Of a stretch of 63,503 bases of DNA, positions 1-63,503 are shown one piece after another. Each line of letters starts with the position of its first letter. Within the stretch, counting starts at the first letter, position 1. Below the pieces are notes generated by a model. The model was not told the DNA's origin. It ran no database searches and was given only the letters and a program-made list of their open reading frames with translations. Source of the stretch: Acidobacteriota bacterium (GTDB taxonomy: Bacteria; Acidobacteriota; UBA6911; RPQK01; JAJDTT01); assembly GCA_028874215.1 (NCBI GenBank), contig JAPPLF010000010.1, positions 1 through 63,503 of the forward strand, read 5' to 3'. Both the position numbers and the translations under genes were made by a program.

Positions 1-30
1 ATGGGAAGAGTCTACACGATTCGGCTCAGC

Positions 31-51
31 TTGTCAACCTCAATATATAAT
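31..51 (+). promoter_or_regulatory. Possible promoter elements upstream of the first Cache-domain gene
   Basis: A perfect TATAAT hexamer lies at 46-51 in an AT-rich patch, which is unusual in this GC-rich window. A TTGTCA at 31-36 is too close (9 nt) to act as its -35 box, and no good -35 lies 16-18 nt upstream. I see only a -10-like element; its assignment to the gene starting at 179 is inference. Confidence 0.25.
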
Positions 52-83
52 CCCCAATGGATTCGGAGGAATAAGCGACCAGC

Positions 84-111
84 GACACGGCCGCGCGTGG
101 CGGCCGTTGTC
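84..111 (+). other. GC-rich hairpin in the 5' leader of the first Cache-domain gene
   Basis: ACGGCCGC (87-94) pairs with GCGGCCGT (100-107) around a 5-nt loop, and the stem extends with GACA (84-87) against TGTC (108-111) if one base is bulged. It lies about 70 nt upstream of the GTG start at 179. There is no T tract, so a classic intrinsic terminator is unlikely. It could be a leader RNA structure or the end of an upstream transcript. Confidence 0.35.
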
Positions 112-178
112 ACGAAACAACCATGCCGGGGTCGCATCTCGAACGGGGTCGAACCTCATACGAAACGGAGTGACTATC

Positions 179-1948
179 GTGAAGTTATCAGGATCGAAAA
201 TGTTATGGGCGACCGTGCTGACTTTGGCCGTCTTATGCGGCGCCATGCCGTCTGTCCTGGCCCAGGACGACCGCACCACGGCCAGCGAGGTGGTGGACCG
301 GGACACCCTGAAGGCCTTTGTCCTCTCCGCGAGGGATTACATCGCGAGCATAACTGACATCAATCAGTTGGCGGCGCTCGCGGTTGAATTACGGGAAGAA
401 GGAGGGGATTGGAAAGACGGAAACATGTATTTCGTCATTCTCTTGCCGAACGGTACCGTGTGGTTTCACGGGGCCGACGTCAAATTGGATGGAACCGATG
501 TCTCGGGTGTCAAAGACGACGATGGAGTCGAGGTCGTACAAGAGATTCTCGCTGCAGGCAAAACGGAGGGCGGAGACTTTGTCGAATATACGTGGGACGA
601 TCCCTCGGACCCGGACGACACCAATCCCAAGGTTTGCTACGCCCTCGGTTACACATCCGAGTTGGCGCAAACCGAATTTATCCTGGTGGCCGGCTACTAC
701 CAGGATCTGTCCGACGTTGAGACCGACATCGGTGAACTCCCCGATCCACCGGCCCTCAACGCAGCGCACGTCGTGGACCGGGAGACCCTGAAATCGTTCG
801 TCCAAGGAGCCGTCGCGTGGACTTTCGAAAGCGTGGTCGAGCATGACTTGGGTTTGGTGAAACTGACGGAGGAATTCCGGAGAGAAGGAGGTCCATGGAG
901 ACAGGGGGCCACATACCTCTTCGTCATGACGGAACAAGGGTTCGTGCTCTTTCACGGTTCCCGACCGGACCAGCAAGGTCATATTCAGATCGAACGTGAG
1001 GACCGAAACGGATTCAAATTCGTGAAAGCCCTCATCGATGCGGCCACCTCGGGAGGAGGTTACGTCGAATATTATTGGGACGATCCGTCGGTCATGGGAG
1101 ACGAGGATCTCGGTTCCGCCAAGGTCGGCTATGCCGAGACCATTGCAGTGCCGGACGACAGTCCTGTCTACGCGGGCGAAACCCTGGTGATCGGCTCCGG
1201 ATTCTACAAGGGACACCAGATGGCTCTGGATTTTGCCCACTTTGCCAACGGGGGTTCCTTCAGCTCCGACGTGGTGCTGGTGAACCTGGCCGCCACGCCG
1301 ATCCGGCCCCTGGTCTATTTCTATGGAGAAAACGGCGAGCTCATCGATCCGGGATCGATGGTGAACGTCATGGGCAACCTGTTCCCCACCCCCTTCGGGG
1401 CTCTGACCCTCATCGCCGAGTTGCCGGCCCTGGGAGAGATCACCATTTCAACCAACGGCATGGGAGAACTCACGACCGGATCGGTCAAGGTGGTCACTGA
1501 AGGCCTCGACAGCCCCATCGGCGGGGTGCTTCGATTTGACGCACCCGGCATCGGCGTGGCGGGTGTGGGCGCCAGCCAGGCGGTCCGGGACGCCGTCATC
1601 CCGGTGCGCCGCCAGATGGGAGGCCTCGACACCGGAGCGGCCCTCCGCAACCTGAGCGAGTCGGAGCTGACGTTGACCTGCCACTTGATGATGGGCGGCG
1701 AGATGATCGAAATGCAGGAGGTCACACTGCCGGCCAACGGCCAGGACGCCATGTTCATCAGCGAGTTGTTCGAACACGACACTTCGGACTTCACCGGATC
1801 CATGCGCTGCACGGCCCCGGCGGGCGAGCAGGAATTTACCGGCGTGGCCGTGGAGCTGGATGCCATGAACGGCATCTTCACGACGCTGCCGGTGGTGCCG
1901 TTGAGCGGGCACATGATGTCTGACGAGGAGATGGCATCGGACGAATAG
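179..1948 (+). CDS. Secreted protein with two Cache-type domains and a novel C-terminal domain
   Basis: The chosen start is GTG at 179, giving 589 aa. An upstream ATG at 107 would put 24 residues before the signal peptide, whereas from 179 the protein begins with a textbook signal sequence (residues 1-28, cut before QDD), matching its two downstream paralogues; GGAG lies just upstream. Two Cache-like units follow (about 40-175 and 200-345), each with a DR-T-L-K-x-FV helix, a Y-FV/I strand, an FHG turn, an FVEY/YVEYYWDDP strand and a final G-GYY/GSGFYKG strand. From about 349 an unrecognised beta-rich domain starts at LDFAHFANGG and runs to VVPL. No transmembrane anchor, kinase or methyl-accepting domain is present, so this is not a standard receptor. 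Cache domains usually bind small molecules outside the cell. A ligand-binding or surface role is inference. The C-terminal domain has no function known to me. Confidence 0.8.
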   Translation: MKLSGSKMLWATVLTLAVLCGAMPSVLAQDDRTTASEVVDRDTLKAFVLSARDYIASITDINQLAALAVELREEGGDWKDGNMYFVILLPNGTVWFHGADVKLDGTDVSGVKDDDGVEVVQEILAAGKTEGGDFVEYTWDDPSDPDDTNPKVCYALGYTSELAQTEFILVAGYYQDLSDVETDIGELPDPPALNAAHVVDRETLKSFVQGAVAWTFESVVEHDLGLVKLTEEFRREGGPWRQGATYLFVMTEQGFVLFHGSRPDQQGHIQIEREDRNGFKFVKALIDAATSGGGYVEYYWDDPSVMGDEDLGSAKVGYAETIAVPDDSPVYAGETLVIGSGFYKGHQMALDFAHFANGGSFSSDVVLVNLAATPIRPLVYFYGENGELIDPGSMVNVMGNLFPTPFGALTLIAELPALGEITISTNGMGELTTGSVKVVTEGLDSPIGGVLRFDAPGIGVAGVGASQAVRDAVIPVRRQMGGLDTGAALRNLSESELTLTCHLMMGGEMIEMQEVTLPANGQDAMFISELFEHDTSDFTGSMRCTAPAGEQEFTGVAVELDAMNGIFTTLPVVPLSGHMMSDEEMASDE

Positions 1949-2070
1949 TCGAATGGAGGCCATAGAACGAATCCGGGCGGGCCGTATCGTCGGCCTGCCC
2001 GGATTGTCCGGTGTTGGAAACGCCGGCTTTCTTCTTCCCGGCCCCTGACTTGACCGGCGGACCGGCCGGA

Positions 2071-2102
2071 AGCCCGTGGCGATACTTGCCACGGGCTTTT
2101 GT
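2071..2102 (+). terminator. Rho-independent terminator after the first Cache gene
   Basis: AGCCCGTGGC (2071-2080) and GCCACGGGCT (2088-2097) form a perfect 10-bp stem around a 7-nt loop, followed by TTTGTTTATT. It separates the first and second Cache-domain genes, so they are probably separate transcripts. Confidence 0.85.
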
Positions 2103-2158
2103 TTATTGGATGCTTACCGCCAAAGAATCACATCTCAACGGGAAAGGAACGGATTTTC

Positions 2159-4657
2159 ATGAAGTTCTCAAGATCGATGTTGCTATGGGGATTGGTACTC
2201 AGCTTGTCCGGGATTCTCGGCGCAATGTCCCCGATTCTTGCTCAGGACGCAGAGCTGACCACGGCCAAAGATGTGGTGGAGGCGGCTCCCGACGAGACCA
2301 AGGATACACTGAAGAAGTTCGTCGAATCCGCGAGAGATCACTTTTTGACCCTTCCCATCAGCGCGCTGCTCACGCTTGGGGACACCCTGCGGGAAGAGGG
2401 CGGGGATTGGAACTACAAGTCCATGTACCTCGTTGTCCTGACCGACACGGGCTCCGTGTTTATTCACGGCGAAGATATGAGCAAGGACAACACGGACCTG
2501 ACGGAAGAGGTGGACGACAATGGGAAAATGGTCGTCCAAGAGATCAAAACGGCTTTGATTGACAATGATGAAGAGGAAATATTCGTCGAGTACACGTGGG
2601 ACGATCCGGCGGCCGACGACACGAATCCCAGGTATTGCTTTGCCATCAAGGGGGGGCATCCCGCATTGCCCGGCCGGGTGTTCATTCTGGTCGGCGGCTA
2701 TCACGTGAACGTTGCGACGAGCACGGATCCGGGAGAGGAAACCGAAGAGCTCCCTGAATTGCCGGAGGTTTCGGCCATGGACGTCCGGGATCGGGAGACC
2801 TTGAAGGCTTTCGTTCAAGGGGCGGGCGATTGGGCTATTCGGGCCCTGCCGACATTGAGCTTCGATCTGCAGAAATTGGAGGCCATCTTCAGGCTGGAAG
2901 GGGAAGGGGGTCATTGGAAGAGCGGCTCCACCTACATCTTTACGATGACGCCTGACGGCAGGGTGATTTTTCACGGGGCCCGTGAAGACCAGGAGGGCAC
3001 GATCAACATCGACCTGGAAGACCGCAACGGATTCAGATTCGTGGAGGCTCTCATCGGTGCTGCCATCGACGAGGACGCAAGCGGGTATGTCGAGTATTAC
3101 TGGGACGATCCGGGCGTCGACGGGGATGAGGCATTAGGGTCCGCCAAGGTTGGCTACGCCGAAGCCCTCACGCTACCGGACGACTTCGCGATTTTCCCTG
3201 GTGCCACTATCATCGTCGGCTCCGGTTTCTACAAGGGCAACCAGTTGGCTCTCGACTTCGCCCATTTTGCCAACGGGGGAGGCATCACCTCGGACGTGGT
3301 GGTGGTGAACGCGTCCGCCAATGCGGTCCAGCCGGACATTTACTTCTACGACACGATGGGCGGACTCATCGAGGCGGGATCAGTCGTGGACGTCATGGGG
3401 CAGGGTCTGGAGGTCACGAGCTATGGAGCTCTGACCGTCCCGACCGCAATCCCGTCGCTGGGCGAGGTCACCATCCCGACCCACGGCATGGGAGACCTGA
3501 TGACCGGGTCGGTGAAGGTGGTTTCCGACAGTACCGACAGCCCCATCGGCGGTGTTCTGCGCTTTGATCTCACCAATGTCGGCGTGGCCGGCGTCGGATC
3601 CAGCAAGGCGGTTCGGGACGCCATCTTTCCGGCGCGCCGCATGGCAGGCGGGATCAACACCGGGGCGGCGTTCCGCAACCTGAGCGAGTCGGAGCAGACG
3701 CTGACCTGCCGCCTGATGCAGGACGGTCAGGCGCTTGGCGACGATGCGATGGTCGAATTGCCGGCCAACGGACAGGACGCCAAGTTTATCCACGAACTGT
3801 TCGACCACGACACGTCCGACTTCACGGGGTCGGTCCGCTGCATGTCGCCGGAAGGGGAGCAGGAATTCACCGCCGTCGCCCTGGAGTTGGATACCAACAA
3901 CGGCGTCTTCACCACCCTGCCGGTGGTGCCGGTGGATATGGACGGATCCGGCTCCGGCAACGGACAAGCCACACTCTATTTCGCCCACTTCGCCAATGGA
4001 GGCGGCATCACCTCGGACATCGTGGTGGTGAACGCGTCCGCCACGGCGGCCCAACCGGACATCTACTTCTACAACACCATGGGTGAAATCATTGATGCGG
4101 GATCGGTGTTGGACGTCATGGGACAAGGTCTGGAGGTCACGGACAGCGGATCTCTGACCGTCCCGGACCCGATACCGCCATTGGGCGAGGTCACCATCCC
4201 GACCCACGGTATGGGAGACCTGATGACCGGTTCGGTAAAGGTGGCTTCCGACAGCACTATCGGCGGAGTCCTGCGCTTTGATCTGACCAATGTCGGAGTT
4301 GCCGGCGTGGGGTCCAGCCAGCCGGTCCAGGACGCTATCTTTCCGGCGCGCCGCATGGCAGGTGGGATCAACACCGGGGCGGCGTTCCGCAACCTGAGCG
4401 ATTCCGAACAGACGTTGACCTGCCGGCTGATGAAGGCCGGTCAGGCGCTTGGCGACGATGCAATGGTCGAATTGCCGGCCAACGGACAGGACGCCAAGTT
4501 CATCCACGAACTGTTCGACCACGACACATCCGACTTCACGGGGTCGGTCCGCTGCATGTCGCCTGCAGGGGGACAGGAATTCACTGCCGTCGCCCTGGAG
4601 CTGGATGCAAACAACCGCGTCTTCACGACGCTGCCCGTGGTCCCGGTGGCGCAGTAG
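2159..4657 (+). CDS. Secreted protein with two Cache-type domains and a tandemly duplicated novel C-terminal domain
   Basis: 832 aa from ATG 2159 (GGGAAAGG upstream); an earlier in-frame ATG at 2099 lies on the terminator T tract and would bury the signal peptide. Residues 1-28 are a signal peptide ending ILAQD, with a start almost identical to that of the gene at 179. Two Cache-like units span about 48-190 and 205-350, with FVEYTWDDP and YVEYYWDDP strands. Two copies of the novel beta-rich domain follow, about 363-592 and 604-831, each beginning FAHFANGGGITSD and ending VFTTLPVVPV. They are joined by a short DMDGSGSGNGQ linker. The copies are nearly identical, so the duplication is recent or kept homogeneous by conversion. 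Its paralogues at 179 and 4723 have one copy each. Export is well supported; biochemical function is unknown. Confidence 0.8.
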   Translation: MKFSRSMLLWGLVLSLSGILGAMSPILAQDAELTTAKDVVEAAPDETKDTLKKFVESARDHFLTLPISALLTLGDTLREEGGDWNYKSMYLVVLTDTGSVFIHGEDMSKDNTDLTEEVDDNGKMVVQEIKTALIDNDEEEIFVEYTWDDPAADDTNPRYCFAIKGGHPALPGRVFILVGGYHVNVATSTDPGEETEELPELPEVSAMDVRDRETLKAFVQGAGDWAIRALPTLSFDLQKLEAIFRLEGEGGHWKSGSTYIFTMTPDGRVIFHGAREDQEGTINIDLEDRNGFRFVEALIGAAIDEDASGYVEYYWDDPGVDGDEALGSAKVGYAEALTLPDDFAIFPGATIIVGSGFYKGNQLALDFAHFANGGGITSDVVVVNASANAVQPDIYFYDTMGGLIEAGSVVDVMGQGLEVTSYGALTVPTAIPSLGEVTIPTHGMGDLMTGSVKVVSDSTDSPIGGVLRFDLTNVGVAGVGSSKAVRDAIFPARRMAGGINTGAAFRNLSESEQTLTCRLMQDGQALGDDAMVELPANGQDAKFIHELFDHDTSDFTGSVRCMSPEGEQEFTAVALELDTNNGVFTTLPVVPVDMDGSGSGNGQATLYFAHFANGGGITSDIVVVNASATAAQPDIYFYNTMGEIIDAGSVLDVMGQGLEVTDSGSLTVPDPIPPLGEVTIPTHGMGDLMTGSVKVASDSTIGGVLRFDLTNVGVAGVGSSQPVQDAIFPARRMAGGINTGAAFRNLSDSEQTLTCRLMKAGQALGDDAMVELPANGQDAKFIHELFDHDTSDFTGSVRCMSPAGGQEFTAVALELDANNRVFTTLPVVPVAQ
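3247..4650 (+). repeat. Direct repeat of about 690 bp inside the second Cache gene
   Basis: Two consecutive in-frame copies, roughly 3247-3942 and 3970-4650, encode the same domain with few substitutions. Long stretches such as those encoding GVLRFDLTNVGVAGVGSS and FIHELFDHDTSDFTGSVRCM are unchanged at protein level. The second copy lacks a short DSP-type segment (SDSTIGG against SDSTDSPIGG). The junction is a Gly/Ser-rich linker. Confidence 0.85.
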
Positions 4658-4722
4658 AGAGTTACACCGCAGGAATGAATTCAGTGAGAGCCTCCGCTGG
4701 TCAGAGTAAAGGAGCACCCACT

Positions 4723-5982
4723 ATGAAACTTCCTAAATCGCTGCTTCTCATGGGGGTCCTGGCTTCGGCGGTCGTCTTATCCGCGCTGCAGCCCGCCCTC
4801 GCCCAGGGCAACGGGATCGCGGCCAGAGAGGTCCTGGACCGGGAGACGCTGAAGGCCTTCGTTCAGACGGCAAAGGCATACGTCGAAGGCATCACCGATG
4901 CCGCCCAGATCGAGGATCTATTGAACGAGCAATGGAGGTTCGGCTCCGTCTACGTCTACCTTTCGAATGACGAGGGCGTCATCCGCTGGCACGGGGCCAA
5001 TGCGGCCCTGGTGGACCAGGATCTCAGCGGCGTGGTAGACGCGCTCACCGGGGCCCCGTACGTCCAGGAACTCATCGCCGCAGCCCGATCGGGAGGAGGC
5101 TACGTCGAATATCATTTCGACGATCCGTCGATTGAAGGAGATGAAGACCATACTTCCCCCAAATTGGGATACGTCGAGCCTTTTACTTCTCCCATTGCGG
5201 ACCTCTTTCCGGAACAGGACATGGTCATTGGCTCCGGCATCTATCTCGGACATCAGGTCGCGCTGGACTTCGCCCATTTCGGCAATGGATCCGCAATCAG
5301 TTCCGACATCGTGTTGGTGAACCTGGCCGCCACGCCGATCCGGCCTACGGTCTACTTCTACGACGAGATGGGCGAACTCATCGATCCGGCGTCCGTGGTG
5401 GATATCGGGGGGAATTTGACAGCCACGGATTACGGGGCGGTTACGCTCCAGTCCGAACTGGCACCCTTGGGCGAAGTCACGATCTCGACCAACGGTCAGG
5501 GCGAGACCGTGACCGGATCGGTGAAAGTGATCTCCGACGGTCCCCACAGCCCCATCGGCGGAGTCCTGCGATTTGATGTTCCCGGCGTCGGCGTGGCCGG
5601 GGTCGGAGCCAGCCAGGCGGTCCGCAACGCCATCTTCCCGGCCCGGCGCCAGGCTGGAGGCATCGACACCGGTGCGGCGCTCCGCAATCTGAGCGAGAAG
5701 GAGCTGACGTTGACCTGCAGCCTGATGATGGGCGGCGAGGCGATGGAAGAGGCGGAAATCAGCTTGGCGGCCAACGGCCAGGATGCCATGTTCATCAGCG
5801 AGTTGTTTGAAACCGACACCTCGAACTTCACGGGATCGGTGCGCTGCATGGCGCCGGGAATCGCTCAGAAGTTCACCGGAGTCGCGGTTGAATTGGATGG
5901 CGTGAACGGCATCTTCACCACGCTGCCGGTGATTCCTCTGCAGGGCGGGATGCCCGCCATGGAGGAAATGGCGTCCGAATAG
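4723..5982 (+). CDS. Secreted protein with one Cache-type domain and the novel C-terminal domain
   Basis: 419 aa from ATG 4723, with AAAGGAG at the right distance upstream. A signal peptide occupies residues 1-27 (ending PALAQG). One Cache-like unit lies at about 33-175: DRETLKAFV helix, YVYLS strand, WHGA turn, YVEYHFDDPS strand, GSGIYLG strand. The novel domain starts at LDFAHFGNG (about 180) and runs to LPVIPL. It is the minimal form of the architecture shared with the genes at 179 and 2159. The 65-bp gap to the previous gene holds no evident terminator, so the two could be co-transcribed. Ligand and role are unknown; the family resemblance to Cache domains is by motif pattern only. Confidence 0.8.
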   Translation: MKLPKSLLLMGVLASAVVLSALQPALAQGNGIAAREVLDRETLKAFVQTAKAYVEGITDAAQIEDLLNEQWRFGSVYVYLSNDEGVIRWHGANAALVDQDLSGVVDALTGAPYVQELIAAARSGGGYVEYHFDDPSIEGDEDHTSPKLGYVEPFTSPIADLFPEQDMVIGSGIYLGHQVALDFAHFGNGSAISSDIVLVNLAATPIRPTVYFYDEMGELIDPASVVDIGGNLTATDYGAVTLQSELAPLGEVTISTNGQGETVTGSVKVISDGPHSPIGGVLRFDVPGVGVAGVGASQAVRNAIFPARRQAGGIDTGAALRNLSEKELTLTCSLMMGGEAMEEAEISLAANGQDAMFISELFETDTSNFTGSVRCMAPGIAQKFTGVAVELDGVNGIFTTLPVIPLQGGMPAMEEMASE

Positions 5983-5987
5983 GAGGC

Positions 5988-6033
5988 GGGACTGTTAGTC
6001 CCCCATTGGGACAGGCGGCTTCCTTGCCGCCTG
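5988..6033. repeat. Two adjacent short palindromes, REP-like
   Basis: GGGACT-GTT-AGTCCC lies at 5988-6002, and CAGGCGGC-TTCCTT-GCCGCCTG at about 6012-6033. Neither is followed by a T tract. They resemble other palindromes in this window (6092, 11121, 43272) in having short perfect arms around a TTC/TTTCC-type loop. Confidence 0.5.
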
Positions 6034-6091
6034 CTGGATCGATACAACGATCGGGAAGAATAGAGGGCCTCCGTCCCCCGCCCCCCCTGGT

Positions 6092-6111
6092 CGGCGACAG
6101 GAAAGTCGCCG
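6092..6111. repeat. REP-like palindrome next to the Nramp relic
   Basis: CGGCGAC-AGGAAA-GTCGCCG forms a 7-bp stem immediately after the stop codon of the transporter relic (read on the minus strand). The intact Nramp-like gene has the same palindrome in degenerate form at 11179-11197, so it belongs to the duplicated segment. Confidence 0.55.
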
Positions 6112-6115
6112 CTCA

Positions 6116-6220
6116 TCACTTCAAAAACGCGTAGGAGACTCCCAGGGTCAGATAGAGGCATCCCATAAATAGGATGCCGGCCCACCGGACCTTGCCGTAG
6201 CGGTACTTGAACGGAAGGAA
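6116..6220 (-). pseudogene. Relic: last 35 codons of a second Nramp-like transporter gene
   Basis: On the minus strand this segment reads, in one frame without interruption to a TGA at 6116-6118, FLPFKYRYGK followed by a WAGILFMGCLYL helix and GVSYAFLK. It matches the C-terminus of the intact Nramp-like transporter at 11205-12581 (YLPAEYRYGK ... MGCLYLVLGVSYAFLK) almost residue for residue, including the downstream palindrome. Similarity stops at about 6220, where the leader and start of the nuclease gene take over. No transposon end is visible at the junction. It is a remnant of a lost paralogue or of a partial duplication. It also appears to supply the GGAAGGA sequence that serves as ribosome-binding site for the next gene. 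Confidence 0.8.
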
Positions 6221-6230
6221 TATTTCCCTT

Positions 6231-7505
6231 GTGAATCCATTTCGCTTCATTCACACCGCAGACGTTCATCTGGACAGTCCCTTGAAGGGGCTTGCCAGAC
6301 ATGAAGGTTCCGCGGCCGACTCCATTCGCACCGCCACCCGGACAGCTTTGCATCAATTGGTCGGACTCGCCATCGAAGAGCAGGTCTCCTTCCTGATCAT
6401 CGCCGGCGACCTCTATGACGGCGACTGGCGAGACTACCGGACGGGCCTGTACTTCGTCAGCGAGATGGGCCGCCTCCATAGGTCCGGCATTCCCGTCTAT
6501 CTACTCTACGGCAATCATGACGCCAGGAGTCAGATCACGCGCCGCCTCACCCTGCCCGGGAATGTGCACGTTTTCGGATCGCGAAGACCACAGTCCATTG
6601 CGATTGACAGCCTGAACGTCGTCCTTCACGGACAGAGCTTCAGGCAACGGGATGTCACGGACAATCTGGCGCTGAATTATCCGGAACCATTCCCGGGCGC
6701 CTTCAACATCGGCGTCCTGCATACGGGACTCGGGGGTGCCAGCGGCCATGAGAACTACGCGCCGTGTGCACTCGCCGACCTTATCGGCAAGGGCTACGAC
6801 TACTGGGCGCTGGGGCATGTTCACCGTGCGGAAGTACTTCATTCCCGGCCCCATATCGTGTTTCCCGGGAACTTGCAGGGACGGCACGTGCGGGAGACCG
6901 GCGCCAAGGGCGCCACCATGGTCACGATCGACAACGGCGAAATCTCAGATCTTGAAACCTTGCCTTGTGATGTCGTGCGTTGGACCGTCGTGACGGTCGA
7001 CTTGGGGTCTGCGACAAGCTTCGGCGAGGTCTTGGATCGAATTCGGGATGCCCTTGATGATGCCGTCGACACTTGCTCCGGAGGTCGTCTTCTGGCGTGC
7101 CGCATCGTGCTCCAAGGCCGTACCGAAGTCCATGGCCGACTTCTGACGGACGAGGAGCAACTCCTCGCCGAGGCGCGCTCCGTCGCGCTGGGCCTCGGGG
7201 ATGACGCGGCCTGGGTGGAAAAGGTGATCGTGGAGACCGAACCGGCGATCGCCCCGGAAATCCTGGAGCGGCGGGAGGATGCCGTCGGCGAACTGCTCCG
7301 GATGCTGCAGGAGGCGGGGTCCGATACCGACCTGCTGCGCCGGCTGGAGACCGACATCGGTGGGATGGTCCGTCGGCTACCGTCGGAGGTGCGGTCCGCA
7401 GTGGAGGATACGGTGCTGAAGGCCGCGGTCGACGGCGACCACGCGGCGTTGATCGGCGGAGTGGCGCCGTTTCTGTCCGCACGGCTGACGGAAGGACGAG
7501 ACTGA
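6231..7505 (+). CDS. yhaO: YhaO/SbcD-like DNA repair exonuclease (metallophosphoesterase)
   Basis: 424 aa from GTG 6231, preceded by GGAAGGA at 6213-6219; a TTG at 6207 lies inside the transporter relic and is less likely. Calcineurin-like phosphoesterase motifs appear in order: HTADVHLDS (8-16), IIAGDLYDG (57-64), YGNHD (93-97), LHTG and ALGHVH (about 190). These supply the two-metal site of Mre11/SbcD-type nucleases. The C-terminal part is acidic and helical, as in YhaO proteins that bind a partner ATPase. The stop is one base before the start of the YhaN-like ATPase, so the two are translated together and probably form a nuclease-ATPase complex acting on DNA ends. The family call is strong; substrate choice in this organism is inference. 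Confidence 0.85.
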   Translation: MNPFRFIHTADVHLDSPLKGLARHEGSAADSIRTATRTALHQLVGLAIEEQVSFLIIAGDLYDGDWRDYRTGLYFVSEMGRLHRSGIPVYLLYGNHDARSQITRRLTLPGNVHVFGSRRPQSIAIDSLNVVLHGQSFRQRDVTDNLALNYPEPFPGAFNIGVLHTGLGGASGHENYAPCALADLIGKGYDYWALGHVHRAEVLHSRPHIVFPGNLQGRHVRETGAKGATMVTIDNGEISDLETLPCDVVRWTVVTVDLGSATSFGEVLDRIRDALDDAVDTCSGGRLLACRIVLQGRTEVHGRLLTDEEQLLAEARSVALGLGDDAAWVEKVIVETEPAIAPEILERREDAVGELLRMLQEAGSDTDLLRRLETDIGGMVRRLPSEVRSAVEDTVLKAAVDGDHAALIGGVAPFLSARLTEGRD

Positions 7506-7506
7506 A

Positions 7507-10500
7507 ATGCGTTTCGGACGGCTTGACCTGCTCCGTTACGGGCACTTCACGGACCGTTCCTTCGGGTTTCCGGCCAGCGAGGTCGATTTCCACGTGGTGT
7601 TCGGTCTCAACGAGGCCGGAAAATCCACCGCGCTCTCGGCCATCGAGGACCTCCTGTTCGGCATCCCCGTGAGAACCCCCTACAATTTTTTGCACGACTA
7701 CGGGAGCCTGCGGATCGGCGCCGTCCTGGAAAACGAACAGGCGTTGCTGCAGGTGGTTCGCCGCAAGGGCAGGAAGGATACGCTGCTCGGGACCGACCAG
7801 CTTCCGCTGCCGGGCGGCGAGACCGCGTTGCGACCCTTTCTGGCGGGCGCCGATCGTCCTTTCTTCGAGCGGATGTTCAGTCTCGACCACGTTCGGCTCG
7901 AAACCGGCGGTCGCGAGATTCTGGAAGCCAAGGACGATGTCGGGCAGGTGCTGTTCTCAGCTGGCGCCGGGCTTACAGGCCTGCGAGATCTGCTGGACGA
8001 GCTTTCCCACGAGGCCGACGGACTCTGGGCGCCGAGAAGGGCGAGACGCAGAAAGTTCTATCGGGCTCTTGACAGGTTGAGGGACGCCGGAACGGAGCTG
8101 CGGCAACGGACGGTCACGGCCCACAAGTGGCATGAGTTGAAACAGGCGTTCGAGCGCGCCGAAGAGGCCTACGCCGGAATCGAGTCCGAGTTCGAGAATC
8201 TTTCCGCCGAAGTTCGCCGGCTCAGTCGCATCCGGCGCGTCTATCGCGAGGTCTGCCGCATGGTCGACCTGGAAGAGGAAAAGGATATTGCGGCGTTGGA
8301 AAAGGTCGTCCTGCTGCCCGAAGACGCTCGACGGGTCCTGGAGGAATCGGAGCGAAGGGACAGCGAGTTGACCACCCGGATCGAGACTCTCTCCGGTCGC
8401 CTGGCCCAAGCGCGGGAGGAGTTGAGCACTCTCAAATACGATGAACGGCTGATCCTTCGCGACCCGGACATCACCCATCTCCATGAACGCCGGATCGAGG
8501 TCCGCCGCGGGAAGGATGACCTTCCGAAGCGGCAGGCGGAGCTCGCCGCGGCGGAAGTCGAGCTGCGGGACCTGGCCGCCGAGTTGGGCTGGAAAGAGGA
8601 AGTCGGCAAGTTGATCTCACGCATACCGGCGCGGACCAAGCTGGGGGTCCTGCGGTCCCTCCTGAGCCAGCGAGGCAAGCTGGCCTCGGACCGGGAGAAC
8701 CGGGACGAGAACGTGCAGGAGGCGCAAGCCGAACACGAAGAGATTCGACAGACCATCGAGGTCATGGGCGAGACCTTCGATGTCTCTCGGTTGAGATCGG
8801 TCATCAGGGCGATCCGGGAGAGCGGCGACATCACCGGGCGCGTACGCCGGGCGGAGTTGGACGTCAAGCACACGCAGGATCGCCTGGATCGACTGCTCTC
8901 CGCCTTGCACCCGGCTGTCCCGAGTCCGGAAACCGCCAGGGAGATGCGCGTGCCCCCGGCGGCCACCGTGCAGGCGCATCGGGACAAGCTGCAGAGCTGG
9001 GAGCGGCGCAACCGCGAGGCGGTCCGCCAACTTGCCCGCGCCAAAAAGGAACTTCATCGAGCTCGCAAAAAATTCCGGAGCGCCATGCAAGAGGAACAGA
9101 TCGTCTCCTTGGAGACCCTCCGGGAGGCCAGAGACGATCGGGACGCTCTCTGGAGATTGGCCAAGAAAAGGCACATCGACAATCTGCGGGTGACCGCCGA
9201 GGAGGCGGGGCGCTACGCGCACGCGCTCGATGACCTGGCGACGGCCGTGGCAACCGCGATACGCAACGCGGACGACTTGGCGGACCGACGATTCGACAAC
9301 GCCGAAGCGGCCGGACGCTTAGCGGAGATGTCCCGCACCATCGAGGAGCAGGAGTCCGGCGTGTCTCAGCTCACCCAACTCCGGGAGGAGCTCGTTCAGG
9401 AAGGCGAGCGTCTGCACGCCGATTGGGAGACCTTGTGGAGCCGGGCGCCATTTTTGCCGTTGCCTCCCGACGCCATGCTGGAGTGGATGAAGACGCGAAA
9501 TGATCTGCTGGAAGCGGTCGACGACCGGGCCAGGGCGGCCCGCACGCTGGAGGTCCACTGCGAAGAGCTGCGAGAGGCCAGAGCGGAGCTCCTGGCCGAA
9601 TTCTCGTCACTCGGCGCCGACCCCGGCTTGTTGGAGCAGCAGACCCTTCCGATGTTGCTGGAGCGTGCGGACGGAATACGTTTGGATCATGAGCAGGAGG
9701 CGGACACCAAGAGTCGATTCGAGGACCGCCTGCAGGAAGCGAAGTCCACCCTGGAGCGTCGCCGCCGCGAGTTGGCCCGGGCGGAGCAGGCGTGGGTCCG
9801 GTGGCGGAAGGAGTGGTCGGCCGCCCTGACCGATGTCGGGCTCGCCACGGGCTCGAATCCCGATTCGGTGTCCGCTCTGATCGACGTCATGGACCGGATA
9901 CGAGAGAAGTCCCTGCGGATCAACGACCTGCGCCATCAACGCATCGGAAAGATCCGGCGAGACGTGGCCGACTTCGAGGCCCTCGTCGAGAAGATGGTCC
10001 ATGAGGTGGCGGGAGACCTCTCCGATACACCCGCCGAGGACGCCGTTTTGGAGATCGAGGACCGCTTGGCCGACGCTCGGCGCACACGTGACCTTCGGGC
10101 CAGGAAGGAGCAGGAGACAAGAGATCTGGAGAACAACCTCCGCGTCCTGGTGGAGGACCGCGAAGCGGCACGTGGGTCGGTCAACTATCTCAGGGACGCG
10201 GCCGGCGTGGGGACCAGTGGGGAGCTGAGCAACGCCATTGAGAAATCCGAATCCCTGCGGGCGCTGCACCTCGAGCTGGCTACGATCCGGAAAGCACTGG
10301 AGCAGCAAGGGGATGGTCTGACGGCGGCGGAGTTGGAAGAAGAGTGCGAAAACGTGGATCTGGACCAGGTCGTGGCCCAGGAAGACACGACCCAGGCCAG
10401 ACTGAGGCGATTGCGGGACCGGTTGGCCGCCGCTGCCGAGCAGCGAGCTCAGGCTCGAAGCGCTTTCCAGGCGGTCGGCGGCGACGCGGCGGCGGCCCGA

Positions 10501-11037
10501 GCCGAAGCGGCGCGTCAGGAGGCTCTCGTGGACCTCGGCCAGATCTCCGAGCGCTATATCCGCGTTCAGACCTCGGTCCTCTTGCTGCGGTGGGCCATCG
10601 ACCGCTATAGGCGCGAAAAACAGGCTCCTCTGCTCAGGCGCGCCGGCCAGCTCTTCGCGACCGTCACCGGGGGCTCGTTCACCGAGCTTCGGGTCGACTA
10701 CGACACCAGGGATCAGGCTCATCTGATCGGAACGAGGCCCGATGGTGAGGTCGTTCCCGTGCCAGGCATGAGCAGGGGAACCGCAGACCAGCTTTACTTC
10801 GCTCTGCGCATCGCTTCCATCGAAGACTATCTCGGTCATGCCCCGGCCCTGCCCTTCGTTGCCGACGATCTGTTCGTCAACTTCGACGATGACCGGGCGC
10901 GAGCCGGCTTCCAGGTGCTGGGAGAACTGGCCGGGAAGACCCAGGTGCTCTTCTTCACCCACCATCGGCACCTCCTGGAAATTGCACGGGAGACGTTGGG
11001 CGGCTCAGTTTCCGATGTGGACCTGACCCGGCGCTGA
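7507..11037 (+). CDS. yhaN: YhaN/SbcC-like AAA (ABC-type) ATPase with long coiled coils
   Basis: 1176 aa, starting one base after the nuclease stop. The N-terminus holds the Walker A motif GLNEAGKST (33-41) followed by LLFG and FLHDYGSLRIGA, typical of YhaN. Residues about 200-1000 are charged, heptad-rich coiled coil. The C-terminal half-site has the signature MSRGTADQLYFALRIA (about 1086), Walker B LPFVADDLFVNFDDDRA (about 1113) and an H-loop FFTHHRH. This is the split head, long arm design of SMC/Rad50/SbcC proteins. With the upstream phosphoesterase it should form an ATP-gated nuclease for DNA break processing. It lacks an obvious CxxC zinc hook in the arm, as expected for YhaN rather than SbcC. 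Confidence 0.88.
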   Translation: MRFGRLDLLRYGHFTDRSFGFPASEVDFHVVFGLNEAGKSTALSAIEDLLFGIPVRTPYNFLHDYGSLRIGAVLENEQALLQVVRRKGRKDTLLGTDQLPLPGGETALRPFLAGADRPFFERMFSLDHVRLETGGREILEAKDDVGQVLFSAGAGLTGLRDLLDELSHEADGLWAPRRARRRKFYRALDRLRDAGTELRQRTVTAHKWHELKQAFERAEEAYAGIESEFENLSAEVRRLSRIRRVYREVCRMVDLEEEKDIAALEKVVLLPEDARRVLEESERRDSELTTRIETLSGRLAQAREELSTLKYDERLILRDPDITHLHERRIEVRRGKDDLPKRQAELAAAEVELRDLAAELGWKEEVGKLISRIPARTKLGVLRSLLSQRGKLASDRENRDENVQEAQAEHEEIRQTIEVMGETFDVSRLRSVIRAIRESGDITGRVRRAELDVKHTQDRLDRLLSALHPAVPSPETAREMRVPPAATVQAHRDKLQSWERRNREAVRQLARAKKELHRARKKFRSAMQEEQIVSLETLREARDDRDALWRLAKKRHIDNLRVTAEEAGRYAHALDDLATAVATAIRNADDLADRRFDNAEAAGRLAEMSRTIEEQESGVSQLTQLREELVQEGERLHADWETLWSRAPFLPLPPDAMLEWMKTRNDLLEAVDDRARAARTLEVHCEELREARAELLAEFSSLGADPGLLEQQTLPMLLERADGIRLDHEQEADTKSRFEDRLQEAKSTLERRRRELARAEQAWVRWRKEWSAALTDVGLATGSNPDSVSALIDVMDRIREKSLRINDLRHQRIGKIRRDVADFEALVEKMVHEVAGDLSDTPAEDAVLEIEDRLADARRTRDLRARKEQETRDLENNLRVLVEDREAARGSVNYLRDAAGVGTSGELSNAIEKSESLRALHLELATIRKALEQQGDGLTAAELEEECENVDLDQVVAQEDTTQARLRRLRDRLAAAAEQRAQARSAFQAVGGDAAAARAEAARQEALVDLGQISERYIRVQTSVLLLRWAIDRYRREKQAPLLRRAGQLFATVTGGSFTELRVDYDTRDQAHLIGTRPDGEVVPVPGMSRGTADQLYFALRIASIEDYLGHAPALPFVADDLFVNFDDDRARAGFQVLGELAGKTQVLFFTHHRHLLEIARETLGGSVSDVDLTRR

Positions 11038-11120
11038 GATCTGCGGATTCGTGGAGTCTCCGCGAGTCCGTCTCAGTTTCGCGCCCGGCGGCCTCGGCCT
11101 CTCTTCCCGGAAACAACGAT

Positions 11121-11197
11121 ACGGGCGACTTGGAAGGGGGACTTTCAGTCCCTCGCCCGTCGGTGCAACTACGGGATTCGGCGACAGGAAAGTCGCG
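11121..11197. repeat. Nested palindrome plus a second palindrome between convergent genes
   Basis: An outer stem ACGGGCGA (11121-11128) / TCGCCCGT (11153-11160) encloses an inner stem GGGACT (11138-11143)-TTC-AGTCCC (11147-11152). A further palindrome GCGAC-AGGAAA-GTCGC lies at 11181-11196 next to the transporter stop. The block sits between the 3' ends of the ATPase and the Nramp-like gene. It could act as a bidirectional transcription stop without a U tract, and it looks like the palindromes near 6000 and 43300. Confidence 0.55.
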
Positions 11198-11204
11198 GCT
11201 CTCG

Positions 11205-12581
11205 TCACTTCAGAAACGCGTAGGACACTCCCAGCACCAGGTAGAGGCATCCCATCAACACGATGCTGGCCCACCAGGCCTTGCCGTAGCGGTACTCGGC
11301 CGGCAGGTACTTCCGCCCCAGGAAGGCGTAGGCGACCATCATGATGCCGATCATGGGTGTGTCGATGGCGCCCATGACCAGGACCAGGGTGACCGGCTTG
11401 GGGAAGAAGGCGTAGACGGCCCAGGAACCGGCCATCATGGCGCTCAGAATCAACTTCTGCCAGACCTGGGGCGACAGCCTGCCGAACAGGCCCGGCGCCT
11501 TCATCCGCAGGGGCTGCAGGAACATGCGCGAGGAGCCGTCGAAGATGGAGATGGCGGTGCTGATGATGGCGGCCCACGCCCCCAGGTAGAAGACGTTCCG
11601 GGACCAGGGCCCCAGGACCTCGGTCATCATCAGGCTCAACTCCCGCGCCAGGCCCGGACCCCCAAGGGTGATGCCCGCCGGGTGCAGAATGCCGACGCCC
11701 AGGATGAAGGTGGACATGCAGACGATGAGGCCCAGCACATAGGTCAGGACGATGTTGGTCCGGTTGATCCGGAGCCAGCCCCGCATGCGGCTTACCTCCT
11801 CGGGCGAGTTGGGCTGAAACTGCTCCCGCGTCAAACGGCCATGTTCCCGGGCGTGGCCCAGAAGCCCCATCCCCCGTTCTTCGGCCCAGGCGCTGTACTT
11901 GATGGTTCCCGAACCGGCCATGACGATCCCGGCCAGGAACATCATGACCAGCAACTGGTCGAAATCGGTGGCCATTCGCGGCACCAGGCCCCGGCCCAGC
12001 TCTCCGGTCACGTCCGGAGCCACGAAGCTGGCGCAGATCAGCAGGCTCAGCGTGAACAGCAGGCACATGACCGTGTTGAAGGTCTCCACCGGCCGGTAGC
12101 CGCCGACGATGAGAATCACCCAGACCAGCAGGAAATTGAGGAAGGTCCAGAACACCTGCTGCTGGATCTCGCCCGCTCCCGGCAGCAGTCCGCCGAAGAT
12201 GTCGTGGCAGATGAGCCCGGCGATGGCCACGATCCCGCCTCGCAGCAGGAAGTCCTTGATCAGGTTGATGCAGAACCAGATCCAGGGCACCCAGGAGAAC
12301 GGCGGTCCCATCCCGGAGCAGGCCTCCAGGAAGTTCTGGCCGGTGACGATGGAGACCCGGCCGATGGCCTCGTTCCAGAAGGCCTTGGTGACGATGGTCA
12401 GGAGGATGAGCCACAGCAGGGCCCCTCCGTAGCGGGCGCCCGCCACCGGCTCGGTGAGGATCTCGCCGCTGCCGATGGCCTCGGCCAGGAGCATGAGCAT
12501 GGGCCCGATCCAGGCCAGGGCCGTGACGGTCTCTCCCGAGACCCGCATCACGCGCGGTTGTGTCGATCCCGTAGCGGTCAT
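11205..12581 (-). CDS. Nramp-like (divalent metal transporter superfamily) membrane protein
   Basis: 458 aa, with many long hydrophobic segments, starting MTATG and entering the membrane at LAWIGPMLMLLAEAIGSGEI. The layout (GPM...GSGE in helix 1, WNEAIGR between helices 2 and 3, about 11 helices) fits a subgroup usually annotated as Nramp divalent metal transporters. The canonical helix-1 DPGN metal-binding motif is not there (AIGSGE instead), so manganese or iron transport should not be assumed. It starts 9 bp after the stop of the secreted propeller gene, so the two are an operon read leftwards. A 35-codon relic of a paralogue's C-terminus lies at 6116-6220. Confidence 0.75.
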   Translation of the reverse strand: MTATGSTQPRVMRVSGETVTALAWIGPMLMLLAEAIGSGEILTEPVAGARYGGALLWLILLTIVTKAFWNEAIGRVSIVTGQNFLEACSGMGPPFSWVPWIWFCINLIKDFLLRGGIVAIAGLICHDIFGGLLPGAGEIQQQVFWTFLNFLLVWVILIVGGYRPVETFNTVMCLLFTLSLLICASFVAPDVTGELGRGLVPRMATDFDQLLVMMFLAGIVMAGSGTIKYSAWAEERGMGLLGHAREHGRLTREQFQPNSPEEVSRMRGWLRINRTNIVLTYVLGLIVCMSTFILGVGILHPAGITLGGPGLARELSLMMTEVLGPWSRNVFYLGAWAAIISTAISIFDGSSRMFLQPLRMKAPGLFGRLSPQVWQKLILSAMMAGSWAVYAFFPKPVTLVLVMGAIDTPMIGIMMVAYAFLGRKYLPAEYRYGKAWWASIVLMGCLYLVLGVSYAFLK

Positions 12582-12590
12582 GGGTTCGGC

Positions 12591-14114
12591 CTATTCCGTC
12601 CAGAATGCATAGAGGCTCGCCTGACGCATGTGGAAGCGGATCCGGACCTGCTTTCCTTCCAGCGCGGCCCAATTGGGAGTCCCCTTCCACTTGAGCTCGC
12701 CCTTCAGGTGATCTCCTTTGACCGGGATGCTCTTGTCCAGCGAGAAAGTGTCGGTGGGACCCAGGATCTCCGCCCGGATCTGGCCGCCGGAGGCGTCGGC
12801 GTTCACGAACAACCTTCGGCCCTCCAAGTTCAGGCGGACAGTCGTGAGAGTCCCCTCCTGGTGGCCGGCGTCCATGGAAACGAAGCCGTCCAGGCGCAGC
12901 TTGGCCAGCAGGATGGCCCCGTTGTCCGGGACCGACACGTAGCGCCGCCGTCCGTCCACGAGAGGACCGATGTTGTCCGGCTGAAATCGCCGCCGCATCC
13001 CGCTGTAGTAGAGCCACAACTCACCGTCCCGCACGATGGGACGCGTCGGCGGAACGATGGTGCCGGTGTCGTAGCGGCCCAACCCGTCGTAGGAGAGGGG
13101 GATGAAGATGGCCCGTCCCGCCACCCTCTGCCATTCCCTCAGGTCCCGCGTGGAGACCATCTCCACCATGTGGAACCCATCCTGGTTACCGATGGGCGTG
13201 GGGCCGGTCTGATGAAATTTCATGGGCAGGCCCAGGTACATGCCCTCGTAGGGGAAGACGGGCATGTTGTAGATGTCCACGTTGTAGTGGGAGGGCTGGT
13301 TGATGGCCATGGGGACCCAGCGGGGATCGGACACGCGCTCGGCGATCCGCTGCCGGCCCACGACCTGGTCCTCGCCGTCCGCGTGGAAGATGAGCCTGGG
13401 CTCGGTCCAGTTTGCGAAATCCTTGCTCACGGCCAGGTAGACCGACCTTCCGTAAGGTGCGGCGTGCTTGACGGTGGAGAGGAACTGCTTGCCCAGCTCG
13501 TCGTAGATCATCTGCGATTCGTCGGCGCTGGGGACGGCGGAGACCTCCAGAGGGGTCCAGTGAAGGCCATCCGGCGATACCGCCGGCTGCCGCTTCCCAA
13601 TTCCGAACATGCCCTTGTAGCGCCGTTCCGGCACGTCGTGGGGATCGTAGACGACGTGATAGAGGAACTGTTCGCTTCGGTCATGCTCCGCCACCAGGTT
13701 GTTGGCCTTGGACCCGTCCCATTCGACCAGGTTCAGCACCGGCTTGTCCCAGCGGAGCCCATCCTTGGAGACGGCGACCAGGGAGGTATGCTGCTCCTTC
13801 GTCCCCTTCCCCTTCTTGGCGAAGGCCATGTAGTAGAACTTCCACAGCTTCTCATCCGGGACCCAAAAAGGGGCCGTGCGCGCCTGCACCACGAAGTTCT
13901 CCCAGGGATGCACGGGCCGGATCATGGGGTCCGGGTGCTTCGTGGGCTGGTGCAGAGTGCGCTTGACATTGACCAGCTTCCCGATGATGTGGTCGTCGAC
14001 GAAGAGCTGCTTGTGCTCGGGAGTCACCTGCGGGATGTATTGGGCCGGCAGCAGGGTCCAGCTTCCTTGAATGACTGCGAAAACGACCAGGACGACGATT
14101 ACGATCCGGTTCAT
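12591..14114 (-). CDS. Secreted five-bladed beta-propeller-type protein (glycosidase-like fold)
   Basis: 507 aa from ATG 14114 (GGAAGGAAGG just upstream); earlier in-frame starts add a charged extension before the signal. Residues 1-24 are a signal peptide (MNRIVIVVLVVF...). The mature part begins LFVDDHIIGKLVNVKRTLHQP and continues with repeated strand patterns such as WKFYYMAF, SKDGLRWDKP, SPDGLHWTPLEV and ELWLYYSGMRR. These resemble GH32/43-type or related propeller proteins that are common in Planctomycetota and Acidobacteriota. The catalytic residues cannot be named by eye, so enzymatic activity is unproven. Its tight linkage to the Nramp-like transporter suggests a shared substrate or condition. 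Confidence 0.6.
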   Translation of the reverse strand: MNRIVIVVLVVFAVIQGSWTLLPAQYIPQVTPEHKQLFVDDHIIGKLVNVKRTLHQPTKHPDPMIRPVHPWENFVVQARTAPFWVPDEKLWKFYYMAFAKKGKGTKEQHTSLVAVSKDGLRWDKPVLNLVEWDGSKANNLVAEHDRSEQFLYHVVYDPHDVPERRYKGMFGIGKRQPAVSPDGLHWTPLEVSAVPSADESQMIYDELGKQFLSTVKHAAPYGRSVYLAVSKDFANWTEPRLIFHADGEDQVVGRQRIAERVSDPRWVPMAINQPSHYNVDIYNMPVFPYEGMYLGLPMKFHQTGPTPIGNQDGFHMVEMVSTRDLREWQRVAGRAIFIPLSYDGLGRYDTGTIVPPTRPIVRDGELWLYYSGMRRRFQPDNIGPLVDGRRRYVSVPDNGAILLAKLRLDGFVSMDAGHQEGTLTTVRLNLEGRRLFVNADASGGQIRAEILGPTDTFSLDKSIPVKGDHLKGELKWKGTPNWAALEGKQVRIRFHMRQASLYAFWTE

Positions 14115-14277
14115 GTGCCTTCCTTCCGATATCGGTTCCTCTATCTCAACCTTTTGATGGGAACGGCATCCGTTCCGGCTCCCGGGGCCGGACCGAGGCC
14201 GCCGCAAGGTTACGCTTGAGACGATCCCCGCTGCAACCTCTGGAAGGTCCAACCCGGACGGACGGGAAGCGCCCGAT

Positions 14278-15225
14278 TCAGACCAGGACGACCTTTCCTC
14301 CCGGCTTGAGGATCAGGACGTCAGTGGCCGGCAAGCGATAGTTGCGCGCCGCCAGCGCCGTGACGAACTCCGCCGGGTGCCCTCCCTGCGACCTCACCGG
14401 AGGGGACGTGAATCCGTAGTGGCAGGGGATGACCACCTTCGGCTGCAGGATCTGCGTCAAGAGGGCCGCGAACCCCACGCCCAGGTTGGTGTCGTTGATG
14501 GGAAGCAGCAGGTAGTCCACCTCGAGGTTGCAGTTCTCGCCCTTGTGAGGGTGGTCGAAGCGGCCGTCGCCCGGATGGTAGATGTTGCCGTAGCGGGTCT
14601 CGAGAAGGAAGCCGCAGGCGCCCTCTGAATTTCCATGCCGGGCGTATTGAATCCGGACGGTGAAACCCTCGCCGCGGATGCGGTCCCCATGGGCCACAGC
14701 CTGCAACTGCTCTTTGGGAACTCCCTCTTCGATCAACATGGGGTGGCACGACGGCGGTGCCAGAATCCGGGGATTGTGACGGGAGAGAGCCTTGACCGAC
14801 CGGGGCTCGCAGTGGTCGGTGTGATCGTGGGTCACGAGGACGTAATCGGCCCGCTTCACGTCGGACCCGGAGAGCGGGTAGTGCTCGGTCTCCATGTACA
14901 GGCTGTCGGGGTCGTAGAAACGGACCTCCGGAGGAAGCCGGTCCGCCTTCCGGCGCGCCTCCCGCAACTCGGCATAGAGTGGATTGCCGCTCTGGAGGAT
15001 CGGGTCCAGGAAGATGATCACCTCCCCCAGCCGGACCACGAATCCCACGTTCACGAGGGTCCAGATGGCGTCGTAGCCGCCGGCGCCGAACACCTCTCCC
15101 GCGATCTTGCGCGGCTGCGGGAGCGTGAGTCGACCCGTTCTCTTCCCCTGCGCCTGAGGAACACCGGTCGAGGCGGCCGCCACTCCGGCCGTCAGACCGG
15201 TCTCGATAAAGCTTCTTCGATTCAT
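14278..15225 (-). CDS. Tat-exported MBL-fold metallo-hydrolase (UlaG-like)
   Basis: 315 aa from ATG 15225 with CAGGAG upstream. The N-terminus MNRRSFIETGLTAG is a twin-arginine signal. The metallo-beta-lactamase motif THDHTDHC lies at 132-139, followed by HPGDGRFDH and the C-terminal PCHYGF histidine, so the two-metal site appears complete. The pattern is nearest to UlaG/RomA-type lactonases and phosphodiesterases. Substrate is unknown. It is transcribed away from the MlrC-like gene at 15311, with an 85-bp shared upstream region. Confidence 0.8.
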   Translation of the reverse strand: MNRRSFIETGLTAGVAAASTGVPQAQGKRTGRLTLPQPRKIAGEVFGAGGYDAIWTLVNVGFVVRLGEVIIFLDPILQSGNPLYAELREARRKADRLPPEVRFYDPDSLYMETEHYPLSGSDVKRADYVLVTHDHTDHCEPRSVKALSRHNPRILAPPSCHPMLIEEGVPKEQLQAVAHGDRIRGEGFTVRIQYARHGNSEGACGFLLETRYGNIYHPGDGRFDHPHKGENCNLEVDYLLLPINDTNLGVGFAALLTQILQPKVVIPCHYGFTSPPVRSQGGHPAEFVTALAARNYRLPATDVLILKPGGKVVLV

Positions 15226-15310
15226 GGAAACAACTCCTGGAGGACTTGTACGGTGAACGGCGCGAACATAGACTTTTCCGTTGAGAAACAGAGCACAACG
15301 GAGCCGTTCC

Positions 15311-16786
15311 GTGAAAATTGCAATCGCTGCATTATTGCAAGAGACGAATACTTTTTCCCCTCAAGCCACGGTCCGGGACCACTTCCTGATGACCCCGGGA
15401 CGCGAGTTGATCGAAAGCCACCAAACGGAAAACAGCGAGCTGCATGGATTCGTGGATGCGCTGACCCGGGCCGGGGCGCGAATCGCGCCCATTCTGGGTG
15501 GATGGGCCGTCAGTTACGGCAGGATCAAGGCCGGCGATTTCCACTCGCTGCTGGATGAACTCAAGGAGGGAATCAGAAAGGCAGGCCCCCTGGACGGATT
15601 GCTCCTGGCGCTGCACGGCGCCTGGGCCGGCGAGGGAATCGACAGTTGCGACGGCGCCGTCCTGCGGGAGGCCAGAGAGCTGTTGGGGCCCTCGGTTCCC
15701 ATCGTCGCCACCTTGGATCTCCATGCCAACCTGACCCGCGCCATGCGGGAGAACGCCGATGCCCTGGTGGGCTATCAGACCTGTCCCCACGTGGACCTTT
15801 ACGACACCGGACGGCGGGCGGGCGACCTGATGATCTCCCTTCTCCGGCGCGAGGTCCGCCCCACCATGCACGCCGTGAAGATCCCCATGGTGGTCCAGGC
15901 GGAAAACATGCTCACGGACCGGGGCGAATTCCGCCGGATTTACGACCGTGTCCGGTCCTTGGAGGGCCGGGGAACAACCGTCTCCGCTTCAGTATTTGCG
16001 GTCCAACCCTGGATGGACGTGGAGGAGCTGGGTTGGGCCTCGCTGGTCATCACCGACGGCGATCCGGTACGGGCCAGATCTCAGGCCAATGAATTGGCCC
16101 GCTTCATCTGGTCCGTCCGAGAGTCGTTCGTCGTTGCCCTCCCCACGGTGGAGGACGCCTTGGAGCAGGCCCTTTCCGTACGCGGGGGTCCGGTGGTGCT
16201 TGGAGAGGGTGCGGACGGAACCATGGGGGGCGCGCCCGGCGACGGGACCAGCATTCTGGCCGGCATCCTGAGCAAGGGAATCAATGTGCCGACGGCGGCC
16301 GTGGTCGTCGATCCCGTCGCGGTCGAGAAGGCGATCCGGGCGGGAGTCGGGAATACCGTCACCCTGAGGGTGGGGGGAAGGTTGGATCCCGACTACGCCT
16401 CGCCCGTTCGCGTCACGGGCAAGGTCAAACTCATTTCCGACGGCGAGTTCCGTTACAAGGGCCGTGTCTACACGGGCCGCAAGGTCGAGATGGGGAGGGC
16501 CGTCGTGTTGTCCATCGGACGCATCCGCCTGCTGATCTCCCAGCGGCCCGTTCCCACAACCGATCCGGAGCTGTATCGAAGCCACGGAATCGAACCGCGG
16601 GACATGAAGCTGGTGCTGGTCAAGTCGCCGCTGGGAATGCGTACCGAGTACGAACCCATCGCTCGTTCCATCATCATCGTGAACAGCCCGGGATGCTGCA
16701 GCCCCGACTTGACCAGGCTCCCGTTCGTGAGGATGCCCCGGCCCATATTCCCTTTCGACGAGTTCGACTATTCGCCTGGCGATTAG
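15311..16786 (+). CDS. M81-family metallopeptidase, MlrC (microcystin degradation protein)-like
   Basis: 491 aa from GTG 15311; the upstream TTG at 15281 would add ten basic residues that the family lacks. The start MKIAIAALLQETNTFSP is the MlrC signature. It is followed by LLALHGAWAGEG, TLDLHANLT and GYQTCPHVDLYDTG, which carry the probable zinc ligands, and by the C-terminal NSPGCCSPD block. No signal peptide is present, so it should be cytoplasmic. MlrC cleaves linearised microcystin peptides. In soil and marine bacteria this large family probably acts on other modified peptides or amides. It heads a rightward run with the SRAP and HEAT/cytochrome genes. Confidence 0.85.
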   Translation: MKIAIAALLQETNTFSPQATVRDHFLMTPGRELIESHQTENSELHGFVDALTRAGARIAPILGGWAVSYGRIKAGDFHSLLDELKEGIRKAGPLDGLLLALHGAWAGEGIDSCDGAVLREARELLGPSVPIVATLDLHANLTRAMRENADALVGYQTCPHVDLYDTGRRAGDLMISLLRREVRPTMHAVKIPMVVQAENMLTDRGEFRRIYDRVRSLEGRGTTVSASVFAVQPWMDVEELGWASLVITDGDPVRARSQANELARFIWSVRESFVVALPTVEDALEQALSVRGGPVVLGEGADGTMGGAPGDGTSILAGILSKGINVPTAAVVVDPVAVEKAIRAGVGNTVTLRVGGRLDPDYASPVRVTGKVKLISDGEFRYKGRVYTGRKVEMGRAVVLSIGRIRLLISQRPVPTTDPELYRSHGIEPRDMKLVLVKSPLGMRTEYEPIARSIIIVNSPGCCSPDLTRLPFVRMPRPIFPFDEFDYSPGD

Positions 16787-16806
16787 AAAGCGGAGATTGT
16801 CCGATC

Positions 16807-17493
16807 ATGTGCGGCCGTTTCACTCAGATGATGTCCTGGAGTCAGGTCCACGAGCTGTACCGCCACAAGGATCCGGTCGCGCCTTTGCCTATGACGGCCC
16901 GATACAACGGCGCGCCGACCCAGGACTTTGCGGCCTGCAGGCTCGACGAGGCCGGACGGCGCACGGTCGTGAAACTGCGTTGGGGACTGGTGCCGTCCTG
17001 GGCCAAGGACGTCCGGATCGGTTTCCGGCTGATCAACGCGCGGTCGGAGACGGTCCACTCCAAGCCGTCGTTCGCCTCCGCCTTCCGTTCCCGCCGTTGC
17101 CTGGTGCCGGCGAACGGGTGGTTCGAGTGGCGAAAGGAAGGCCGCAGCAAGCAACCCTATTTCCTGGCCCTGGCCGACGGTTCTCCCCTGTCGTTTGCCG
17201 GGCTGTGGGAGCGCTGGAGCGGTCCCGCGGATGCTCGGGAGACGTTCACCATCATCACGACGGCAGCCTTTCCGGATCTTGCCGGCATCCATCACCGCCA
17301 ACCCACCATCGTCGACCCCGCGCGATTCGACGACTGGCTCAATCCGGCATCTTCAGTATCGAGCCTCCTCGATCTGGTACGGGAGCCCTGTACCGGCCCC
17401 TACGAGAAGCGCCCCGTCAGCACCATGGTGAACAACGTCCGGAACAACCATCCGGATATCCTCCACTCGGCTCCGGAGCGGCGTCTGTTCTGA
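16807..17493 (+). CDS. yedK: SRAP-domain protein (YedK/HMCES family)
   Basis: 228 aa from ATG 16807. The second residue is the catalytic cysteine (MCGRF), exposed after Met removal, which in this family forms a thiazolidine crosslink with abasic sites in single-stranded DNA. LRWGLVPSWAKD, INARSET and RRCLVPANGWFEW are all present. The usual H-x-RMP segment reads HHRQP here, keeping the histidine and arginine but replacing the methionine. Earlier in-frame starts overlap the MlrC-like gene and would hide the cysteine, so 16807 is certain on functional grounds. It lies 20 bp after the MlrC-like gene. Confidence 0.92.
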   Translation: MCGRFTQMMSWSQVHELYRHKDPVAPLPMTARYNGAPTQDFAACRLDEAGRRTVVKLRWGLVPSWAKDVRIGFRLINARSETVHSKPSFASAFRSRRCLVPANGWFEWRKEGRSKQPYFLALADGSPLSFAGLWERWSGPADARETFTIITTAAFPDLAGIHHRQPTIVDPARFDDWLNPASSVSSLLDLVREPCTGPYEKRPVSTMVNNVRNNHPDILHSAPERRLF

Positions 17494-17570
17494 AAAGTCG
17501 AGGAAAGAGAATAGAGTGAAATCAAGCGCGTTGTTTGCGTAGCCGGCACCATACCGGAGAGGCCCTATCC

Positions 17571-20500
17571 ATGAAAACCGATTTTCCTCGCGCTTTCCTG
17601 CTCTGCGGGTTGGTCCTGCTGGCCGCTTCGGCTCTGCTGTACCGGCTTTTTCAGATTGACGAAACGCCGGGCGACTCCACGTTGACGGTGGCCGAAGGAT
17701 TCGAGGTGGAGCTCGTCGCCGGGCCGCCGCTGGTGGAACGTCCCATATCCATCGATTTCGACGAGCAGGGGCGACTCTACGTGACCGAGTCCTCCGGTTC
17801 CAACGACCCGGTCGAGCAACAACTGGAACAGAAAACGCACCGCGTCAAGCGGCTGGAAGACACCGACGGGGACGGCCGCTTCGACCGGAGCACGCCGTTC
17901 GCCGACGGCATGATGATTCCCCAGGGCGCCCTCTGGTTCGACGGCTCGCTCTACGTGGCGGCGCCTCCCAGCATCTGGAAGCTGACGGACACCGACGGCG
18001 ACGGCATCGCCGACCGGCGGGAGGAATGGTTCGCGGGCAAGACCCTCACCGGGTGCGCCAACGATCTCCATGGTCCCTACCTGGGACCGGACGGCTGGAT
18101 CTACTGGACCAAGGGCGCCTTCGCCGAGCAGACCTACGAACGGCCGGACGGTCCTCCCCTGGTCACCCGCGCCGCCCATGTCTTCCGGCGGCGGCCCTCA
18201 GATTCCTGGATCGAGCCGGTCCTGTCCGGAGGGATGGACAACCCCGTGGATGTCGTCTTCACGCCCCGTGGAGAACGGCTGTTGGCGTCCACCTTCGTCC
18301 AGCACCCGAAACTGGGCCGCCGCGACGGGATCATTCACGCCGTCCATGGCAGCGTTTACGGAAAACCGCACGACGTCCTCCACGGCCACGCCAGGACCGG
18401 GGACCTGCTGCCGGCCATGCTGCACCTGGGCCCGGCCGCTCCCTGCGCCCAGGCCATCTATGCCTCCCGGGTCTTCGGCAGCGAGTACCAGGGCAACCTG
18501 TTTGCCTGCCTCTTCAACCTGAACAAGGTGACGCGCCACGTTCTGGAGCCCAGCGGCGCGACCTTCAAGACCCGGGACTCGGACTTCCTGGTCTCCGGCG
18601 ATCGGGACTTCCATCCCACCGACGTACTGGAGGACGCCGACGGCAGCCTGCTGGTGGCCGATACGGGAGGCTGGTACAAGCTTTGCTGCCCCACGTCCCA
18701 GCTCCACAAGCCGGATGTCCTGGGCGGGATCTACCGGATCCGGCGCAAGGGCGCGCCGGGGCCGGCGGATCCCAGGGGCCTGAGCATCGACTGGGACAAC
18801 GCCGGCGGCGCCCGACTGACGGCATTCCTGGATGATCGGCGCCCCGCCGTACGGAACCGGGCCATGGCGGCGCTGGCCAAGACGGGGAGTCCGGCGGTGG
18901 AGGCGCTGAGGCGGACGCTCGCCACCTCCGCTTCCGTCGAGGCGCGCCGAAACGCCGTTTGGACACTGACCCGCATCCATCACGAGGAGGCCCGCGCCGC
19001 CGTTCGGCCGGCGCTCTCCGACGCGGACGAGAGCGTGCGGCAGGCCGCCCTTCATTCGGTCAGCGTCTGGCGGGACGCCGGCAGCGGACCCAGGGTGCTG
19101 GAGCTTCTGGAGCAGGGTTCCGCATCCATTCGGAGGGTGGCCGCCGAGGCGTTGGGACGCATCGGCGACCGCCGCGCCGTCCCCGGCCTGCTGACTCGGA
19201 CCGGGTCGAAGAACGACCGGATCCTGGAGCACTCCCTGATCTATGCACTGATCGAGATTGCCGATCCCGACGGCACCGCTGCCGGGCTGCGCGCCACTTC
19301 CGCCCATACCCGGCGCGCCGCGCTCATCGCCCTGGACCAGATGCCCGCGGGAGGACTGACGCCGGAGTCCGTCACTCCTCTGCTGGCGTCCGGGGATCCG
19401 ATCCTCAAGCAGACGGCCGCCTGGATCGCCGGGGGCCATCCGGAGTGGGGAGACGCGTTGGCCCGGTATTTTCGCCGGCGTCTGGCCCGTCGCCATCCGG
19501 GCTCCGAGGAGAGGGCGGAATTGACCCGGCAACTGGCCAGGTTCGCAGAAAACGGCACCATCCAAAGCTTGCTGGCATCGACCGTTGCCGGCGCCGGTTC
19601 CATCGAGTCCCGCCAGACGGCGTTGCGGGCCATGGCCGGCAGCACCCTCAAGGAGACGCCGTCCGCATGGGTCGACGGATTCGTCGCGGTCCTGACGCGA
19701 GGAGACCAAGCTTTGATCCGGGAGGCGGTGTCCGCCCTCCGCAGCCTGCCGAACCCTGGGGACGAGGACGCCGGGCGTCTGCGAACGGCGCTGCTCCTCG
19801 CCGGGCGCGACTCGACCCTTGAACCCGAGTTGCGGGTGAATGCGTTGGCGGCCATACCGGGAGAATTGGACGAACTCGACCCCGATCTCTTTGAAATGTT
19901 GCAGGAGAACCTGGGATCCGCGGCGGCGGTGAACCTCCGCACCGGCGCCGCTGGCGTTTTGGGCAGGTCCCGGCCGAACCGCCATCAGATGCTGGAATTG
20001 ACCGAGACGGTCCGGACCGCCGGCCCCCTGGTGCTCTCACCGCTGCTTGGCGCCTATCGCGACGGCGGAGACGAAGATCTCGGCCGGCGGCTGATGGCGG
20101 CCGTCCGGAACTCAAAAGGGCTGAACGGACTGCGGGCCGACGTCATGAAGCAGACCCTGGCCAACTTTCCGCCTCCCGTGCAACGACAGGGGGAGCAACT
20201 CCTGGCCTCCCTGGCAATGGATCCGGTCCAGCAGAAAACACGTCTGGAGGATCTTCTGGCGGCTTTGGACGAAGGGGATATTCGCCGGGGCCAGGACGTC
20301 TTCAACAGCAGCAACGCCGCCTGCTCCTCGTGCCACGCCATCGGCTACCAGGGGGGCCGGTCCGGGCCCGATCTCACCCGGATCGGCGACGTTCGATCCA
20401 GGCGCGATCTGCTGGAGTCCATCCTGTTTCCCAGCGCCAGCTTCGTCCGCGGCTACGAACCGGTGGTGGTGGTGACCGAATCGGGAGAGATCCACCAGGG

Positions 20501-20702
20501 AGTCGTCACCCGGGACGGGCAAGAGGAGGTCCGGTTGGTGACCGGACCGGACACCGAGGTGCGGGTCGCCCGGTCGGAGATTCGCGAGATCCGGCCCGGC
20601 AACGTCTCCGTCATGCCCTCAGGCCTGGAGGAACAGGTGAGCCGGGAGGAACTGGCCAGCCTGCTGGCCTTTCTGAGCAACGCCCGGCGGCGTCCTCGTT
20701 GA
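17571..20702 (+). CDS. PVC-type exported protein: propeller dehydrogenase-like domain, HEAT repeats, cytochrome c
   Basis: 1043 aa from ATG 17571 (GGAGAGG upstream). An N-terminal hydrophobic segment (about 8-25) serves as signal or anchor. Residues about 40-400 form a propeller similar to soluble glucose/sorbosone dehydrogenases, with EGFEVELVAGPPLV, DTDGDGRFDRSTPFADGM, GPDGWIYW and DFHPTDVLEDADGSLLVADTGGWY. About 420-880 is a run of HEAT-like helical repeats. A C-terminal cytochrome c carries the CSSCH haem motif at 917-921 and a distal methionine in SVMPSGL. This architecture is abundant in Planctomycetota, Verrucomicrobiota and some Acidobacteriota. It suggests periplasmic sugar oxidation feeding electrons to a haem. 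The substrate is unknown. Confidence 0.88.
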   Translation: MKTDFPRAFLLCGLVLLAASALLYRLFQIDETPGDSTLTVAEGFEVELVAGPPLVERPISIDFDEQGRLYVTESSGSNDPVEQQLEQKTHRVKRLEDTDGDGRFDRSTPFADGMMIPQGALWFDGSLYVAAPPSIWKLTDTDGDGIADRREEWFAGKTLTGCANDLHGPYLGPDGWIYWTKGAFAEQTYERPDGPPLVTRAAHVFRRRPSDSWIEPVLSGGMDNPVDVVFTPRGERLLASTFVQHPKLGRRDGIIHAVHGSVYGKPHDVLHGHARTGDLLPAMLHLGPAAPCAQAIYASRVFGSEYQGNLFACLFNLNKVTRHVLEPSGATFKTRDSDFLVSGDRDFHPTDVLEDADGSLLVADTGGWYKLCCPTSQLHKPDVLGGIYRIRRKGAPGPADPRGLSIDWDNAGGARLTAFLDDRRPAVRNRAMAALAKTGSPAVEALRRTLATSASVEARRNAVWTLTRIHHEEARAAVRPALSDADESVRQAALHSVSVWRDAGSGPRVLELLEQGSASIRRVAAEALGRIGDRRAVPGLLTRTGSKNDRILEHSLIYALIEIADPDGTAAGLRATSAHTRRAALIALDQMPAGGLTPESVTPLLASGDPILKQTAAWIAGGHPEWGDALARYFRRRLARRHPGSEERAELTRQLARFAENGTIQSLLASTVAGAGSIESRQTALRAMAGSTLKETPSAWVDGFVAVLTRGDQALIREAVSALRSLPNPGDEDAGRLRTALLLAGRDSTLEPELRVNALAAIPGELDELDPDLFEMLQENLGSAAAVNLRTGAAGVLGRSRPNRHQMLELTETVRTAGPLVLSPLLGAYRDGGDEDLGRRLMAAVRNSKGLNGLRADVMKQTLANFPPPVQRQGEQLLASLAMDPVQQKTRLEDLLAALDEGDIRRGQDVFNSSNAACSSCHAIGYQGGRSGPDLTRIGDVRSRRDLLESILFPSASFVRGYEPVVVVTESGEIHQGVVTRDGQEEVRLVTGPDTEVRVARSEIREIRPGNVSVMPSGLEEQVSREELASLLAFLSNARRRPR

Positions 20703-20740
20703 GATGACGACCCGCCGCCGGACCGGGGAAGAGGAACGGG

Positions 20741-22207
20741 CTATTCGGACCTCAGCCACTTGTCGATCTGGTTCCCAGCCTGGTCGATGATCGTTTCCAG
20801 AGCACCCTTGGCCAGGACGGCGATGGTGTCCGGGTAACGCCCCGATCCGTAGGCGGCGGCCGGCGGCAAATAGTTGGCCCGGGCGCCGTTGGCCAGGGAA
20901 GCCACCATGATGGGCACTCCCGGAAACCGCTCCCGCAAAGAAGTTTGCAACAACTGGTAGGGCTCCCCTTCCACGGCCAGCCAGAAAGCGTCCCCGAGGC
21001 TCCAGAGCCAGATCGAACAGGCCATGCTCTCTCCCGAAGGGAGGAATTCGAGCCGTTGCAGCCGGCGGGTCTGCTGCTCGGCCAAAGCCCGGAAATCGGC
21101 GGCTCGGGTTTGGTCTCCGCCAGCGCGGGCCTGCGCTTCCTCGGCTTGGCACCGTTCCAGCTCGGATTCGACCTGAGCCCTGGTGAGCGAAGTCCCGCGG
21201 TACGGGAGGTCGATGGCCCAGCGCCTCATCTTCCACCGGCGGCTTCGTCCCACCGCCCCGCGGGAAAACCGGGTCCAGGACCAGGTTCCCAGGGTGGCGC
21301 CGGACTCCCGGGGCCCGGTGTATCGAAAGCACCGGTTGGGAGGCGGCAGATCACACAGGGCCGAGAGGGCGGCGTAGCCGAGCTGGCGTCCGTTCCGGTC
21401 CGCCACTTCCGGGTCCCCCACGAATCCCTCCTTGGGTCCCAGGTCCCCGGAGGCGCCCTGTAGGAAGAGGCAGGGCGCGCCGGTCTCCCGCTGGACGACC
21501 TCCCGCATGGCGCCTGGAAAGTCGGGGCTGATGAGCGTGTTCTGCCAGGCCAGAGTCGTGGGATGGCACGCGTAGTTGACGATGGACGCCAACGGCTCAT
21601 CCCGTTCGCCGGTGACCCGAGCGACCAGGAGAGCGTCGTCCGACGGCCCTTCGGGATTGTACCCGCACACGTATTGCTGCAACTGTTCGTCCCACAGATC
21701 CCGGTTCCGGGCCAACGAGCAGCGGCCGAAGCCGTATCTGATGATGGCCGTCTGCCGCCGCGACCTGGCCGCCGAGATCAGATCGCCCACCGAGGCCGCG
21801 ACCCGCTCCAGATAGCCGCGGATCAGCTCTCCGCCCGGCAGGGACTCTCGCTCCATGCCCATCAGGCCGGCGGCATGAGTATGGGAGAACACCACCAACA
21901 GGGAGTCGCGGCCGACCCCGGAGAGCCGGCTCGCCCTTTCCAGCAGCAGGTCCATCTCGGCGGGCCACAACAGGACGTGGTCCAACAGGATCAGGATCTG
22001 CTCGGACGCCGAAGGAGGCCCTCCCTCCTCAAGTGACCCGAACGCGAGAGCCGATGCCGTCAGGGGACGATGCACGCCGGTGGAGCGGTCGTGGCTGGCG
22101 GCGCCCCACATTCGGTGATAGATGCCGACGGGCGGAGTGATATCCGCCTGTGCCAGACCGAAGCGGCAACGGCTCTGAAACGTCTCTACAGACCGCGGAT
22201 TGTCCAT
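20741..22207 (-). CDS. Neutral/alkaline non-lysosomal ceramidase-like hydrolase
   Basis: 488 aa from ATG 22207 (GAGAGG 5 nt upstream; another ATG at 22219 is possible). The N-terminus CRFGLAQADITPPVG is the hallmark of the ceramidase family N-terminal domain, followed by VVFSHTHAAG and NYACHPTTL, which supply zinc-binding histidines, and GASGDLGP. There is no signal peptide and the C-terminal Ig-like domain of true ceramidases is missing (those are about 650-750 aa). It belongs to the shorter group in environmental bacteria whose amide substrates are unknown. It lies 86 bp downstream of the Gfo/Idh gene on the same strand. Confidence 0.82.
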   Translation of the reverse strand: MDNPRSVETFQSRCRFGLAQADITPPVGIYHRMWGAASHDRSTGVHRPLTASALAFGSLEEGGPPSASEQILILLDHVLLWPAEMDLLLERASRLSGVGRDSLLVVFSHTHAAGLMGMERESLPGGELIRGYLERVAASVGDLISAARSRRQTAIIRYGFGRCSLARNRDLWDEQLQQYVCGYNPEGPSDDALLVARVTGERDEPLASIVNYACHPTTLAWQNTLISPDFPGAMREVVQRETGAPCLFLQGASGDLGPKEGFVGDPEVADRNGRQLGYAALSALCDLPPPNRCFRYTGPRESGATLGTWSWTRFSRGAVGRSRRWKMRRWAIDLPYRGTSLTRAQVESELERCQAEEAQARAGGDQTRAADFRALAEQQTRRLQRLEFLPSGESMACSIWLWSLGDAFWLAVEGEPYQLLQTSLRERFPGVPIMVASLANGARANYLPPAAAYGSGRYPDTIAVLAKGALETIIDQAGNQIDKWLRSE

Positions 22208-22293
22208 ATTGCCTCTCATCCGGACGGCAACCGGCCTCCACCACGCACCGATTGGCTGTGTGAATCCGGTTTCGCGAAGACCCTTGCAGGCCG

Positions 22294-23505
22294 TCAGGTT
22301 GCCGGGTCGAGTTGGGGAACCTCCATCTGCTCACCGTTGCGCAGGGCGGACTGGTGGGAAACGATTCCCGGCACGGTCATGGCCAGCGACTCGTAGACGT
22401 CGATGGCCGGCTCCCGGTCCTCCACCAGCGCATTGACGAACTCCGCCGTGAGGAAGGTGTGGCTGCTGCCGTGACCGCTCTCGTGCCGCATCGCCGGCGG
22501 CAACCGGCCGGTGTTCCAGTACTCGGGCAGGGTCACTTCCTTCGGCTTGCTGTTCCGCCCGTCCCAAATGACGCGATGGATGCCCTCCCGGGTCATGTAG
22601 AAGGTTCCCTTTTCGCCGAACCAGTTGGCTCGCTCGCCCCCCGCGGCGATGTGCCAGAACATGTTGCAGCGTACGATGTGGCCCTGATCCGTCTGCATCC
22701 AGGCGCCGGCGTTGGAGAACGGGTTCCGGTACGGATTGGCCTTGAACATGGCCATCTCTCCCGGATCCCCCCATCCCAGAGCCGAGGTCCTGACGATACG
22801 CTCGCCCGTGACTCCCACGATGTAGCCCAGAGCATGGGTCGGATAGTGCATGGGAGGAAACCCCTGCCGCCAGCTCACGGAACCGTCGGGATCGTAGTAG
22901 TTGGACTTCGGATTGTTGATGATGTCTTCGCGATAGACATCGTGATAGTACTCGACTTCGCTGTAGAACAACTCTCCGAATCCGCCCTTCTGAAAAAGCT
23001 CTCGGGCGTAGATGCAGGCCGTGTTGTAGTAACTGGTCTCGGCCATCATGTATCGGAGACCCGTCTTTTCCTTCAGCTCCTTGAGCTCGTACGCCTCTTC
23101 CATGGTGAAGCAGGCTGGTACCGCGGCGATCACATGGAGTCCTCTCTCGAAACACATTCTCGTGTGCTTCACATGGTCGAGAGCCCCGCTGAAGACCGCC
23201 ACGGCGTCCAGGTCGTTCGTCTTCTCCTGCAGCATTTCCCCCATGGAGTCGTAGACGTTGTCGCAACCGTAGACTTCCTGGAGCCTCTTCCGGCGCTTCG
23301 GGTAGAGGTCGGTCACGGCTTCGACCACACACCGCGGATGCTCGTGCCAGTAGAAGTTGCAACCGAACCCGCCTCCAACGATCCCGATGCGGATCTTCTT
23401 ATCCGACGTGTTCGATCCGTGGCCCACGTATCCCGGAGTCGCCGAGACGGCCTTGGCGGCCACGCCCATGGCAGCCGTGGTCAGGAACTCACGCCTGGAT
23501 GCCAT
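22294..23505 (-). CDS. Tat-exported Gfo/Idh/MocA-family oxidoreductase
   Basis: 403 aa from ATG 23505 with GAGGAG upstream. The twin-arginine motif SRREFLTTAAMG is followed by the Rossmann motif GIVGGGFG (41-48), which in related proteins binds NAD(P). The catalytic EKP motif of the family is not seen: the aligned stretch reads AAVPACF. The C-terminal substrate domain contains GFPPMHYPTHALGYIVGVTGE, which supplies the usual conserved His, and NMFWHIAAGGERANWFGEKGT. It overlaps the aldolase gene upstream by 17 bp, so they form an operon. Loss of EKP with retained fold suggests altered chemistry or nucleotide use. Confidence 0.85.
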   Translation of the reverse strand: MASRREFLTTAAMGVAAKAVSATPGYVGHGSNTSDKKIRIGIVGGGFGCNFYWHEHPRCVVEAVTDLYPKRRKRLQEVYGCDNVYDSMGEMLQEKTNDLDAVAVFSGALDHVKHTRMCFERGLHVIAAVPACFTMEEAYELKELKEKTGLRYMMAETSYYNTACIYARELFQKGGFGELFYSEVEYYHDVYREDIINNPKSNYYDPDGSVSWRQGFPPMHYPTHALGYIVGVTGERIVRTSALGWGDPGEMAMFKANPYRNPFSNAGAWMQTDQGHIVRCNMFWHIAAGGERANWFGEKGTFYMTREGIHRVIWDGRNSKPKEVTLPEYWNTGRLPPAMRHESGHGSSHTFLTAEFVNALVEDREPAIDVYESLAMTVPGIVSHQSALRNGEQMEVPQLDPAT

Positions 23506-24385
23506 CTTCTTTTTCTCCTCGGCAGGATGACCCCTTTTTCGGGGCGGATCGGAGAATCCACTGCGCTCGCTTGACCACCGGCAGGTCCACCATCCTCCCG
23601 TCGACGGCCATCGTCCCCTCCTCCGGGGCCGCTTTGAAAGCCGCCACCACCCGGCGTGCAGACTCGACCTCCTGATCCGTCGGACGGAAAACGTGATGGA
23701 CGGCTTCGATCTGAGCCGGATGGATCAGAAGCTTTCCCGTGAACCCGAGTTCCCGCGCCGCTTGAGTCTCCCGGGCCAAGCCGTCCGGATCCCGAAAATC
23801 GACGTAGACCTTGTCCACCACCTCCAGCTTGGCACTGGCCGCGGCCACCACCAGCGCGGAGCGTGCGTAGGCCAATAGACCTCCCTGGCGAAACGAGAAC
23901 AGGCCCAGATCGACGGCAAAGTCCTCGGCCCCAAACATGAGCGCCGCCAGTCTGGGAGAAGATACGGCGATGGCCGGCGCCTGAATCAGACCCACGGCGC
24001 TCTCGATCATCGCCGCCAGCCGAACACTTCCAGGCGCCACGCCTGCCTGAGGCTCCAGTTCCGTCAGCGAACGATCGACGGTCCGCACGTCCTCCGGACA
24101 GTCCACCTTGGGGAGCACCAGCCCCTCCAGGCCGGGCCGGACCACCGCGCGCAGATCTCCGTCCACGGCTCCATGGCCGGCGGCGTGGATCCGAACGAAC
24201 CGGCGAGGTCCCTCCCGCGCCGCACTCAAGGCCGCGGCCACCTTCGTTCGGGCCGCCTCCATCTCATTCGGCGGGACGGCGTCCTCAAGATCGTATATCA
24301 ATGCATCCGAACCCCGGCCGGGCGATTTATCGATCATTTTCTGCCGATGGCCAGGGACAAAGAGCCAGGACCGAATCATCTCCAT
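23489..24385 (-). CDS. HpcH/HpaI aldolase / citrate lyase beta-like CoA-ester lyase
   Basis: 298 aa from ATG 24385 (MEMIRSWLFVPG). CitE-family marks are LFVPGHRQKMIDK, DALIYDLEDAVPPNE, VLPKVD, MIESAVGLIQAPAIA, MFGAEDFAVDLG and KLLIHPAQIEAVH. These proteins cleave or form C-C bonds in CoA esters such as malyl-CoA or citramalyl-CoA using a divalent metal bound by the Glu and Asp. No Shine-Dalgarno precedes the start; instead a promoter ends 6 nt upstream, suggesting a leaderless message. Its end overlaps the Gfo/Idh start by 17 bp. Substrate is not determined. Confidence 0.85.
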   Translation of the reverse strand: MEMIRSWLFVPGHRQKMIDKSPGRGSDALIYDLEDAVPPNEMEAARTKVAAALSAAREGPRRFVRIHAAGHGAVDGDLRAVVRPGLEGLVLPKVDCPEDVRTVDRSLTELEPQAGVAPGSVRLAAMIESAVGLIQAPAIAVSSPRLAALMFGAEDFAVDLGLFSFRQGGLLAYARSALVVAAASAKLEVVDKVYVDFRDPDGLARETQAARELGFTGKLLIHPAQIEAVHHVFRPTDQEVESARRVVAAFKAAPEEGTMAVDGRMVDLPVVKRAQWILRSAPKKGSSCRGEKEDGIQA

Positions 24386-24391
24386 CGGCCA

Positions 24392-24419
24392 ATTATCTAC
24401 TCTTGATTTGATTTGACAA
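24392..24419 (-). promoter_or_regulatory. Sigma70-type promoter abutting the aldolase start codon
   Basis: Reading the minus strand, TTGTCA (24419-24414) is followed after 16 nt by GATAAT (24397-24392), each matching 5 of 6 consensus bases. Six bases later comes the ATG at 24385, which would be at or within a base or two of the transcription start. The region also separates the aldolase from the divergent proB gene. Confidence 0.55.
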
Positions 24420-24447
24420 TAACAAGCCCGGAAGATGGGCGCCGGAC

Positions 24448-25602
24448 ATGACAACGAACAGGGGGCTACAGGTTCGCCGTTCGCTGGCCCGGGCGGGCCG
24501 CATCGTGGTCAAGGTGGGTTCCGGAGTCCTGGTGGACTCCCGGCAGCGCCTGGACACGAAGCGAATCGGCAGCCTCGTGGACAGTATGGCCCGCCTCCTG
24601 GCGGAAGGGCGCCAGTTGGTGCTGGTCACGTCGGGAGCGGTGGCGGCCGGGGCTCCGGTCATGGGGTTGACCGGTTCGGCCAAGACCATCCCCCAGTTGC
24701 AGGCCTGCGCCGCCGTCGGTCAGAACCTCCTCATGTCCGTCTACGAACGCCTCTTCTCGCGGCTGGGCCGGCACACGGCGCAGGTCCTTCTGACGCGGGA
24801 CGACATGCACAATCGGGAACGTTATCTCAACGCCAGAAACACACTGGAGACGCTGCTCGCGTCTGCAATCCTCCCCGTGGTCAACGAGAACGACACGGTG
24901 GCCGTCAACGAGATCAAGTTCGGCGACAACGACCAGCTCTCGGCGCAGGTCGCGGTCCTGGTTCAAGCCGACCTGCTGCTGATTCTTTCCACGGTGGGCG
25001 GGTTCTACGAGCAGATCCGGGAGGGCGCCCCGGAGGATGGACGACTGATCTCCACGGTGGAGCAGATCACCGATTGGCATTTCAGCCATACGCGCGACAC
25101 CCGGAATTCGGCGTCCGTTACCCGCGGCGGGATGCGCTCCAAGCTGCTGTCGATCCGCAAGGCGGCCGAGTCGGGAATTCCCTCGTTGCTGGTCAGCGGC
25201 CTGGACGCGCGAATCCTGGAGACGGCGCTGGAGGGACGGGAGGTGGGCACCCTCTTCCTTCCGTTCAAGGAGCGGCTTTCGGCCCGGAAGCACTGGATCC
25301 TGCATTCGCTCCAGCCACAGGGGCGCCTGATCGTGGACCGGGGCGCCGCGCGGGCGCTGACTCAACAGGGCAAGAGCCTCCTTTCCATCGGCATCACCGC
25401 GGTGGAAGGCACGTTCCACTCGGGAAACCCGGTCCGGGTCATGGGACCCGACGGCCGGGAGATCGCCCGGGGTCTGAGCTACTACAGTTCCAGGGAGGTG
25501 GCGGCGATTCGGGGCTGCAAGAGCGAAGAGATCCGCGCACGACTCGGCTACAGCTACTACGACGAGGTGATCCATAGAGACAACCTGGTGCTGGTAAAAT
25601 GA
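24448..25602 (+). CDS. proB: Glutamate 5-kinase with C-terminal PUA domain
   Basis: 384 aa from ATG 24448. It phosphorylates L-glutamate in the first step of proline synthesis. The amino-acid kinase fold is shown by IVVKVGSGVLV, VLVTSGAVAAG, VVNENDTVAVNEIKFGDND and TRGGMRSKL. The C-terminal PUA domain (about 290-384) is the normal length seen in E. coli-type enzymes. The usual D-x-DGLY segment reads LSTVGGFY, a mild departure. It lies 25 bp ahead of proA, and the pair makes glutamate 5-semialdehyde; proC is not in the window. Confidence 0.94.
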   Translation: MTTNRGLQVRRSLARAGRIVVKVGSGVLVDSRQRLDTKRIGSLVDSMARLLAEGRQLVLVTSGAVAAGAPVMGLTGSAKTIPQLQACAAVGQNLLMSVYERLFSRLGRHTAQVLLTRDDMHNRERYLNARNTLETLLASAILPVVNENDTVAVNEIKFGDNDQLSAQVAVLVQADLLLILSTVGGFYEQIREGAPEDGRLISTVEQITDWHFSHTRDTRNSASVTRGGMRSKLLSIRKAAESGIPSLLVSGLDARILETALEGREVGTLFLPFKERLSARKHWILHSLQPQGRLIVDRGAARALTQQGKSLLSIGITAVEGTFHSGNPVRVMGPDGREIARGLSYYSSREVAAIRGCKSEEIRARLGYSYYDEVIHRDNLVLVK

Positions 25603-25627
25603 CCGTCCCCTGATTTGCGGGAGAAGA

Positions 25628-26905
25628 ATGATGACCACAACCGTGACCTCACTGGAAAACGAGATCGTCCAGCTCTCCAGGCGGGCCAAGGCGGCTTCCC
25701 GCCGGCTGGCCGAGCTGTCCACGGACGCCAAGAACGCACTGCTGGAAGACCTGGCCCATCGGCTGTCGCAGCCCGACGCGCGCGCGACGTTGCTGGCGGC
25801 CAACGCCCGGGACCTGGAAGCGGGCGCCCGAAAGGGTCTCACCGGCGCGCTGCTGGATCGGCTGAAACTGGACTCCAAGCGGATGGACTCCATGATCCGG
25901 GGCCTGCGGGAGGTGGCCCGGCTGCCCGACCCCGTGGGCGTCGACCGCCAGAGCTGGACCCGGCCCAACGGGCTTCAGGTCGCCAAGCGGACCATCCCCC
26001 TGGGAGTGATCGGCATCATCTACGAGGCCAGGCCCAACGTCACCATCGACGCCTTCTCCCTCTGCTTCAAGGCCGGAAACGCCACCGTCCTCAAGGGAGG
26101 CTCCGAGGCCATCCATTCGAACCGGGCCCTGGTGGACCTGGTGGCCAGGACGCTGGCGCCGGCCGGCCTCTCGGATGCGTGCCGGCTCTTGGACACCACT
26201 GACCGCAACGCCATCGCCATCATGGTCCGCCAGGAGGAGTTCATCGACCTGATCATTCCCCGGGGAGGCGAGGGGTTGATCCGCTTCGTTGCGGCAACGA
26301 GCCGAATCCCCGTCATCAAGCATTACAAGGGGGTGTGCAACATCTATGTGGATGAGGAAGCCGATCTGGAAAAGGCCCTGACCATCGCCGAGAACGCCAA
26401 GATCTCCCGGCCCGCCGTTTGCAATGCCGTGGAGAACCTCCTGATCCACGAAAAGGCGGCCGCCCGGTTCCTTCCCCGATTTGCCCGGCGGATGGACCAG
26501 GCGGGAGTCGAGCTGCGGGGAGATGACCGGACCTGCGAAATCCTCCCGGAAGCCACGCCGGCGACGGATGAGGACTACCACGAAGAGTTCCTGGACCTGA
26601 TCCTGGCCGTGCGGGTCGTCTCAAACCTGGACGAGGCCGTCGCCCACATCGAAACCTACGGTTCCGACCACACCGAATCCATCGTCACCGAAAACCAGGC
26701 CACGGGCGAGGCGTTCCTGAACCGGGTCAACTCCTCAGTGGTCCTGGTCAACGCCTCCACCCGCTTTTCCGACGGAGGAGAGCTGGGCCTGGGCGCCGAG
26801 ATCGGAATCAGCACCACCCGGCTGCACGCTTACGGACCCATGGGGCTGGAGAGCCTGGTGACGGAGAAGTTCGTCATCGTGGGGGACGGACAGATCCGCG
26901 TGTGA
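25628..26905 (+). CDS. proA: Gamma-glutamyl phosphate reductase
   Basis: 425 aa from the first of two adjacent ATGs (25628/25631), preceded by GGGAG. It reduces glutamyl phosphate with NADPH to glutamate semialdehyde in proline synthesis. Family marks are RTIPLGVIGIIYEARPNVT, GNATVLKGGSEAIHSN and the catalytic cysteine C265 in SRPAVCNAVENLL. HEEFLDLILAVRVV, YGSDHTESIVT and GELGLGAEIGIST complete the set. Length is standard. Its stop is separated by one base from the stop of the convergent sialidase-like gene. Confidence 0.95.
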   Translation: MMTTTVTSLENEIVQLSRRAKAASRRLAELSTDAKNALLEDLAHRLSQPDARATLLAANARDLEAGARKGLTGALLDRLKLDSKRMDSMIRGLREVARLPDPVGVDRQSWTRPNGLQVAKRTIPLGVIGIIYEARPNVTIDAFSLCFKAGNATVLKGGSEAIHSNRALVDLVARTLAPAGLSDACRLLDTTDRNAIAIMVRQEEFIDLIIPRGGEGLIRFVAATSRIPVIKHYKGVCNIYVDEEADLEKALTIAENAKISRPAVCNAVENLLIHEKAAARFLPRFARRMDQAGVELRGDDRTCEILPEATPATDEDYHEEFLDLILAVRVVSNLDEAVAHIETYGSDHTESIVTENQATGEAFLNRVNSSVVLVNASTRFSDGGELGLGAEIGISTTRLHAYGPMGLESLVTEKFVIVGDGQIRV

Positions 26906-26906
26906 A

Positions 26907-27899
26907 TCACTCCTCCGGCAGCCGGACCTTCGCCAGGTAGATGTTGCTCTTCCCTTCGTGCGACGAGTAGTAGCTGATCCAGAGCAGTCCCTGGTGCCAG
27001 ACCATGCCGGGATAGCTGGTGTCCCCGCCACTGGGCAGGGTCAGGACCGGCTCGAAGCTGTTCCGGGTCATGCGGGCCAGGATCGTGGTGGGATCTCCGG
27101 TATAGGCGCGGCTTCCCGCCCAGAGCCGGCCGTCGGGCAGGCGAATGAAATTGGGCCCACCCAACCGGTGCCCCGTGTCGTGCCACGTCCACTTCCGATA
27201 GGGAGGTTGGCTGGTGCCGATCCAACCGGTGGCGTTGCGCCGCAACAGGATCATCATTTCGTCCCCGGGAAGAAAGCGGATGGTGGCCTCGTTGGGCCAC
27301 GGAGGAATGTTTCTGAATACCGTGATCCAGTTCCACTCGATGCCGTCCGGGCTCGAGTAGAGGATCACTCGGCGGGTGTTCTTCCCGTCTCCCATCTTGG
27401 AGACGCTGTAGGCGGTGCCCTTGTGCCAGGTGATGCGCCAGAGCCAGTGCTCTTCGGCCAGGACACGCCGTGGAGGCGTCCACTCGTAGCCGTCGGGTGA
27501 GAACGCGACGCGGGGCACCCGGGTCTGGAACGAATCATCCCTGTAAATGCTGCCGCCGGCGACCAGCATGAGGCGATTATCGGGCGTCCGGGAGAGCTTG
27601 GGATCCCTCAGGTCCACCCCCGCCGTCTCCAGGAGGGCAGCCGATTCCCAGCTCTCACCATCCGATGAGGTGATGACCCGGATCCGTCCGTCCTGACCGG
27701 CGGCATGCCGTTCGCCCTCCCGAAAGGTGCAAAACCACCTTTCGCGGAAACGGATCAGGTCGGTGAAGGCGTTGTGAAGACCCCGGTCCCAGATCTTCTC
27801 CACCGATACGATCCGGGGATCTTCCGCCCGGACCGCCGGGAAGCACAGGACCATCACGGCAATCGGGAACCAGAGGCGTCGTCCTCGCATGGACTTCAT
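26907..27899 (-). CDS. Secreted sialidase-like (BNR-repeat) beta-propeller protein
   Basis: 330 aa from ATG 27899; GTG at 27914 and ATG at 27890 are alternatives. A basic N-terminus and hydrophobic stretch (FPIAVMVLCFPAVRAE) form a signal peptide. Asp-box-like turns recur: SSDGESWES, SPDGYEWTP and SSPDGIEWNW. An N-terminal FREGERHA segment recalls the sialidase arginine region. The fold is probably a six-bladed propeller as in exo-alpha-sialidases, but the full catalytic triad cannot be confirmed, so glycan or other sugar binding is inferred. It follows the Tat protein at 27921 by 21 bp and belongs to the same operon. Confidence 0.72.
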   Translation of the reverse strand: MKSMRGRRLWFPIAVMVLCFPAVRAEDPRIVSVEKIWDRGLHNAFTDLIRFRERWFCTFREGERHAAGQDGRIRVITSSDGESWESAALLETAGVDLRDPKLSRTPDNRLMLVAGGSIYRDDSFQTRVPRVAFSPDGYEWTPPRRVLAEEHWLWRITWHKGTAYSVSKMGDGKNTRRVILYSSPDGIEWNWITVFRNIPPWPNEATIRFLPGDEMMILLRRNATGWIGTSQPPYRKWTWHDTGHRLGGPNFIRLPDGRLWAGSRAYTGDPTTILARMTRNSFEPVLTLPSGGDTSYPGMVWHQGLLWISYYSSHEGKSNIYLAKVRLPEE

Positions 27900-27920
27900 C
27901 GTTCGTGTCCTCACCGGAGA

Positions 27921-29108
27921 TCAAAGCGCGGCGATCTTCTCCAACAGGGGCCAGAAACCGAGTTGCTCCACGGCGTGGCTGCGGTAGATCCCCGACGCTT
28001 CGGCGCCGCTGCCGTAGGCGCGGCGAGCGGCCTCCATCAGGAGATCGGGGTCCTGAAAGCTCCCGACATGGTAGCAGGAGAACTCGGCCACCACGGGACA
28101 GCGGCCCGCGACCCTCTTGACCGCGGCGGCTACCTGCCGCTCCACCCGCCGCACGTCGGAAGTGGTGCGGAACCAGAGATGGAGCTCATCCACCAGGTTC
28201 TGGTCCACCCAGGTCGGCCAATCCTGAAACACCTTCACGTACTCGTCCATCTCCCGCGCCACCAGGGCGACGGTCATGGGCGCCGATGGATCCTTTTCCC
28301 GCAAGGCTTCCCGCAACTCCCGGATGGTGACCGTGGTGTAGTCGGCCCGGAACTGGACCCAGGAGGGGTCGTCGTTGGGCAGCTCCATGGGATCCCGGCG
28401 GGATTTCTGCCGGTAGAACCGGGTCATGGGGTCTTCGTAACCGTCGGTTCCGACGCCGTTTTCGTCCTGGTTGAGACTGACGAACTCCACTTGGAATCCG
28501 TGCCCGCCGGTGCGCTCCAGCATGGCCAGGTAGTTGTGCTTCTCGTGCTCCCGGACCTCGGGGACGGCAAGGCTCAGGGTGCGCCTTTGTCCCGGCTGAA
28601 TCTCATCACGGCGACTCCGGTCGCGAGCCCAGTACCCGGGGTGCGCCCGGGCGAAATCGCTCAGGCTGGGAGACGACCGGGGATGGGACCAGATGGGTTG
28701 GTGGCGCTCCAGCTTCTTCTTCATTTCGGGAGAACCGGGCGGCGCGCTCAGGTAGTGAACCGACCAGGCATAGTTGACTCGCCGGGAGCCATGGGAATTG
28801 AAGGCCAGGTAGGGATGCACCTTTATGCCCTTCTTCCGCCCCTCCTCCACCAGAACGCGAGACCCGCTCCAAGGGATCAGGTCGGTCACTCCGTGATCCG
28901 AACACTTGCCGACGAATTGGGCCACTTTCGGATCATCGGCGGGCCCGGCCGGATTGATCAGGCCTCCCTTGTCACACCAGAGGAGAAAGCGGCGCCGCTT
29001 CCCTTCCTCCCGAACCGTCCGCCGCCCGGCTCCGGCGGAAGCGATGACGGACGGAGAAACTGCCAAGGCGCCTCCCAGGAAATGACGCCGGTTCAATCTG
29101 CTATTCAT
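27921..29108 (-). CDS. Tat-exported glycoside hydrolase-like TIM-barrel protein
   Basis: 395 aa from ATG 29108 with GGGGGAG upstream. The N-terminus MNSRLNRRHFLGGALAVSP is a twin-arginine signal. The body alternates strands and helices, for example GVTDLIPWSGSRVLVEEGRKKGIKV, HPYLAFNSHG and LVDELHLWF, like family-10-type glycosidase relatives with a TIM barrel. Acidic residues sit at strand ends (QVEFVSLNQDENG, VVAEFSCYH), which could be catalytic. Family membership is a fold-level guess. It heads the two-gene operon with the sialidase-like gene, so both may act on one extracellular glycan. Confidence 0.6.
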   Translation of the reverse strand: MNSRLNRRHFLGGALAVSPSVIASAGAGRRTVREEGKRRRFLLWCDKGGLINPAGPADDPKVAQFVGKCSDHGVTDLIPWSGSRVLVEEGRKKGIKVHPYLAFNSHGSRRVNYAWSVHYLSAPPGSPEMKKKLERHQPIWSHPRSSPSLSDFARAHPGYWARDRSRRDEIQPGQRRTLSLAVPEVREHEKHNYLAMLERTGGHGFQVEFVSLNQDENGVGTDGYEDPMTRFYRQKSRRDPMELPNDDPSWVQFRADYTTVTIRELREALREKDPSAPMTVALVAREMDEYVKVFQDWPTWVDQNLVDELHLWFRTTSDVRRVERQVAAAVKRVAGRCPVVAEFSCYHVGSFQDPDLLMEAARRAYGSGAEASGIYRSHAVEQLGFWPLLEKIAAL

Positions 29109-29476
29109 GCGCTAACTCCCCCTGTCAGCCTACCATCGATTCCGGGCAACATGAATTTCAATGCATATTCGGATGATCGCCTGCGTTGCGCAAGCATCCT
29201 TACCCTCCGGCCCAGACCGCTCGAGTCTCGCACCGAACTCCGCACCATGTCGTTATCGTACAAAACCTTTACCGAAAGTCCGCTCCAGAAATCACACGCG
29301 CATCCTCACATTTGTTTTAGATCATAAGGGCCCCAAACAGAAGAGCCGAAGTGACAGAAATTCAACTTTCGCTATTAAATTTGTGGATTTCATCTGCCGA
29401 TTGATGGATAATAGTCACTGTAATACTGTCGGCTTTTTGGTTAGTTGGTTCAAACAATAGAAGAAAGGATCGGAAA
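29109..29476. other. Gene-free AT-rich spacer between divergent genes
   Basis: These 368 bp hold no convincing gene; a 99-codon open frame at 29161-29460 has no ribosome-binding site and an unlikely composition. Base composition is much richer in A and T than its neighbours, with runs such as CTATTAAATTTG and GGATAATAG near 29371-29412. It should contain promoters for the Glu-Pro-repeat gene (rightwards) and the Tat protein operon (leftwards), but I cannot fix their -35/-10 boxes. Confidence 0.6.
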
Positions 29477-30004
29477 ATGGCTAAGAGGAGACGTCGAAAG
29501 CGAGCTGAGTTGGAAAAGATAAAGAAAGGCTTGGAACGGGCCGTCCTGAAAGCGGGCGCCGCCAGTGTGAGTCAACTCATCGCCAAGAACGGATCCAAGC
29601 TGGGTCTCAAGTCGACTCCCAACGACAAGAATCTGGTCAAGCGGCTGTTGAATTCCGTCGACGGAGTCGAGATGGAAAAACGGGGCCGCGAACTCTTTTT
29701 CGTGTCCCAGGTGGAGGCGCCACCGGCCGTCGCCGCCGATGCCCCCGAACCGGCTCCCGAGCCCGAGGCGGAAGCCGCTCCGGAGGCTCCGGCAGCTCCC
29801 GAATCCGAACCCGAACCCGAGCCTGAACCGGAACCGGAGCCCGAACCGGAACCCGAAGCGGCGGCTCCCGAGGCGGAGACGCCTGCTCTGGCTCCCGAAC
29901 TCCAGGCCCTGCGTGCCTATGCCCGACAGTTGGAAGAATTCTCCGGTGCGCTGAACAACCAGGTCAGTACGCTGGTGAGGATGATCGAAAAGTTGGGTTC
30001 CTGA
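29477..30004 (+). CDS. Hypothetical protein: basic N-terminus, Glu-Pro repeat linker, C-terminal helix
   Basis: 175 aa from ATG 29477 with AAAGGA 7 nt upstream. Residues 1-15 are very basic (MAKRRRRKRAELEKIKK). Residues about 20-78 look like a small helical domain ending in a beta hairpin (GVEMEKRGRELFFVSQ), compatible with a winged-helix-like fold. Residues about 80-140 are an Ala/Pro/Glu linker with a run of EP dipeptides. Residues 141-175 form an amphipathic helix likely to make a coiled coil. No signal peptide or membrane segment. The basic head suggests nucleic acid or ribosome binding, the rigid EP spacer a tether; both are inference. I do not recognise the family. It stands alone between two oppositely read genes, with an AT-rich promoter region upstream and a strong hairpin downstream. 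Confidence 0.75.
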   Translation: MAKRRRRKRAELEKIKKGLERAVLKAGAASVSQLIAKNGSKLGLKSTPNDKNLVKRLLNSVDGVEMEKRGRELFFVSQVEAPPAVAADAPEPAPEPEAEAAPEAPAAPESEPEPEPEPEPEPEPEPEAAAPEAETPALAPELQALRAYARQLEEFSGALNNQVSTLVRMIEKLGS

Positions 30005-30054
30005 TCCCTCGCGACCGGACGCAAGAAGATCAGGACTGACATGCGTGCCGGTCC

Positions 30055-30117
30055 GAATCAATCGGCATCCGGGCGACCGTTGCGGTTGCCCGGACGCCCC
30101 GCTCCGTCGATTGATTC
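30055..30117. other. Nested double hairpin between convergent genes
   Basis: The inner stem is TCCGGGCGACCG (30068-30079)-TTG-CGGTTGCCCGGA (30083-30094), 12 pairs including one G-U in RNA. An outer perfect 10-bp stem is GAATCAATCG (30055-30064) with CGATTGATTC (30108-30117). It lies 50 bp past the Glu-Pro-repeat gene and 60 bp past the convergent gene ending at 30178. No clear U tract follows. It could be a bidirectional terminator, a processed RNA element or a mobile palindrome. Confidence 0.6.
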
Positions 30118-30177
30118 TCTGTTCTTCGCCCCGAGTTCGCGCCGTGGACGGCATTCCTGCGCCCTCGCCGCAGACGG

Positions 30178-32073
30178 TCAACGATCCCAGGGATGGTGCA
30201 ACGTCGGGGCGTTGGCGTACCGGTCCATCCCGAAGGTCATCCGCGCCCCGCAGCCGGGCTCCAGCCGGACCGTGACGCAGGAGCCGTTCAGCTCAATCCT
30301 CGATTCGCCCTTTGCCACCTCCGTAAACCGGTGCTCCCCGTATCCGCCCGCCTGCACCACGACGTCGCGCGCCGCGACGGGATTCAAGTTGGCCAGGGTG
30401 ACGGTCACCGAATCGGCGCTCATTTCCTGGATCAATGCGCCCACATCCGGTGGGACCCCCGAACGGCGCCGGCCCGGATCGAAGTATCGCAATCGGAAGT
30501 TCACGCTCCAGATGACACTGGGAAGATAGGCCCCGGTCATCAGGCTGGCCAGATTCCGGCTGGAGGACGGGTTCAGATGCATGAACCAGTCGGGAAGCCG
30601 GGTGTCGGGCGTCGTGGGGTCGTCCCGGATCGCCTGCACCCGATTCCGGACCCGCTCCAGGTCCTTCCTCAAGATCCGGGCCGGGTAGTCGGGCTCCGCC
30701 CCTTCCAGAAACCCGATCCAGCCGGTCTTCGGAATGGGTTCCAGGTCGGCCCGGTCCATGCCCCACAGGTAGAGTTCGGTCCAGCGATCCAGGTTCATTT
30801 TGTCCGTCCACGCGTACCATTCCGGTTGCCCCGTGTAGGTGTGCCCCCGCGGGTCGCCGTACATCTTGGGGATGACCGTCCTGCCGTCGACCACCTTCTT
30901 CCGGCTGTGGAAGTGCATGAGATGTTGTCTCATAACCGCCAGATAGCCCGGGTCGCCGGTGAGGAGGAAAGCGTTTCCAAATCCGTCCCAGGTCCCGATG
31001 AAGATGGTTCCCCGGTGCTTCACGTACCCCACTTCGGCGTCGAAGTTGGTGAAATTCCAACCATAGAGCCCCTTCCACCACTGCCCCGACGCGCCGCCCG
31101 GCTTTCCGTCCAGGCCCACCTTGGTGGGGATGAAGCCGTTGTTCGCGCGCGTCCGCTCCTTCCAGGCATCCACGTATTCCAGGAGCCAGCGCCGGTATTT
31201 CTCCCGGCCCGTCAGCATGAAGGCGTTCAACGCCAGGTTGGTGGCGGAGAGGTTCAGGTGGCTGTCCCCCACGCTGTCCTTGTAGTCCTGGCAGTGGGCC
31301 AGCATCTTGGGATAGTGGGCCGCGAAGTCCAACATCCGCGCCAGTCCGGCCGAGCTGTGCAGGAAATGGAATCGGCCGCGAACGGGGTCCCCCACCCAAT
31401 CGTAGACCGTGGGCTCCCTCAGTATGGGTCCCCTGCTGCCGGTCCAGGTGCTCCGGATCAGCTTGCGCACCGGGTCGTAGTTGGGGGCGGACGGGTCCTC
31501 GTTCATGTAGAGGCCGGCGAAGCGGGCCATCCGCTTTCGGTAGAGGGAGTTGTTGGGCTCCGAAAGCCCGAGGGACATGAAGGGCTGCATCCCTTCCCGG
31601 GTGTGCGCCCAGTCGGACATGGTGATGAATTCCTGAAAATAGGCCCCGTCCCGGGCCAGATCGGTCTTCACCGTTCTCAGTTCGCCGTATTGGAGCCAGT
31701 GACCCTCTTGCGCTCTCTTGTAGTCCTCCAACACCGAATCGCCGGCTCCGAGGGAGTGCAGAAGAGGCCAGTCGCTGAAGGTCTCGATGGCGTCGTCAGG
31801 CCCGTCGATCACTCCCCAGCGAGGCACGTGCAGGAGGTATCCGCGGTCGTCCAGAGCGTGTTGGGCCAGGACCCGGCAGGCCAGGCTGTTGGCGTCCAGG
31901 AGCCGGCGCTGCAGGAGGGCCCACTCGGGCGGCTCCATTGGCGTGTCCACGACCAGGACCAGCTCCCGCGCCTGGATCACGGAGCAATCCAACCCCAGCA
32001 GAAGAAGGCAGATTCCGGCCGGCGCGGCCCTCCGCGCGGCTCGAATCGCTTCAGACACGGTCGACCAGATCAT
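30178..32073 (-). CDS. Large secreted protein, probable (alpha/alpha) toroid
   Basis: 631 aa from ATG 32073 (GGAACGAGGA upstream). In-frame codons further upstream run into the divergent Gfo/Idh gene. A hydrophobic segment AGICLLLLGLDCSVIQA (about 19-36) is a signal peptide. The central 400 residues are rich in aromatic helices (WLLEYVDAWKERT, WWKGLYGWNFTNFD, WDGFGNAFLLTGDPGYL), the pattern of an (alpha/alpha) barrel such as those of glycan lyases and unsaturated glucuronyl hydrolases. The last 120 residues look like a beta-sandwich (ADSVTVTLANLNPVAARDVVV). Catalytic residues cannot be assigned. Neighbouring Gfo/Idh and sialidase-like genes support a role in carbohydrate use. Confidence 0.6.
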   Translation of the reverse strand: MIWSTVSEAIRAARRAAPAGICLLLLGLDCSVIQARELVLVVDTPMEPPEWALLQRRLLDANSLACRVLAQHALDDRGYLLHVPRWGVIDGPDDAIETFSDWPLLHSLGAGDSVLEDYKRAQEGHWLQYGELRTVKTDLARDGAYFQEFITMSDWAHTREGMQPFMSLGLSEPNNSLYRKRMARFAGLYMNEDPSAPNYDPVRKLIRSTWTGSRGPILREPTVYDWVGDPVRGRFHFLHSSAGLARMLDFAAHYPKMLAHCQDYKDSVGDSHLNLSATNLALNAFMLTGREKYRRWLLEYVDAWKERTRANNGFIPTKVGLDGKPGGASGQWWKGLYGWNFTNFDAEVGYVKHRGTIFIGTWDGFGNAFLLTGDPGYLAVMRQHLMHFHSRKKVVDGRTVIPKMYGDPRGHTYTGQPEWYAWTDKMNLDRWTELYLWGMDRADLEPIPKTGWIGFLEGAEPDYPARILRKDLERVRNRVQAIRDDPTTPDTRLPDWFMHLNPSSSRNLASLMTGAYLPSVIWSVNFRLRYFDPGRRRSGVPPDVGALIQEMSADSVTVTLANLNPVAARDVVVQAGGYGEHRFTEVAKGESRIELNGSCVTVRLEPGCGARMTFGMDRYANAPTLHHPWDR

Positions 32074-32167
32074 TCCTCGTTCCTTTCCTGAAACCGGGTC
32101 ATCCATCCCGACGCGGCAGCGGCCGCAAACCTGATGAGCCATATCAACCCTGATACACTCTCCCGCC

Positions 32168-33283
32168 ATGAAACGAAGAGCATTCCTCCGCAGGGCCGCC
32201 GCCGGAACAATTCTCTCACCCTGGATCGTGGGCCGCGGGGCCCCGTCCGCCACCGTCGAACCCCTCCGGGTGGGGGTGCTCACTCAGGAAAACGGGCCCC
32301 ATCTGAGCGCCTACCTCCGATCCCTGGCGCAAATCGACGGCATTGAATCCATCGGCCTTTCCGATGAAAGCGGGACGACGTTCGCAAGTGCGCGAGATGC
32401 CCTGGGCGCGAAGGTGACCACCTTTCGGGACCACGACCGGATGCTGCGGGAGTTCCGGCCCCGCGCGGCCGTCATCAGCCTGGCCGCCCACAAGGCTCCA
32501 CCCGTGATCCGCAAGACCCTGGAGGCCGGCTGCCACATCCTGGCCGAAAAACCCTCCTGCACCCGGGCCGAAGACTTCGAGCCCCTGGTCCGGCTCGCCG
32601 AGACCAGGAAGCTGACGCTCACGCTGGCCTTCTACCTGCGGGCGAATCCGGGAGCCGTCAAGGCCCGGGAACTGGTGCGTTCCGGTTTCATCGGCAAACC
32701 CTACGCGGCGCATCTGCTGGTGGTGGCGGATCAGACCCGTCTCACCCGCCCGGCGTTCCACCGTTCCTGGCTCGCCTCGCGAGACACGGCCGGCGGAGGA
32801 AACCTGATCTGGCTGGGAATCCACTACGTGGACCTGCTCCAGCATCTGACGCAGGACCGCATCGAACGGGTCTCCGCCATGACCCGCAACGTGGGGGGCC
32901 AGCCCATCGACGTCGAGGACGCGGTGGGGGTCACCTTCCAGTCCCGGAAGGGGATGGTGGGAACGTACCACGGCGGTTACTATCTCGATCGGGGTTACCA
33001 CCTTGGACTGACCCTCTGGGGCTCCAAGGGATGGCTCCGCTTCGACGAGGACAACTCGCCTCTGGAGTGGTACTCGACTCATCCCGATGCTCCCAAAGGG
33101 GTCCAGTCGTTTCCCTTTGCCTACGAGGTCGGGCCCTACCACGGTATCGTGGAGGCGGTTCTGGACGCGGCCCGGGGCACGGGCCCGCCGCCGGCCACCG
33201 GCGAGGAGTGCCTTCACGTCCTGAAATCCATCTTCAGCGCCTACGAGGCGGCCCGGACCGGACGGGCTCAAGACGTCCTCTGA
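32168..33283 (+). CDS. Tat-type Gfo/Idh/MocA oxidoreductase
   Basis: 371 aa from ATG 32168. N-terminal MKRRAFLRRAAAGTIL fits a twin-arginine signal. The nucleotide-binding part is VGVLTQENGPHLSAYL rather than the classical GxGxxG, so cofactor binding may be changed. The catalytic motif AEKPS (126-130) is present, as is GGGNLIWLGIHYVDLLQ, with the conserved histidine in the substrate domain. No Shine-Dalgarno is seen; a TACACT at 32154-32159 lies 8 nt before the ATG and might be a -10 box of a leaderless message. It is divergent from the toroid protein gene and probably cooperates with it in sugar oxidation. Confidence 0.82.
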   Translation: MKRRAFLRRAAAGTILSPWIVGRGAPSATVEPLRVGVLTQENGPHLSAYLRSLAQIDGIESIGLSDESGTTFASARDALGAKVTTFRDHDRMLREFRPRAAVISLAAHKAPPVIRKTLEAGCHILAEKPSCTRAEDFEPLVRLAETRKLTLTLAFYLRANPGAVKARELVRSGFIGKPYAAHLLVVADQTRLTRPAFHRSWLASRDTAGGGNLIWLGIHYVDLLQHLTQDRIERVSAMTRNVGGQPIDVEDAVGVTFQSRKGMVGTYHGGYYLDRGYHLGLTLWGSKGWLRFDEDNSPLEWYSTHPDAPKGVQSFPFAYEVGPYHGIVEAVLDAARGTGPPPATGEECLHVLKSIFSAYEAARTGRAQDVL

Positions 33284-33292
33284 CGGGGCGGA

Positions 33293-34033
33293 TCACGACT
33301 CCTTCAGGAAGTCGTGCACGATCTCCGCGAAGCCTTCGGTGTAGTCGGTTTCCATGTAGTACGCGCCCAAGTACTCCCGGGGAGCGAAGTCGGTCAGATC
33401 GTAGATGGGTGAGGGATCGAACTGCACGACCCCGTCGCCGGCCCGGCAGACGTGGACGGTCACGTCCGAGGAGCACTTGGCCCCGTCGATGACCTGGAGA
33501 ACGTCGAATCCCTTGCCGTCCACCCTGGGAATCGCCTTCAAGCGCCAGGACGGCGCCATTGCGGGCAGGCTCTCCGGGTCGGCCGCGCGGTGCATCGTGG
33601 AGCGGATCGCCAGGATCGAGGCGCCGGCCAGCCGAGTGTCCGTGTACATGACCCGCTCGTCCATTCCCACCCGAATGTCGGAATAGACCTTGGGCGTGCC
33701 GTAGATTTCCCGCCCCGCCGGGATGCTGGACTTGGAGTTGAGAAACGCGATGGGCGCAAAGTAGCCCGGCTGTCCCCGGTAGCTGCACTTGACGGTGAGC
33801 ACACTCTCCAGAAACCCCCCGTAGTTGGCCGTCCAGGTCGCGTCGATGCCGATGGCGGCACAGTTGCCGTCCGGGTCGGGCTCGAAACACCAGGGGAGGA
33901 CCCGGTCCAACGCCCCCGGGTCCGCCCGAAAGCAGACGATTTGGATGCGGACGTTCCGGTAACGGGCCGGAAGCGGAGGATAATAGGGAGAAAAGGCCGG
34001 CATGTTGGCGATCTGATCCCTTGGAATGGTCAT
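33293..34033 (-). CDS. Acetoacetate decarboxylase-family protein
   Basis: 246 aa from ATG 34033, preceded by AAGGAAG. The motif GREIYGTPKVYSD places the Schiff-base lysine at K115, and Glu109 matches the family's conserved glutamate. The YF-PIAFLNSKSSIPAGRE strand leads to it as in acetoacetate decarboxylase-like enzymes. Many members decarboxylate or perform aldol/dehydratase chemistry on other keto acids, so the substrate is open. It starts 16 bp after the stop of the 2-hydroxyacid dehydrogenase gene and is last in a three-gene operon with it and the SDR. Confidence 0.85.
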   Translation of the reverse strand: MTIPRDQIANMPAFSPYYPPLPARYRNVRIQIVCFRADPGALDRVLPWCFEPDPDGNCAAIGIDATWTANYGGFLESVLTVKCSYRGQPGYFAPIAFLNSKSSIPAGREIYGTPKVYSDIRVGMDERVMYTDTRLAGASILAIRSTMHRAADPESLPAMAPSWRLKAIPRVDGKGFDVLQVIDGAKCSSDVTVHVCRAGDGVVQFDPSPIYDLTDFAPREYLGAYYMETDYTEGFAEIVHDFLKES

Positions 34034-34049
34034 GGCTGATCTTCCTTTT

Positions 34050-35057
34050 TCAGTTCGTGGCGCGATTTCCGAAACACCCGGGGTTGGCGACATGTTCGGG
34101 ACGCCTTCCCTGGAGTACGTCCAGGATGCCTTGGGCGGCCATCAGGGAGGCGCGTTCCAAAGCGCTGTCCGTCAAGCCGGAGATGTGAGGGGTCAACAGG
34201 GTGTTGGGTGTTCGGCAGAGGGGATGATCCGCAGGCAGGGGTTCCTCTTCGAAGACATCCAGGGCCGCCCCGGCCAGCCGGCCCTCCCGCAGCGCCCGGG
34301 CCAGGGCCGCCTCGTCGATGACGGGTCCTCTGGAGGTGTTCACCAGCCGGCAGCCGGGCTTCATCAGCTTCAGGCGTTCCTGGTTGATGAGATGGCGCGT
34401 CGCACCACTCAGCGGAACGTGAAGGCTGATGAAGTCGGCCCAGGCCAGAAGAGCCTCCAGCGACTCCTCGAAAACGGCCGCGCCCATCGCCGAACCGGGT
34501 GGCAGGAACGGGTCGTAGGCGCGAACCTGCATGCCGAATCCACCGGAGGCGATCCCGGCCACGCGGCTGCCGATGCGGCCCAGGCCGATCAGGCCCAGGT
34601 TTTTCCCGGCAAGCTCCACCCCCTGGTATCGATTGCGGTCCTCCATGGTTCCGGAGCGGATGGCGTGGCTGGAGGGATAGATCTGCCGGGAGAGAGCCAA
34701 CATCAGCGCCATGGCGTGTTCGGCCACGGTCCGGCCGTTGGAACCGGGCGTGAACACGACGGGAAGGCCTCTGGAGGTGGCCGCCTCGCAGTCGATGTTG
34801 TCCGTACCGACCCCATGCTTGCCGATCACCTTGAGGCGGGGTGCGTTTCGAATATCTTCGGCGTCTACCTGAAAGAGGCGCACCAGGGCCGCGTCGGCTT
34901 CCCGGAAGGCGGCCCGATGAGGTGCTGACCCTTCGGCGTCCGGCTCCGGCGGCACGGTGATCCCTTCTTCCCAAGGGGTCCGGCAATGGCAGTGCCGGCG
35001 CAGCAACTCCACCCCGGGGGAAGCGATGGGTTCGGGGATGAAGACGGTGGGTTTCAT
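34050..35057 (-). CDS. D-isomer-specific 2-hydroxyacid dehydrogenase
   Basis: 335 aa from ATG 35057, which overlaps the SDR stop as ATGA. NAD-binding GLGRIGSR (158-165) and the catalytic set R243 (NTSRG), E272 (VFEEEP) and H291 (PHISG) are all present. HGVGTDNID at 81-89 is typical of the phosphoglycerate dehydrogenase-like branch. No ACT domain follows, so it is not a regulated serine-pathway enzyme. It interconverts a D-2-hydroxy acid and a 2-keto acid with NAD(P). Within the SDR - dehydrogenase - decarboxylase-family operon it may process a sugar acid. Several family members act on glyoxylate or hydroxypyruvate, an alternative here. Confidence 0.87.
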   Translation of the reverse strand: MKPTVFIPEPIASPGVELLRRHCHCRTPWEEGITVPPEPDAEGSAPHRAAFREADAALVRLFQVDAEDIRNAPRLKVIGKHGVGTDNIDCEAATSRGLPVVFTPGSNGRTVAEHAMALMLALSRQIYPSSHAIRSGTMEDRNRYQGVELAGKNLGLIGLGRIGSRVAGIASGGFGMQVRAYDPFLPPGSAMGAAVFEESLEALLAWADFISLHVPLSGATRHLINQERLKLMKPGCRLVNTSRGPVIDEAALARALREGRLAGAALDVFEEEPLPADHPLCRTPNTLLTPHISGLTDSALERASLMAAQGILDVLQGRRPEHVANPGCFGNRATN

Positions 35058-35863
35058 TCTTTTCTGGGGGGAGTCGCCGAAACGCCCTGCAATCCCCCGT
35101 TCACCTGGAACACCTGCCCGGTGATCCAGGACGCTTCGGACCCGCACAGGAAGGCGACCATGGAAGCGACGTCCCGGGGCTCGCCCCAGCGGCCCAAGGG
35201 GATGGATCGGCGGACCCGCTCGACCATCTCGTCCCGGCTGATTCCCAGGGTCCGGCTACGCTGGGCCATGGTCCTGCGGTTGAAGTCGGTGTAGACGGGA
35301 CCGGGGCTCACGGCATTGACCCGGACACCATAGGCGGCCAATTCCGTGGCGAGGGTCCGGGTCAGGCTGGCGACGCCCGCCTTGGCCGCGTTGTAGGCGG
35401 CGACCAGAGCCGCAGGGCTGTGGGCATTGATGGAGGCCAGGTTCACCATGCTTCCCGACTCCCGCCGCCGCATGAGCCGTCCCGCGGCCCGGCAACAGAA
35501 AAAGGTTCCCGTCAGATTCACCTCCAGGATGCGCCGCCACTCTTCGTCATCCAACTCCACCGTCGGGGTCACCTTCTGGCCCAGACCGGCGCTGTTGACC
35601 AGGATGTCCAATCTCCCCCGGCTCCGGAACGTCTCCTCGAAAACGGCGCTCACCGCCGGGGAGTCGGTCACGTCCAATGGGGACGACTCGGCCTGGAATC
35701 CGTCCCGCACCAGAGCGTCGGCGACTCCCCGGACCTTCTCTTCCTGGAGGTCGCAGAGCAAAACGGAGGCCCCATCCTGCGCCAGCCGACCGGCGATGGC
35801 CAACCCCAGACCTTGGGCGGCTCCCGTCACTACCGCGACCTTGTTTTCAAGGGACATGCTCAT
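35054..35863 (-). CDS. Short-chain dehydrogenase/reductase
   Basis: 269 aa from ATG 35863; ATG at 35857 is equally plausible and no clear ribosome-binding site decides. Cofactor motif TGAAQGLG (13-20), NSAG, the catalytic Ser in NLASINAHS, and YNAAK (Tyr-x-x-x-Lys) define a classical SDR. The C-terminal GSEASWITGQVFQVNGG is typical of the FabG-like family. The stop overlaps the next start by 4 bp, so the operon is translationally coupled. Sugar or hydroxy-acid oxidation is inferred from the neighbours. Confidence 0.88.
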   Translation of the reverse strand: MSMSLENKVAVVTGAAQGLGLAIAGRLAQDGASVLLCDLQEEKVRGVADALVRDGFQAESSPLDVTDSPAVSAVFEETFRSRGRLDILVNSAGLGQKVTPTVELDDEEWRRILEVNLTGTFFCCRAAGRLMRRRESGSMVNLASINAHSPAALVAAYNAAKAGVASLTRTLATELAAYGVRVNAVSPGPVYTDFNRRTMAQRSRTLGISRDEMVERVRRSIPLGRWGEPRDVASMVAFLCGSEASWITGQVFQVNGGLQGVSATPPRKE

Positions 35864-35937
35864 CTTTGCGTCAGGATAGTAACAGTCCAGGTCCGACCCC
35901 GTCACGGCATCCGAACCCTCCCTCATCTCACTCGACA

Positions 35938-35965
35938 GCGGCGTTTAGCCGCCCCAATCGGGGCG
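35938..35965. repeat. Overlapping short palindromes upstream of the VOC gene
   Basis: GCGGC-GTTTA-GCCGC (35938-35952) overlaps CGCCCC-AATC-GGGGCG (about 35950-35965). A C/T-rich tract follows. They resemble the GCGGTTTCC palindromes at 43272 in composition and length and may be members of the same REP-like set. Confidence 0.4.
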
Positions 35966-36100
35966 TCCGCGACCGGAGTCGTGCGGGGCTCTCCTTCCTC
36001 TCTCTTGACGTCTTTCCTCTTTTCTCTTTCCTTCCGCTTGCATAAACTGGCGCTTCATGGTTTCCGGCGGACTCGCCGCCGAACGAAAAGGAGATGAGTC

Positions 36101-36487
36101 ATGATCACATCATTGGAACATGTGGCTATCGTGGCCGATGACCCTCGAGCGCTGGCCGACTGGTACTGCACGAACCTGGGCTGCGAGATCGCCGTAGCCG
36201 ACGAGGCGTACTCCACCTATTTCGTGGCCGTTCCCGGAACCGGAGTCCTGGAGATTCTTCCCTCCAGCGACCGTCCCCGCTTCGAAGCTGAAGGAGACGA
36301 CGCCGGCATCCGCCACCTGGCCTTCACCGTCGTCGACTTCGAGGAAGCCTGCCAGCACATCAAGGAGCGGGGCATCGAGCTCCTGCAACCCATCTCCGTG
36401 AGCGCCACGGGAACGAAGCTGGCCTTTTTCCCCGATCTCGAAGGCAACATCCTTCAATTCGTCTATCGCCCGAAACCGTTGAGGTAA
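36101..36487 (+). CDS. VOC (glyoxalase/dioxygenase) superfamily protein
   Basis: 128 aa from ATG 36101 with AAAGGAGA upstream. The two beta-alpha-beta-beta-beta repeats are seen in ITSLEHVAIVADDPRALADWY and GIRHLAFTVVDFEEACQHIKE. The metal ligands H7, the glutamate of VLEIL, H72 (RHLAF) and the glutamate of DLEGNILQF are present, fitting a metal-dependent glyoxalase I-like, epimerase-like or ring-cleaving enzyme. Length is that of a single-domain member. No neighbour indicates the substrate. Confidence 0.85.
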   Translation: MITSLEHVAIVADDPRALADWYCTNLGCEIAVADEAYSTYFVAVPGTGVLEILPSSDRPRFEAEGDDAGIRHLAFTVVDFEEACQHIKERGIELLQPISVSATGTKLAFFPDLEGNILQFVYRPKPLR

Positions 36488-36522
36488 GGCAAAAACAGCC
36501 GCTTGCCCGCAATGCCTGCGGG

Positions 36523-37431
36523 CTAACCCAGGATCTCCCGGAGCGCAGGTTCCAGATCGGGGAAGCGAAAGCGGTAGCCACTCTCCTGAATCCGGCCGGG
36601 CAGCACCTTCTTGCTGGAGAGCAGCTCGGTGGCAAACCCGCCCAGAACCAGTTTCAGGGCGAACCCGGGCGTCGGCAGGAACGCGGGACGGGACAGAACC
36701 CTTCCCAGCGCTTTGGCGAAGTCCTTTTGCCGAACGGGGTTCGAGGACGTCGCGTTGAAGGGACCCGAGAGGTTTTCGTCGGCCAGCACATGCTGAACCA
36801 TGCCGATCAGATCCTCCCGGTGAATCCAGGACCACCACTGGCGGCCCGAACCCAGGGGGCCCCCCAGTCCCAGCCGCGCCGGCAGCAGCATGGCGTCCAG
36901 GGCGCCTCCGCCTGCCGCCAGGACAACGCCGATTCGGAGATGGACCACGCGGACGCCCGCCTCCGACGCACGGGCACCCTCTCTCTCCCATTGGCCACAG
37001 ATTTCGCCCAGGAAGTCACTCGCTGCCGGCATCGACTCCGTCAACTCCGTCTCTCCCTGGTCGCCGTAGTAGCCGATGGCGCTGGCCGAAACCAGCGTTC
37101 GCGGCCGTCCCTCCACCTGCCGCATGGCGTCGACCAGATTCCCGGTGGACCGGACCCGGCTCTCGCGGATGGCCTGCCGTTTGCGGGCGGTCCAGCGGCC
37201 GACGACGCTCTCGCCCGCCAAGTGGATGACGGCGTCCACCTGCTCCAGGCTCTCCAACCGTGGACCCTCCTCCACCGGCCGCCATGCGAAAACCCGGGAA
37301 AGACCGGGGACGGCTTTCCGGGCCGCGTCCGGACGGCGTGACAGCGCCGTCACCCGGCAACCCGACTCGGACAACACTTCGCAGAGCCTGCGCCCGACGA
37401 ATCCGGTGGCTCCGGTAACGAGAACTCTCAT
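36523..37431 (-). CDS. TIGR01777-family NAD(P)-dependent epimerase-like protein (YfcH-like)
   Basis: 302 aa from ATG 37431 (GGAGAAGG upstream). NAD-binding GATGFVGRR at 7-15, VIHLAGESVVGRW, SASAIGYYGDQGE, LRIGVVLAAGGGALDAML and WSWIHREDLIGM are hallmarks of TIGR01777 proteins, which couple an extended-SDR domain to a C-terminal DUF1731-type helical tail (FALKLVLGG, VLPGRIQESGYRFRFPDLEPAL). The physiological substrate of this group is unknown. It is convergent with the VOC gene (35 bp). Confidence 0.88.
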   Translation of the reverse strand: MRVLVTGATGFVGRRLCEVLSESGCRVTALSRRPDAARKAVPGLSRVFAWRPVEEGPRLESLEQVDAVIHLAGESVVGRWTARKRQAIRESRVRSTGNLVDAMRQVEGRPRTLVSASAIGYYGDQGETELTESMPAASDFLGEICGQWEREGARASEAGVRVVHLRIGVVLAAGGGALDAMLLPARLGLGGPLGSGRQWWSWIHREDLIGMVQHVLADENLSGPFNATSSNPVRQKDFAKALGRVLSRPAFLPTPGFALKLVLGGFATELLSSKKVLPGRIQESGYRFRFPDLEPALREILG

Positions 37432-37582
37432 TTGACCTTCTCCTCTCCCGGGGACTCCCCACGGGGCCGGTCGTGAACAATCCGAAAGGGGCCTCCACCG
37501 GACCCCGGGATCACTCCCTCCGGCTCAGTCTACACCTTGGAATGGACGCGGGTTCCAACTATTGGGAATCCCGGCAGGGTTG

Positions 37583-40195
37583 TTATGGAGCGGCGCCACG
37601 ATTCCATTTCCACGCGTAGGCGATGCGGAAGTAGAGGAACGCTCCGTTGTAGTTGAACGGGGTGTACGGACTGTATCGATTGCCGACGGCAGTGGCGTTG
37701 GGGTTTTCTTCCGGCTGATTGTCGAACACGTTCTGGGCGCCGAGGGTGAGCGTGACCGATTCTCCCATCGAGCGAGTGGCGTGCAGATCGAAAATGTAGT
37801 CGCCATTGTAGACCCGGACGTCCCGGGAGTCATACCAGTCGCCGTAGTAGTTCAGGCGTCCCAGGAGGCGCCAGCGGCCCAGGTCGTGTTGAGCCGAGAC
37901 GTTCCAGCGAGTTCCGGGAATTGCCTCTTGCAACTGCCGGAGACGCACGGCGTCCAGCACGCCCGGATTGAATTCGGTGACTTCGGTGTCGGTATGGTTG
38001 AAGAGAAAGCCGAAGGTCGTGGCGCCTCCCAGCGAAACCGGCGTCACCGTCGCCACCAAGTCGATCCCCTGGGTCCGGGTCTCGAAGTCGTTGGTGAAGA
38101 ATCGGAAGTTCTGCAGATTGCGGGCGCTGGTGATCCCCTCCGAGATGAGGGTCTCAACCTCGTCGGGACTGAGGGCGAACAACTGGGTCAAGGCGAGGCG
38201 GTTGGAGAGACCGATTCGGAAGTAGTCGACCGTAAGACTCAGCGGTCCACGGTCGGCCACCACACCCAGACTGGTGTTGATGGAGCGTTCGGGTTCGAGC
38301 AGCCGGCCGCCCCGGAGTTGGGCCGCCCTGGAAGTGGAGGGGATGGTGCCGTCATTGACCAGATCCCTGAGCTGAAGATCGTAGCGGGTCGAAACGTTGA
38401 ACGCATTCTGCTGCCCCGGTGTGGGGGCCCGGAAACCGCTGCTCACGCTGCCGCGCACCGCCCACGCCGGGGTCACACGATAGCGTCCCGCCAACTTGCC
38501 GTTGAGCGTGGCGCCGAAGTCGTCGTAGTCTTCGATCCGGGCCGCGGCGCCGACGGTCCACCGGCGGGATCGTCCGCGCAACTCCAGGTCGCCGTAGAGG
38601 GCGTAGTTGGCCCGGGCCCACTGGCCCGCGGCGATGGGACTGAATCCAGGGAACCCGTTGGAGCCGGCGCTGAAGCCTTGAGGGGCGTACGGCCCGATCT
38701 CCCAGGACTCGTTCCGGCCCAAGCCGATCTTGAAGTCTTCCTCGCGCCATTCACCGCCCCCGGCCAAGTGGACCCGGTCGTTCACGGCATAGCTCAGATC
38801 CAGATTGAAGGCGAGATCCTGTTGCCGGTAGAGACCGGGGTCGAATTCGGTGGGCGTGGCCGGACCCAACGACGCATTGACCGTATCGAAAATGAAAAAA
38901 TCGACTGCGCTGGAACCCAGGCTGAAGCTGGCATCCCAAACCATCCCGCCGGAGAACTGGCCACGCAGGCCGCCGACCACCGACGCGTCAATCAATTCAC
39001 CGCCGAACTGGGGCCTGAAGCCCCCCGGGAAGATCTCCTGGAAGGAGAAGCAGTCGGGATCGGCAAAGACCCGGTCCAACGCCTGCCGTTCCGGGACACC
39101 GTTTTCGATGCCGACGCGGGGACAACCGGCCGAACCGTCGAGGACGCCGTCCTGAGCATCGAGACGGTCCCCGATGAGCAGGGTCTTGCCGCCGTCAGCG
39201 CTGAAAACAGCCGCCCGGGTGTTGGGGTTGCGGAAAAAGAATCCTCCGGTCACGCGCCTGCTGGCGTAGTTGGTGTGACCGTAGAGCTGAACCTGGTCGA
39301 ATACGCGCCCGAAGTTTCCCCAGAACTTGAAGTCGTCGTCGATGGCGGGCGACCCCCAGATCTGGGCCGGGTCGGCGACATGGGTGTTCCCGACCGATAT
39401 GAGGTGTGCGGCGTCGGTGCGCTGGACACTGCGGCTGGTGGCGGCGGTGGTGCCGTATTCCACGCTCAGGTTGGCGAAACCACCCGGTCCGAGGGGCAGG
39501 CCGACGTTCCCGGAAACGGTATGGGTTCCGCCGTCTCCGGCGAGGAAGCTGCCGGTCCGGAACTCCACGCTGCCGCCGGAGGAATCGTCCTTGACCAGGA
39601 AATTCAAAACGCCGGCGATGGCGTCCGAGCCGTATTGAGCCGAGGCGCCGTCCCGTAGCACCTCCACCTGGCGCAACGCGATGGATGGGATCACGGAAAT
39701 GTCGGGTCCCTGAGCCCCGTCGGCAACCCCGTTCCCCAACCAGGTGATGACGGCGCCGCGGTGGCGCCTCTTCCCGTTGACCAGGATCAGCGTGTGATCG
39801 GGAGCCAGGCCCCGGAGGGTGGCCGGGCGGATGATGCGGGCCGCGTCCCCCACGGGCTGCGGATTGACGTTGTAGGCCGGAAGGACGTTTCTCAACTGGT
39901 CGGCCACGTCCGGCTCACCCTGACCGGCGATGTCCTTGGACGAGATCACGTCGATGGGCACCACCGACTCCGTCACCGTCCGCGGCTGGGCCCGGGTTCC
40001 GACGACCACGATCTCTTCGGTCAACTCCGGTTGTGATTCGCGGGCGGGCTCCCGGCGCTTCTCCGTCTCCTCCTGTCCGGCGGGCCCGCTCTGCTGATCC
40101 GCGGCCTCCCGAGCCTGTGCCGCCGGCGGGAGCAGCAGGCAATACGCGGGGATCAGGAGAAGGCAGGATGCGAGCCATCGGCGATCGTCCCCCAT
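37583..40195 (-). CDS. TonB-dependent outer-membrane receptor
   Basis: 870 aa from ATG 40195 with GGAG 6 nt upstream; the longer frame upstream runs into the divergent SelD promoter region. A signal peptide (about 1-28, ending PPAAQA) precedes a charged linker and the TonB box EIVVVGTR (61-68). The plug domain follows (IDVISSKDIAGQGEPDVAD, ATLRGLAPDHTLILVNGKRRH, VEVLRDGASAQYGSDAIAGV). The rest is a 22-strand-type barrel ending in the aromatic segment FRIAYAWKW, which fits a BAM signal. It imports an unknown large or scarce solute such as a siderophore, cobalamin or glycan. No TonB or ABC genes are adjacent. Confidence 0.9.
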   Translation of the reverse strand: MGDDRRWLASCLLLIPAYCLLLPPAAQAREAADQQSGPAGQEETEKRREPARESQPELTEEIVVVGTRAQPRTVTESVVPIDVISSKDIAGQGEPDVADQLRNVLPAYNVNPQPVGDAARIIRPATLRGLAPDHTLILVNGKRRHRGAVITWLGNGVADGAQGPDISVIPSIALRQVEVLRDGASAQYGSDAIAGVLNFLVKDDSSGGSVEFRTGSFLAGDGGTHTVSGNVGLPLGPGGFANLSVEYGTTAATSRSVQRTDAAHLISVGNTHVADPAQIWGSPAIDDDFKFWGNFGRVFDQVQLYGHTNYASRRVTGGFFFRNPNTRAAVFSADGGKTLLIGDRLDAQDGVLDGSAGCPRVGIENGVPERQALDRVFADPDCFSFQEIFPGGFRPQFGGELIDASVVGGLRGQFSGGMVWDASFSLGSSAVDFFIFDTVNASLGPATPTEFDPGLYRQQDLAFNLDLSYAVNDRVHLAGGGEWREEDFKIGLGRNESWEIGPYAPQGFSAGSNGFPGFSPIAAGQWARANYALYGDLELRGRSRRWTVGAAARIEDYDDFGATLNGKLAGRYRVTPAWAVRGSVSSGFRAPTPGQQNAFNVSTRYDLQLRDLVNDGTIPSTSRAAQLRGGRLLEPERSINTSLGVVADRGPLSLTVDYFRIGLSNRLALTQLFALSPDEVETLISEGITSARNLQNFRFFTNDFETRTQGIDLVATVTPVSLGGATTFGFLFNHTDTEVTEFNPGVLDAVRLRQLQEAIPGTRWNVSAQHDLGRWRLLGRLNYYGDWYDSRDVRVYNGDYIFDLHATRSMGESVTLTLGAQNVFDNQPEENPNATAVGNRYSPYTPFNYNGAFLYFRIAYAWKWNRGAAP

Positions 40196-40388
40196 TTCAT
40201 CTCCGGTCCCGAGGGCGATCCGACCCTCGCCACAGTACCTTGTAACACGTGAACCCGGCATAAAAGTCGCCGGGGCACGGGAAGTCCACCCGGGACGACA
40301 ATGGTCGCCGATCCGCGCCCTGTGGTACGCTCGGCTGCCTGCGGTCCGGGATCGGCTTCGGTTGGCCACCACCTGCTCCTGACGAGTC

Positions 40389-42653
40389 ATGAACCCGATT
40401 CAAGTTCCCGTCACCAAGGATCTGGTTCTGGTCGGCGGCGGCCACAGCCACGTCGGAGTCCTGAAGGGCTTCGGCGCAGAGCCCATGCCGGGCGTCCGCG
40501 TGACCCTCGTCACCCGGGACGTCCACACCCCGTACTCCGGCATGCTTCCGGGCCTGATCGCGGGTCACTACGAATACGACGAGACGCACATCGACCTGGG
40601 GCCTCTCTCCCAGTTTGCGGGCGCCCGCCTCTACCATGATGAGGCCGTCGGCCTGGATCTGGATTCCAAAAGGATTCTGTGCCGTTCCCGGCCGCCCGTT
40701 CCCTACGACCTGGTTTCCATCAATATCGGCTCCACGCCCACTCTCGACCCGGTTCCGGGAGCTGCCGAATCGGTGGTTCCGGTCAAGCCCATCGGCAACT
40801 TTCTCCGCCGCTGGTCCGAGGTCAGGCAACGCGTCCTGGCCAGACCCGGAAGAACCCGCATCGGAGTGGTCGGAGCCGGAGCCGGCGGCGTCGAGCTCCT
40901 GTTGTCGGTCCGCCATGCGCTGGAGACATTGCGCCGGGAATCGGGCCGGCCCCTCCGGCCTCCGGAGTTCCATCTTTTTTTCGATTCCGGGACCATCCTT
41001 CCCACCCACAATCAATGGGTCCGATCCAAGTTTCAGCGGGTGCTCCGCCGCCGCGGCATCCGGCTCTACCCGGGATTGAGGGTCGTCCGGGTCCGGGGCC
41101 GAACCTTGGCGTTGGAGGACGGGTCCAGCCATGAAATGGATGAGATTCTATGGGTCACACAGGCTTCGGCCCCCGGTTGGCTGCGGGAGTCGAAGCTGGA
41201 GGTGGACGCCCGGGGATTCGTGAGAGTCGAAGCCACCCTGGAGTCGACCTCCCATCCGGGAGTCTTCGCCGCGGGAGATGTGGCCGCCGTGATCTCCCGT
41301 CCCCGGGAGAAAGCGGGGGTCTTCGCCGTCCGCCAGGGCAAGCCACTCGAACGGAATCTCCGGCGGTCCCTGGAGGGACTTCCTCCGAAACCGTTTCATC
41401 CCCAGCGGAAATTCCTGAGCCTGATCAGCACCGGGGACCGGCGGGCCGTGGCCTCCCGAGGCTCCTGGTCCATGGAGGGGCGTTGGGTCTGGCATTGGAA
41501 GGACCGGATCGACCGGCGATTCATGGCGCGCTTCAACCATCTCCCGGAGATTCAAGCCGCGCCGGCCGTTTCCCCTGGGAGAGGGACCATGAAGACGCCG
41601 GCGGCCCCCGCTGGGGATCGCCTGATGCGTTGCCGGGGATGCGGATCCAAGGTGGGGGCCGCCGTCCTGGAACGGGTGCTGGGCCGGATCGATCCGGGAA
41701 ACCTCCCGGATGTGGTGCTGGGACTGGAGGCCGGAGAGGACGCGGCTGCGCTGTCGGTCCCGCCGGGACAGACCCTGCTCCAGTCGGTCGACATGTTTCC
41801 GGCGATCGTCGACGATCCTTTTGTCTTCGGCCAGATTGCCGCCAACCACTGTCTGAGCGACATCTTCGCCATGGGCGGCCGGCCCCGGACTGCACTGGCC
41901 ATCGCTACGCTGGTCCTGGCTTCCGAAGGCAAAATGGAAGTGACATTGGAGGAGTTGCTGCAAGGCGCGAGACGGGTCCTGCACCGGGCCGGAGCCGAGT
42001 TGGTGGGAGGCCACACCCTGGAGGGCCCCGAGTTGGCCTTGGGATTGGCCGTCTCCGGCCTCGCCGATTCCGGCCGGCTCCTGCGCAAAGGAGCGATGGC
42101 GCCCGGAGACCGCCTCATCCTGACCAAGCCCCTGGGGACCGGCGCCCTTTTTGCCGCTCAAATGCGGCTGAAGGCCAAGGGCCGCTGGATTCAGGGGGCC
42201 CAGGAGTCCATGCTGCGGTCCAATCAGCAAGCCGCCGAGAGCTTTCTCCGGCACGCGGTCCATGCCTGCACCGATGTGAGTGGATTCGGTCTCCTGGGGC
42301 ATCTGTTCGAAATGGTCCGGGGTTCGAACGTCCAGGTCAGGATCTCACTGCCCGCCGTCCCCCTTCTGGAAGGGGCCATCGAGACCGCCGGCGCCGGAAT
42401 CCACAGCTCGCTCCATCCTCAAAACCTCCGATTGCAGCAAACGGTTCGGAACCCTAGACTGGCGTCGACAGCACCGGCCTTCCCGCTGTTGTGCGATCCC
42501 CAGACCGCGGGAGGATTGTTGGCCAGCGTGCCTGGCCAACGCGCGGAAACCTGTGTCGAAGAGCTGCGGGCGGGGGGCGACCCCGAGGCAGCTATCATTG
42601 GCGCCGTGGAAGCGAAGGAGGGTGGGCGCGAACCCATCATCATCGACCTCTGA
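40389..42653 (+). CDS. selD: Fusion of FAD-dependent pyridine nucleotide oxidoreductase and selenide, water dikinase
   Basis: 754 aa from ATG 40389. The N-terminal half (about 1-400) is an NDH-2-like oxidoreductase with LVLVGGGHSHVGVLKGFG, HTPYSGMLPG, GVVGAGAGGVEL and FAAGDVAA. A second domain starts at MRCRGCGSKVG (413-423) and is SelD: catalytic Cys418 and Lys421, VDMFPAIVDDPFVFGQIAANH, LSDIFAMGG, GGHTLEGPE and DPQTAGGLLA. SelD makes selenophosphate from selenide and ATP for selenocysteine or selenouridine. The fused reductase may supply reduced selenium. Codon 418 is TGC, so the enzyme itself is not a selenoprotein. No selA, selB or selU is in the window. Confidence 0.92.
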   Translation: MNPIQVPVTKDLVLVGGGHSHVGVLKGFGAEPMPGVRVTLVTRDVHTPYSGMLPGLIAGHYEYDETHIDLGPLSQFAGARLYHDEAVGLDLDSKRILCRSRPPVPYDLVSINIGSTPTLDPVPGAAESVVPVKPIGNFLRRWSEVRQRVLARPGRTRIGVVGAGAGGVELLLSVRHALETLRRESGRPLRPPEFHLFFDSGTILPTHNQWVRSKFQRVLRRRGIRLYPGLRVVRVRGRTLALEDGSSHEMDEILWVTQASAPGWLRESKLEVDARGFVRVEATLESTSHPGVFAAGDVAAVISRPREKAGVFAVRQGKPLERNLRRSLEGLPPKPFHPQRKFLSLISTGDRRAVASRGSWSMEGRWVWHWKDRIDRRFMARFNHLPEIQAAPAVSPGRGTMKTPAAPAGDRLMRCRGCGSKVGAAVLERVLGRIDPGNLPDVVLGLEAGEDAAALSVPPGQTLLQSVDMFPAIVDDPFVFGQIAANHCLSDIFAMGGRPRTALAIATLVLASEGKMEVTLEELLQGARRVLHRAGAELVGGHTLEGPELALGLAVSGLADSGRLLRKGAMAPGDRLILTKPLGTGALFAAQMRLKAKGRWIQGAQESMLRSNQQAAESFLRHAVHACTDVSGFGLLGHLFEMVRGSNVQVRISLPAVPLLEGAIETAGAGIHSSLHPQNLRLQQTVRNPRLASTAPAFPLLCDPQTAGGLLASVPGQRAETCVEELRAGGDPEAAIIGAVEAKEGGREPIIIDL

Positions 42654-42697
42654 ACGGCCCCGGCAGCCGTAAACTTCATCCTGGAGAAACAAGAAAG

Positions 42698-43168
42698 ATG
42701 ATCGAAATCGGAAAACCAGCCCCTGACTTCAGCCTCAAGAACCAAGCGGACCAGGACGTCCGCCTCAGTGACTTCGACGGCCAGTGGGTCGTCCTCTACT
42801 TCTATCCCAGGGACAACACGCCCGGCTGCACCGTCGAGGCCTGCGAATTCACCGAAGGCGTGGAGGAATTCGCGGCACTCGATGCCGTGGTCCTGGGTTG
42901 CAGCCCCGACACCACCCGCAAGCATCGCAATTTCATCGACAAGTTCGACCTGAAGATTTCCCTCCTTTCGGATCCCGATCACGAGGTCATGGAGGAATAC
43001 CAGGCCTGGGGCGAAAAGAAGATGTACGGCAGGACCTTCATGGGCGTGAAACGCTCCACCGTGATCATCGATCCGTCCGGCATCGTGGCTCACCACTGGC
43101 GCAGTGTCAGGGCCAAGGGACACGCCGGGAAGGTGCGGGACAAGCTGGAGACATTGAGGTCCGCCTGA
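42698..43168 (+). CDS. bcp: Thioredoxin-dependent peroxiredoxin, BCP/PrxQ type
   Basis: 156 aa from ATG 42698, with GGAGAA upstream; an earlier start would overlap the selD gene. Peroxidatic Cys44 and resolving Cys49 lie in TPGCTVEACEF, the C-x4-C arrangement of PrxQ. Flanking YFYPRDN and the downstream TFMGVKRSTVIID are typical. It reduces peroxides with thioredoxin and is cytoplasmic. It lies 44 bp after the selD fusion and may be co-transcribed; both concern redox chemistry. Confidence 0.93.
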   Translation: MIEIGKPAPDFSLKNQADQDVRLSDFDGQWVVLYFYPRDNTPGCTVEACEFTEGVEEFAALDAVVLGCSPDTTRKHRNFIDKFDLKISLLSDPDHEVMEEYQAWGEKKMYGRTFMGVKRSTVIIDPSGIVAHHWRSVRAKGHAGKVRDKLETLRSA

Positions 43169-43270
43169 GGCCTCGCGAGGCCCTGGATTCGCCTTGACGG
43201 GGAACTCCGGAATCCGACCAACCGGGAGCTCCCCCACCGGCCCGGTCCGTTTCGGCGGACGGGAGCGGGA

Positions 43271-43371
43271 GCGGCGGTTTCCTAACCGCCGAAACGGAGC
43301 GGCGGTTTCCAACCGCCGAACTCCAATGTGACAACTTTGGCGACGATGACTGGGCGATTGGAAATCGCCCC
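43271..43371. repeat. Cluster of three TTTCC-type palindromes (REP/BIME-like)
   Basis: CGGCGGTT-TCCT-AACCGCCG (43272-43291), CGGCGGTT-TCC-AACCGCCG (43300-43318) and GGGCGATT-GGA-AATCGCCC (43352-43370) follow one another between the convergent bcp and leuD genes. The third is the same design on the other strand and is followed by CCCC and TTTTT, so it might also stop transcription. Arms differ in compensating pairs, indicating selection on pairing. Confidence 0.7.
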
Positions 43372-43380
43372 CCCTTTTTC

Positions 43381-43971
43381 TCAGAGGGAGCGAGCCGCCT
43401 CGTATCGGCTGATCTTGTCCTCGTGGCGGAGGGTGAGCCCGATCTCGTCGAGCCCCTCCAACAGGCAGTGCCGGCGGAACGGCTCCACCGGGAATTCCAG
43501 TCTCAGACCCAGGCCATCCCGGAGGGTGCAGCTCTCCAGGTCCACCGTCAGGGTGTAGTCCGGGTTTTCCCGGACGCGCCGGAAGAGGTCCCTCACCTGC
43601 CGCCCCGGGAGCCTGATGGGCAGCATCCCGTTCTTGAAGCAGTTGTTGTAGAAGATGTCGGCGAACGAGGGCGCGATTACGGTCCGGAATCCGTAGTCCA
43701 GCAACGCCCAGGGGGCATGTTCCCGGGAGGACCCGCAGCCGAAATTGCTGCCCGTCAACAACACGGTGGCGCCACGGAAATGGGACTGATTCAACTCGAA
43801 ACGGGGGTCGAGGCTCCCGTCTTCGAGGAACCTCCAGTCATGGAAGAGAAACCGGCCGAACCCGCTTCGCTCGATCCGCTTCAGGAACTGCTTGGGAATG
43901 ATCTGGTCGGTGTCCACGTTGGCCCGATCCAGGGTGGCCACCTTGCCCGTTTCCCGCCGGTAGGGTTCCAT
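43381..43971 (-). CDS. leuD: 3-isopropylmalate dehydratase small subunit
   Basis: 196 aa from ATG 43971, 10 bp after the leuC stop. It completes the leuC-leuD isomerase that converts 2- to 3-isopropylmalate in leucine synthesis. Marks are [33 protein letters not shown] and [20 protein letters not shown]. Length is normal. It ends about 10 bp from the palindrome cluster that separates it from bcp. Confidence 0.95.
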
Positions 43972-43981
43972 GACGATTGCC

Positions 43982-45382
43982 TCAGAGCCAGTCTCGAATA
44001 TCCACGAACCTTCCCTGAATCGCCGCCGCCGCCGCCATGGCGGGACTCACCAGGTGGGTCCGTCCGCCTTTCCCCTGGCGGCCCTCGAAATTCCGGTTCG
44101 AGGTGGAAGCACAGCGCTGTCCGGGCTGAAGGACGTCGGGGTTCATGCCCAGGCACATGCTGCAACCCGACTCCCGCCAGTCGAACCCGGCCTCGATGAA
44201 GATCCGGTCCAGTCCTTCCGCTTCGGCCTGTCCCTTCACTCGCTGGGAACCGGGAACCACCATGGCATAGACCTGCTGGTCCACCTTCCGTCCCCGGGCG
44301 ATGCGGGCGGCGCTGCGCAGGTCCTCGATTCGGGAATTGGTGCAGGACCCGATGAAAACCCGGTCCACGCGAACCCTCTGCACCGGAGTTCCCGGATCCA
44401 GATCCATGTAGTCCAAGGCTCTCCGTCCCGATTCCCGGTCCGCTTCTTCGTCAAAGGCTTCCGGATCGGGAACCACGCCCGTCACGTCCACCACCATTGC
44501 AGGATTGGTCCCCCAACTCACCTGGGGCGCCAGGGAATCCACGTCCAGGTCCACGTCCCGGTGGAATTCGGCCTGGGGATCGCTGGGGAGGAGCCGCCAC
44601 CGGCCCACCGCCTCCTGGTAGTCCCTTCCCCGCGGGACGAACGGGCGTCCCTCCAGGTACTCGTAGGTGGTTTCGTCGGGCGCGACCATTCCGGCCCGGG
44701 CCCCCGCCTCAATGGACATGTTGCACAGCGTCATCCGCTCCTCCATGGAGAAGCCTTCGACCGCCGGCCCGGCGTACTCGATGACATGTCCCACCGCGCC
44801 ATCCGTCCCCAGGGTGCGAATCATGTAGAGAATCACGTCCTTGGCGGTCACGCCGGCAGAGAGCCTGCCGGAAAAGTGGACCCGCATGGTCCGCGGCCGG
44901 CTCTGGATCAGACACTGGGTGGCCAGTACGTGCTCCACCTCGCTGGTGCCGATTCCGAAGGCCAAGGCTCCGAAGGCGCCGTGGGTCGACGTGTGGCTGT
45001 CGCCGCAGACCATGGTCAGCCCCGGACGGGTCAGGCCCAGCTCCGGCCCGATCACGTGCACGATGCCCTGATTCCGGCTGTCCAGATCGTAGAGGGTGAC
45101 CCCGAACTCCCGGCAATTCCGGCGCAGCGTCTCCACCTGCTTTCTGGCGATGAGGTCGGCAATGGGCAACTTCTGATCGACGGTGGGGATGTTGTGATCC
45201 ACCGTTGCCGTCGTCAGGCCGGGACGCCTGACCCCTCGTCCCGCCTGACGCAGGCCTTCGAAGGCCTGGGGCGAAGTGACCTCGTGCACCAGGTGGCGAT
45301 CGATGTAGAGGAGGTCCGGCCGCCCGGATTCCTGGTGAACCACGTGATCATCCCAAATCTTCGCGAAGAGGGTCTTGGGCAT
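43982..45382 (-). CDS. leuC: 3-isopropylmalate dehydratase large subunit
   Basis: 466 aa from ATG 45382. It is an aconitase-family enzyme with a [4Fe-4S] cluster; the ligand cysteines are in FIGSCTNSR and [10 protein letters not shown]. Other marks are [47 protein letters not shown] and the DHNIPT block. Length is standard. It lies 111 bp downstream of leuA on the same strand and directly upstream of leuD. Confidence 0.96.
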
Positions 45383-45493
45383 GTCTATGAGTTGTTCCCC
45401 TGGCTGGTTGAGGACTGCTCAGCCGGGCAGTCCAAGATGGTGCTCCGCCGGCCCCGGATGGGTGCCGCGAAGGGGCCGGCCCGCCGGGACCCG

Positions 45494-47041
45494 TCAGGCC
45501 GAGGCGCTGCGCGGCGCCTCCCTCTCCAACCTGCCGGCTTCGTACAGAGCCTTGTTGACGGCGTTCAGATAAGCGCGGGCGCTGGCATCGATGACATCGA
45601 CGCTGGCGGCCTTCCCCGTGTATCCGATTCCGCCGAACCTGGTTCGAACAAAGACTTCACCCAGGGCGTCCTTGCCCCGGCTCACGGCGCTGACGTTGTA
45701 ATCCAGCAGCCGGCCGGTGATCCCCGTAATCTGGTCGATGGCCTTGTAGATGGCATCGATGGGGCCGTCGCCGTGGGCGGTGGCGACGAACTCGTCGTCA
45801 CCCTGCTGGAGCTGGACCACAGCCGATGCCAGTTGCTGATTCCCGCCCTGCGCATGAACGTACTTGAGCTTGTAGGTGTCCGGAATCGTCTTGATTCCGT
45901 CCTGGATGATGGTGATCAGGTCTTCGTCGAAGATTTCCTTCTTCTGATCCGCCAACTTGGTAAAAAAGAAATAGGCTCGGTGCAATTCGTCGCGGGAGAG
46001 TTCGTAGCCCAGATCCTGGTACTTCCGAAGGAGGGCGTGGCGTCCGCTGTGCTTGCCCAGCACCAGCGAACTGCTCTTGAGACCCACCGACTGGGGAGTC
46101 ATGATCTCGTAGGTCTGGGCATTCTTGAGCATCCCGTCCTGGTGGATTCCCGCCTCGTGCGCGAAGGCGTTCTTGCCCACGATGGCCTTGTTGGCCTGGA
46201 CGAAGCTTCCGGTCAAGTTCACCACCATGCGGCTCGCCGCGTAGAGCTCCTCCGAGACGATGTCGGTGTGGAAGGGCAGGATGCTGCCCCGGGTCCGCAG
46301 CATCATGACGATCTCTTCCAGTGAGGCATTCCCCGCCCGTTCGCCGATGCCGTTGATGGTGCATTCCACCTGGCGGCAACCGCGCTCCAACGCGGTCAGC
46401 GTATTGGCCACGGCCAGCCCCAGATCGTTGTGGCAGTGGGTGCTGAAAATCGCGTGCTCGTGGTGGGAGAGGCGGGAGCGGAGGATCTGGATCAAAGCCC
46501 CGTACTCACCGGGAACGGAATAGCCCACCGTGTCGGGGATGTTGACCGTCGTGGCGCCCGCTTCCAGGACAGCGTCGAACACCTCCACCAGGTAGTCGAT
46601 GTCGCTCCTGGTGGCGTCCTCGGCGGAGAACTCAACGTCCTCACAAAGGTCCCGGGCAATCTTGACGGCCTCCACCGAGGCCTCCAGCACTTCGGTCCGG
46701 GATCTTCTGAGCTTGTGTTTCAGGTGGATGTCCGAAGTGGCGATGAAGGTGTGAATCCGGGGTTTGTACGCTCGCTGCAGGGCCTCCCAGGCCCGCTCGA
46801 TGTCCATTCGATTGGCCCGGCACAGACCGGCGATGGTGGGCTCCCGCACCTCGGCGGCAATGGCCTGCACCGCCTCGAAGTCTCCCTGGGAAGCGATGGG
46901 GAACCCGGCCTCGATGATGTCCACGTTCAGCCGTTCCAGCTGACGGGCCATCTTCAGCTTCTCCTGAAGGTTCATGGAGCATCCGGGAGACTGCTCGCCG
47001 TCACGCAACGTGGTGTCGAAGATGTAGATTTTTTCCGACAT
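45494..47041 (-). CDS. leuA: 2-isopropylmalate synthase
   Basis: 515 aa from ATG 47041 with GGAAGG upstream. It condenses acetyl-CoA with 2-ketoisovalerate, the committed step of leucine synthesis. [12 protein letters not shown] (9-20), the metal-binding [16 protein letters not shown] and the [15 protein letters not shown] segment define the HMGL-like barrel. The C-terminal LeuA allosteric domain is present ([23 protein letters not shown]), so leucine feedback control is likely. leuB is not adjacent. No attenuator leader is evident in the 99 bp upstream. Confidence 0.95.
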
Positions 47042-47140
47042 GGGCCCCTTCCGAGAGTTGGACTCAACCGAAAAATAGCCTTAAACAGTAGCAGGACTGA
47101 TCCTTCCAGGTCAATTTGCGACCCGCCGGAGGGAACGCCT

Positions 47141-48256
47141 TCAGATCACCCGCTGCACGAACCAGAACCCCCCCAGACCCAGCATCAGGGCGGAGGCCAG
47201 ATTGATGGCGACCGGGTGCCAGCGCCGCCGGCTCAGGTAGAGGACCGCGGGAAAAAGGAGGAGAAGGATCGCGAGTTGTCCCACCTCGACGCCCAGATTG
47301 AACGAGAGGAGGGAGACGGCCAGCCCTGACCTGGGAAGCTGCATCTCCCGCAGCACATTGGAAAACCCGAATCCGTGAATCAGTCCGAAGAAGAAGGTGA
47401 TGACCCAGCGGTACTGCACCTCCCGCACGAACATGTTCTCGAGAGCGACATAGCAGATGCTCAACGCAATGGCCGCCTCCACGAATCGGGTGGGCAGGAT
47501 GACCAAGTCCAGTGTGGCCAGAATCAGCGTCAGGCTGTGAGCAATCGTGAACGAGGAAACGACACCCACAAGCGACTTCAGGGTGCCTCCCAGAATGATC
47601 AGCCCCAACAGAAAAGCCAGATGATCGTAGCCGGTGAGGATGTGCTCCACTCCCAGAACCAGGAAACGGCCTGCCCGGCGGGCGAGACCGGCCCATCCCG
47701 TCAGCACCTCGATCCTCTCCACCGGCCGGCCGACATCAAGAACGTACTGGGTGAGCTCCCCGTCCATGTTGACCTGGCAGAAGGTCTGGTGGCGGTCGTC
47801 GGTGAGCTTGTGGAAGGCGGATTCCAGTTGAAGTTCCCCCGGTGTTTCCTGAAATCGATGGTCCAGGGACAATTCCAACTCCCCCGAGTCCAGGATCCGG
47901 AAGTTTTTCACATGGGTGTCTGCCGTCTGCTCTCCGCTCAGAATTCGGAAAGTCTCAAGGAGCCGGGACTGGATGTCCTCACGCCGCGCGGAGACCTCCT
48001 CATACTCGAGAACCCCGTCGCGGTTCGCATCCAATTCGGGAAGAAAGTTCAGGTCCAGAATGGAAATACGAATCGTGGACCGCACCTGGGCCGGCTCCAC
48101 CTGAATCGACCAGTAACCCACCGAGCCCTGGTGTGCGTGAAGCTGAGACGAGGAAACAACCAGCCAGGCCAGGCAACCCCACCAGCTCAATGCGAGGGGA
48201 GACGCCCGGATCAACGGGGATTTCCGAGGACAGGCCGCCGAGCCGGAAGTCGTCAT
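47141..48256 (-). CDS. HupE/UreJ-family membrane protein with EF-hand-like loop
   Basis: 371 aa from ATG 48256, which shares one base with the preceding stop (TGATG). A signal or first membrane segment is at 20-40 (WWGCLAWLVVSS), followed by a conserved AHQGSVGYWSIQV start of an extracytoplasmic beta domain. Residues 76-87 (DANRDGVLEYEE) fit an EF-hand calcium loop. The C-terminal half has about six helices with HTSL-type HupE/UreJ_2 features: GVEHILTGYDHLAFLLGL, FTIAHSLTLILA and FFFGLIHGFGFSNVL. Related proteins are implicated in nickel/cobalt handling, but that function is not proven. It is translated with the DsbA-like lipoprotein gene. Confidence 0.82.
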   Translation of the reverse strand: MTTSGSAACPRKSPLIRASPLALSWWGCLAWLVVSSSQLHAHQGSVGYWSIQVEPAQVRSTIRISILDLNFLPELDANRDGVLEYEEVSARREDIQSRLLETFRILSGEQTADTHVKNFRILDSGELELSLDHRFQETPGELQLESAFHKLTDDRHQTFCQVNMDGELTQYVLDVGRPVERIEVLTGWAGLARRAGRFLVLGVEHILTGYDHLAFLLGLIILGGTLKSLVGVVSSFTIAHSLTLILATLDLVILPTRFVEAAIALSICYVALENMFVREVQYRWVITFFFGLIHGFGFSNVLREMQLPRSGLAVSLLSFNLGVEVGQLAILLLLFPAVLYLSRRRWHPVAINLASALMLGLGGFWFVQRVI

Positions 48257-49341
48257 CAGGGACGATGGACCCCCGCCCGCTGCAGTTCCTCCTCAACCAA
48301 TTTCTTGATGCTTTCGTAGGGTTTGGAACCCTTCAGCACCCGGCCGTTGATGTAAACCGCCGGCGTCCCTGAGACTCCGGCCGCCATTCCGTCCTCCAGA
48401 TCCTGCTGGACGGTGGCCGCATACTTGCCCGACTCCAGACACTGGTTGAATGCCTCCGGATCCAGATTCAGTTTCTTGGCTTTGGTCGTCAAGTCCCCGG
48501 GCCCCAACTTCTTGATGTCGCCGAAGAGAGCGTCGTGCATCTCCCAGAACCGGCCCTGGTCGAATGCGCACAGGGAAGCCTCCGCCGCCTTCTGAGCGTG
48601 CGCATGGATACTTCTCAGGGGAAACTGCCGGAAGACCACCCGGACCTTCCCTGGATACTCGCCAGCGATCTTTTTCACGACGGGGGCGAGACGCGCGCAG
48701 TAGGGGCATTGAAAGTCGGAAAACTCCACCAGGGTGACCGGCGCGTCCATCGGGCCCAAAGACGGACTGCTAAGCGTCCGGATCTCCACCCGGTTCGGCT
48801 CCAGCAACGACTCGACCTGGTTCGCTGCCTTGAGACGGTCCACAAATGCTTGATAGCGCTTCTGGTACCGCTGCCGACTCAGATATCGCCGAATCTCTCC
48901 GGACATCTCCTCGAGGGACTTTTTCAGCTTCTTCCGGTTGCTCTGGTAAAAACCGGCCACCTCCTGATCGGTGGCCGGCTTCATGCCGACGCTCACTTCC
49001 AGCCGCAGCAACTCCTGCACCGGGAGCGACCGCCGCTTGGCTTCCTGCTCCAACAGTTTCAGGCCCACCAGCCGATCCAGATTCGACTCGACCGCGTCGT
49101 GGACCTTCTGTTTGTGCTTCGCCTCGTACTGTAGACGGGTCAAGCGGAGTTTCTTCAGGTCGGAGGCCGCGGCCTGGCGGACTTCGTCCTCCGTAACGGC
49201 CACTCCGTTGACCCGGGCCAGCACACGGCCCTTTTCCGGCTGGGCGCCCATCGATACCCCAAGGCAACCGGCCAACGCCGTGGCCGCCAGAATAAGAAGG
49301 ACTCCACCCCGGCGGGTGGTCCGGTGTGATGCGTACTTCAT
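48256..49341 (-). CDS. Lipoprotein with SurA-like N-terminal and DsbA-like thioredoxin domains
   Basis: 361 aa from ATG 49341 (GGGAGG upstream). Lipobox LAGC at 23-26. Residues 38-175 look like the helical chaperone part of SurA/PpiC proteins (RVNGVAVTEDEVRQAA, long charged helices). Residues 195-355 are a DsbA-like thioredoxin fold with CPYC at 212-215 and the cis-proline region GVSGTPAVYINGRVL. The architecture suggests a disulfide oxidoreductase or isomerase tethered to the envelope that presents unfolded clients to its own CPYC site. It is translationally coupled to the HupE/UreJ-like gene, which could be its client or partner. Confidence 0.85.
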   Translation of the reverse strand: MKYASHRTTRRGGVLLILAATALAGCLGVSMGAQPEKGRVLARVNGVAVTEDEVRQAAASDLKKLRLTRLQYEAKHKQKVHDAVESNLDRLVGLKLLEQEAKRRSLPVQELLRLEVSVGMKPATDQEVAGFYQSNRKKLKKSLEEMSGEIRRYLSRQRYQKRYQAFVDRLKAANQVESLLEPNRVEIRTLSSPSLGPMDAPVTLVEFSDFQCPYCARLAPVVKKIAGEYPGKVRVVFRQFPLRSIHAHAQKAAEASLCAFDQGRFWEMHDALFGDIKKLGPGDLTTKAKKLNLDPEAFNQCLESGKYAATVQQDLEDGMAAGVSGTPAVYINGRVLKGSKPYESIKKLVEEELQRAGVHRP

Positions 49342-49466
49342 GAAGCCTCCCGGCCCTGAATGAGTTCCGGCTCAGTCTACTACGACTGGGAGCCGAGGCG
49401 CGAAGGATCAGTGGAGGTCGACTGGAACGTCTCTCCGTTGCCGCTTGTCCGTCTCGGTTTGAACCA

Positions 49467-50711
49467 CTACAGCCGTGTGACCCGCACCCGCAGGAGGAGA
49501 CAGTAAACGGCGACTCCTCCCATCAGTACGCTTCCTACCAAAAGGGCGAAGGGTGCGGAGACCCGGGAGGCCAGCAGTCCTGCCACCAGATTTCCGACCG
49601 GCATCCCTCCCCTCATGGCCAGATTGAAGATGCTCAGGACTCGCCCGCGCATCTCTTCCGTCGTGGCTTCCTGGACCAGCGTCATGACGGAGGCAAAGAG
49701 CACCATCAGGCAGACTCGGCAGAGGAAGAGAAGCAGCAGCCCCAGGTAGAGGTTCGTGGAGACGGCGAACAGGGCCAACAGCAGGGCCAGGACGACCTGG
49801 ACCTGAATGCTGAACCGGCCTCTGCGGGTCATCCATCCCAGGTTGGCCGAAATCAGTGCCCCCACCACCGCTCCAATGCCCGAGCAGGTCATCATCCCGG
49901 CATACCCCTCGGGCCCCATGCCGTAGATGTCCCGCGCGTAGACCGGCAGGAGCATCGTCATGGGAAGGGCGCTGAAAGTCAGGACGAAACCCAGAAAACT
50001 CAGTTGCCAGAGCGCCTTGCGGGCCCGTACGAAACGGAGGCCGTTCCGGATCCCTTCCCAGACCGTCTCCTTCCTGGCGGCGGGCCGGAAACTGCTCTTT
50101 ATGAGGTAGAGGCTGCAGATCACCGCCACAAAGGAGAGCCCGTTGAGTCCGAAACAGGCGACAGCGCCATAGGAGGTCATGATCAACCCGGCCAGGACCG
50201 GTCCGATGACCAGAGCGAGATTGAACTGGATCGAATTCAGCGCAACCGCGTTGGCCATGTCCCGGCGTTTCACCAGGCCGGGAATCAGAGCGGCAAAGGC
50301 CGGAGCACCGAACGCCTGGGCGGTCCCCACCACCGTCACCAGGACCAGGAAATGCCACAGCTCGACCTCGCCGGCGAAGACCAGAAGCGTCAGGATGAAC
50401 GCCGAGACCATCTGGCCGTACTGGGAGAAGAGCAGAAGCTTTCTCCGGTCCACCCGATCGGCGGCGGCTCCTCCCACAAGGGCCAGCAGGACGATGGGCA
50501 TTTGAGACAGAAAACCGATCAAACCCAGATAGAAGGGGGAGTTTGTCAGGGTGAGGACCAGCCAGGACTGGGCCGTCGTCTGCATCCAGGTCCCGATGGC
50601 GGAGGTGCAGGCGCCGGTCCACATCAAGCGGAAATCGCGGTACCGGAAGGCCTGAAAGGTTCGCAGAAAAACGCCGGCCCGGGATGGAGAAGCCGATTCC
50701 GAGTCTCCCAT
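49467..50711 (-). CDS. MFS transporter of the EntS/MFS_3 group
   Basis: 414 aa from ATG 50711 (a TTG at 50750 is in frame but would add an unusual N-terminus). The N-terminus RTFQAFRYRDFRLMWTGACTSAIGTWMQTTAQSWLVL and the cytoplasmic loop GGAAADRVDRRKLLL are typical of the EntS-like exporter family; twelve membrane helices can be seen. Exporters of this type expel siderophores, drugs or metabolites. No direct substrate clue. It is 58 bp downstream of ychF on the same strand. Confidence 0.87.
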   Translation of the reverse strand: MGDSESASPSRAGVFLRTFQAFRYRDFRLMWTGACTSAIGTWMQTTAQSWLVLTLTNSPFYLGLIGFLSQMPIVLLALVGGAAADRVDRRKLLLFSQYGQMVSAFILTLLVFAGEVELWHFLVLVTVVGTAQAFGAPAFAALIPGLVKRRDMANAVALNSIQFNLALVIGPVLAGLIMTSYGAVACFGLNGLSFVAVICSLYLIKSSFRPAARKETVWEGIRNGLRFVRARKALWQLSFLGFVLTFSALPMTMLLPVYARDIYGMGPEGYAGMMTCSGIGAVVGALISANLGWMTRRGRFSIQVQVVLALLLALFAVSTNLYLGLLLLFLCRVCLMVLFASVMTLVQEATTEEMRGRVLSIFNLAMRGGMPVGNLVAGLLASRVSAPFALLVGSVLMGGVAVYCLLLRVRVTRL

Positions 50712-50769
50712 GGCGCCGGTATTATGGCTGTCCCGTGCCGCACACGGCAACGGCGGACGGCGCAGCCTC

Positions 50770-51870
50770 TCACGGGCTGAAGAGAAACTCCACCACGTCT
50801 CCGTCCTGTATCTCGTAATCCCTGCCCTCGGTGCGGATCAGGCCCTTCTGGTGCATCTCTTTCCAGTCCCCGGTCCGGCAGAGCTCCGGGCCGGACACAA
50901 CCTGGGCACGGATGAATCCTTGTTCCATGTCGGTGTGGATCTTTCCGGCCGCCCGGACGGCCGGTGTGCCCCGGGGAATCTCCCAGGCCCGGAGCTTTTT
51001 TCGGGCGATGGTGTAGAAGGTCACCAGATCCAGGATTTGGAACCCCCGTCTGATCAGCCGTTCCGGACCCGGGGCCGGCAGGTCCAGTTCGTTCAGGAAC
51101 TCCTCCCTGTCCTCGGGATCCAACTGCTGAAGTTCATGATCCAGGGATGCCGAGACCACCAGAACCGGGTTCGGGCCGGCGGGAGCCACCTCCGCCCTGA
51201 GCGACCGGACGCAGGGCTGGTCCTCGCCGAGCGAATAGTCCTCCTCGGCGACGTTGGCCACATAGACGACAGGCTTGCCCGTCAACAGCCCGAGTCCTTT
51301 GAGGCGCCGCTGTGCCTGCGGGTCCAGGTCCAGCGACCTGAGGGGAACCCCATCTTCCAGGCATCGTTGGAAAAGAAGAAACTGCTCCTTCTCCCTGGCA
51401 TGGGTCCGGGGATCGGTCCTCCACGTGTTTTGCTGCTTGGAGACGATCCGGCCAAGGACCTCCAAGTCAGCCAACATCAGTTCCGTTTCCACGACCGACA
51501 CGTCCCGGGCGGGGTCCACCCGATCCAGGACATGGACGATATCCGGGTCCGGGAAACAGCGCACCAGGTGGACGAGAGCGTCGACCTGCCGGATGTGACC
51601 GAGGAACTGGTTCCCCAGGCCCTCTCCCCGGCTGGCGCCCCGCACCAGGCCGGCGATGTCGATGAACTGCACGAAACAGGGCGTGCACTCGCTGGGCGCC
51701 AGCAACCGCTCCAGGTCCCGGAGCCGCGGGTCCGGGACCGGCACCTGGCCCACATTCTGGTCGATGGTGGCGAAGGGATAGTTGGATACGCCCGCCGCGC
51801 CCGAGGTCAGCGCGTTGAAGAGGGTGGACTTGCCCACGTTGGGCAGGCCGACGATCCCCAGCGAGAGCAT
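50770..51870 (-). CDS. ychF: Redox-regulated ATPase YchF (OLA1 family)
   Basis: 366 aa from ATG 51870. G1 GLPNVGKST (8-16), DIAGLVRGASRGEGLGNQFL, the altered G4 NVAE that gives ATP preference over GTP, and a C-terminal TGS domain (LDLVTFYTIARKKLRAWEIPRGTPA) identify YchF. It binds ribosomes and is linked to stress responses. No Shine-Dalgarno is seen, and a TAAAAT lies 6 nt before the ATG, so the message may be leaderless or read through from the PIG-L gene 34 bp upstream. Confidence 0.95.
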   Translation of the reverse strand: MLSLGIVGLPNVGKSTLFNALTSGAAGVSNYPFATIDQNVGQVPVPDPRLRDLERLLAPSECTPCFVQFIDIAGLVRGASRGEGLGNQFLGHIRQVDALVHLVRCFPDPDIVHVLDRVDPARDVSVVETELMLADLEVLGRIVSKQQNTWRTDPRTHAREKEQFLLFQRCLEDGVPLRSLDLDPQAQRRLKGLGLLTGKPVVYVANVAEEDYSLGEDQPCVRSLRAEVAPAGPNPVLVVSASLDHELQQLDPEDREEFLNELDLPAPGPERLIRRGFQILDLVTFYTIARKKLRAWEIPRGTPAVRAAGKIHTDMEQGFIRAQVVSGPELCRTGDWKEMHQKGLIRTEGRDYEIQDGDVVEFLFSP

Positions 51871-51904
51871 TGGATCATTTTAGAGGAATGAGGAAAGAGG
51901 AGCG

Positions 51905-54532
51905 TCACGGCGCTTTTCCCAAGGACAACAGATTGGCCCAGAGCCGGAAGGCGCCCGGCACACCGGCGGGGAGTTGCCTGAAAAACCCCAGGCCGGTATA
52001 GGCATAAGTCCCCTTCCCGTAGCGGGCCACGACCAGGGCTCCACGCTTGGCCTCGGGGTTGTAAGGGAAGGGGTCCCGCAACTCGAGCAACGGTCGATAA
52101 GCCGGGTCCCATTCCCCCAAAAAGTAGAGACCCCGTTCCTGGACCCATCCCTCCCAATCGGCATCGGTGATGGTGTTCGGCCAGGTCAGCGCAGGATGAT
52201 CGGGCTCCAGGACTCGCACCAGCGACGTCTCGTCCGTGACCCGATCGTGGGGACGGTGAATGCGCGCCGGGTAGGGACCGTACTGCTCCCGGTTGAACTC
52301 GTACTTGTTGTACTGGACCAGCAAATGCCCGCCCTGGCGCACATATTCCAGAAGCCGATGGTTGTTGGATCTCAGGTCGGCGCGGTTCAGATAGGCCCGG
52401 ACACCGGTGGCGATGACGTCGAAACCGGACAGGTCTCCCTCGGCCAGATCCGAGGCGTCCAGGAAGTTGAGTTCCAATCCCAGATCCTCGATCGCGGCCG
52501 GGACCTGATCGCCGACTCCCATCACGTAGCCGACCCGGACCGGGGCCACCTTCACATCGAACGCCTGGACCAGCGACCGGGCCTGCCGATAGAGGTGCCG
52601 GGTCTCGACATGATGGTAGTCGATGGACCGGTAGCCCTGGGAGTAGGTCCTGCCTCCGACTCTCGCCCGGGCCTCGAGCCGGTAGCTGCCCGGTTCGAGA
52701 TGTTGCGGCGGCTCCACTTCAAATTTGACGGTGGCGGTCTCCCCCTCCCGCCGGAACGACAGATCGCGAGTCCGGGGTTGCACCCGCCAGCCCGCCGGAG
52801 CCAGCAACTCCACGACCGTATCGAGACTCCCGGGACTCTCGTTCTCCACGCGGACGTGAAAGATCTTCCCTTGCGTGGCGCCCGGAACGAAGATCCGGAC
52901 CTCCGGCTCCAACTCGAGAGTCACATCCGGGACCACCTGGAGTTCCCGCCGCCGCTCGCCGCCGATCACCGGGTCGAACCAGCGGTACCGGACCGGAACC
53001 TCGGCGCTGGCTTCGACACCGTCCGAGACATACGTGACCTGGGCTTTCAAGGCTGATGGACTCACCGCCTCGACGCCGCTGAAACCTTCGCGGACCGAAA
53101 AAAGATCGATTTTCGAATCGGGCCGAAACCAGTACGGCTGCGTGTAGCCGGCCTCGGCCGGGACCGTGGCCCGGAACTCGCTGATGGGACCGGATCTTCC
53201 CAGGCTCCGGACGTTCCAATCTCCAGCGCCCGACAACTGAACCGAGCGCAGGCGTGCCGGACGCCCGGAACGGCTCAGAAAGCGGACCTGGACCAGCAGT
53301 TCTTCTCCCGGATTGACGCGTCCGTCCCGGCTCTGGCGGACCAGCGCGTCCAGGTAGATGAAGTGCCCCCGGCGGGCGGCCGCAAGAAAGTCCTGCTCCT
53401 TGGCTCGAAGCAGAAATCGAGCCTCGGCATTGCCGGTCCGGGCTGCCAATTCCCGGACCAGCGCCAAGCCCTGCATGACTCCCGCAGCCGCCTGATCGAG
53501 ATGAGACTCGGCGTAGTCGTCCCGGATCTGCCCGATCAGACGTTGGAGTTTCTCCAGGCCGCCGGCCAACTCCCGATCATGCCGGGCCACTCTCATCAAT
53601 GAGATATCGAGGCCGTCGAAGAAGCCGGTTCCGTCACCCAGATCCGTATCGCCCTCGATCAGACGGAAGTAAGCCGTACGCGATCCTGGCTCGGGCAGGA
53701 CGTTCATCCCTTGGCAGCGATGGCTGCTCCGGGCCCGGGCTCCAAACTCGGCGTACGATTCTCCCAGCAGCGGATCATATTCGCCCACTTCGATGGCGGC
53801 CGTCCGGCTCGATGCGGAACTTCCATCACCCCAAGCCCACCCCACACCCGGCGCCTGATACAGGCGGGATGGCTGCCAGGTCCGAAGGCCTTCCTCAAGC
53901 TGTTCCGGGAAACGAGAGGCGTCCGAGGCCAACTCGACGGCCTGCGCCGCCAGGCGCCCCGACGCCTGGTGATGTTGTCCCCCACCCGCGCCATGGGGGT
54001 TGAGGGTCAAGATCACGTCCGGCCGGAACTCCCGGATCACCCGGACCACGTCCCGCAGCACTTCCTCGCCCCAGCGTTGCAAGGTTTCCTCGACGCTGAA
54101 GGAGTAGCCGAACTCATAGGCCCGGGTGAAGTACAGGCGAGCGCCGTCGAAACGATGCACCCGCATGAGTTCCTGGGTCCTGAGCACTCCCAGAGCTTCG
54201 AACAGTTCCGGACCGATCTCGTTCTGTCCTCCGTCTCCCCGGGTCAGGCTCAGAAGCGCGGTGCGGATCCCGAGCCCCCGGCTCACCTTGGCCAGGACGG
54301 CGTTGTTTTCGTCGTCGGGGTGGGCCGTGATGTAAAGCAGAGAACCCGTGGGCGGGAGACGCCGCAACGCCAAGCCGAAGCCGGTCAGCCCCTGGTCCTC
54401 TTCCAACTCCAGCGGAGTCGCGGCCAGTGGAATGGAGAACACTGACAGCAGGAAGAGCACCGCCGGGAAAAGCGGTCCGCTTCCGGATCGTGCTGGCTCG
54501 CAACGGTTGATTTCAAGTCTTTCGGGATCCAT
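51905..54532 (-). CDS. Exported PIG-L family deacetylase with C-terminal sandwich and GATase-like domain
   Basis: 875 aa from ATG 54532. A hydrophobic signal (LFPAVLFLLSVFSIPLAA, about 21-38) follows a charged N-terminus. The PIG-L zinc motif AHPDDE is at 70-75, and a downstream histidine set lies in GAGGGQHHQASGRL. Residues about 370-640 look like two Ig-like beta domains (VEPPQHLEPGSYRLEARARV). The C-terminus resembles a class I amidotransferase-like/ThuA-type fold (VGYVMGVGDQVPAAIEDLGLE, GFDVIATGVRAYLNR, GTYAYTGLGFFRQLP). PIG-L enzymes remove N-acetyl groups from amino sugars. The combined form suits a surface glycan deacetylase; role is inferred. Confidence 0.85.
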   Translation of the reverse strand: MDPERLEINRCEPARSGSGPLFPAVLFLLSVFSIPLAATPLELEEDQGLTGFGLALRRLPPTGSLLYITAHPDDENNAVLAKVSRGLGIRTALLSLTRGDGGQNEIGPELFEALGVLRTQELMRVHRFDGARLYFTRAYEFGYSFSVEETLQRWGEEVLRDVVRVIREFRPDVILTLNPHGAGGGQHHQASGRLAAQAVELASDASRFPEQLEEGLRTWQPSRLYQAPGVGWAWGDGSSASSRTAAIEVGEYDPLLGESYAEFGARARSSHRCQGMNVLPEPGSRTAYFRLIEGDTDLGDGTGFFDGLDISLMRVARHDRELAGGLEKLQRLIGQIRDDYAESHLDQAAAGVMQGLALVRELAARTGNAEARFLLRAKEQDFLAAARRGHFIYLDALVRQSRDGRVNPGEELLVQVRFLSRSGRPARLRSVQLSGAGDWNVRSLGRSGPISEFRATVPAEAGYTQPYWFRPDSKIDLFSVREGFSGVEAVSPSALKAQVTYVSDGVEASAEVPVRYRWFDPVIGGERRRELQVVPDVTLELEPEVRIFVPGATQGKIFHVRVENESPGSLDTVVELLAPAGWRVQPRTRDLSFRREGETATVKFEVEPPQHLEPGSYRLEARARVGGRTYSQGYRSIDYHHVETRHLYRQARSLVQAFDVKVAPVRVGYVMGVGDQVPAAIEDLGLELNFLDASDLAEGDLSGFDVIATGVRAYLNRADLRSNNHRLLEYVRQGGHLLVQYNKYEFNREQYGPYPARIHRPHDRVTDETSLVRVLEPDHPALTWPNTITDADWEGWVQERGLYFLGEWDPAYRPLLELRDPFPYNPEAKRGALVVARYGKGTYAYTGLGFFRQLPAGVPGAFRLWANLLSLGKAP

Positions 54533-54636
54533 AGACCGAACTCTCTAGACTCGGATTCGGAGCATGTACGAAGCCGCGGTCGGCGCAGGCTGGCGCCAAA
54601 CCTGTAGAATCATACCAGTCTCGGAACGGGGGCGGC

Positions 54637-55473
54637 ATGGGCGACACCTATTGGGCAGCGGCGGTCCAGATGACCTCGGGAGAGGACAAGGAGCGCAATC
54701 TGGAGACCGCCGAGCGGCTGGTCCGGGAAGCTGCCGAGCGGGGCGCCCGGCTGGTGGCGTTGCCGGAACTCTTCAACTGCCTGGGCCGCAAGGAACAGGT
54801 GATCCGCGCCGCCGAGCCGGTCCCGGGTCCCACCAGCCGAAGGATGGGTGATCTGGCGCGCCGTTTCCGGATCACTTTGTTGGCAGGCAGCCTCTGCGAG
54901 CGCGCCGAGGGCCGGGACCGGGTCTATAACACCAGTCTTCTTTTCGACAGCTCGGGATCCCTCCTGGCCCGTTACCGCAAGATCCACCTCTTCGACGTGG
55001 ACCTGCCTGGAAGGGTGTCCTACCAGGAGTCGAGTTGGGTGGCTCCCGGCCGCGACGTCGTCTCCGCCGAAACGGACCATGGCCGCCTGGGCCTTTCCAT
55101 CTGCTACGATCTGCGCTTCCCGGAACTGTATCGGAGTCTCGTTGTCCGGGGCTGCCGGATCCTGCTGGTCCCGTCGGCCTTCTCGCTGCCGACGGGGCGG
55201 GATCACTGGGAGGTCCTTTTGCGCAGCCGCGCCATCGAGAATCAGGCCTACGTCATCGCGCCCAATCAGTGCGGCCGGCACACGCCTGCATTCGCCACCT
55301 GCGGACGTTCCGCCATCATCGATCCCTGGGGAGTTTCCCTGGCCGTGGCTCCCGACGGCGAAGGTGTGATCCTGGCCCGGCTGGATGCCCGGCGTCAGGA
55401 GACCATTCGCCGGGAACTCCCCGCCCTGAGCCACCGGAGACTTGACCCCGCCGGATCGACTAAGCGAATATGA
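54637..55473 (+). CDS. Carbon-nitrogen hydrolase (nitrilase superfamily, Nit1-like)
   Basis: 278 aa from ATG 54637. The catalytic triad is E44 (ALPELFN), K115 (RYRKIHLFD) and C156 (SICYDLRFPE). ICYDLRFPEL and HWEVLLRSRAIENQ are typical of the Nit1/Nit2 branch, which hydrolyses deaminated glutathione or omega-amides. Length is standard and there is no signal peptide. It is divergent from the PIG-L gene with about 100 bp between; TAGAAT at 54605-54610 may be its -10 box. Confidence 0.9.
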   Translation: MGDTYWAAAVQMTSGEDKERNLETAERLVREAAERGARLVALPELFNCLGRKEQVIRAAEPVPGPTSRRMGDLARRFRITLLAGSLCERAEGRDRVYNTSLLFDSSGSLLARYRKIHLFDVDLPGRVSYQESSWVAPGRDVVSAETDHGRLGLSICYDLRFPELYRSLVVRGCRILLVPSAFSLPTGRDHWEVLLRSRAIENQAYVIAPNQCGRHTPAFATCGRSAIIDPWGVSLAVAPDGEGVILARLDARRQETIRRELPALSHRRLDPAGSTKRI

Positions 55474-55564
55474 CATTCAGTTCATGCATTTTTTTGCCCG
55501 TTCGTTCTTGGGCAATAGTCCTTGCTGCATCGAGAACGGGGGTCCTTCAATAAGGGGATAAACC

Positions 55565-56509
55565 ATGAAGAAATCAACGTGCCTGATCATTTGCGCCGTC
55601 GCGGCGTTTCTCCTCACGGCGGTGGATCTGCCGGCCAGGAAGATGAAGGCGGACCAACTGGTCGCCCTCCATCTGAAGTCCATCGGCGAGAACCTGGTCT
55701 GGAAGAACCGGGTGGCCCAGGGATTGGGCACCATGGACATCCGGGTCGGAGGCCAGGGCAAGCTGGGCGGGCCCGCCATGGTGTTGGCGGAGGCGGACAA
55801 GATCCGGACCAGCTTCAATTTCGGGCATACCCAATACCCCCAGGAGACCCTGATCCGCAATGGGGACAAGGTGGACGTCGCCTACATCAGCCCGGGCGTC
55901 CGCTCTCAACTGGGGACGGCCCTCTGGGACAACTTTCCCCGGCTGGCTCAGGAGGGACTCTACGGAGGAGTCCTCTCCACCGACTGGGCGCTGCTGAACC
56001 TGAAGAAGAAGCGGGCCAAGGTCCGCTACCGGGGACTCAAAAAGTTCGAAGGGAAAGAGCTGCACGAACTGGAGTACAAGCCCAGGAAGGGGGTGGACTA
56101 CCGCATCCGCCTCTACTTCGAACCTGAGACCTTCCGCCACGTTGCCAGCAGCTACCGGCTCTCGGTGCCGGGTGGAATGGGGCGAGGATTGGTGGACATT
56201 GCAGGCGACGGCCGCACTGGTGGAGGCGGCGGCGCGGGAGGTGCTACGGCTCCGGGAGGCGGAGGATTCTCGGGACCACAGTACAATACTCGTCCGGGTC
56301 CCGCCGACGGGCCGTCGAACCAGAACCGGATCAACCTGTTCGAGACCTTCTCGGACTTCAAGCAGGTCGATGGGCTGACCTTGCCGCATCTTTACCGGAT
56401 CACCCTCAACGTCGACGCCCAATCCGGTTTCGTCGGACACTGGGAGATCAAGATCGAGCGTATGTCGCACAATCGTAAGATCGCCGCCAGGGCCTTCGCC
56501 ATCAAGTAG
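55565..56509 (+). CDS. Secreted LolA-like paralogue 1
   Basis: 314 aa from ATG 55565 (AAGGGG upstream). Signal peptide about 1-24 (LIICAVAAFLLTAVDLPA). The body shares blocks with three further genes (56558, 57544, 59766): RVAQGLGTMDIRVG, FPRLAQEGLYGGVLSTDWAL, RYRGLKKFEG, YRIRLYFEPET-RHVASSYRL and DGLTLPHLYRITLN. The strand pattern of large antiparallel sheets resembles LolA/outer-membrane lipoprotein-sorting-type folds, but I cannot claim the function. This copy has the longest Gly-rich loop (about 218-235). The final AFAIK is shared by copies 1, 2 and 4; copy 3 ends AFAIP. Confidence 0.75.
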   Translation: MKKSTCLIICAVAAFLLTAVDLPARKMKADQLVALHLKSIGENLVWKNRVAQGLGTMDIRVGGQGKLGGPAMVLAEADKIRTSFNFGHTQYPQETLIRNGDKVDVAYISPGVRSQLGTALWDNFPRLAQEGLYGGVLSTDWALLNLKKKRAKVRYRGLKKFEGKELHELEYKPRKGVDYRIRLYFEPETFRHVASSYRLSVPGGMGRGLVDIAGDGRTGGGGGAGGATAPGGGGFSGPQYNTRPGPADGPSNQNRINLFETFSDFKQVDGLTLPHLYRITLNVDAQSGFVGHWEIKIERMSHNRKIAARAFAIK

Positions 56510-56557
56510 GCGCCTGCAACTTCACGGCAAAGTCGACGGCTGAATTTGGGACGGGGA

Positions 56558-57463
56558 ATGATGAACTGGAACCTCCATCCATCGGAGAGAGGGAAATTTA
56601 CACGACCGTGGAGAATCTTCGGTGCGTTCGCCGCTGGCGCGCTTCTCTTGGCGACTCCGTTTGTATCAGCCAAGAAGATGAAGGCCGATGAGCTTGTCGC
56701 TCTCCACCTGAAAGCCGTCGGTGAGAATCCGGCCCGGAAGAATCGTGTCGCTCAGGGCTTGGGAACCCTGGACATCCGGGTGGGAAACAGGGCCAAGATG
56801 GTCGGTCCGGCCATGCTCCTGGCAGAGGGAAACAAACTCCGGACCGAAATCAAGTTCGGCCATCCGCAATACGTGGGGGAGACCCTCATCCGCAACGGGG
56901 AGGAGCTGGACATTCCCTACGTCAGTCCAGGCGAACGGTCCCGACTGGGGAGCACGCTTTGGGACTTCTTCCCCCGCCTGGCCCAAGAAGGGCTCTACGG
57001 GGGGGTCCTCTCCACCGACTGGGCGCTAATGGACCTGGGAAAAAGACACGCCAGGGTCCGGTACCAGGGACTCAAGAAGTTCGAGGGCCGGAGACTTCAC
57101 AGGTTGGAGTACCGGCCGAAGAACGGCGTTGACTACCGGATTCGGATCTACTTCGAACCGGAGACCTATCGTCATGTGGCGAGCAGATACCGGTTGACTT
57201 TGCCGGCCGGCATGGGGCGGGGAATCGTAGACATTCGTGGAGGTGCGTTTGGAGCCGGTTCCGGGCCCGCAGACAAGATCCGCATCAGCTTGACGGAGAC
57301 CTTTTCGGACTTCAAGGAAGTCGATGGGTTGACCCTGCCACATCAGTACAGGATTGCCCTGAACGCCTCTGCGATCGGCGGTTTCGTGGGACATTGGGAG
57401 ATCAAGTTCGATCGCGTGATGCACGATATGCGGATTGCCGCTCGAGCCTTTGCCATCAAGTAG
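56558..57463 (+). CDS. Secreted LolA-like paralogue 2
   Basis: 301 aa from ATG 56558 (the adjacent ATG 56561 is also possible; GGGGA is close upstream). It lies 48 bp after paralogue 1. It has a longer N-terminus before the signal (MNWNLHPSERGKFTRPWRIFG, with a hydrophobic AAGALLLATPFVSA). It keeps RVAQGLGTLDIRVG and YGGVLSTDWALMDL but lacks the Gly-rich loop and is one of the two shortest. The first conserved part reads KKMKADELVALHLKAVGENPA, matching the other copies. Confidence 0.72.
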   Translation: MMNWNLHPSERGKFTRPWRIFGAFAAGALLLATPFVSAKKMKADELVALHLKAVGENPARKNRVAQGLGTLDIRVGNRAKMVGPAMLLAEGNKLRTEIKFGHPQYVGETLIRNGEELDIPYVSPGERSRLGSTLWDFFPRLAQEGLYGGVLSTDWALMDLGKRHARVRYQGLKKFEGRRLHRLEYRPKNGVDYRIRIYFEPETYRHVASRYRLTLPAGMGRGIVDIRGGAFGAGSGPADKIRISLTETFSDFKEVDGLTLPHQYRIALNASAIGGFVGHWEIKFDRVMHDMRIAARAFAIK

Positions 57464-57543
57464 TCGTTGGGTGTCGATTCAAGGAAGACCGAAGTTTCAG
57501 GAAATCCGGATTGGGTAACGGCCGTATGAGCACGAGGTAAATC

Positions 57544-58497
57544 ATGCGAAATTGGGGATTCCGGATCGCTATCTTCGCCCTGTTGCCGCCGTTCGCGGCT
57601 GTGGATGCAGCGGCCAAGAAATTGAAGAAGGAGGAGCTGATCGCCCTCCATTTACAAGCCATCGGCGAGAACACCGCCCGGAAGAATCGGGTTGCCCAGG
57701 GTTCGGGCACCATGGACATCCGAGTGGGTGGCCAGGGCAATCTGAACGGCCGGGCCATGTTTTTGGCGGAGGGAGACAAGCTTCGGACCGCGCTGATCTT
57801 CAACCATGTCCAATACCCTAAGGAAACCCTGATCCGAAACGGCGACCAACTGGATATCGCCTACATCACTCCCGGTGTCCGATCCCAACTGGGAACGGTC
57901 ATCTGGGAGAACTTTCCCCGGCTGGTGCAGGAAGGACTCTACGCGGGCGTCCTATCCACCGACTGGGCCCTGCTCAACCTGAAGAACAAGCGGGCCAAGA
58001 TCCGCTACCGGGGACTCAAGACATTCGAGGGCCGGCGGCTTCACGAAGTCGATTACAAGCCCAGGAAAAAGGTCCGCTACCGGGTCCGTCTCTACTTCGA
58101 ACCGGAGACCTACCGCCACGTGGCCAGCAAGTATCGGATCGTCGTTCCCCGTAGCGCCATGCGCGGCCTGACCAACATTTCCAGTGGAGGCGGGGCCCCG
58201 GTGGGCGCCGGGGGAGGAATTTCTCCTGGAAGCCGGACCGTGTCCGACGGCCAACGCAGCCTGTTGGGGCAGATCGGAGGCCCGGGAGCCGGAGACGACC
58301 CCACCACCCGCAGCACCGTGGAACTGACGGAGAGGTTCTCGGAGTTCAAGCAGGTCGACGGCCTGACCCTGCCGCATCACTACCAGATCAGTCTCAACGT
58401 CGACGCCAACACCGGATTCGTGGGCCATTGGGCGATGAAGCTCGAACGCATGTCGCACGATCGTCAGATCGCACCAAAGGCCTTCGCCATCCCGTAG
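57544..58497 (+). CDS. Secreted LolA-like paralogue 3
   Basis: 317 aa from ATG 57544 (GAGG upstream). The signal peptide is short (MRNWGFRIAIFALLPPFAAVDAAA). It carries the conserved blocks RVAQGSGTMDIRVG, NFPRLVQEGLYAGVLSTDWAL, RYRGLKTFEG and FEPETYRHVASKYR. A Gly/Pro-rich loop near residue 215-235 and an extra segment (GQIGGPGAGDDPTT) precede the last block. It shares its 5' leader and first codons with paralogue 4, so copies 3 and 4 are the closest pair. Confidence 0.75.
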   Translation: MRNWGFRIAIFALLPPFAAVDAAAKKLKKEELIALHLQAIGENTARKNRVAQGSGTMDIRVGGQGNLNGRAMFLAEGDKLRTALIFNHVQYPKETLIRNGDQLDIAYITPGVRSQLGTVIWENFPRLVQEGLYAGVLSTDWALLNLKNKRAKIRYRGLKTFEGRRLHEVDYKPRKKVRYRVRLYFEPETYRHVASKYRIVVPRSAMRGLTNISSGGGAPVGAGGGISPGSRTVSDGQRSLLGQIGGPGAGDDPTTRSTVELTERFSEFKQVDGLTLPHHYQISLNVDANTGFVGHWAMKLERMSHDRQIAPKAFAIP

Positions 58498-58519
58498 CCG
58501 CGCGCAGGGATCAGGACCG

Positions 58520-59611
58520 ATGCAAGGAATCGCCGCCGTTTCGCTGGGCCCCCGAAAGGAGATGGTTTTCCGGGAATTCCCTCTTCCCGACGTGGGTCCC
58601 GACGACATTCTGGTCCGAGTGCGCCGCTCCAACATCTGCGGGTCGGACCTGCACATCTGGCACGGGCATGGTCCCGAGTTCACCCAGGGGGAGGGCTTCG
58701 TCCCGGGACATGAAATGGTGGGAGATGTCTTTCGCCTCGGGCGCCGGGTGAAAACCGACGTGTTGGGGCAACGGCTCCAGGAGGGCGACAGGATCGCCTA
58801 CACCTACTTCCTTCCCTGCGGAAACTGCGCGGCATGCATGGACGGATCGCCCGCCTGCCCCAACCGGTCCGACCATTGGTTCCAGGATGCCGCCGAGGCC
58901 CCTCACTTCAGGGGAGCCTACGGCGAGTATTACTACCTGCGCCGGGGACAAACGGTCTGCAAGGTCCCTCCCGGATTGAGCAACTCCGAGGTCTCTCCGG
59001 TCAATTGCGCCCTCTGCCAGGTGCTCTACGGACTGGAACAGATCGGGGTCCGCCTGGGCGACACCATCGTCGTCCAGGGCGCGGGCGGACTGGGACTGTA
59101 CGCCTGCTCCCTGGCCAAGGAGATGGGGGCCGGCCAGGTCGTCGTCTTCGACCGGCTGGAGAGCCGGCTGGAGCTGGCCCGCTCCTTCGGCGCCGACCTT
59201 ACGGTCAACATCGAATCCGTGAACCGGAAGAACCGTCGAGAGATGATCATGGACCTGACTCGGGGCCAGGGCGCCGACGTGGTGGCCGAGTTCGCCGGAT
59301 CCCCCCTGCCGGTGGAGGAAGGCGTGCACCTGCTCCGCCAGTTCGGCCGCTATCTCTGGGTGGGAAACGTCGCGCCGGGAAGGACCGCCGCCCTGGACCC
59401 GGCCATCAGTGTCCGGTCCGGGCACACCATCCGCGGAGTCATTGCCTATGCTCCGTGGGTGCTCCCCCGGGCCCTGGATTTTCTGGCCCGCCGGGGACAT
59501 GCCTATCCGTTCGAGAAGATCATCTCTCATACATTCCCCCTGACGGAGATCAACGAGGCCTTCGCCCTGGCCGACGAAGGCAAGGCCATCCGCGTCTCGC
59601 TGACCTCCTGA
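58520..59611 (+). CDS. Zinc-dependent medium-chain alcohol dehydrogenase
   Basis: 363 aa from ATG 58520, 22 bp after paralogue 3. Catalytic zinc ligands C40 (NICGSD) and H64/E65 (PGHE); structural-zinc cysteines C100, C103, C106 and C113. The nucleotide motif is GAGGLGL, preceding VVVFDRLESRLELA. Family members oxidise alcohols, polyols or sugar derivatives with NAD(P). Located inside the LolA-like array, it may share their regulation. Substrate not determined. Confidence 0.9.
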   Translation: MQGIAAVSLGPRKEMVFREFPLPDVGPDDILVRVRRSNICGSDLHIWHGHGPEFTQGEGFVPGHEMVGDVFRLGRRVKTDVLGQRLQEGDRIAYTYFLPCGNCAACMDGSPACPNRSDHWFQDAAEAPHFRGAYGEYYYLRRGQTVCKVPPGLSNSEVSPVNCALCQVLYGLEQIGVRLGDTIVVQGAGGLGLYACSLAKEMGAGQVVVFDRLESRLELARSFGADLTVNIESVNRKNRREMIMDLTRGQGADVVAEFAGSPLPVEEGVHLLRQFGRYLWVGNVAPGRTAALDPAISVRSGHTIRGVIAYAPWVLPRALDFLARRGHAYPFEKIISHTFPLTEINEAFALADEGKAIRVSLTS

Positions 59612-59765
59612 TTCGATTCAACCGAGGCTGACGCAAGCCGTGTTTTTCGACTTCGTACCCGCCAGCGGCTCGAATGTCACGCCGCTCGCCGAAGCTTCGA
59701 CATGAACCCTTCCGGCTCAGCGCCCATCCATTGTGGATGATGGCCGAATGACAAGGAGGTGAATC

Positions 59766-60668
59766 ATGCGTAAGTGGGGATTCCGGATTGCTCTTTCCAT
59801 CCTGTTGTTTCCGCTCGCGGGAGTGGACGGAACGGCCAAGAAATTAGCGACGGACGAACTGATCGCCCGGCATCGAACGTCCATCGGCGAGAACCCCGTG
59901 CGGAAGAATCGGGTCGCACAGGGATTGGGGACATTGGACATCCGCGTCGGCGGCCTGGGCAAGCTGGGCGGTCCGGCCATGATTCTGGCTGAGGGAGATA
60001 AACTTCGGACCAGTTTCGGTTTCGGCCATATCCAGTATCCCAAGGAGACCATCATCCGCAACGGGGACAAGTTGGACATCGCCTACATCACTCCGGGCAT
60101 CCGGTCCCAGTTGGGTACCGCCCTCTGGATCCACTTCCCCCGATTGGCGCAGGAGGGTCTCTACGGAGGTGTCCTCACCACCGACTGGGCTCTGCTGGAT
60201 CTCGACAAGAGGCGGGCCAAGGTCCGCTACCGGGGACTCAAGAAGTTCGAGGGCAGGAAGCTTCATGAGCTGGAGTATCGGCCCAAGAAGGGAGTGGAAT
60301 ACAGAATCCGGCTCTACTTCGAGCCTGAAACCTACCGCCACGTGGCCAGCAGCTACCGCCTGACCATTCCTGCCGGCGTGGGGCGGGGTTCGATGATCGC
60401 ACAACAAGGACCCGGTTTTGGCGCCGCCGACGGGCCCGCGGACAACACGCGGATCCAATTGATGGAGACCTTTTCGGAATTCAAGGAAGTCGACGGGTTG
60501 ACCCTCCCGCATCACTACCGGATCACCCTCAACGAGTCTGCCGCCACCGGCGCGGACTCGGGCGCCGGATTCGCACCCCGCAACGGTTTCGCGGGGCACT
60601 GGGAGATCAAAATCGACCGCATTTCACACAAGTACCGGATCACCCCCCAGGCCTTCGCCATCAAGTAA
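59766..60668 (+). CDS. Secreted LolA-like paralogue 4
   Basis: 300 aa from ATG 59766, preceded by a near-perfect Shine-Dalgarno AAGGAGGTGA. The start MRKWGFRIALSILLFPLAG is a signal peptide nearly the same as in paralogue 3, and the 20 or so bases before the ATG are also alike, showing a duplication that included the leader. Blocks RVAQGLGTLDIRVG, IHFPRLAQEGLYGGVLTTDWAL, FEPETYRHVASSYRL and FKEVDGLTLPHHYR are present. It lies downstream of the alcohol dehydrogenase and 283 bp ahead of the RAYT gene. Confidence 0.75.
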   Translation: MRKWGFRIALSILLFPLAGVDGTAKKLATDELIARHRTSIGENPVRKNRVAQGLGTLDIRVGGLGKLGGPAMILAEGDKLRTSFGFGHIQYPKETIIRNGDKLDIAYITPGIRSQLGTALWIHFPRLAQEGLYGGVLTTDWALLDLDKRRAKVRYRGLKKFEGRKLHELEYRPKKGVEYRIRLYFEPETYRHVASSYRLTIPAGVGRGSMIAQQGPGFGAADGPADNTRIQLMETFSEFKEVDGLTLPHHYRITLNESAATGADSGAGFAPRNGFAGHWEIKIDRISHKYRITPQAFAIK

Positions 60669-60782
60669 ACACCTGGAACTGACTTGTGAGGGTGGAACGC
60701 GAGTAGCGGCCCAATTCGTCCGTCGGGCGAAGGCAAGGCCACCTGCGCCACACTGACGTGCTGCTTCCGGAAAGAAAGAGGG

Positions 60783-60834
60783 GGAACGAGGGGACAGTCT
60801 GTTTTCCGCGGAACGAGGGGACAGTTTGTTTTCC
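60783..60834 (+). repeat. Two 25-nt direct repeats upstream of the RAYT gene
   Basis: Copies at 60783-60807 and 60810-60834 differ at a single base (C against T) with a 27-nt period. Each starts GGAACGAGGGGACAG and ends TGTTTTCC. Internal ACAG / CTGT pairing gives a small imperfect hairpin, the kind of motif bound by IS200/REP-type transposases. They lie about 120 nt before the start of the RAYT gene. Confidence 0.75.
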
Positions 60835-60951
60835 CGACGGACAGACGGACGGAGTTTCCTTCGTCCTTCCCGGTTCTGGATCGTTGTTGTCAGCAGGGGC
60901 GCGAATCGCCTCCACTGGGAGTCCGATCCCGAAACCCGGAGGACAACGACC

Positions 60952-61911
60952 ATGGCCCGAACTGCCCGACACAAGAGCTCGGAAGCCGCCTTCTATCACG
61001 TCACCAATCGAGTCGTCGGCCGGCCCGGCTGGTTCCCCTTCAGGAATCGCCAGGCCCGTCTCAAACTCCTGCACATGATGTTGTTCTACGTGAACGTCTA
61101 CCGCTGTCGCCTGGCCGCCTACCAGATCATGGACAATCACTTCCACCTCGTCGTCCATTTCGAGAAATTCCGCTCCCTGTCCCCTAAGGAGCTGGAGGAC
61201 CATGCCGGGCAGCTCTATGGACACCGGGTGGAAGAGTTCACTGGCGATTGGACCGACGCCCAATGGGAGTCCTTCAATCGGCGTCTGTTCGACCTGTCGA
61301 GACTGATGGCCGACCTGGACGGACAGTATGCCCGGTGGTTCAACGACACGCATGAGCGGCGAGGTCATCTCTGGGGCGATCGTTTCAAGAGCTCCGAACT
61401 GCTCGATGAACAGGCCGTCCAGGACGCCATACTCTACGTGGAGCTCAATCCGGTCCGAGCCGGACTGGTCCAGCGGCCCGGGCAGTGGATGTGGGGCTCG
61501 GCCTGCTGGCGGCTCAATGGCCAGGATCAAGAGCTGATTCCACTGGACGAGCTGTTTTCTGCGGATCCCGGAGAGGACGTGTACCGCAGTTACCGAGTGC
61601 GGCTGTACCATCGAGGCGCGATTCCCACCCGGGAGAACCAGGCCGCCATCCCCGACTGGATCCTCCGTCAGGAGGAGCGAAGGGGATTTGCCCGCCCCGG
61701 CGGATTTCGCCGGCGTCTGCGTTTTCTGACGGACGGGCTGGCCGTGGGGCCGGCGGCGAAGGTGGCGCAACTGCTGGAGGCCTATCGGCGGCAAGGTCGA
61801 TATCGACGCCGCCGGAACCCCATCCCCCAACTGGGCGGAGCGCTGTATTCCCTGCGGATACATCCACACAGATTCCAACGATATCCCAAGACGTCCCGGA
61901 TTATCTATTAA
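60952..61911 (+). CDS. REP-associated tyrosine transposase (RAYT), IS200-like
   Basis: 319 aa from ATG 60952, with GGAGG upstream. HUH endonuclease motif HFH (63-65) in QIMDNHFHLVV, N-terminal FYHVTNRVV, and C-terminal QYARWFNDTHERRGHLWGDR and YVELNPVRAGL are the canonical RAYT signature; the tyrosine in QYARWFN is the probable nucleophile. RAYTs are single-copy domesticated relatives of IS200 transposases that act on REP palindromes rather than moving themselves. Two 25-nt repeats precede it, and REP-like palindromes are scattered in the window. Confidence 0.88.
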   Translation: MARTARHKSSEAAFYHVTNRVVGRPGWFPFRNRQARLKLLHMMLFYVNVYRCRLAAYQIMDNHFHLVVHFEKFRSLSPKELEDHAGQLYGHRVEEFTGDWTDAQWESFNRRLFDLSRLMADLDGQYARWFNDTHERRGHLWGDRFKSSELLDEQAVQDAILYVELNPVRAGLVQRPGQWMWGSACWRLNGQDQELIPLDELFSADPGEDVYRSYRVRLYHRGAIPTRENQAAIPDWILRQEERRGFARPGGFRRRLRFLTDGLAVGPAAKVAQLLEAYRRQGRYRRRRNPIPQLGGALYSLRIHPHRFQRYPKTSRIIY

Positions 61912-62007
61912 GTGGTGTCATTACTGCGAGTTAGATCTAATCTGGACCCGTTTCTCTTGCCCGAGACGTCCCTTGATTTCCAGCTCCATCCGCTGTATTA
62001 TGTGGTA

Positions 62008-63243
62008 ATGATTGAAGTAAGGAACACGACCGATCCAGTCCGGAGAACCAAGCCGAAGGGGCGCCATCCTCACAAGGCGCTCTCCGCCGCATTCGTGCGC
62101 TCCGCCCCGCCGGGCAGACACTGCGACGGCAACGGCCTGTACCTCTTCGTCCAGCCGAGCGGAGCCCGGAGCTGGGTCCAACGCCTCGTCATCCGGGGAC
62201 GGCGCCGCGACTTCGGACTCGGCAGCGTGGCGCTGGTCACGCTCGCCGAAGCCCGCGAGAAGGCGCGGGCCAACCGTAAGCTGGCCCGCGAGGGGGGAGA
62301 TCCGCTGGCCGAGAGACGCCGCGTCTGGAACATGCCGACCTTTGCCGAAGCCGTCAAGCGGGTGGTGGAGCAGAAGCGGCCCGGCTGGCGCAATCCGAGG
62401 GTGGCTCAGGACTGGATGGTGAGCCTGGGGCGCTACGCCTTTCCTCACATCGGGAGGCTGCCGGTCTCGGAGGTGACGAGCGCGGACGTGATCGGGATTC
62501 TGGCTCCGATCTGGCACGAGAAGCCGCCCACCGCCCGGAAGCTGCGCCAGCGCATCCGCGCGGTCCTGGAGTGGGCCGTGGCGATGGAATTCAGGATCGA
62601 CAACCCCTGCGACCGCGTCGGGTCGGTTCTCGGAACACAGGACGCCATGGTGCGGCACATGCGGGCCTTACCGCATCGGGAGGTGGCGGCGGCGGTCAGG
62701 AGGGTGCGGGCCTCGAACGCGGCGCCCGTGTCCATGCTGGCCTTCGAGTTTCTGGTGCTCACGGCGGCGAGGTGGGGCGAGGTGCGGTGGGCCGAGTGGT
62801 CGGAGATCGATCCGGCGCAAAGGACGTGGACGGTTCCCGGAACGCGCATGAAGTCCAAACGGGAGCACCGGGTGCCGCTGTGTGGCCGGGCGAAGGAGAT
62901 TCTGGCCGAAACACAAACGATGGATGGTGGAACCGCCCGGCTGGTCTTCACCCGAAGGGGCGGAAAGCCGCTCGCCGAGGGGGCGCTGCGCCATCTGCTC
63001 CGCCGGAACGGGATCCCGGCCGTGCCGCACGGGTTCCGGTCGAGTTTCCGGGACTGGGCGGCGGAGGAGACGGATCATCCGCGCGAGGTGGTCGAGGCGG
63101 CGCTGGCGCATGTGGTGAAGAACAAGGTCGAAGCAGCGTACCGGCGCACGGACCTGTTCGAGCGCCGACGCGTGCTCATGGAGGATTGGGCGAGCTATCT
63201 GGCCGGCGGGAGTCGGCAACTGGTGTCCGGTCGGCGGCGATGA
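62008..63243 (+). CDS. Tyrosine-type integrase with N-terminal arm-binding domain
   Basis: 411 aa from ATG 62008; upstream in-frame codons add a non-homologous stretch. N-terminal residues about 40-120 form the P4-like arm-binding domain (GLYLFVQPSGARSWVQRL, LGSVALVTLAEAREKA). The catalytic domain carries the Arg in LTAARWGEVRW (about 255), H-x-x-R in HGFRSSFRDW (about 341), LAHV and the Tyr in VEAAYRRTD (about 378). It should integrate or excise a prophage or genomic island at a tRNA or other site. No att duplication or tRNA is visible here; the island would lie to the right of the window or has decayed. Confidence 0.9.
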   Translation: MIEVRNTTDPVRRTKPKGRHPHKALSAAFVRSAPPGRHCDGNGLYLFVQPSGARSWVQRLVIRGRRRDFGLGSVALVTLAEAREKARANRKLAREGGDPLAERRRVWNMPTFAEAVKRVVEQKRPGWRNPRVAQDWMVSLGRYAFPHIGRLPVSEVTSADVIGILAPIWHEKPPTARKLRQRIRAVLEWAVAMEFRIDNPCDRVGSVLGTQDAMVRHMRALPHREVAAAVRRVRASNAAPVSMLAFEFLVLTAARWGEVRWAEWSEIDPAQRTWTVPGTRMKSKREHRVPLCGRAKEILAETQTMDGGTARLVFTRRGGKPLAEGALRHLLRRNGIPAVPHGFRSSFRDWAAEETDHPREVVEAALAHVVKNKVEAAYRRTDLFERRRVLMEDWASYLAGGSRQLVSGRRR

Positions 63244-63346
63244 GCCGCCGTGGTGGTCCTCCCGGCAGGCTTCGGGATCTGGCGTTCGAGCTGGTGTCCG
63301 GGAGCTCGAAATAGACCGCTGAAAAGTGGGGTTCGGTGTCGATCCG

Positions 63347-63407
63347 GGAGTGTGAGTGAGACAATGGACCCGTGTTCCATCCCGGACGCCTTTTTACTCA
63401 CACCTCC
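63347..63407. repeat. Interrupted inverted repeat downstream of the integrase
   Basis: GGAG-TGTGAGT (63347-63357) is complementary, with one bulged base, to ACTCACACCTCC (63396-63407); 38 nt separate the arms, and TTTTT precedes the right arm. It may be the end of a transposable element or a long-loop terminator. The remaining bases of 63244-63503 hold no gene that I can support. Confidence 0.4.
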
Positions 63408-63503
63408 GATTTCCCCGATCTCTTGTCCTTTCAGTCAGTTACGGACATATTCCCGGCTTCGGCGCGCCCGCACGGGGAAAGCGGAGGTGGAAGGGAGCGA
63501 CCC

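Follow-up and report, generated by a model that had tools for sequence, protein, structure and literature searches.

Three adjacent genes lie at the left end of the window (the whole 63,503-nucleotide stretch of DNA analysed here), which is contig 10 of a 5.7-Mb, 113-contig acidobacterial genome (Table 1). They were located where a sequence-only reading had placed them, and that reading's count of N-terminal plus C-terminal units per protein (2+1, 2+2, and 1+1) was correct, as was the modular assembly that it proposed on this basis. Gene 1 starts with the GTG at 179, and the ATG at 200 is an alternative start. A hydropathy scan detected a single hydrophobic stretch in each of the three proteins, the N-terminal signal peptide, which ends in PSVLA/Q, SPILA/Q, and QPALA/Q in genes 1, 2, and 3, respectively (the slash marks the cleavage site); these Ala-Gln junctions resemble signal peptidase I sites. 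Beyond the signal peptide, none of the trio proteins had a 19-residue window with a Kyte-Doolittle value above 1.33 or any later membrane-like segment, none of the three carried a lipobox, and Pfam detected no output signalling domain in them. The proposal that they are exported and have no membrane or signalling part therefore held. Genes 2 and 3 are spaced 65 bp apart, and the hairpin that stands between genes 1 and 2 has a folding energy of -27.4 kcal/mol (z -5.7).

Table 1. Features of the three-gene locus in window positions; ASRAH-like dyads and their lobes are predicted.
Feature	Position	Strand	Remarks
Gene 1 (P0001, 589 aa)	179..1948	+	Signal peptide, two Cache domains, one ASRAH-like dyad
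Gene 1 signal peptide (VKLSGSKMLWATVLTLAVLCGAMPSVLA/Q)	179..262	+	Hydropathy scan; cleavage site by eye
Cache unit 1a (sCache_2), Y/H/Y/K carboxylate tetrad present	275..712	+	
Cache unit 1b (sCache_2), tetrad present	755..1219	+	
ASRAH-like dyad, gene 1	1220..1900	+	
Hairpin resembling an intrinsic terminator, gap between genes 1 and 2	2067..2101	+	16 pairs, then T-rich tail
Gene 2 (P0002, 832 aa)	2159..4657	+	Signal peptide, two Cache domains, two ASRAH-like dyads
Cache unit 2a, tetrad with R replacing K	2258..2707	+	
Cache unit 2b, tetrad present	2768..3244	+	
ASRAH-like dyad, gene 2, copy 1	3245..3931	+	
ASRAH-like dyad, gene 2, copy 2	3968..4645	+	87.6% identity to copy 1
Gene 3 (P0003, 419 aa)	4723..5982	+	Signal peptide, one Cache domain, one ASRAH-like dyad
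Cache unit 3 (gene 3), tetrad present, modelled	4816..5256	+	
ASRAH-like dyad, gene 3, lobe 1	5260..5628	+	
ASRAH-like dyad, gene 3, lobe 2	5629..5937	+	1NC7 match

The N-terminal units had been recognised as Cache domains, and this identification was confirmed by family profiles, by profile matches in the PDB, and by a confident structural model. Pfam dCache_2/sCache_2 (PF08269/PF17200) matched all three proteins above the curated cut-offs, with best whole-protein E values of 4e-25, 6e-18, and 6e-10, and the convincing matches of an 18-unit Cache profile in the PDB were to Cache sensors only (4EXO/2QHK, 4K08, 5G4Y, and TlpB). The model of mature P0003 (pLDDT 89.6, pTM 0.86) has the long N-terminal helix and the antiparallel sheet of the Cache fold, and its first 150 residues were aligned with 2QHK, 4EXO, 4K08, and 5G4Y at Z scores of 14.8, 14.3, 14.0, and 13.5, respectively. 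In the sensor PscD, the carboxylate ligand is contacted by Y90, H103, Y143, and K156 (PMC5062169). When these positions were mapped through the profile alignment, equivalents of all four were found in four of the five units (1a, 1b, 2b, and 3), and unit 2a has an R at the position of K156. As judged from these residues, the ligand of the Cache units is likely a small carboxylate. The positions of the packing residues W92 and F126 are variable across the Cache units of the window, and for this reason the ligand may differ from that of PscD. Lactate or pyruvate is the ligand of the sCache_2 domains that have been characterised in gut bacteria (PMC12415202).

The trio thus shares its fold and its Tyr/His/Tyr/Lys site with the sCache_2/dCache_2 sensors PscD (5G4Y/5G4Z), Adeh_3718 (4K08), and the V. 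parahaemolyticus MCP (4EXO) but differs from these sensors in having neither flanking membrane helices nor a signalling domain and in being fused to a beta-sandwich module. In a Cache receptor, the Cache domain is flanked by membrane helices and coupled to an output domain for signalling, and the signal passes through the membrane helix (PMC4822843). Because their hydrophobic part is the signal peptide only and an output domain is absent, the trio proteins carry a Cache domain but do not qualify as Cache receptors.

The C-terminal domain had been described as a unit of about 220 aa that could not be placed in any family. It is indeed unnamed: the copies in the window had no match in Pfam or NCBIfam, 33 close copies had no meaningful match in either, and a sequence comparison with the PDB returned nothing at an E value of 1. 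The length was also nearly right, at about 227 aa, but the domain is internally duplicated, with two lobes of approximately 110 aa each, and structural comparison did place it, as a predicted ASRAH-like (TM1070/ASRT-fold) dyad. Alignments of the module were made from copies in its own genome and copies across the phylum (sets of 33 close copies and of 117). A model of the module (pLDDT 84.7, pTM 0.62) contained two consecutive beta-sandwiches. Foldseek gave nothing at an E value of 0.001 or below with this model; the Thermotoga protein TM1070 (1NC7) was picked up by its Foldseek probability of 1.00 and then by VIA-align, in which lobe 2 was superimposed on it over 103 residues with a Z score of 13.5 and an rmsd of 2.1, compared to a Z score of 6.2 for the next match. 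When lobe 2 was taken from the full-length P0003 model, the Z score was 13.7. The two lobes were homologous to each other by hhalign (probability 96%, E value 1e-9, score 53 versus a shuffled maximum of 20). The corresponding comparison with ASRT gave moderate values for lobe 2 (score 29.9, shuffled maximum 16.0, probability 63%) and a score of 23.3 for lobe 1 (shuffled maximum 15.3, probability 18%). The TM1070-type eight-stranded beta-sandwich is therefore assigned to lobe 2 directly by structure and to lobe 1 via its homology to lobe 2 only.

The ASRAH superfamily, for which TM1070 (1NC7) provides the reference structure, has been predicted to bind small molecules, probably sugars; TM1070 is tetrameric, and exported ASRAH domains occur as dyads or tetrads (PMC2739507). 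The module has in common with ASRAH proteins (ASRT, PF07100; TM1070, 1NC7; Anabaena ASRT, 2II7) the beta-sandwich, the Asn of strand 2, and the dyad or tetrad organisation, and two of the three ASRAH families are exported, as are the proteins in which the module is found. The Asn that ends strand 2 was invariant at N22 and present at N144 in at least 90% of the 33 close copies, and N21 was present in at least 90% of the 117 copies. Compared to ASRT, the module has no strand-1 Trp, inspection of the alignment showed that the H and C of the ASRT SHExxCxxN signature are absent, and it is joined to dozens of unrelated exported proteins. Since lobe 1 opens with a conserved Phe (F4, in at least 90% of the 117 copies) in place of the strand-1 Trp, we refer to the module as ASRAH-like rather than assigning it to ASRAH. 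PF07100 was weakly matched by 2 of the 117 phylum copies, and DUF5719 (PF18986), which probably corresponds to the actinobacterial ASRAH dyad, was weakly matched by 15 of them with a best E value of 1.8e-5, but neither family was matched by the copies in the window; among the control genomes, PF07100 was matched in Thermotoga maritima alone. Scattered matches of the module to Invasin_D3, Big_1, FlgD_ig, and others were dismissed as generic beta-sandwich noise. As modelled and aligned here, the C-terminal domain is an ASRAH-like dyad that is related to the named families but belongs to none of them and is doubled in many proteins, 42 of the 77 sampled having two modules of two lobes each.

A survey of its contexts showed that this domain is not peculiar to Cache proteins; it is an extracellular module that combines with many partners and is present dozens of times in a genome. 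Its own genome contained 60 matches at an E value of 1e-3 or below, and it was detected in 24 of the 199 genomes of the phylum, many with at least 10 copies, numbers well beyond a chance occurrence. Besides Cache domains, its partners were LRR, fn3, trypsin-like, GmrSD_C, and BACON domains and beta-propeller repeats, as well as RTX repeats, Peptidase_M10, LDL-receptor-B repeats, and M60-like peptidase. The last copy ended no more than 20 aa from the stop in 65 of 77 sampled proteins; in at least 12 proteins of its own genome, the module is N-terminal, directly following the signal peptide and preceding hundreds of further residues. A lipobox was looked for in the 61 sampled module proteins that had a clear hydrophobic N-terminal segment and was found in none. 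Because its partners are so varied and some copies are N-terminal, the module is an extracellular building block, neither an accessory of Cache domains nor a strictly C-terminal signal.

Divergent relatives of the module were also seen. At loci L149 to L158 of the same genome, divergent tandem ASRAH-like modules are located N-terminally in large exported proteins (850 to 2100 aa) whose further domains are LRR, M60-like peptidase, LDL-receptor-B repeat, and M66/reprolysin-like or DUF3472. At L160 (1080-2792), a divergent ASRAH-like module is followed by YWTD-type repeats that by eye are LDL-receptor-B-like. In another genome of the phylum (G125), two loci with long ORFs (L131 and L132) contain several weak ASRT-like repeats with WYFAEGST... 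motifs and may represent an ASRAH family of bridging character.

Of 18 genomes from the order, only those of the window's genus, all four of them, had fusions of Cache domains to the module. The order of the three genes is kept in relatives, and gene 1 is broken in one of them, in which its counterpart is cut to a 208-aa ORF that begins inside the C-terminal module (L046, 4608-5231). The 17 sampled Cache-linked modules form one clade with a FastTree support of 0.995, which suggests that the fusion probably arose once and multiplied afterwards. Within gene 2, the C-terminal copies share 87.6% identity, compared to 63 to 74% for other pairs, and are therefore probably the result of a recent duplication. 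The genome of the window had 13 sCache_2 matches, and those that were inspected belonged either to module-bearing proteins or to module-free exported proteins with two Cache domains, none of which had signalling parts. The MCP signalling domain was matched in none of the four genus genomes, an absence that is provisional because these are incomplete MAGs. Downstream of the trio are genes for a calcineurin-like metallophosphoesterase (6207-7505) and an AAA_27 protein of 1176 aa (7507-11037), and both also follow the trio in L045 and L046, the two relatives that were compared. These genes look unrelated to the trio and by analogy may be an SbcD/SbcC-like pair. The module-free double-Cache proteins, of approximately 360 to 420 aa, are encoded on contigs C100 and C70 of the same genome (L147, 3130-4401 and 4295-5431; L148, 2211-3293), and similar matches in three other genus genomes make them a second set of detached Cache proteins.

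The reading that we prefer, and hold with middling confidence, is that the trio proteins are exported binders of small carboxylates and that their ASRAH-like modules keep them on the cell surface or in the matrix. The anatomy on which it is built (signal peptide, Cache fold, carboxylate site, dyads, and neither membrane nor output parts) is well supported; that retention occurs via glycan or polymer binding by the modules and that the Cache ligand is a small carboxylate are steps that we infer. A Sec-type signal peptide takes each protein across the inner membrane, and outside the cytoplasm the Cache domains would then bind C2-C3 acids, for example acetate, glycolate, propionate, pyruvate, or lactate. 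Since the membrane helix and output domain are absent, the proteins would act by ligand capture or presentation and not by the usual signalling. The ASRAH-like dyads or tetrads would tether the protein to a glycan or polymer of the cell surface or surrounding matrix and might also assemble the proteins there. Retention is favoured because unrelated exported proteins with no other visible anchor have the module in common. Against this reading, the module does not keep the His and Cys pocket residues of ASRT, its profile link to ASRT is moderate, sugar binding by ASRAH proteins is itself predicted, the W92 and F126 positions of the Cache pocket vary, and the sequence is equally compatible with free diffusion.

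Proteins that diffuse freely would be scavengers or buffers of carboxylates in the periplasm or medium, possibly passing their ligand to an uptake system, with the ASRAH-like part serving as a second soluble site or as an oligomeriser. We consider this rather doubtful. A type I signal peptide with no lipobox and no membrane anchor is what such proteins would have, the tetrameric state of TM1070 and the dyads or tetrads of exported ASRAH domains (PMC2739507) agree with an oligomeriser, and the module-free exported double-Cache proteins are present in the same genome. However, the LRR, fn3, and peptidase proteins that also carry the module have no common substrate, so that a shared location fits better than a shared ligand, and the genes conserved after the trio in two relatives encode a metallophosphoesterase and an AAA_27 protein and no uptake system. 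The way in which the module is used thus favours surface retention over a free state. It is very unlikely that the trio proteins are soluble co-receptors whose ligand-loaded Cache domain docks on a separate membrane sensor, like some periplasmic binding proteins: Cache is a sensory fold, its ligand residues are kept, and the gene order is conserved across the genus, but the four genus genomes gave no match to the MCP signalling domain and no sensor gene was seen beside the trio, although a partner such as a histidine kinase might be encoded elsewhere. A further reading is that the module chiefly directs secretion or sorting, in the manner of the T9SS C-terminal domain, and that it is cut off once export is complete or is inert from then on. 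This would explain its frequent place near the stop and its presence in unrelated exported proteins, but we regard it as highly improbable and rejected it as a main idea, given that the module exceeds 200 aa and is often doubled, that divergent copies were found at the N terminus, and that T9SS tail models touched only 2 of 117 copies at an E value of approximately 0.01 (a search of the genome for SprA_N gave no match either, but it carries no weight because its controls were silent as well).

As far as we have searched, the Cache and ASRAH-like ingredients are known, and what is new is their fusion, the loss of the receptor setting, and the extent to which the module has expanded; in the open-access literature, we found no paper on secreted Cache proteins in Acidobacteria, on the fusion, or on the expansion. 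Intact pockets on exported proteins that have no membrane helix would mean that the Cache fold can work simply as a binding protein as well. The module represents a large unnamed ASRT-related family that some of the Acidobacteriota carry, in up to approximately 60 copies per genome. Exported LRR, fn3, and peptidase proteins, of a kind that studies of sponge symbiosis often discuss, appear to be commonly built with it. A name for the family would give many proteins an annotation and open their mechanism of attachment to testing. A broader idea, which is speculative and on balance unlikely, is that the genus moved sCache_2 from membrane receptors to secreted, polymer-anchored proteins, so that a host-associated bacterium would have an extracellular carboxylate-capture layer built of the ASRAH-like modules on which its LRR and fn3 proteins are also displayed. 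It was suggested by the lack of any match to a chemoreceptor signalling domain and by the export of the inspected sCache_2 proteins of this genome without signalling parts. The names of relatives' MAGs ('jk18x1bz' and 'COS4') are compatible with studies of Ircinia and Coscinoderma, which is only a lead to a sponge origin. All of the named relatives are acidobacterial MAGs except for one record labelled Candidatus Aminicenantes (L048, JAPOYZ010000012.1), and this label is probably wrong because its Cache-module gene matches that of G205, a genome of the same genus as the window.
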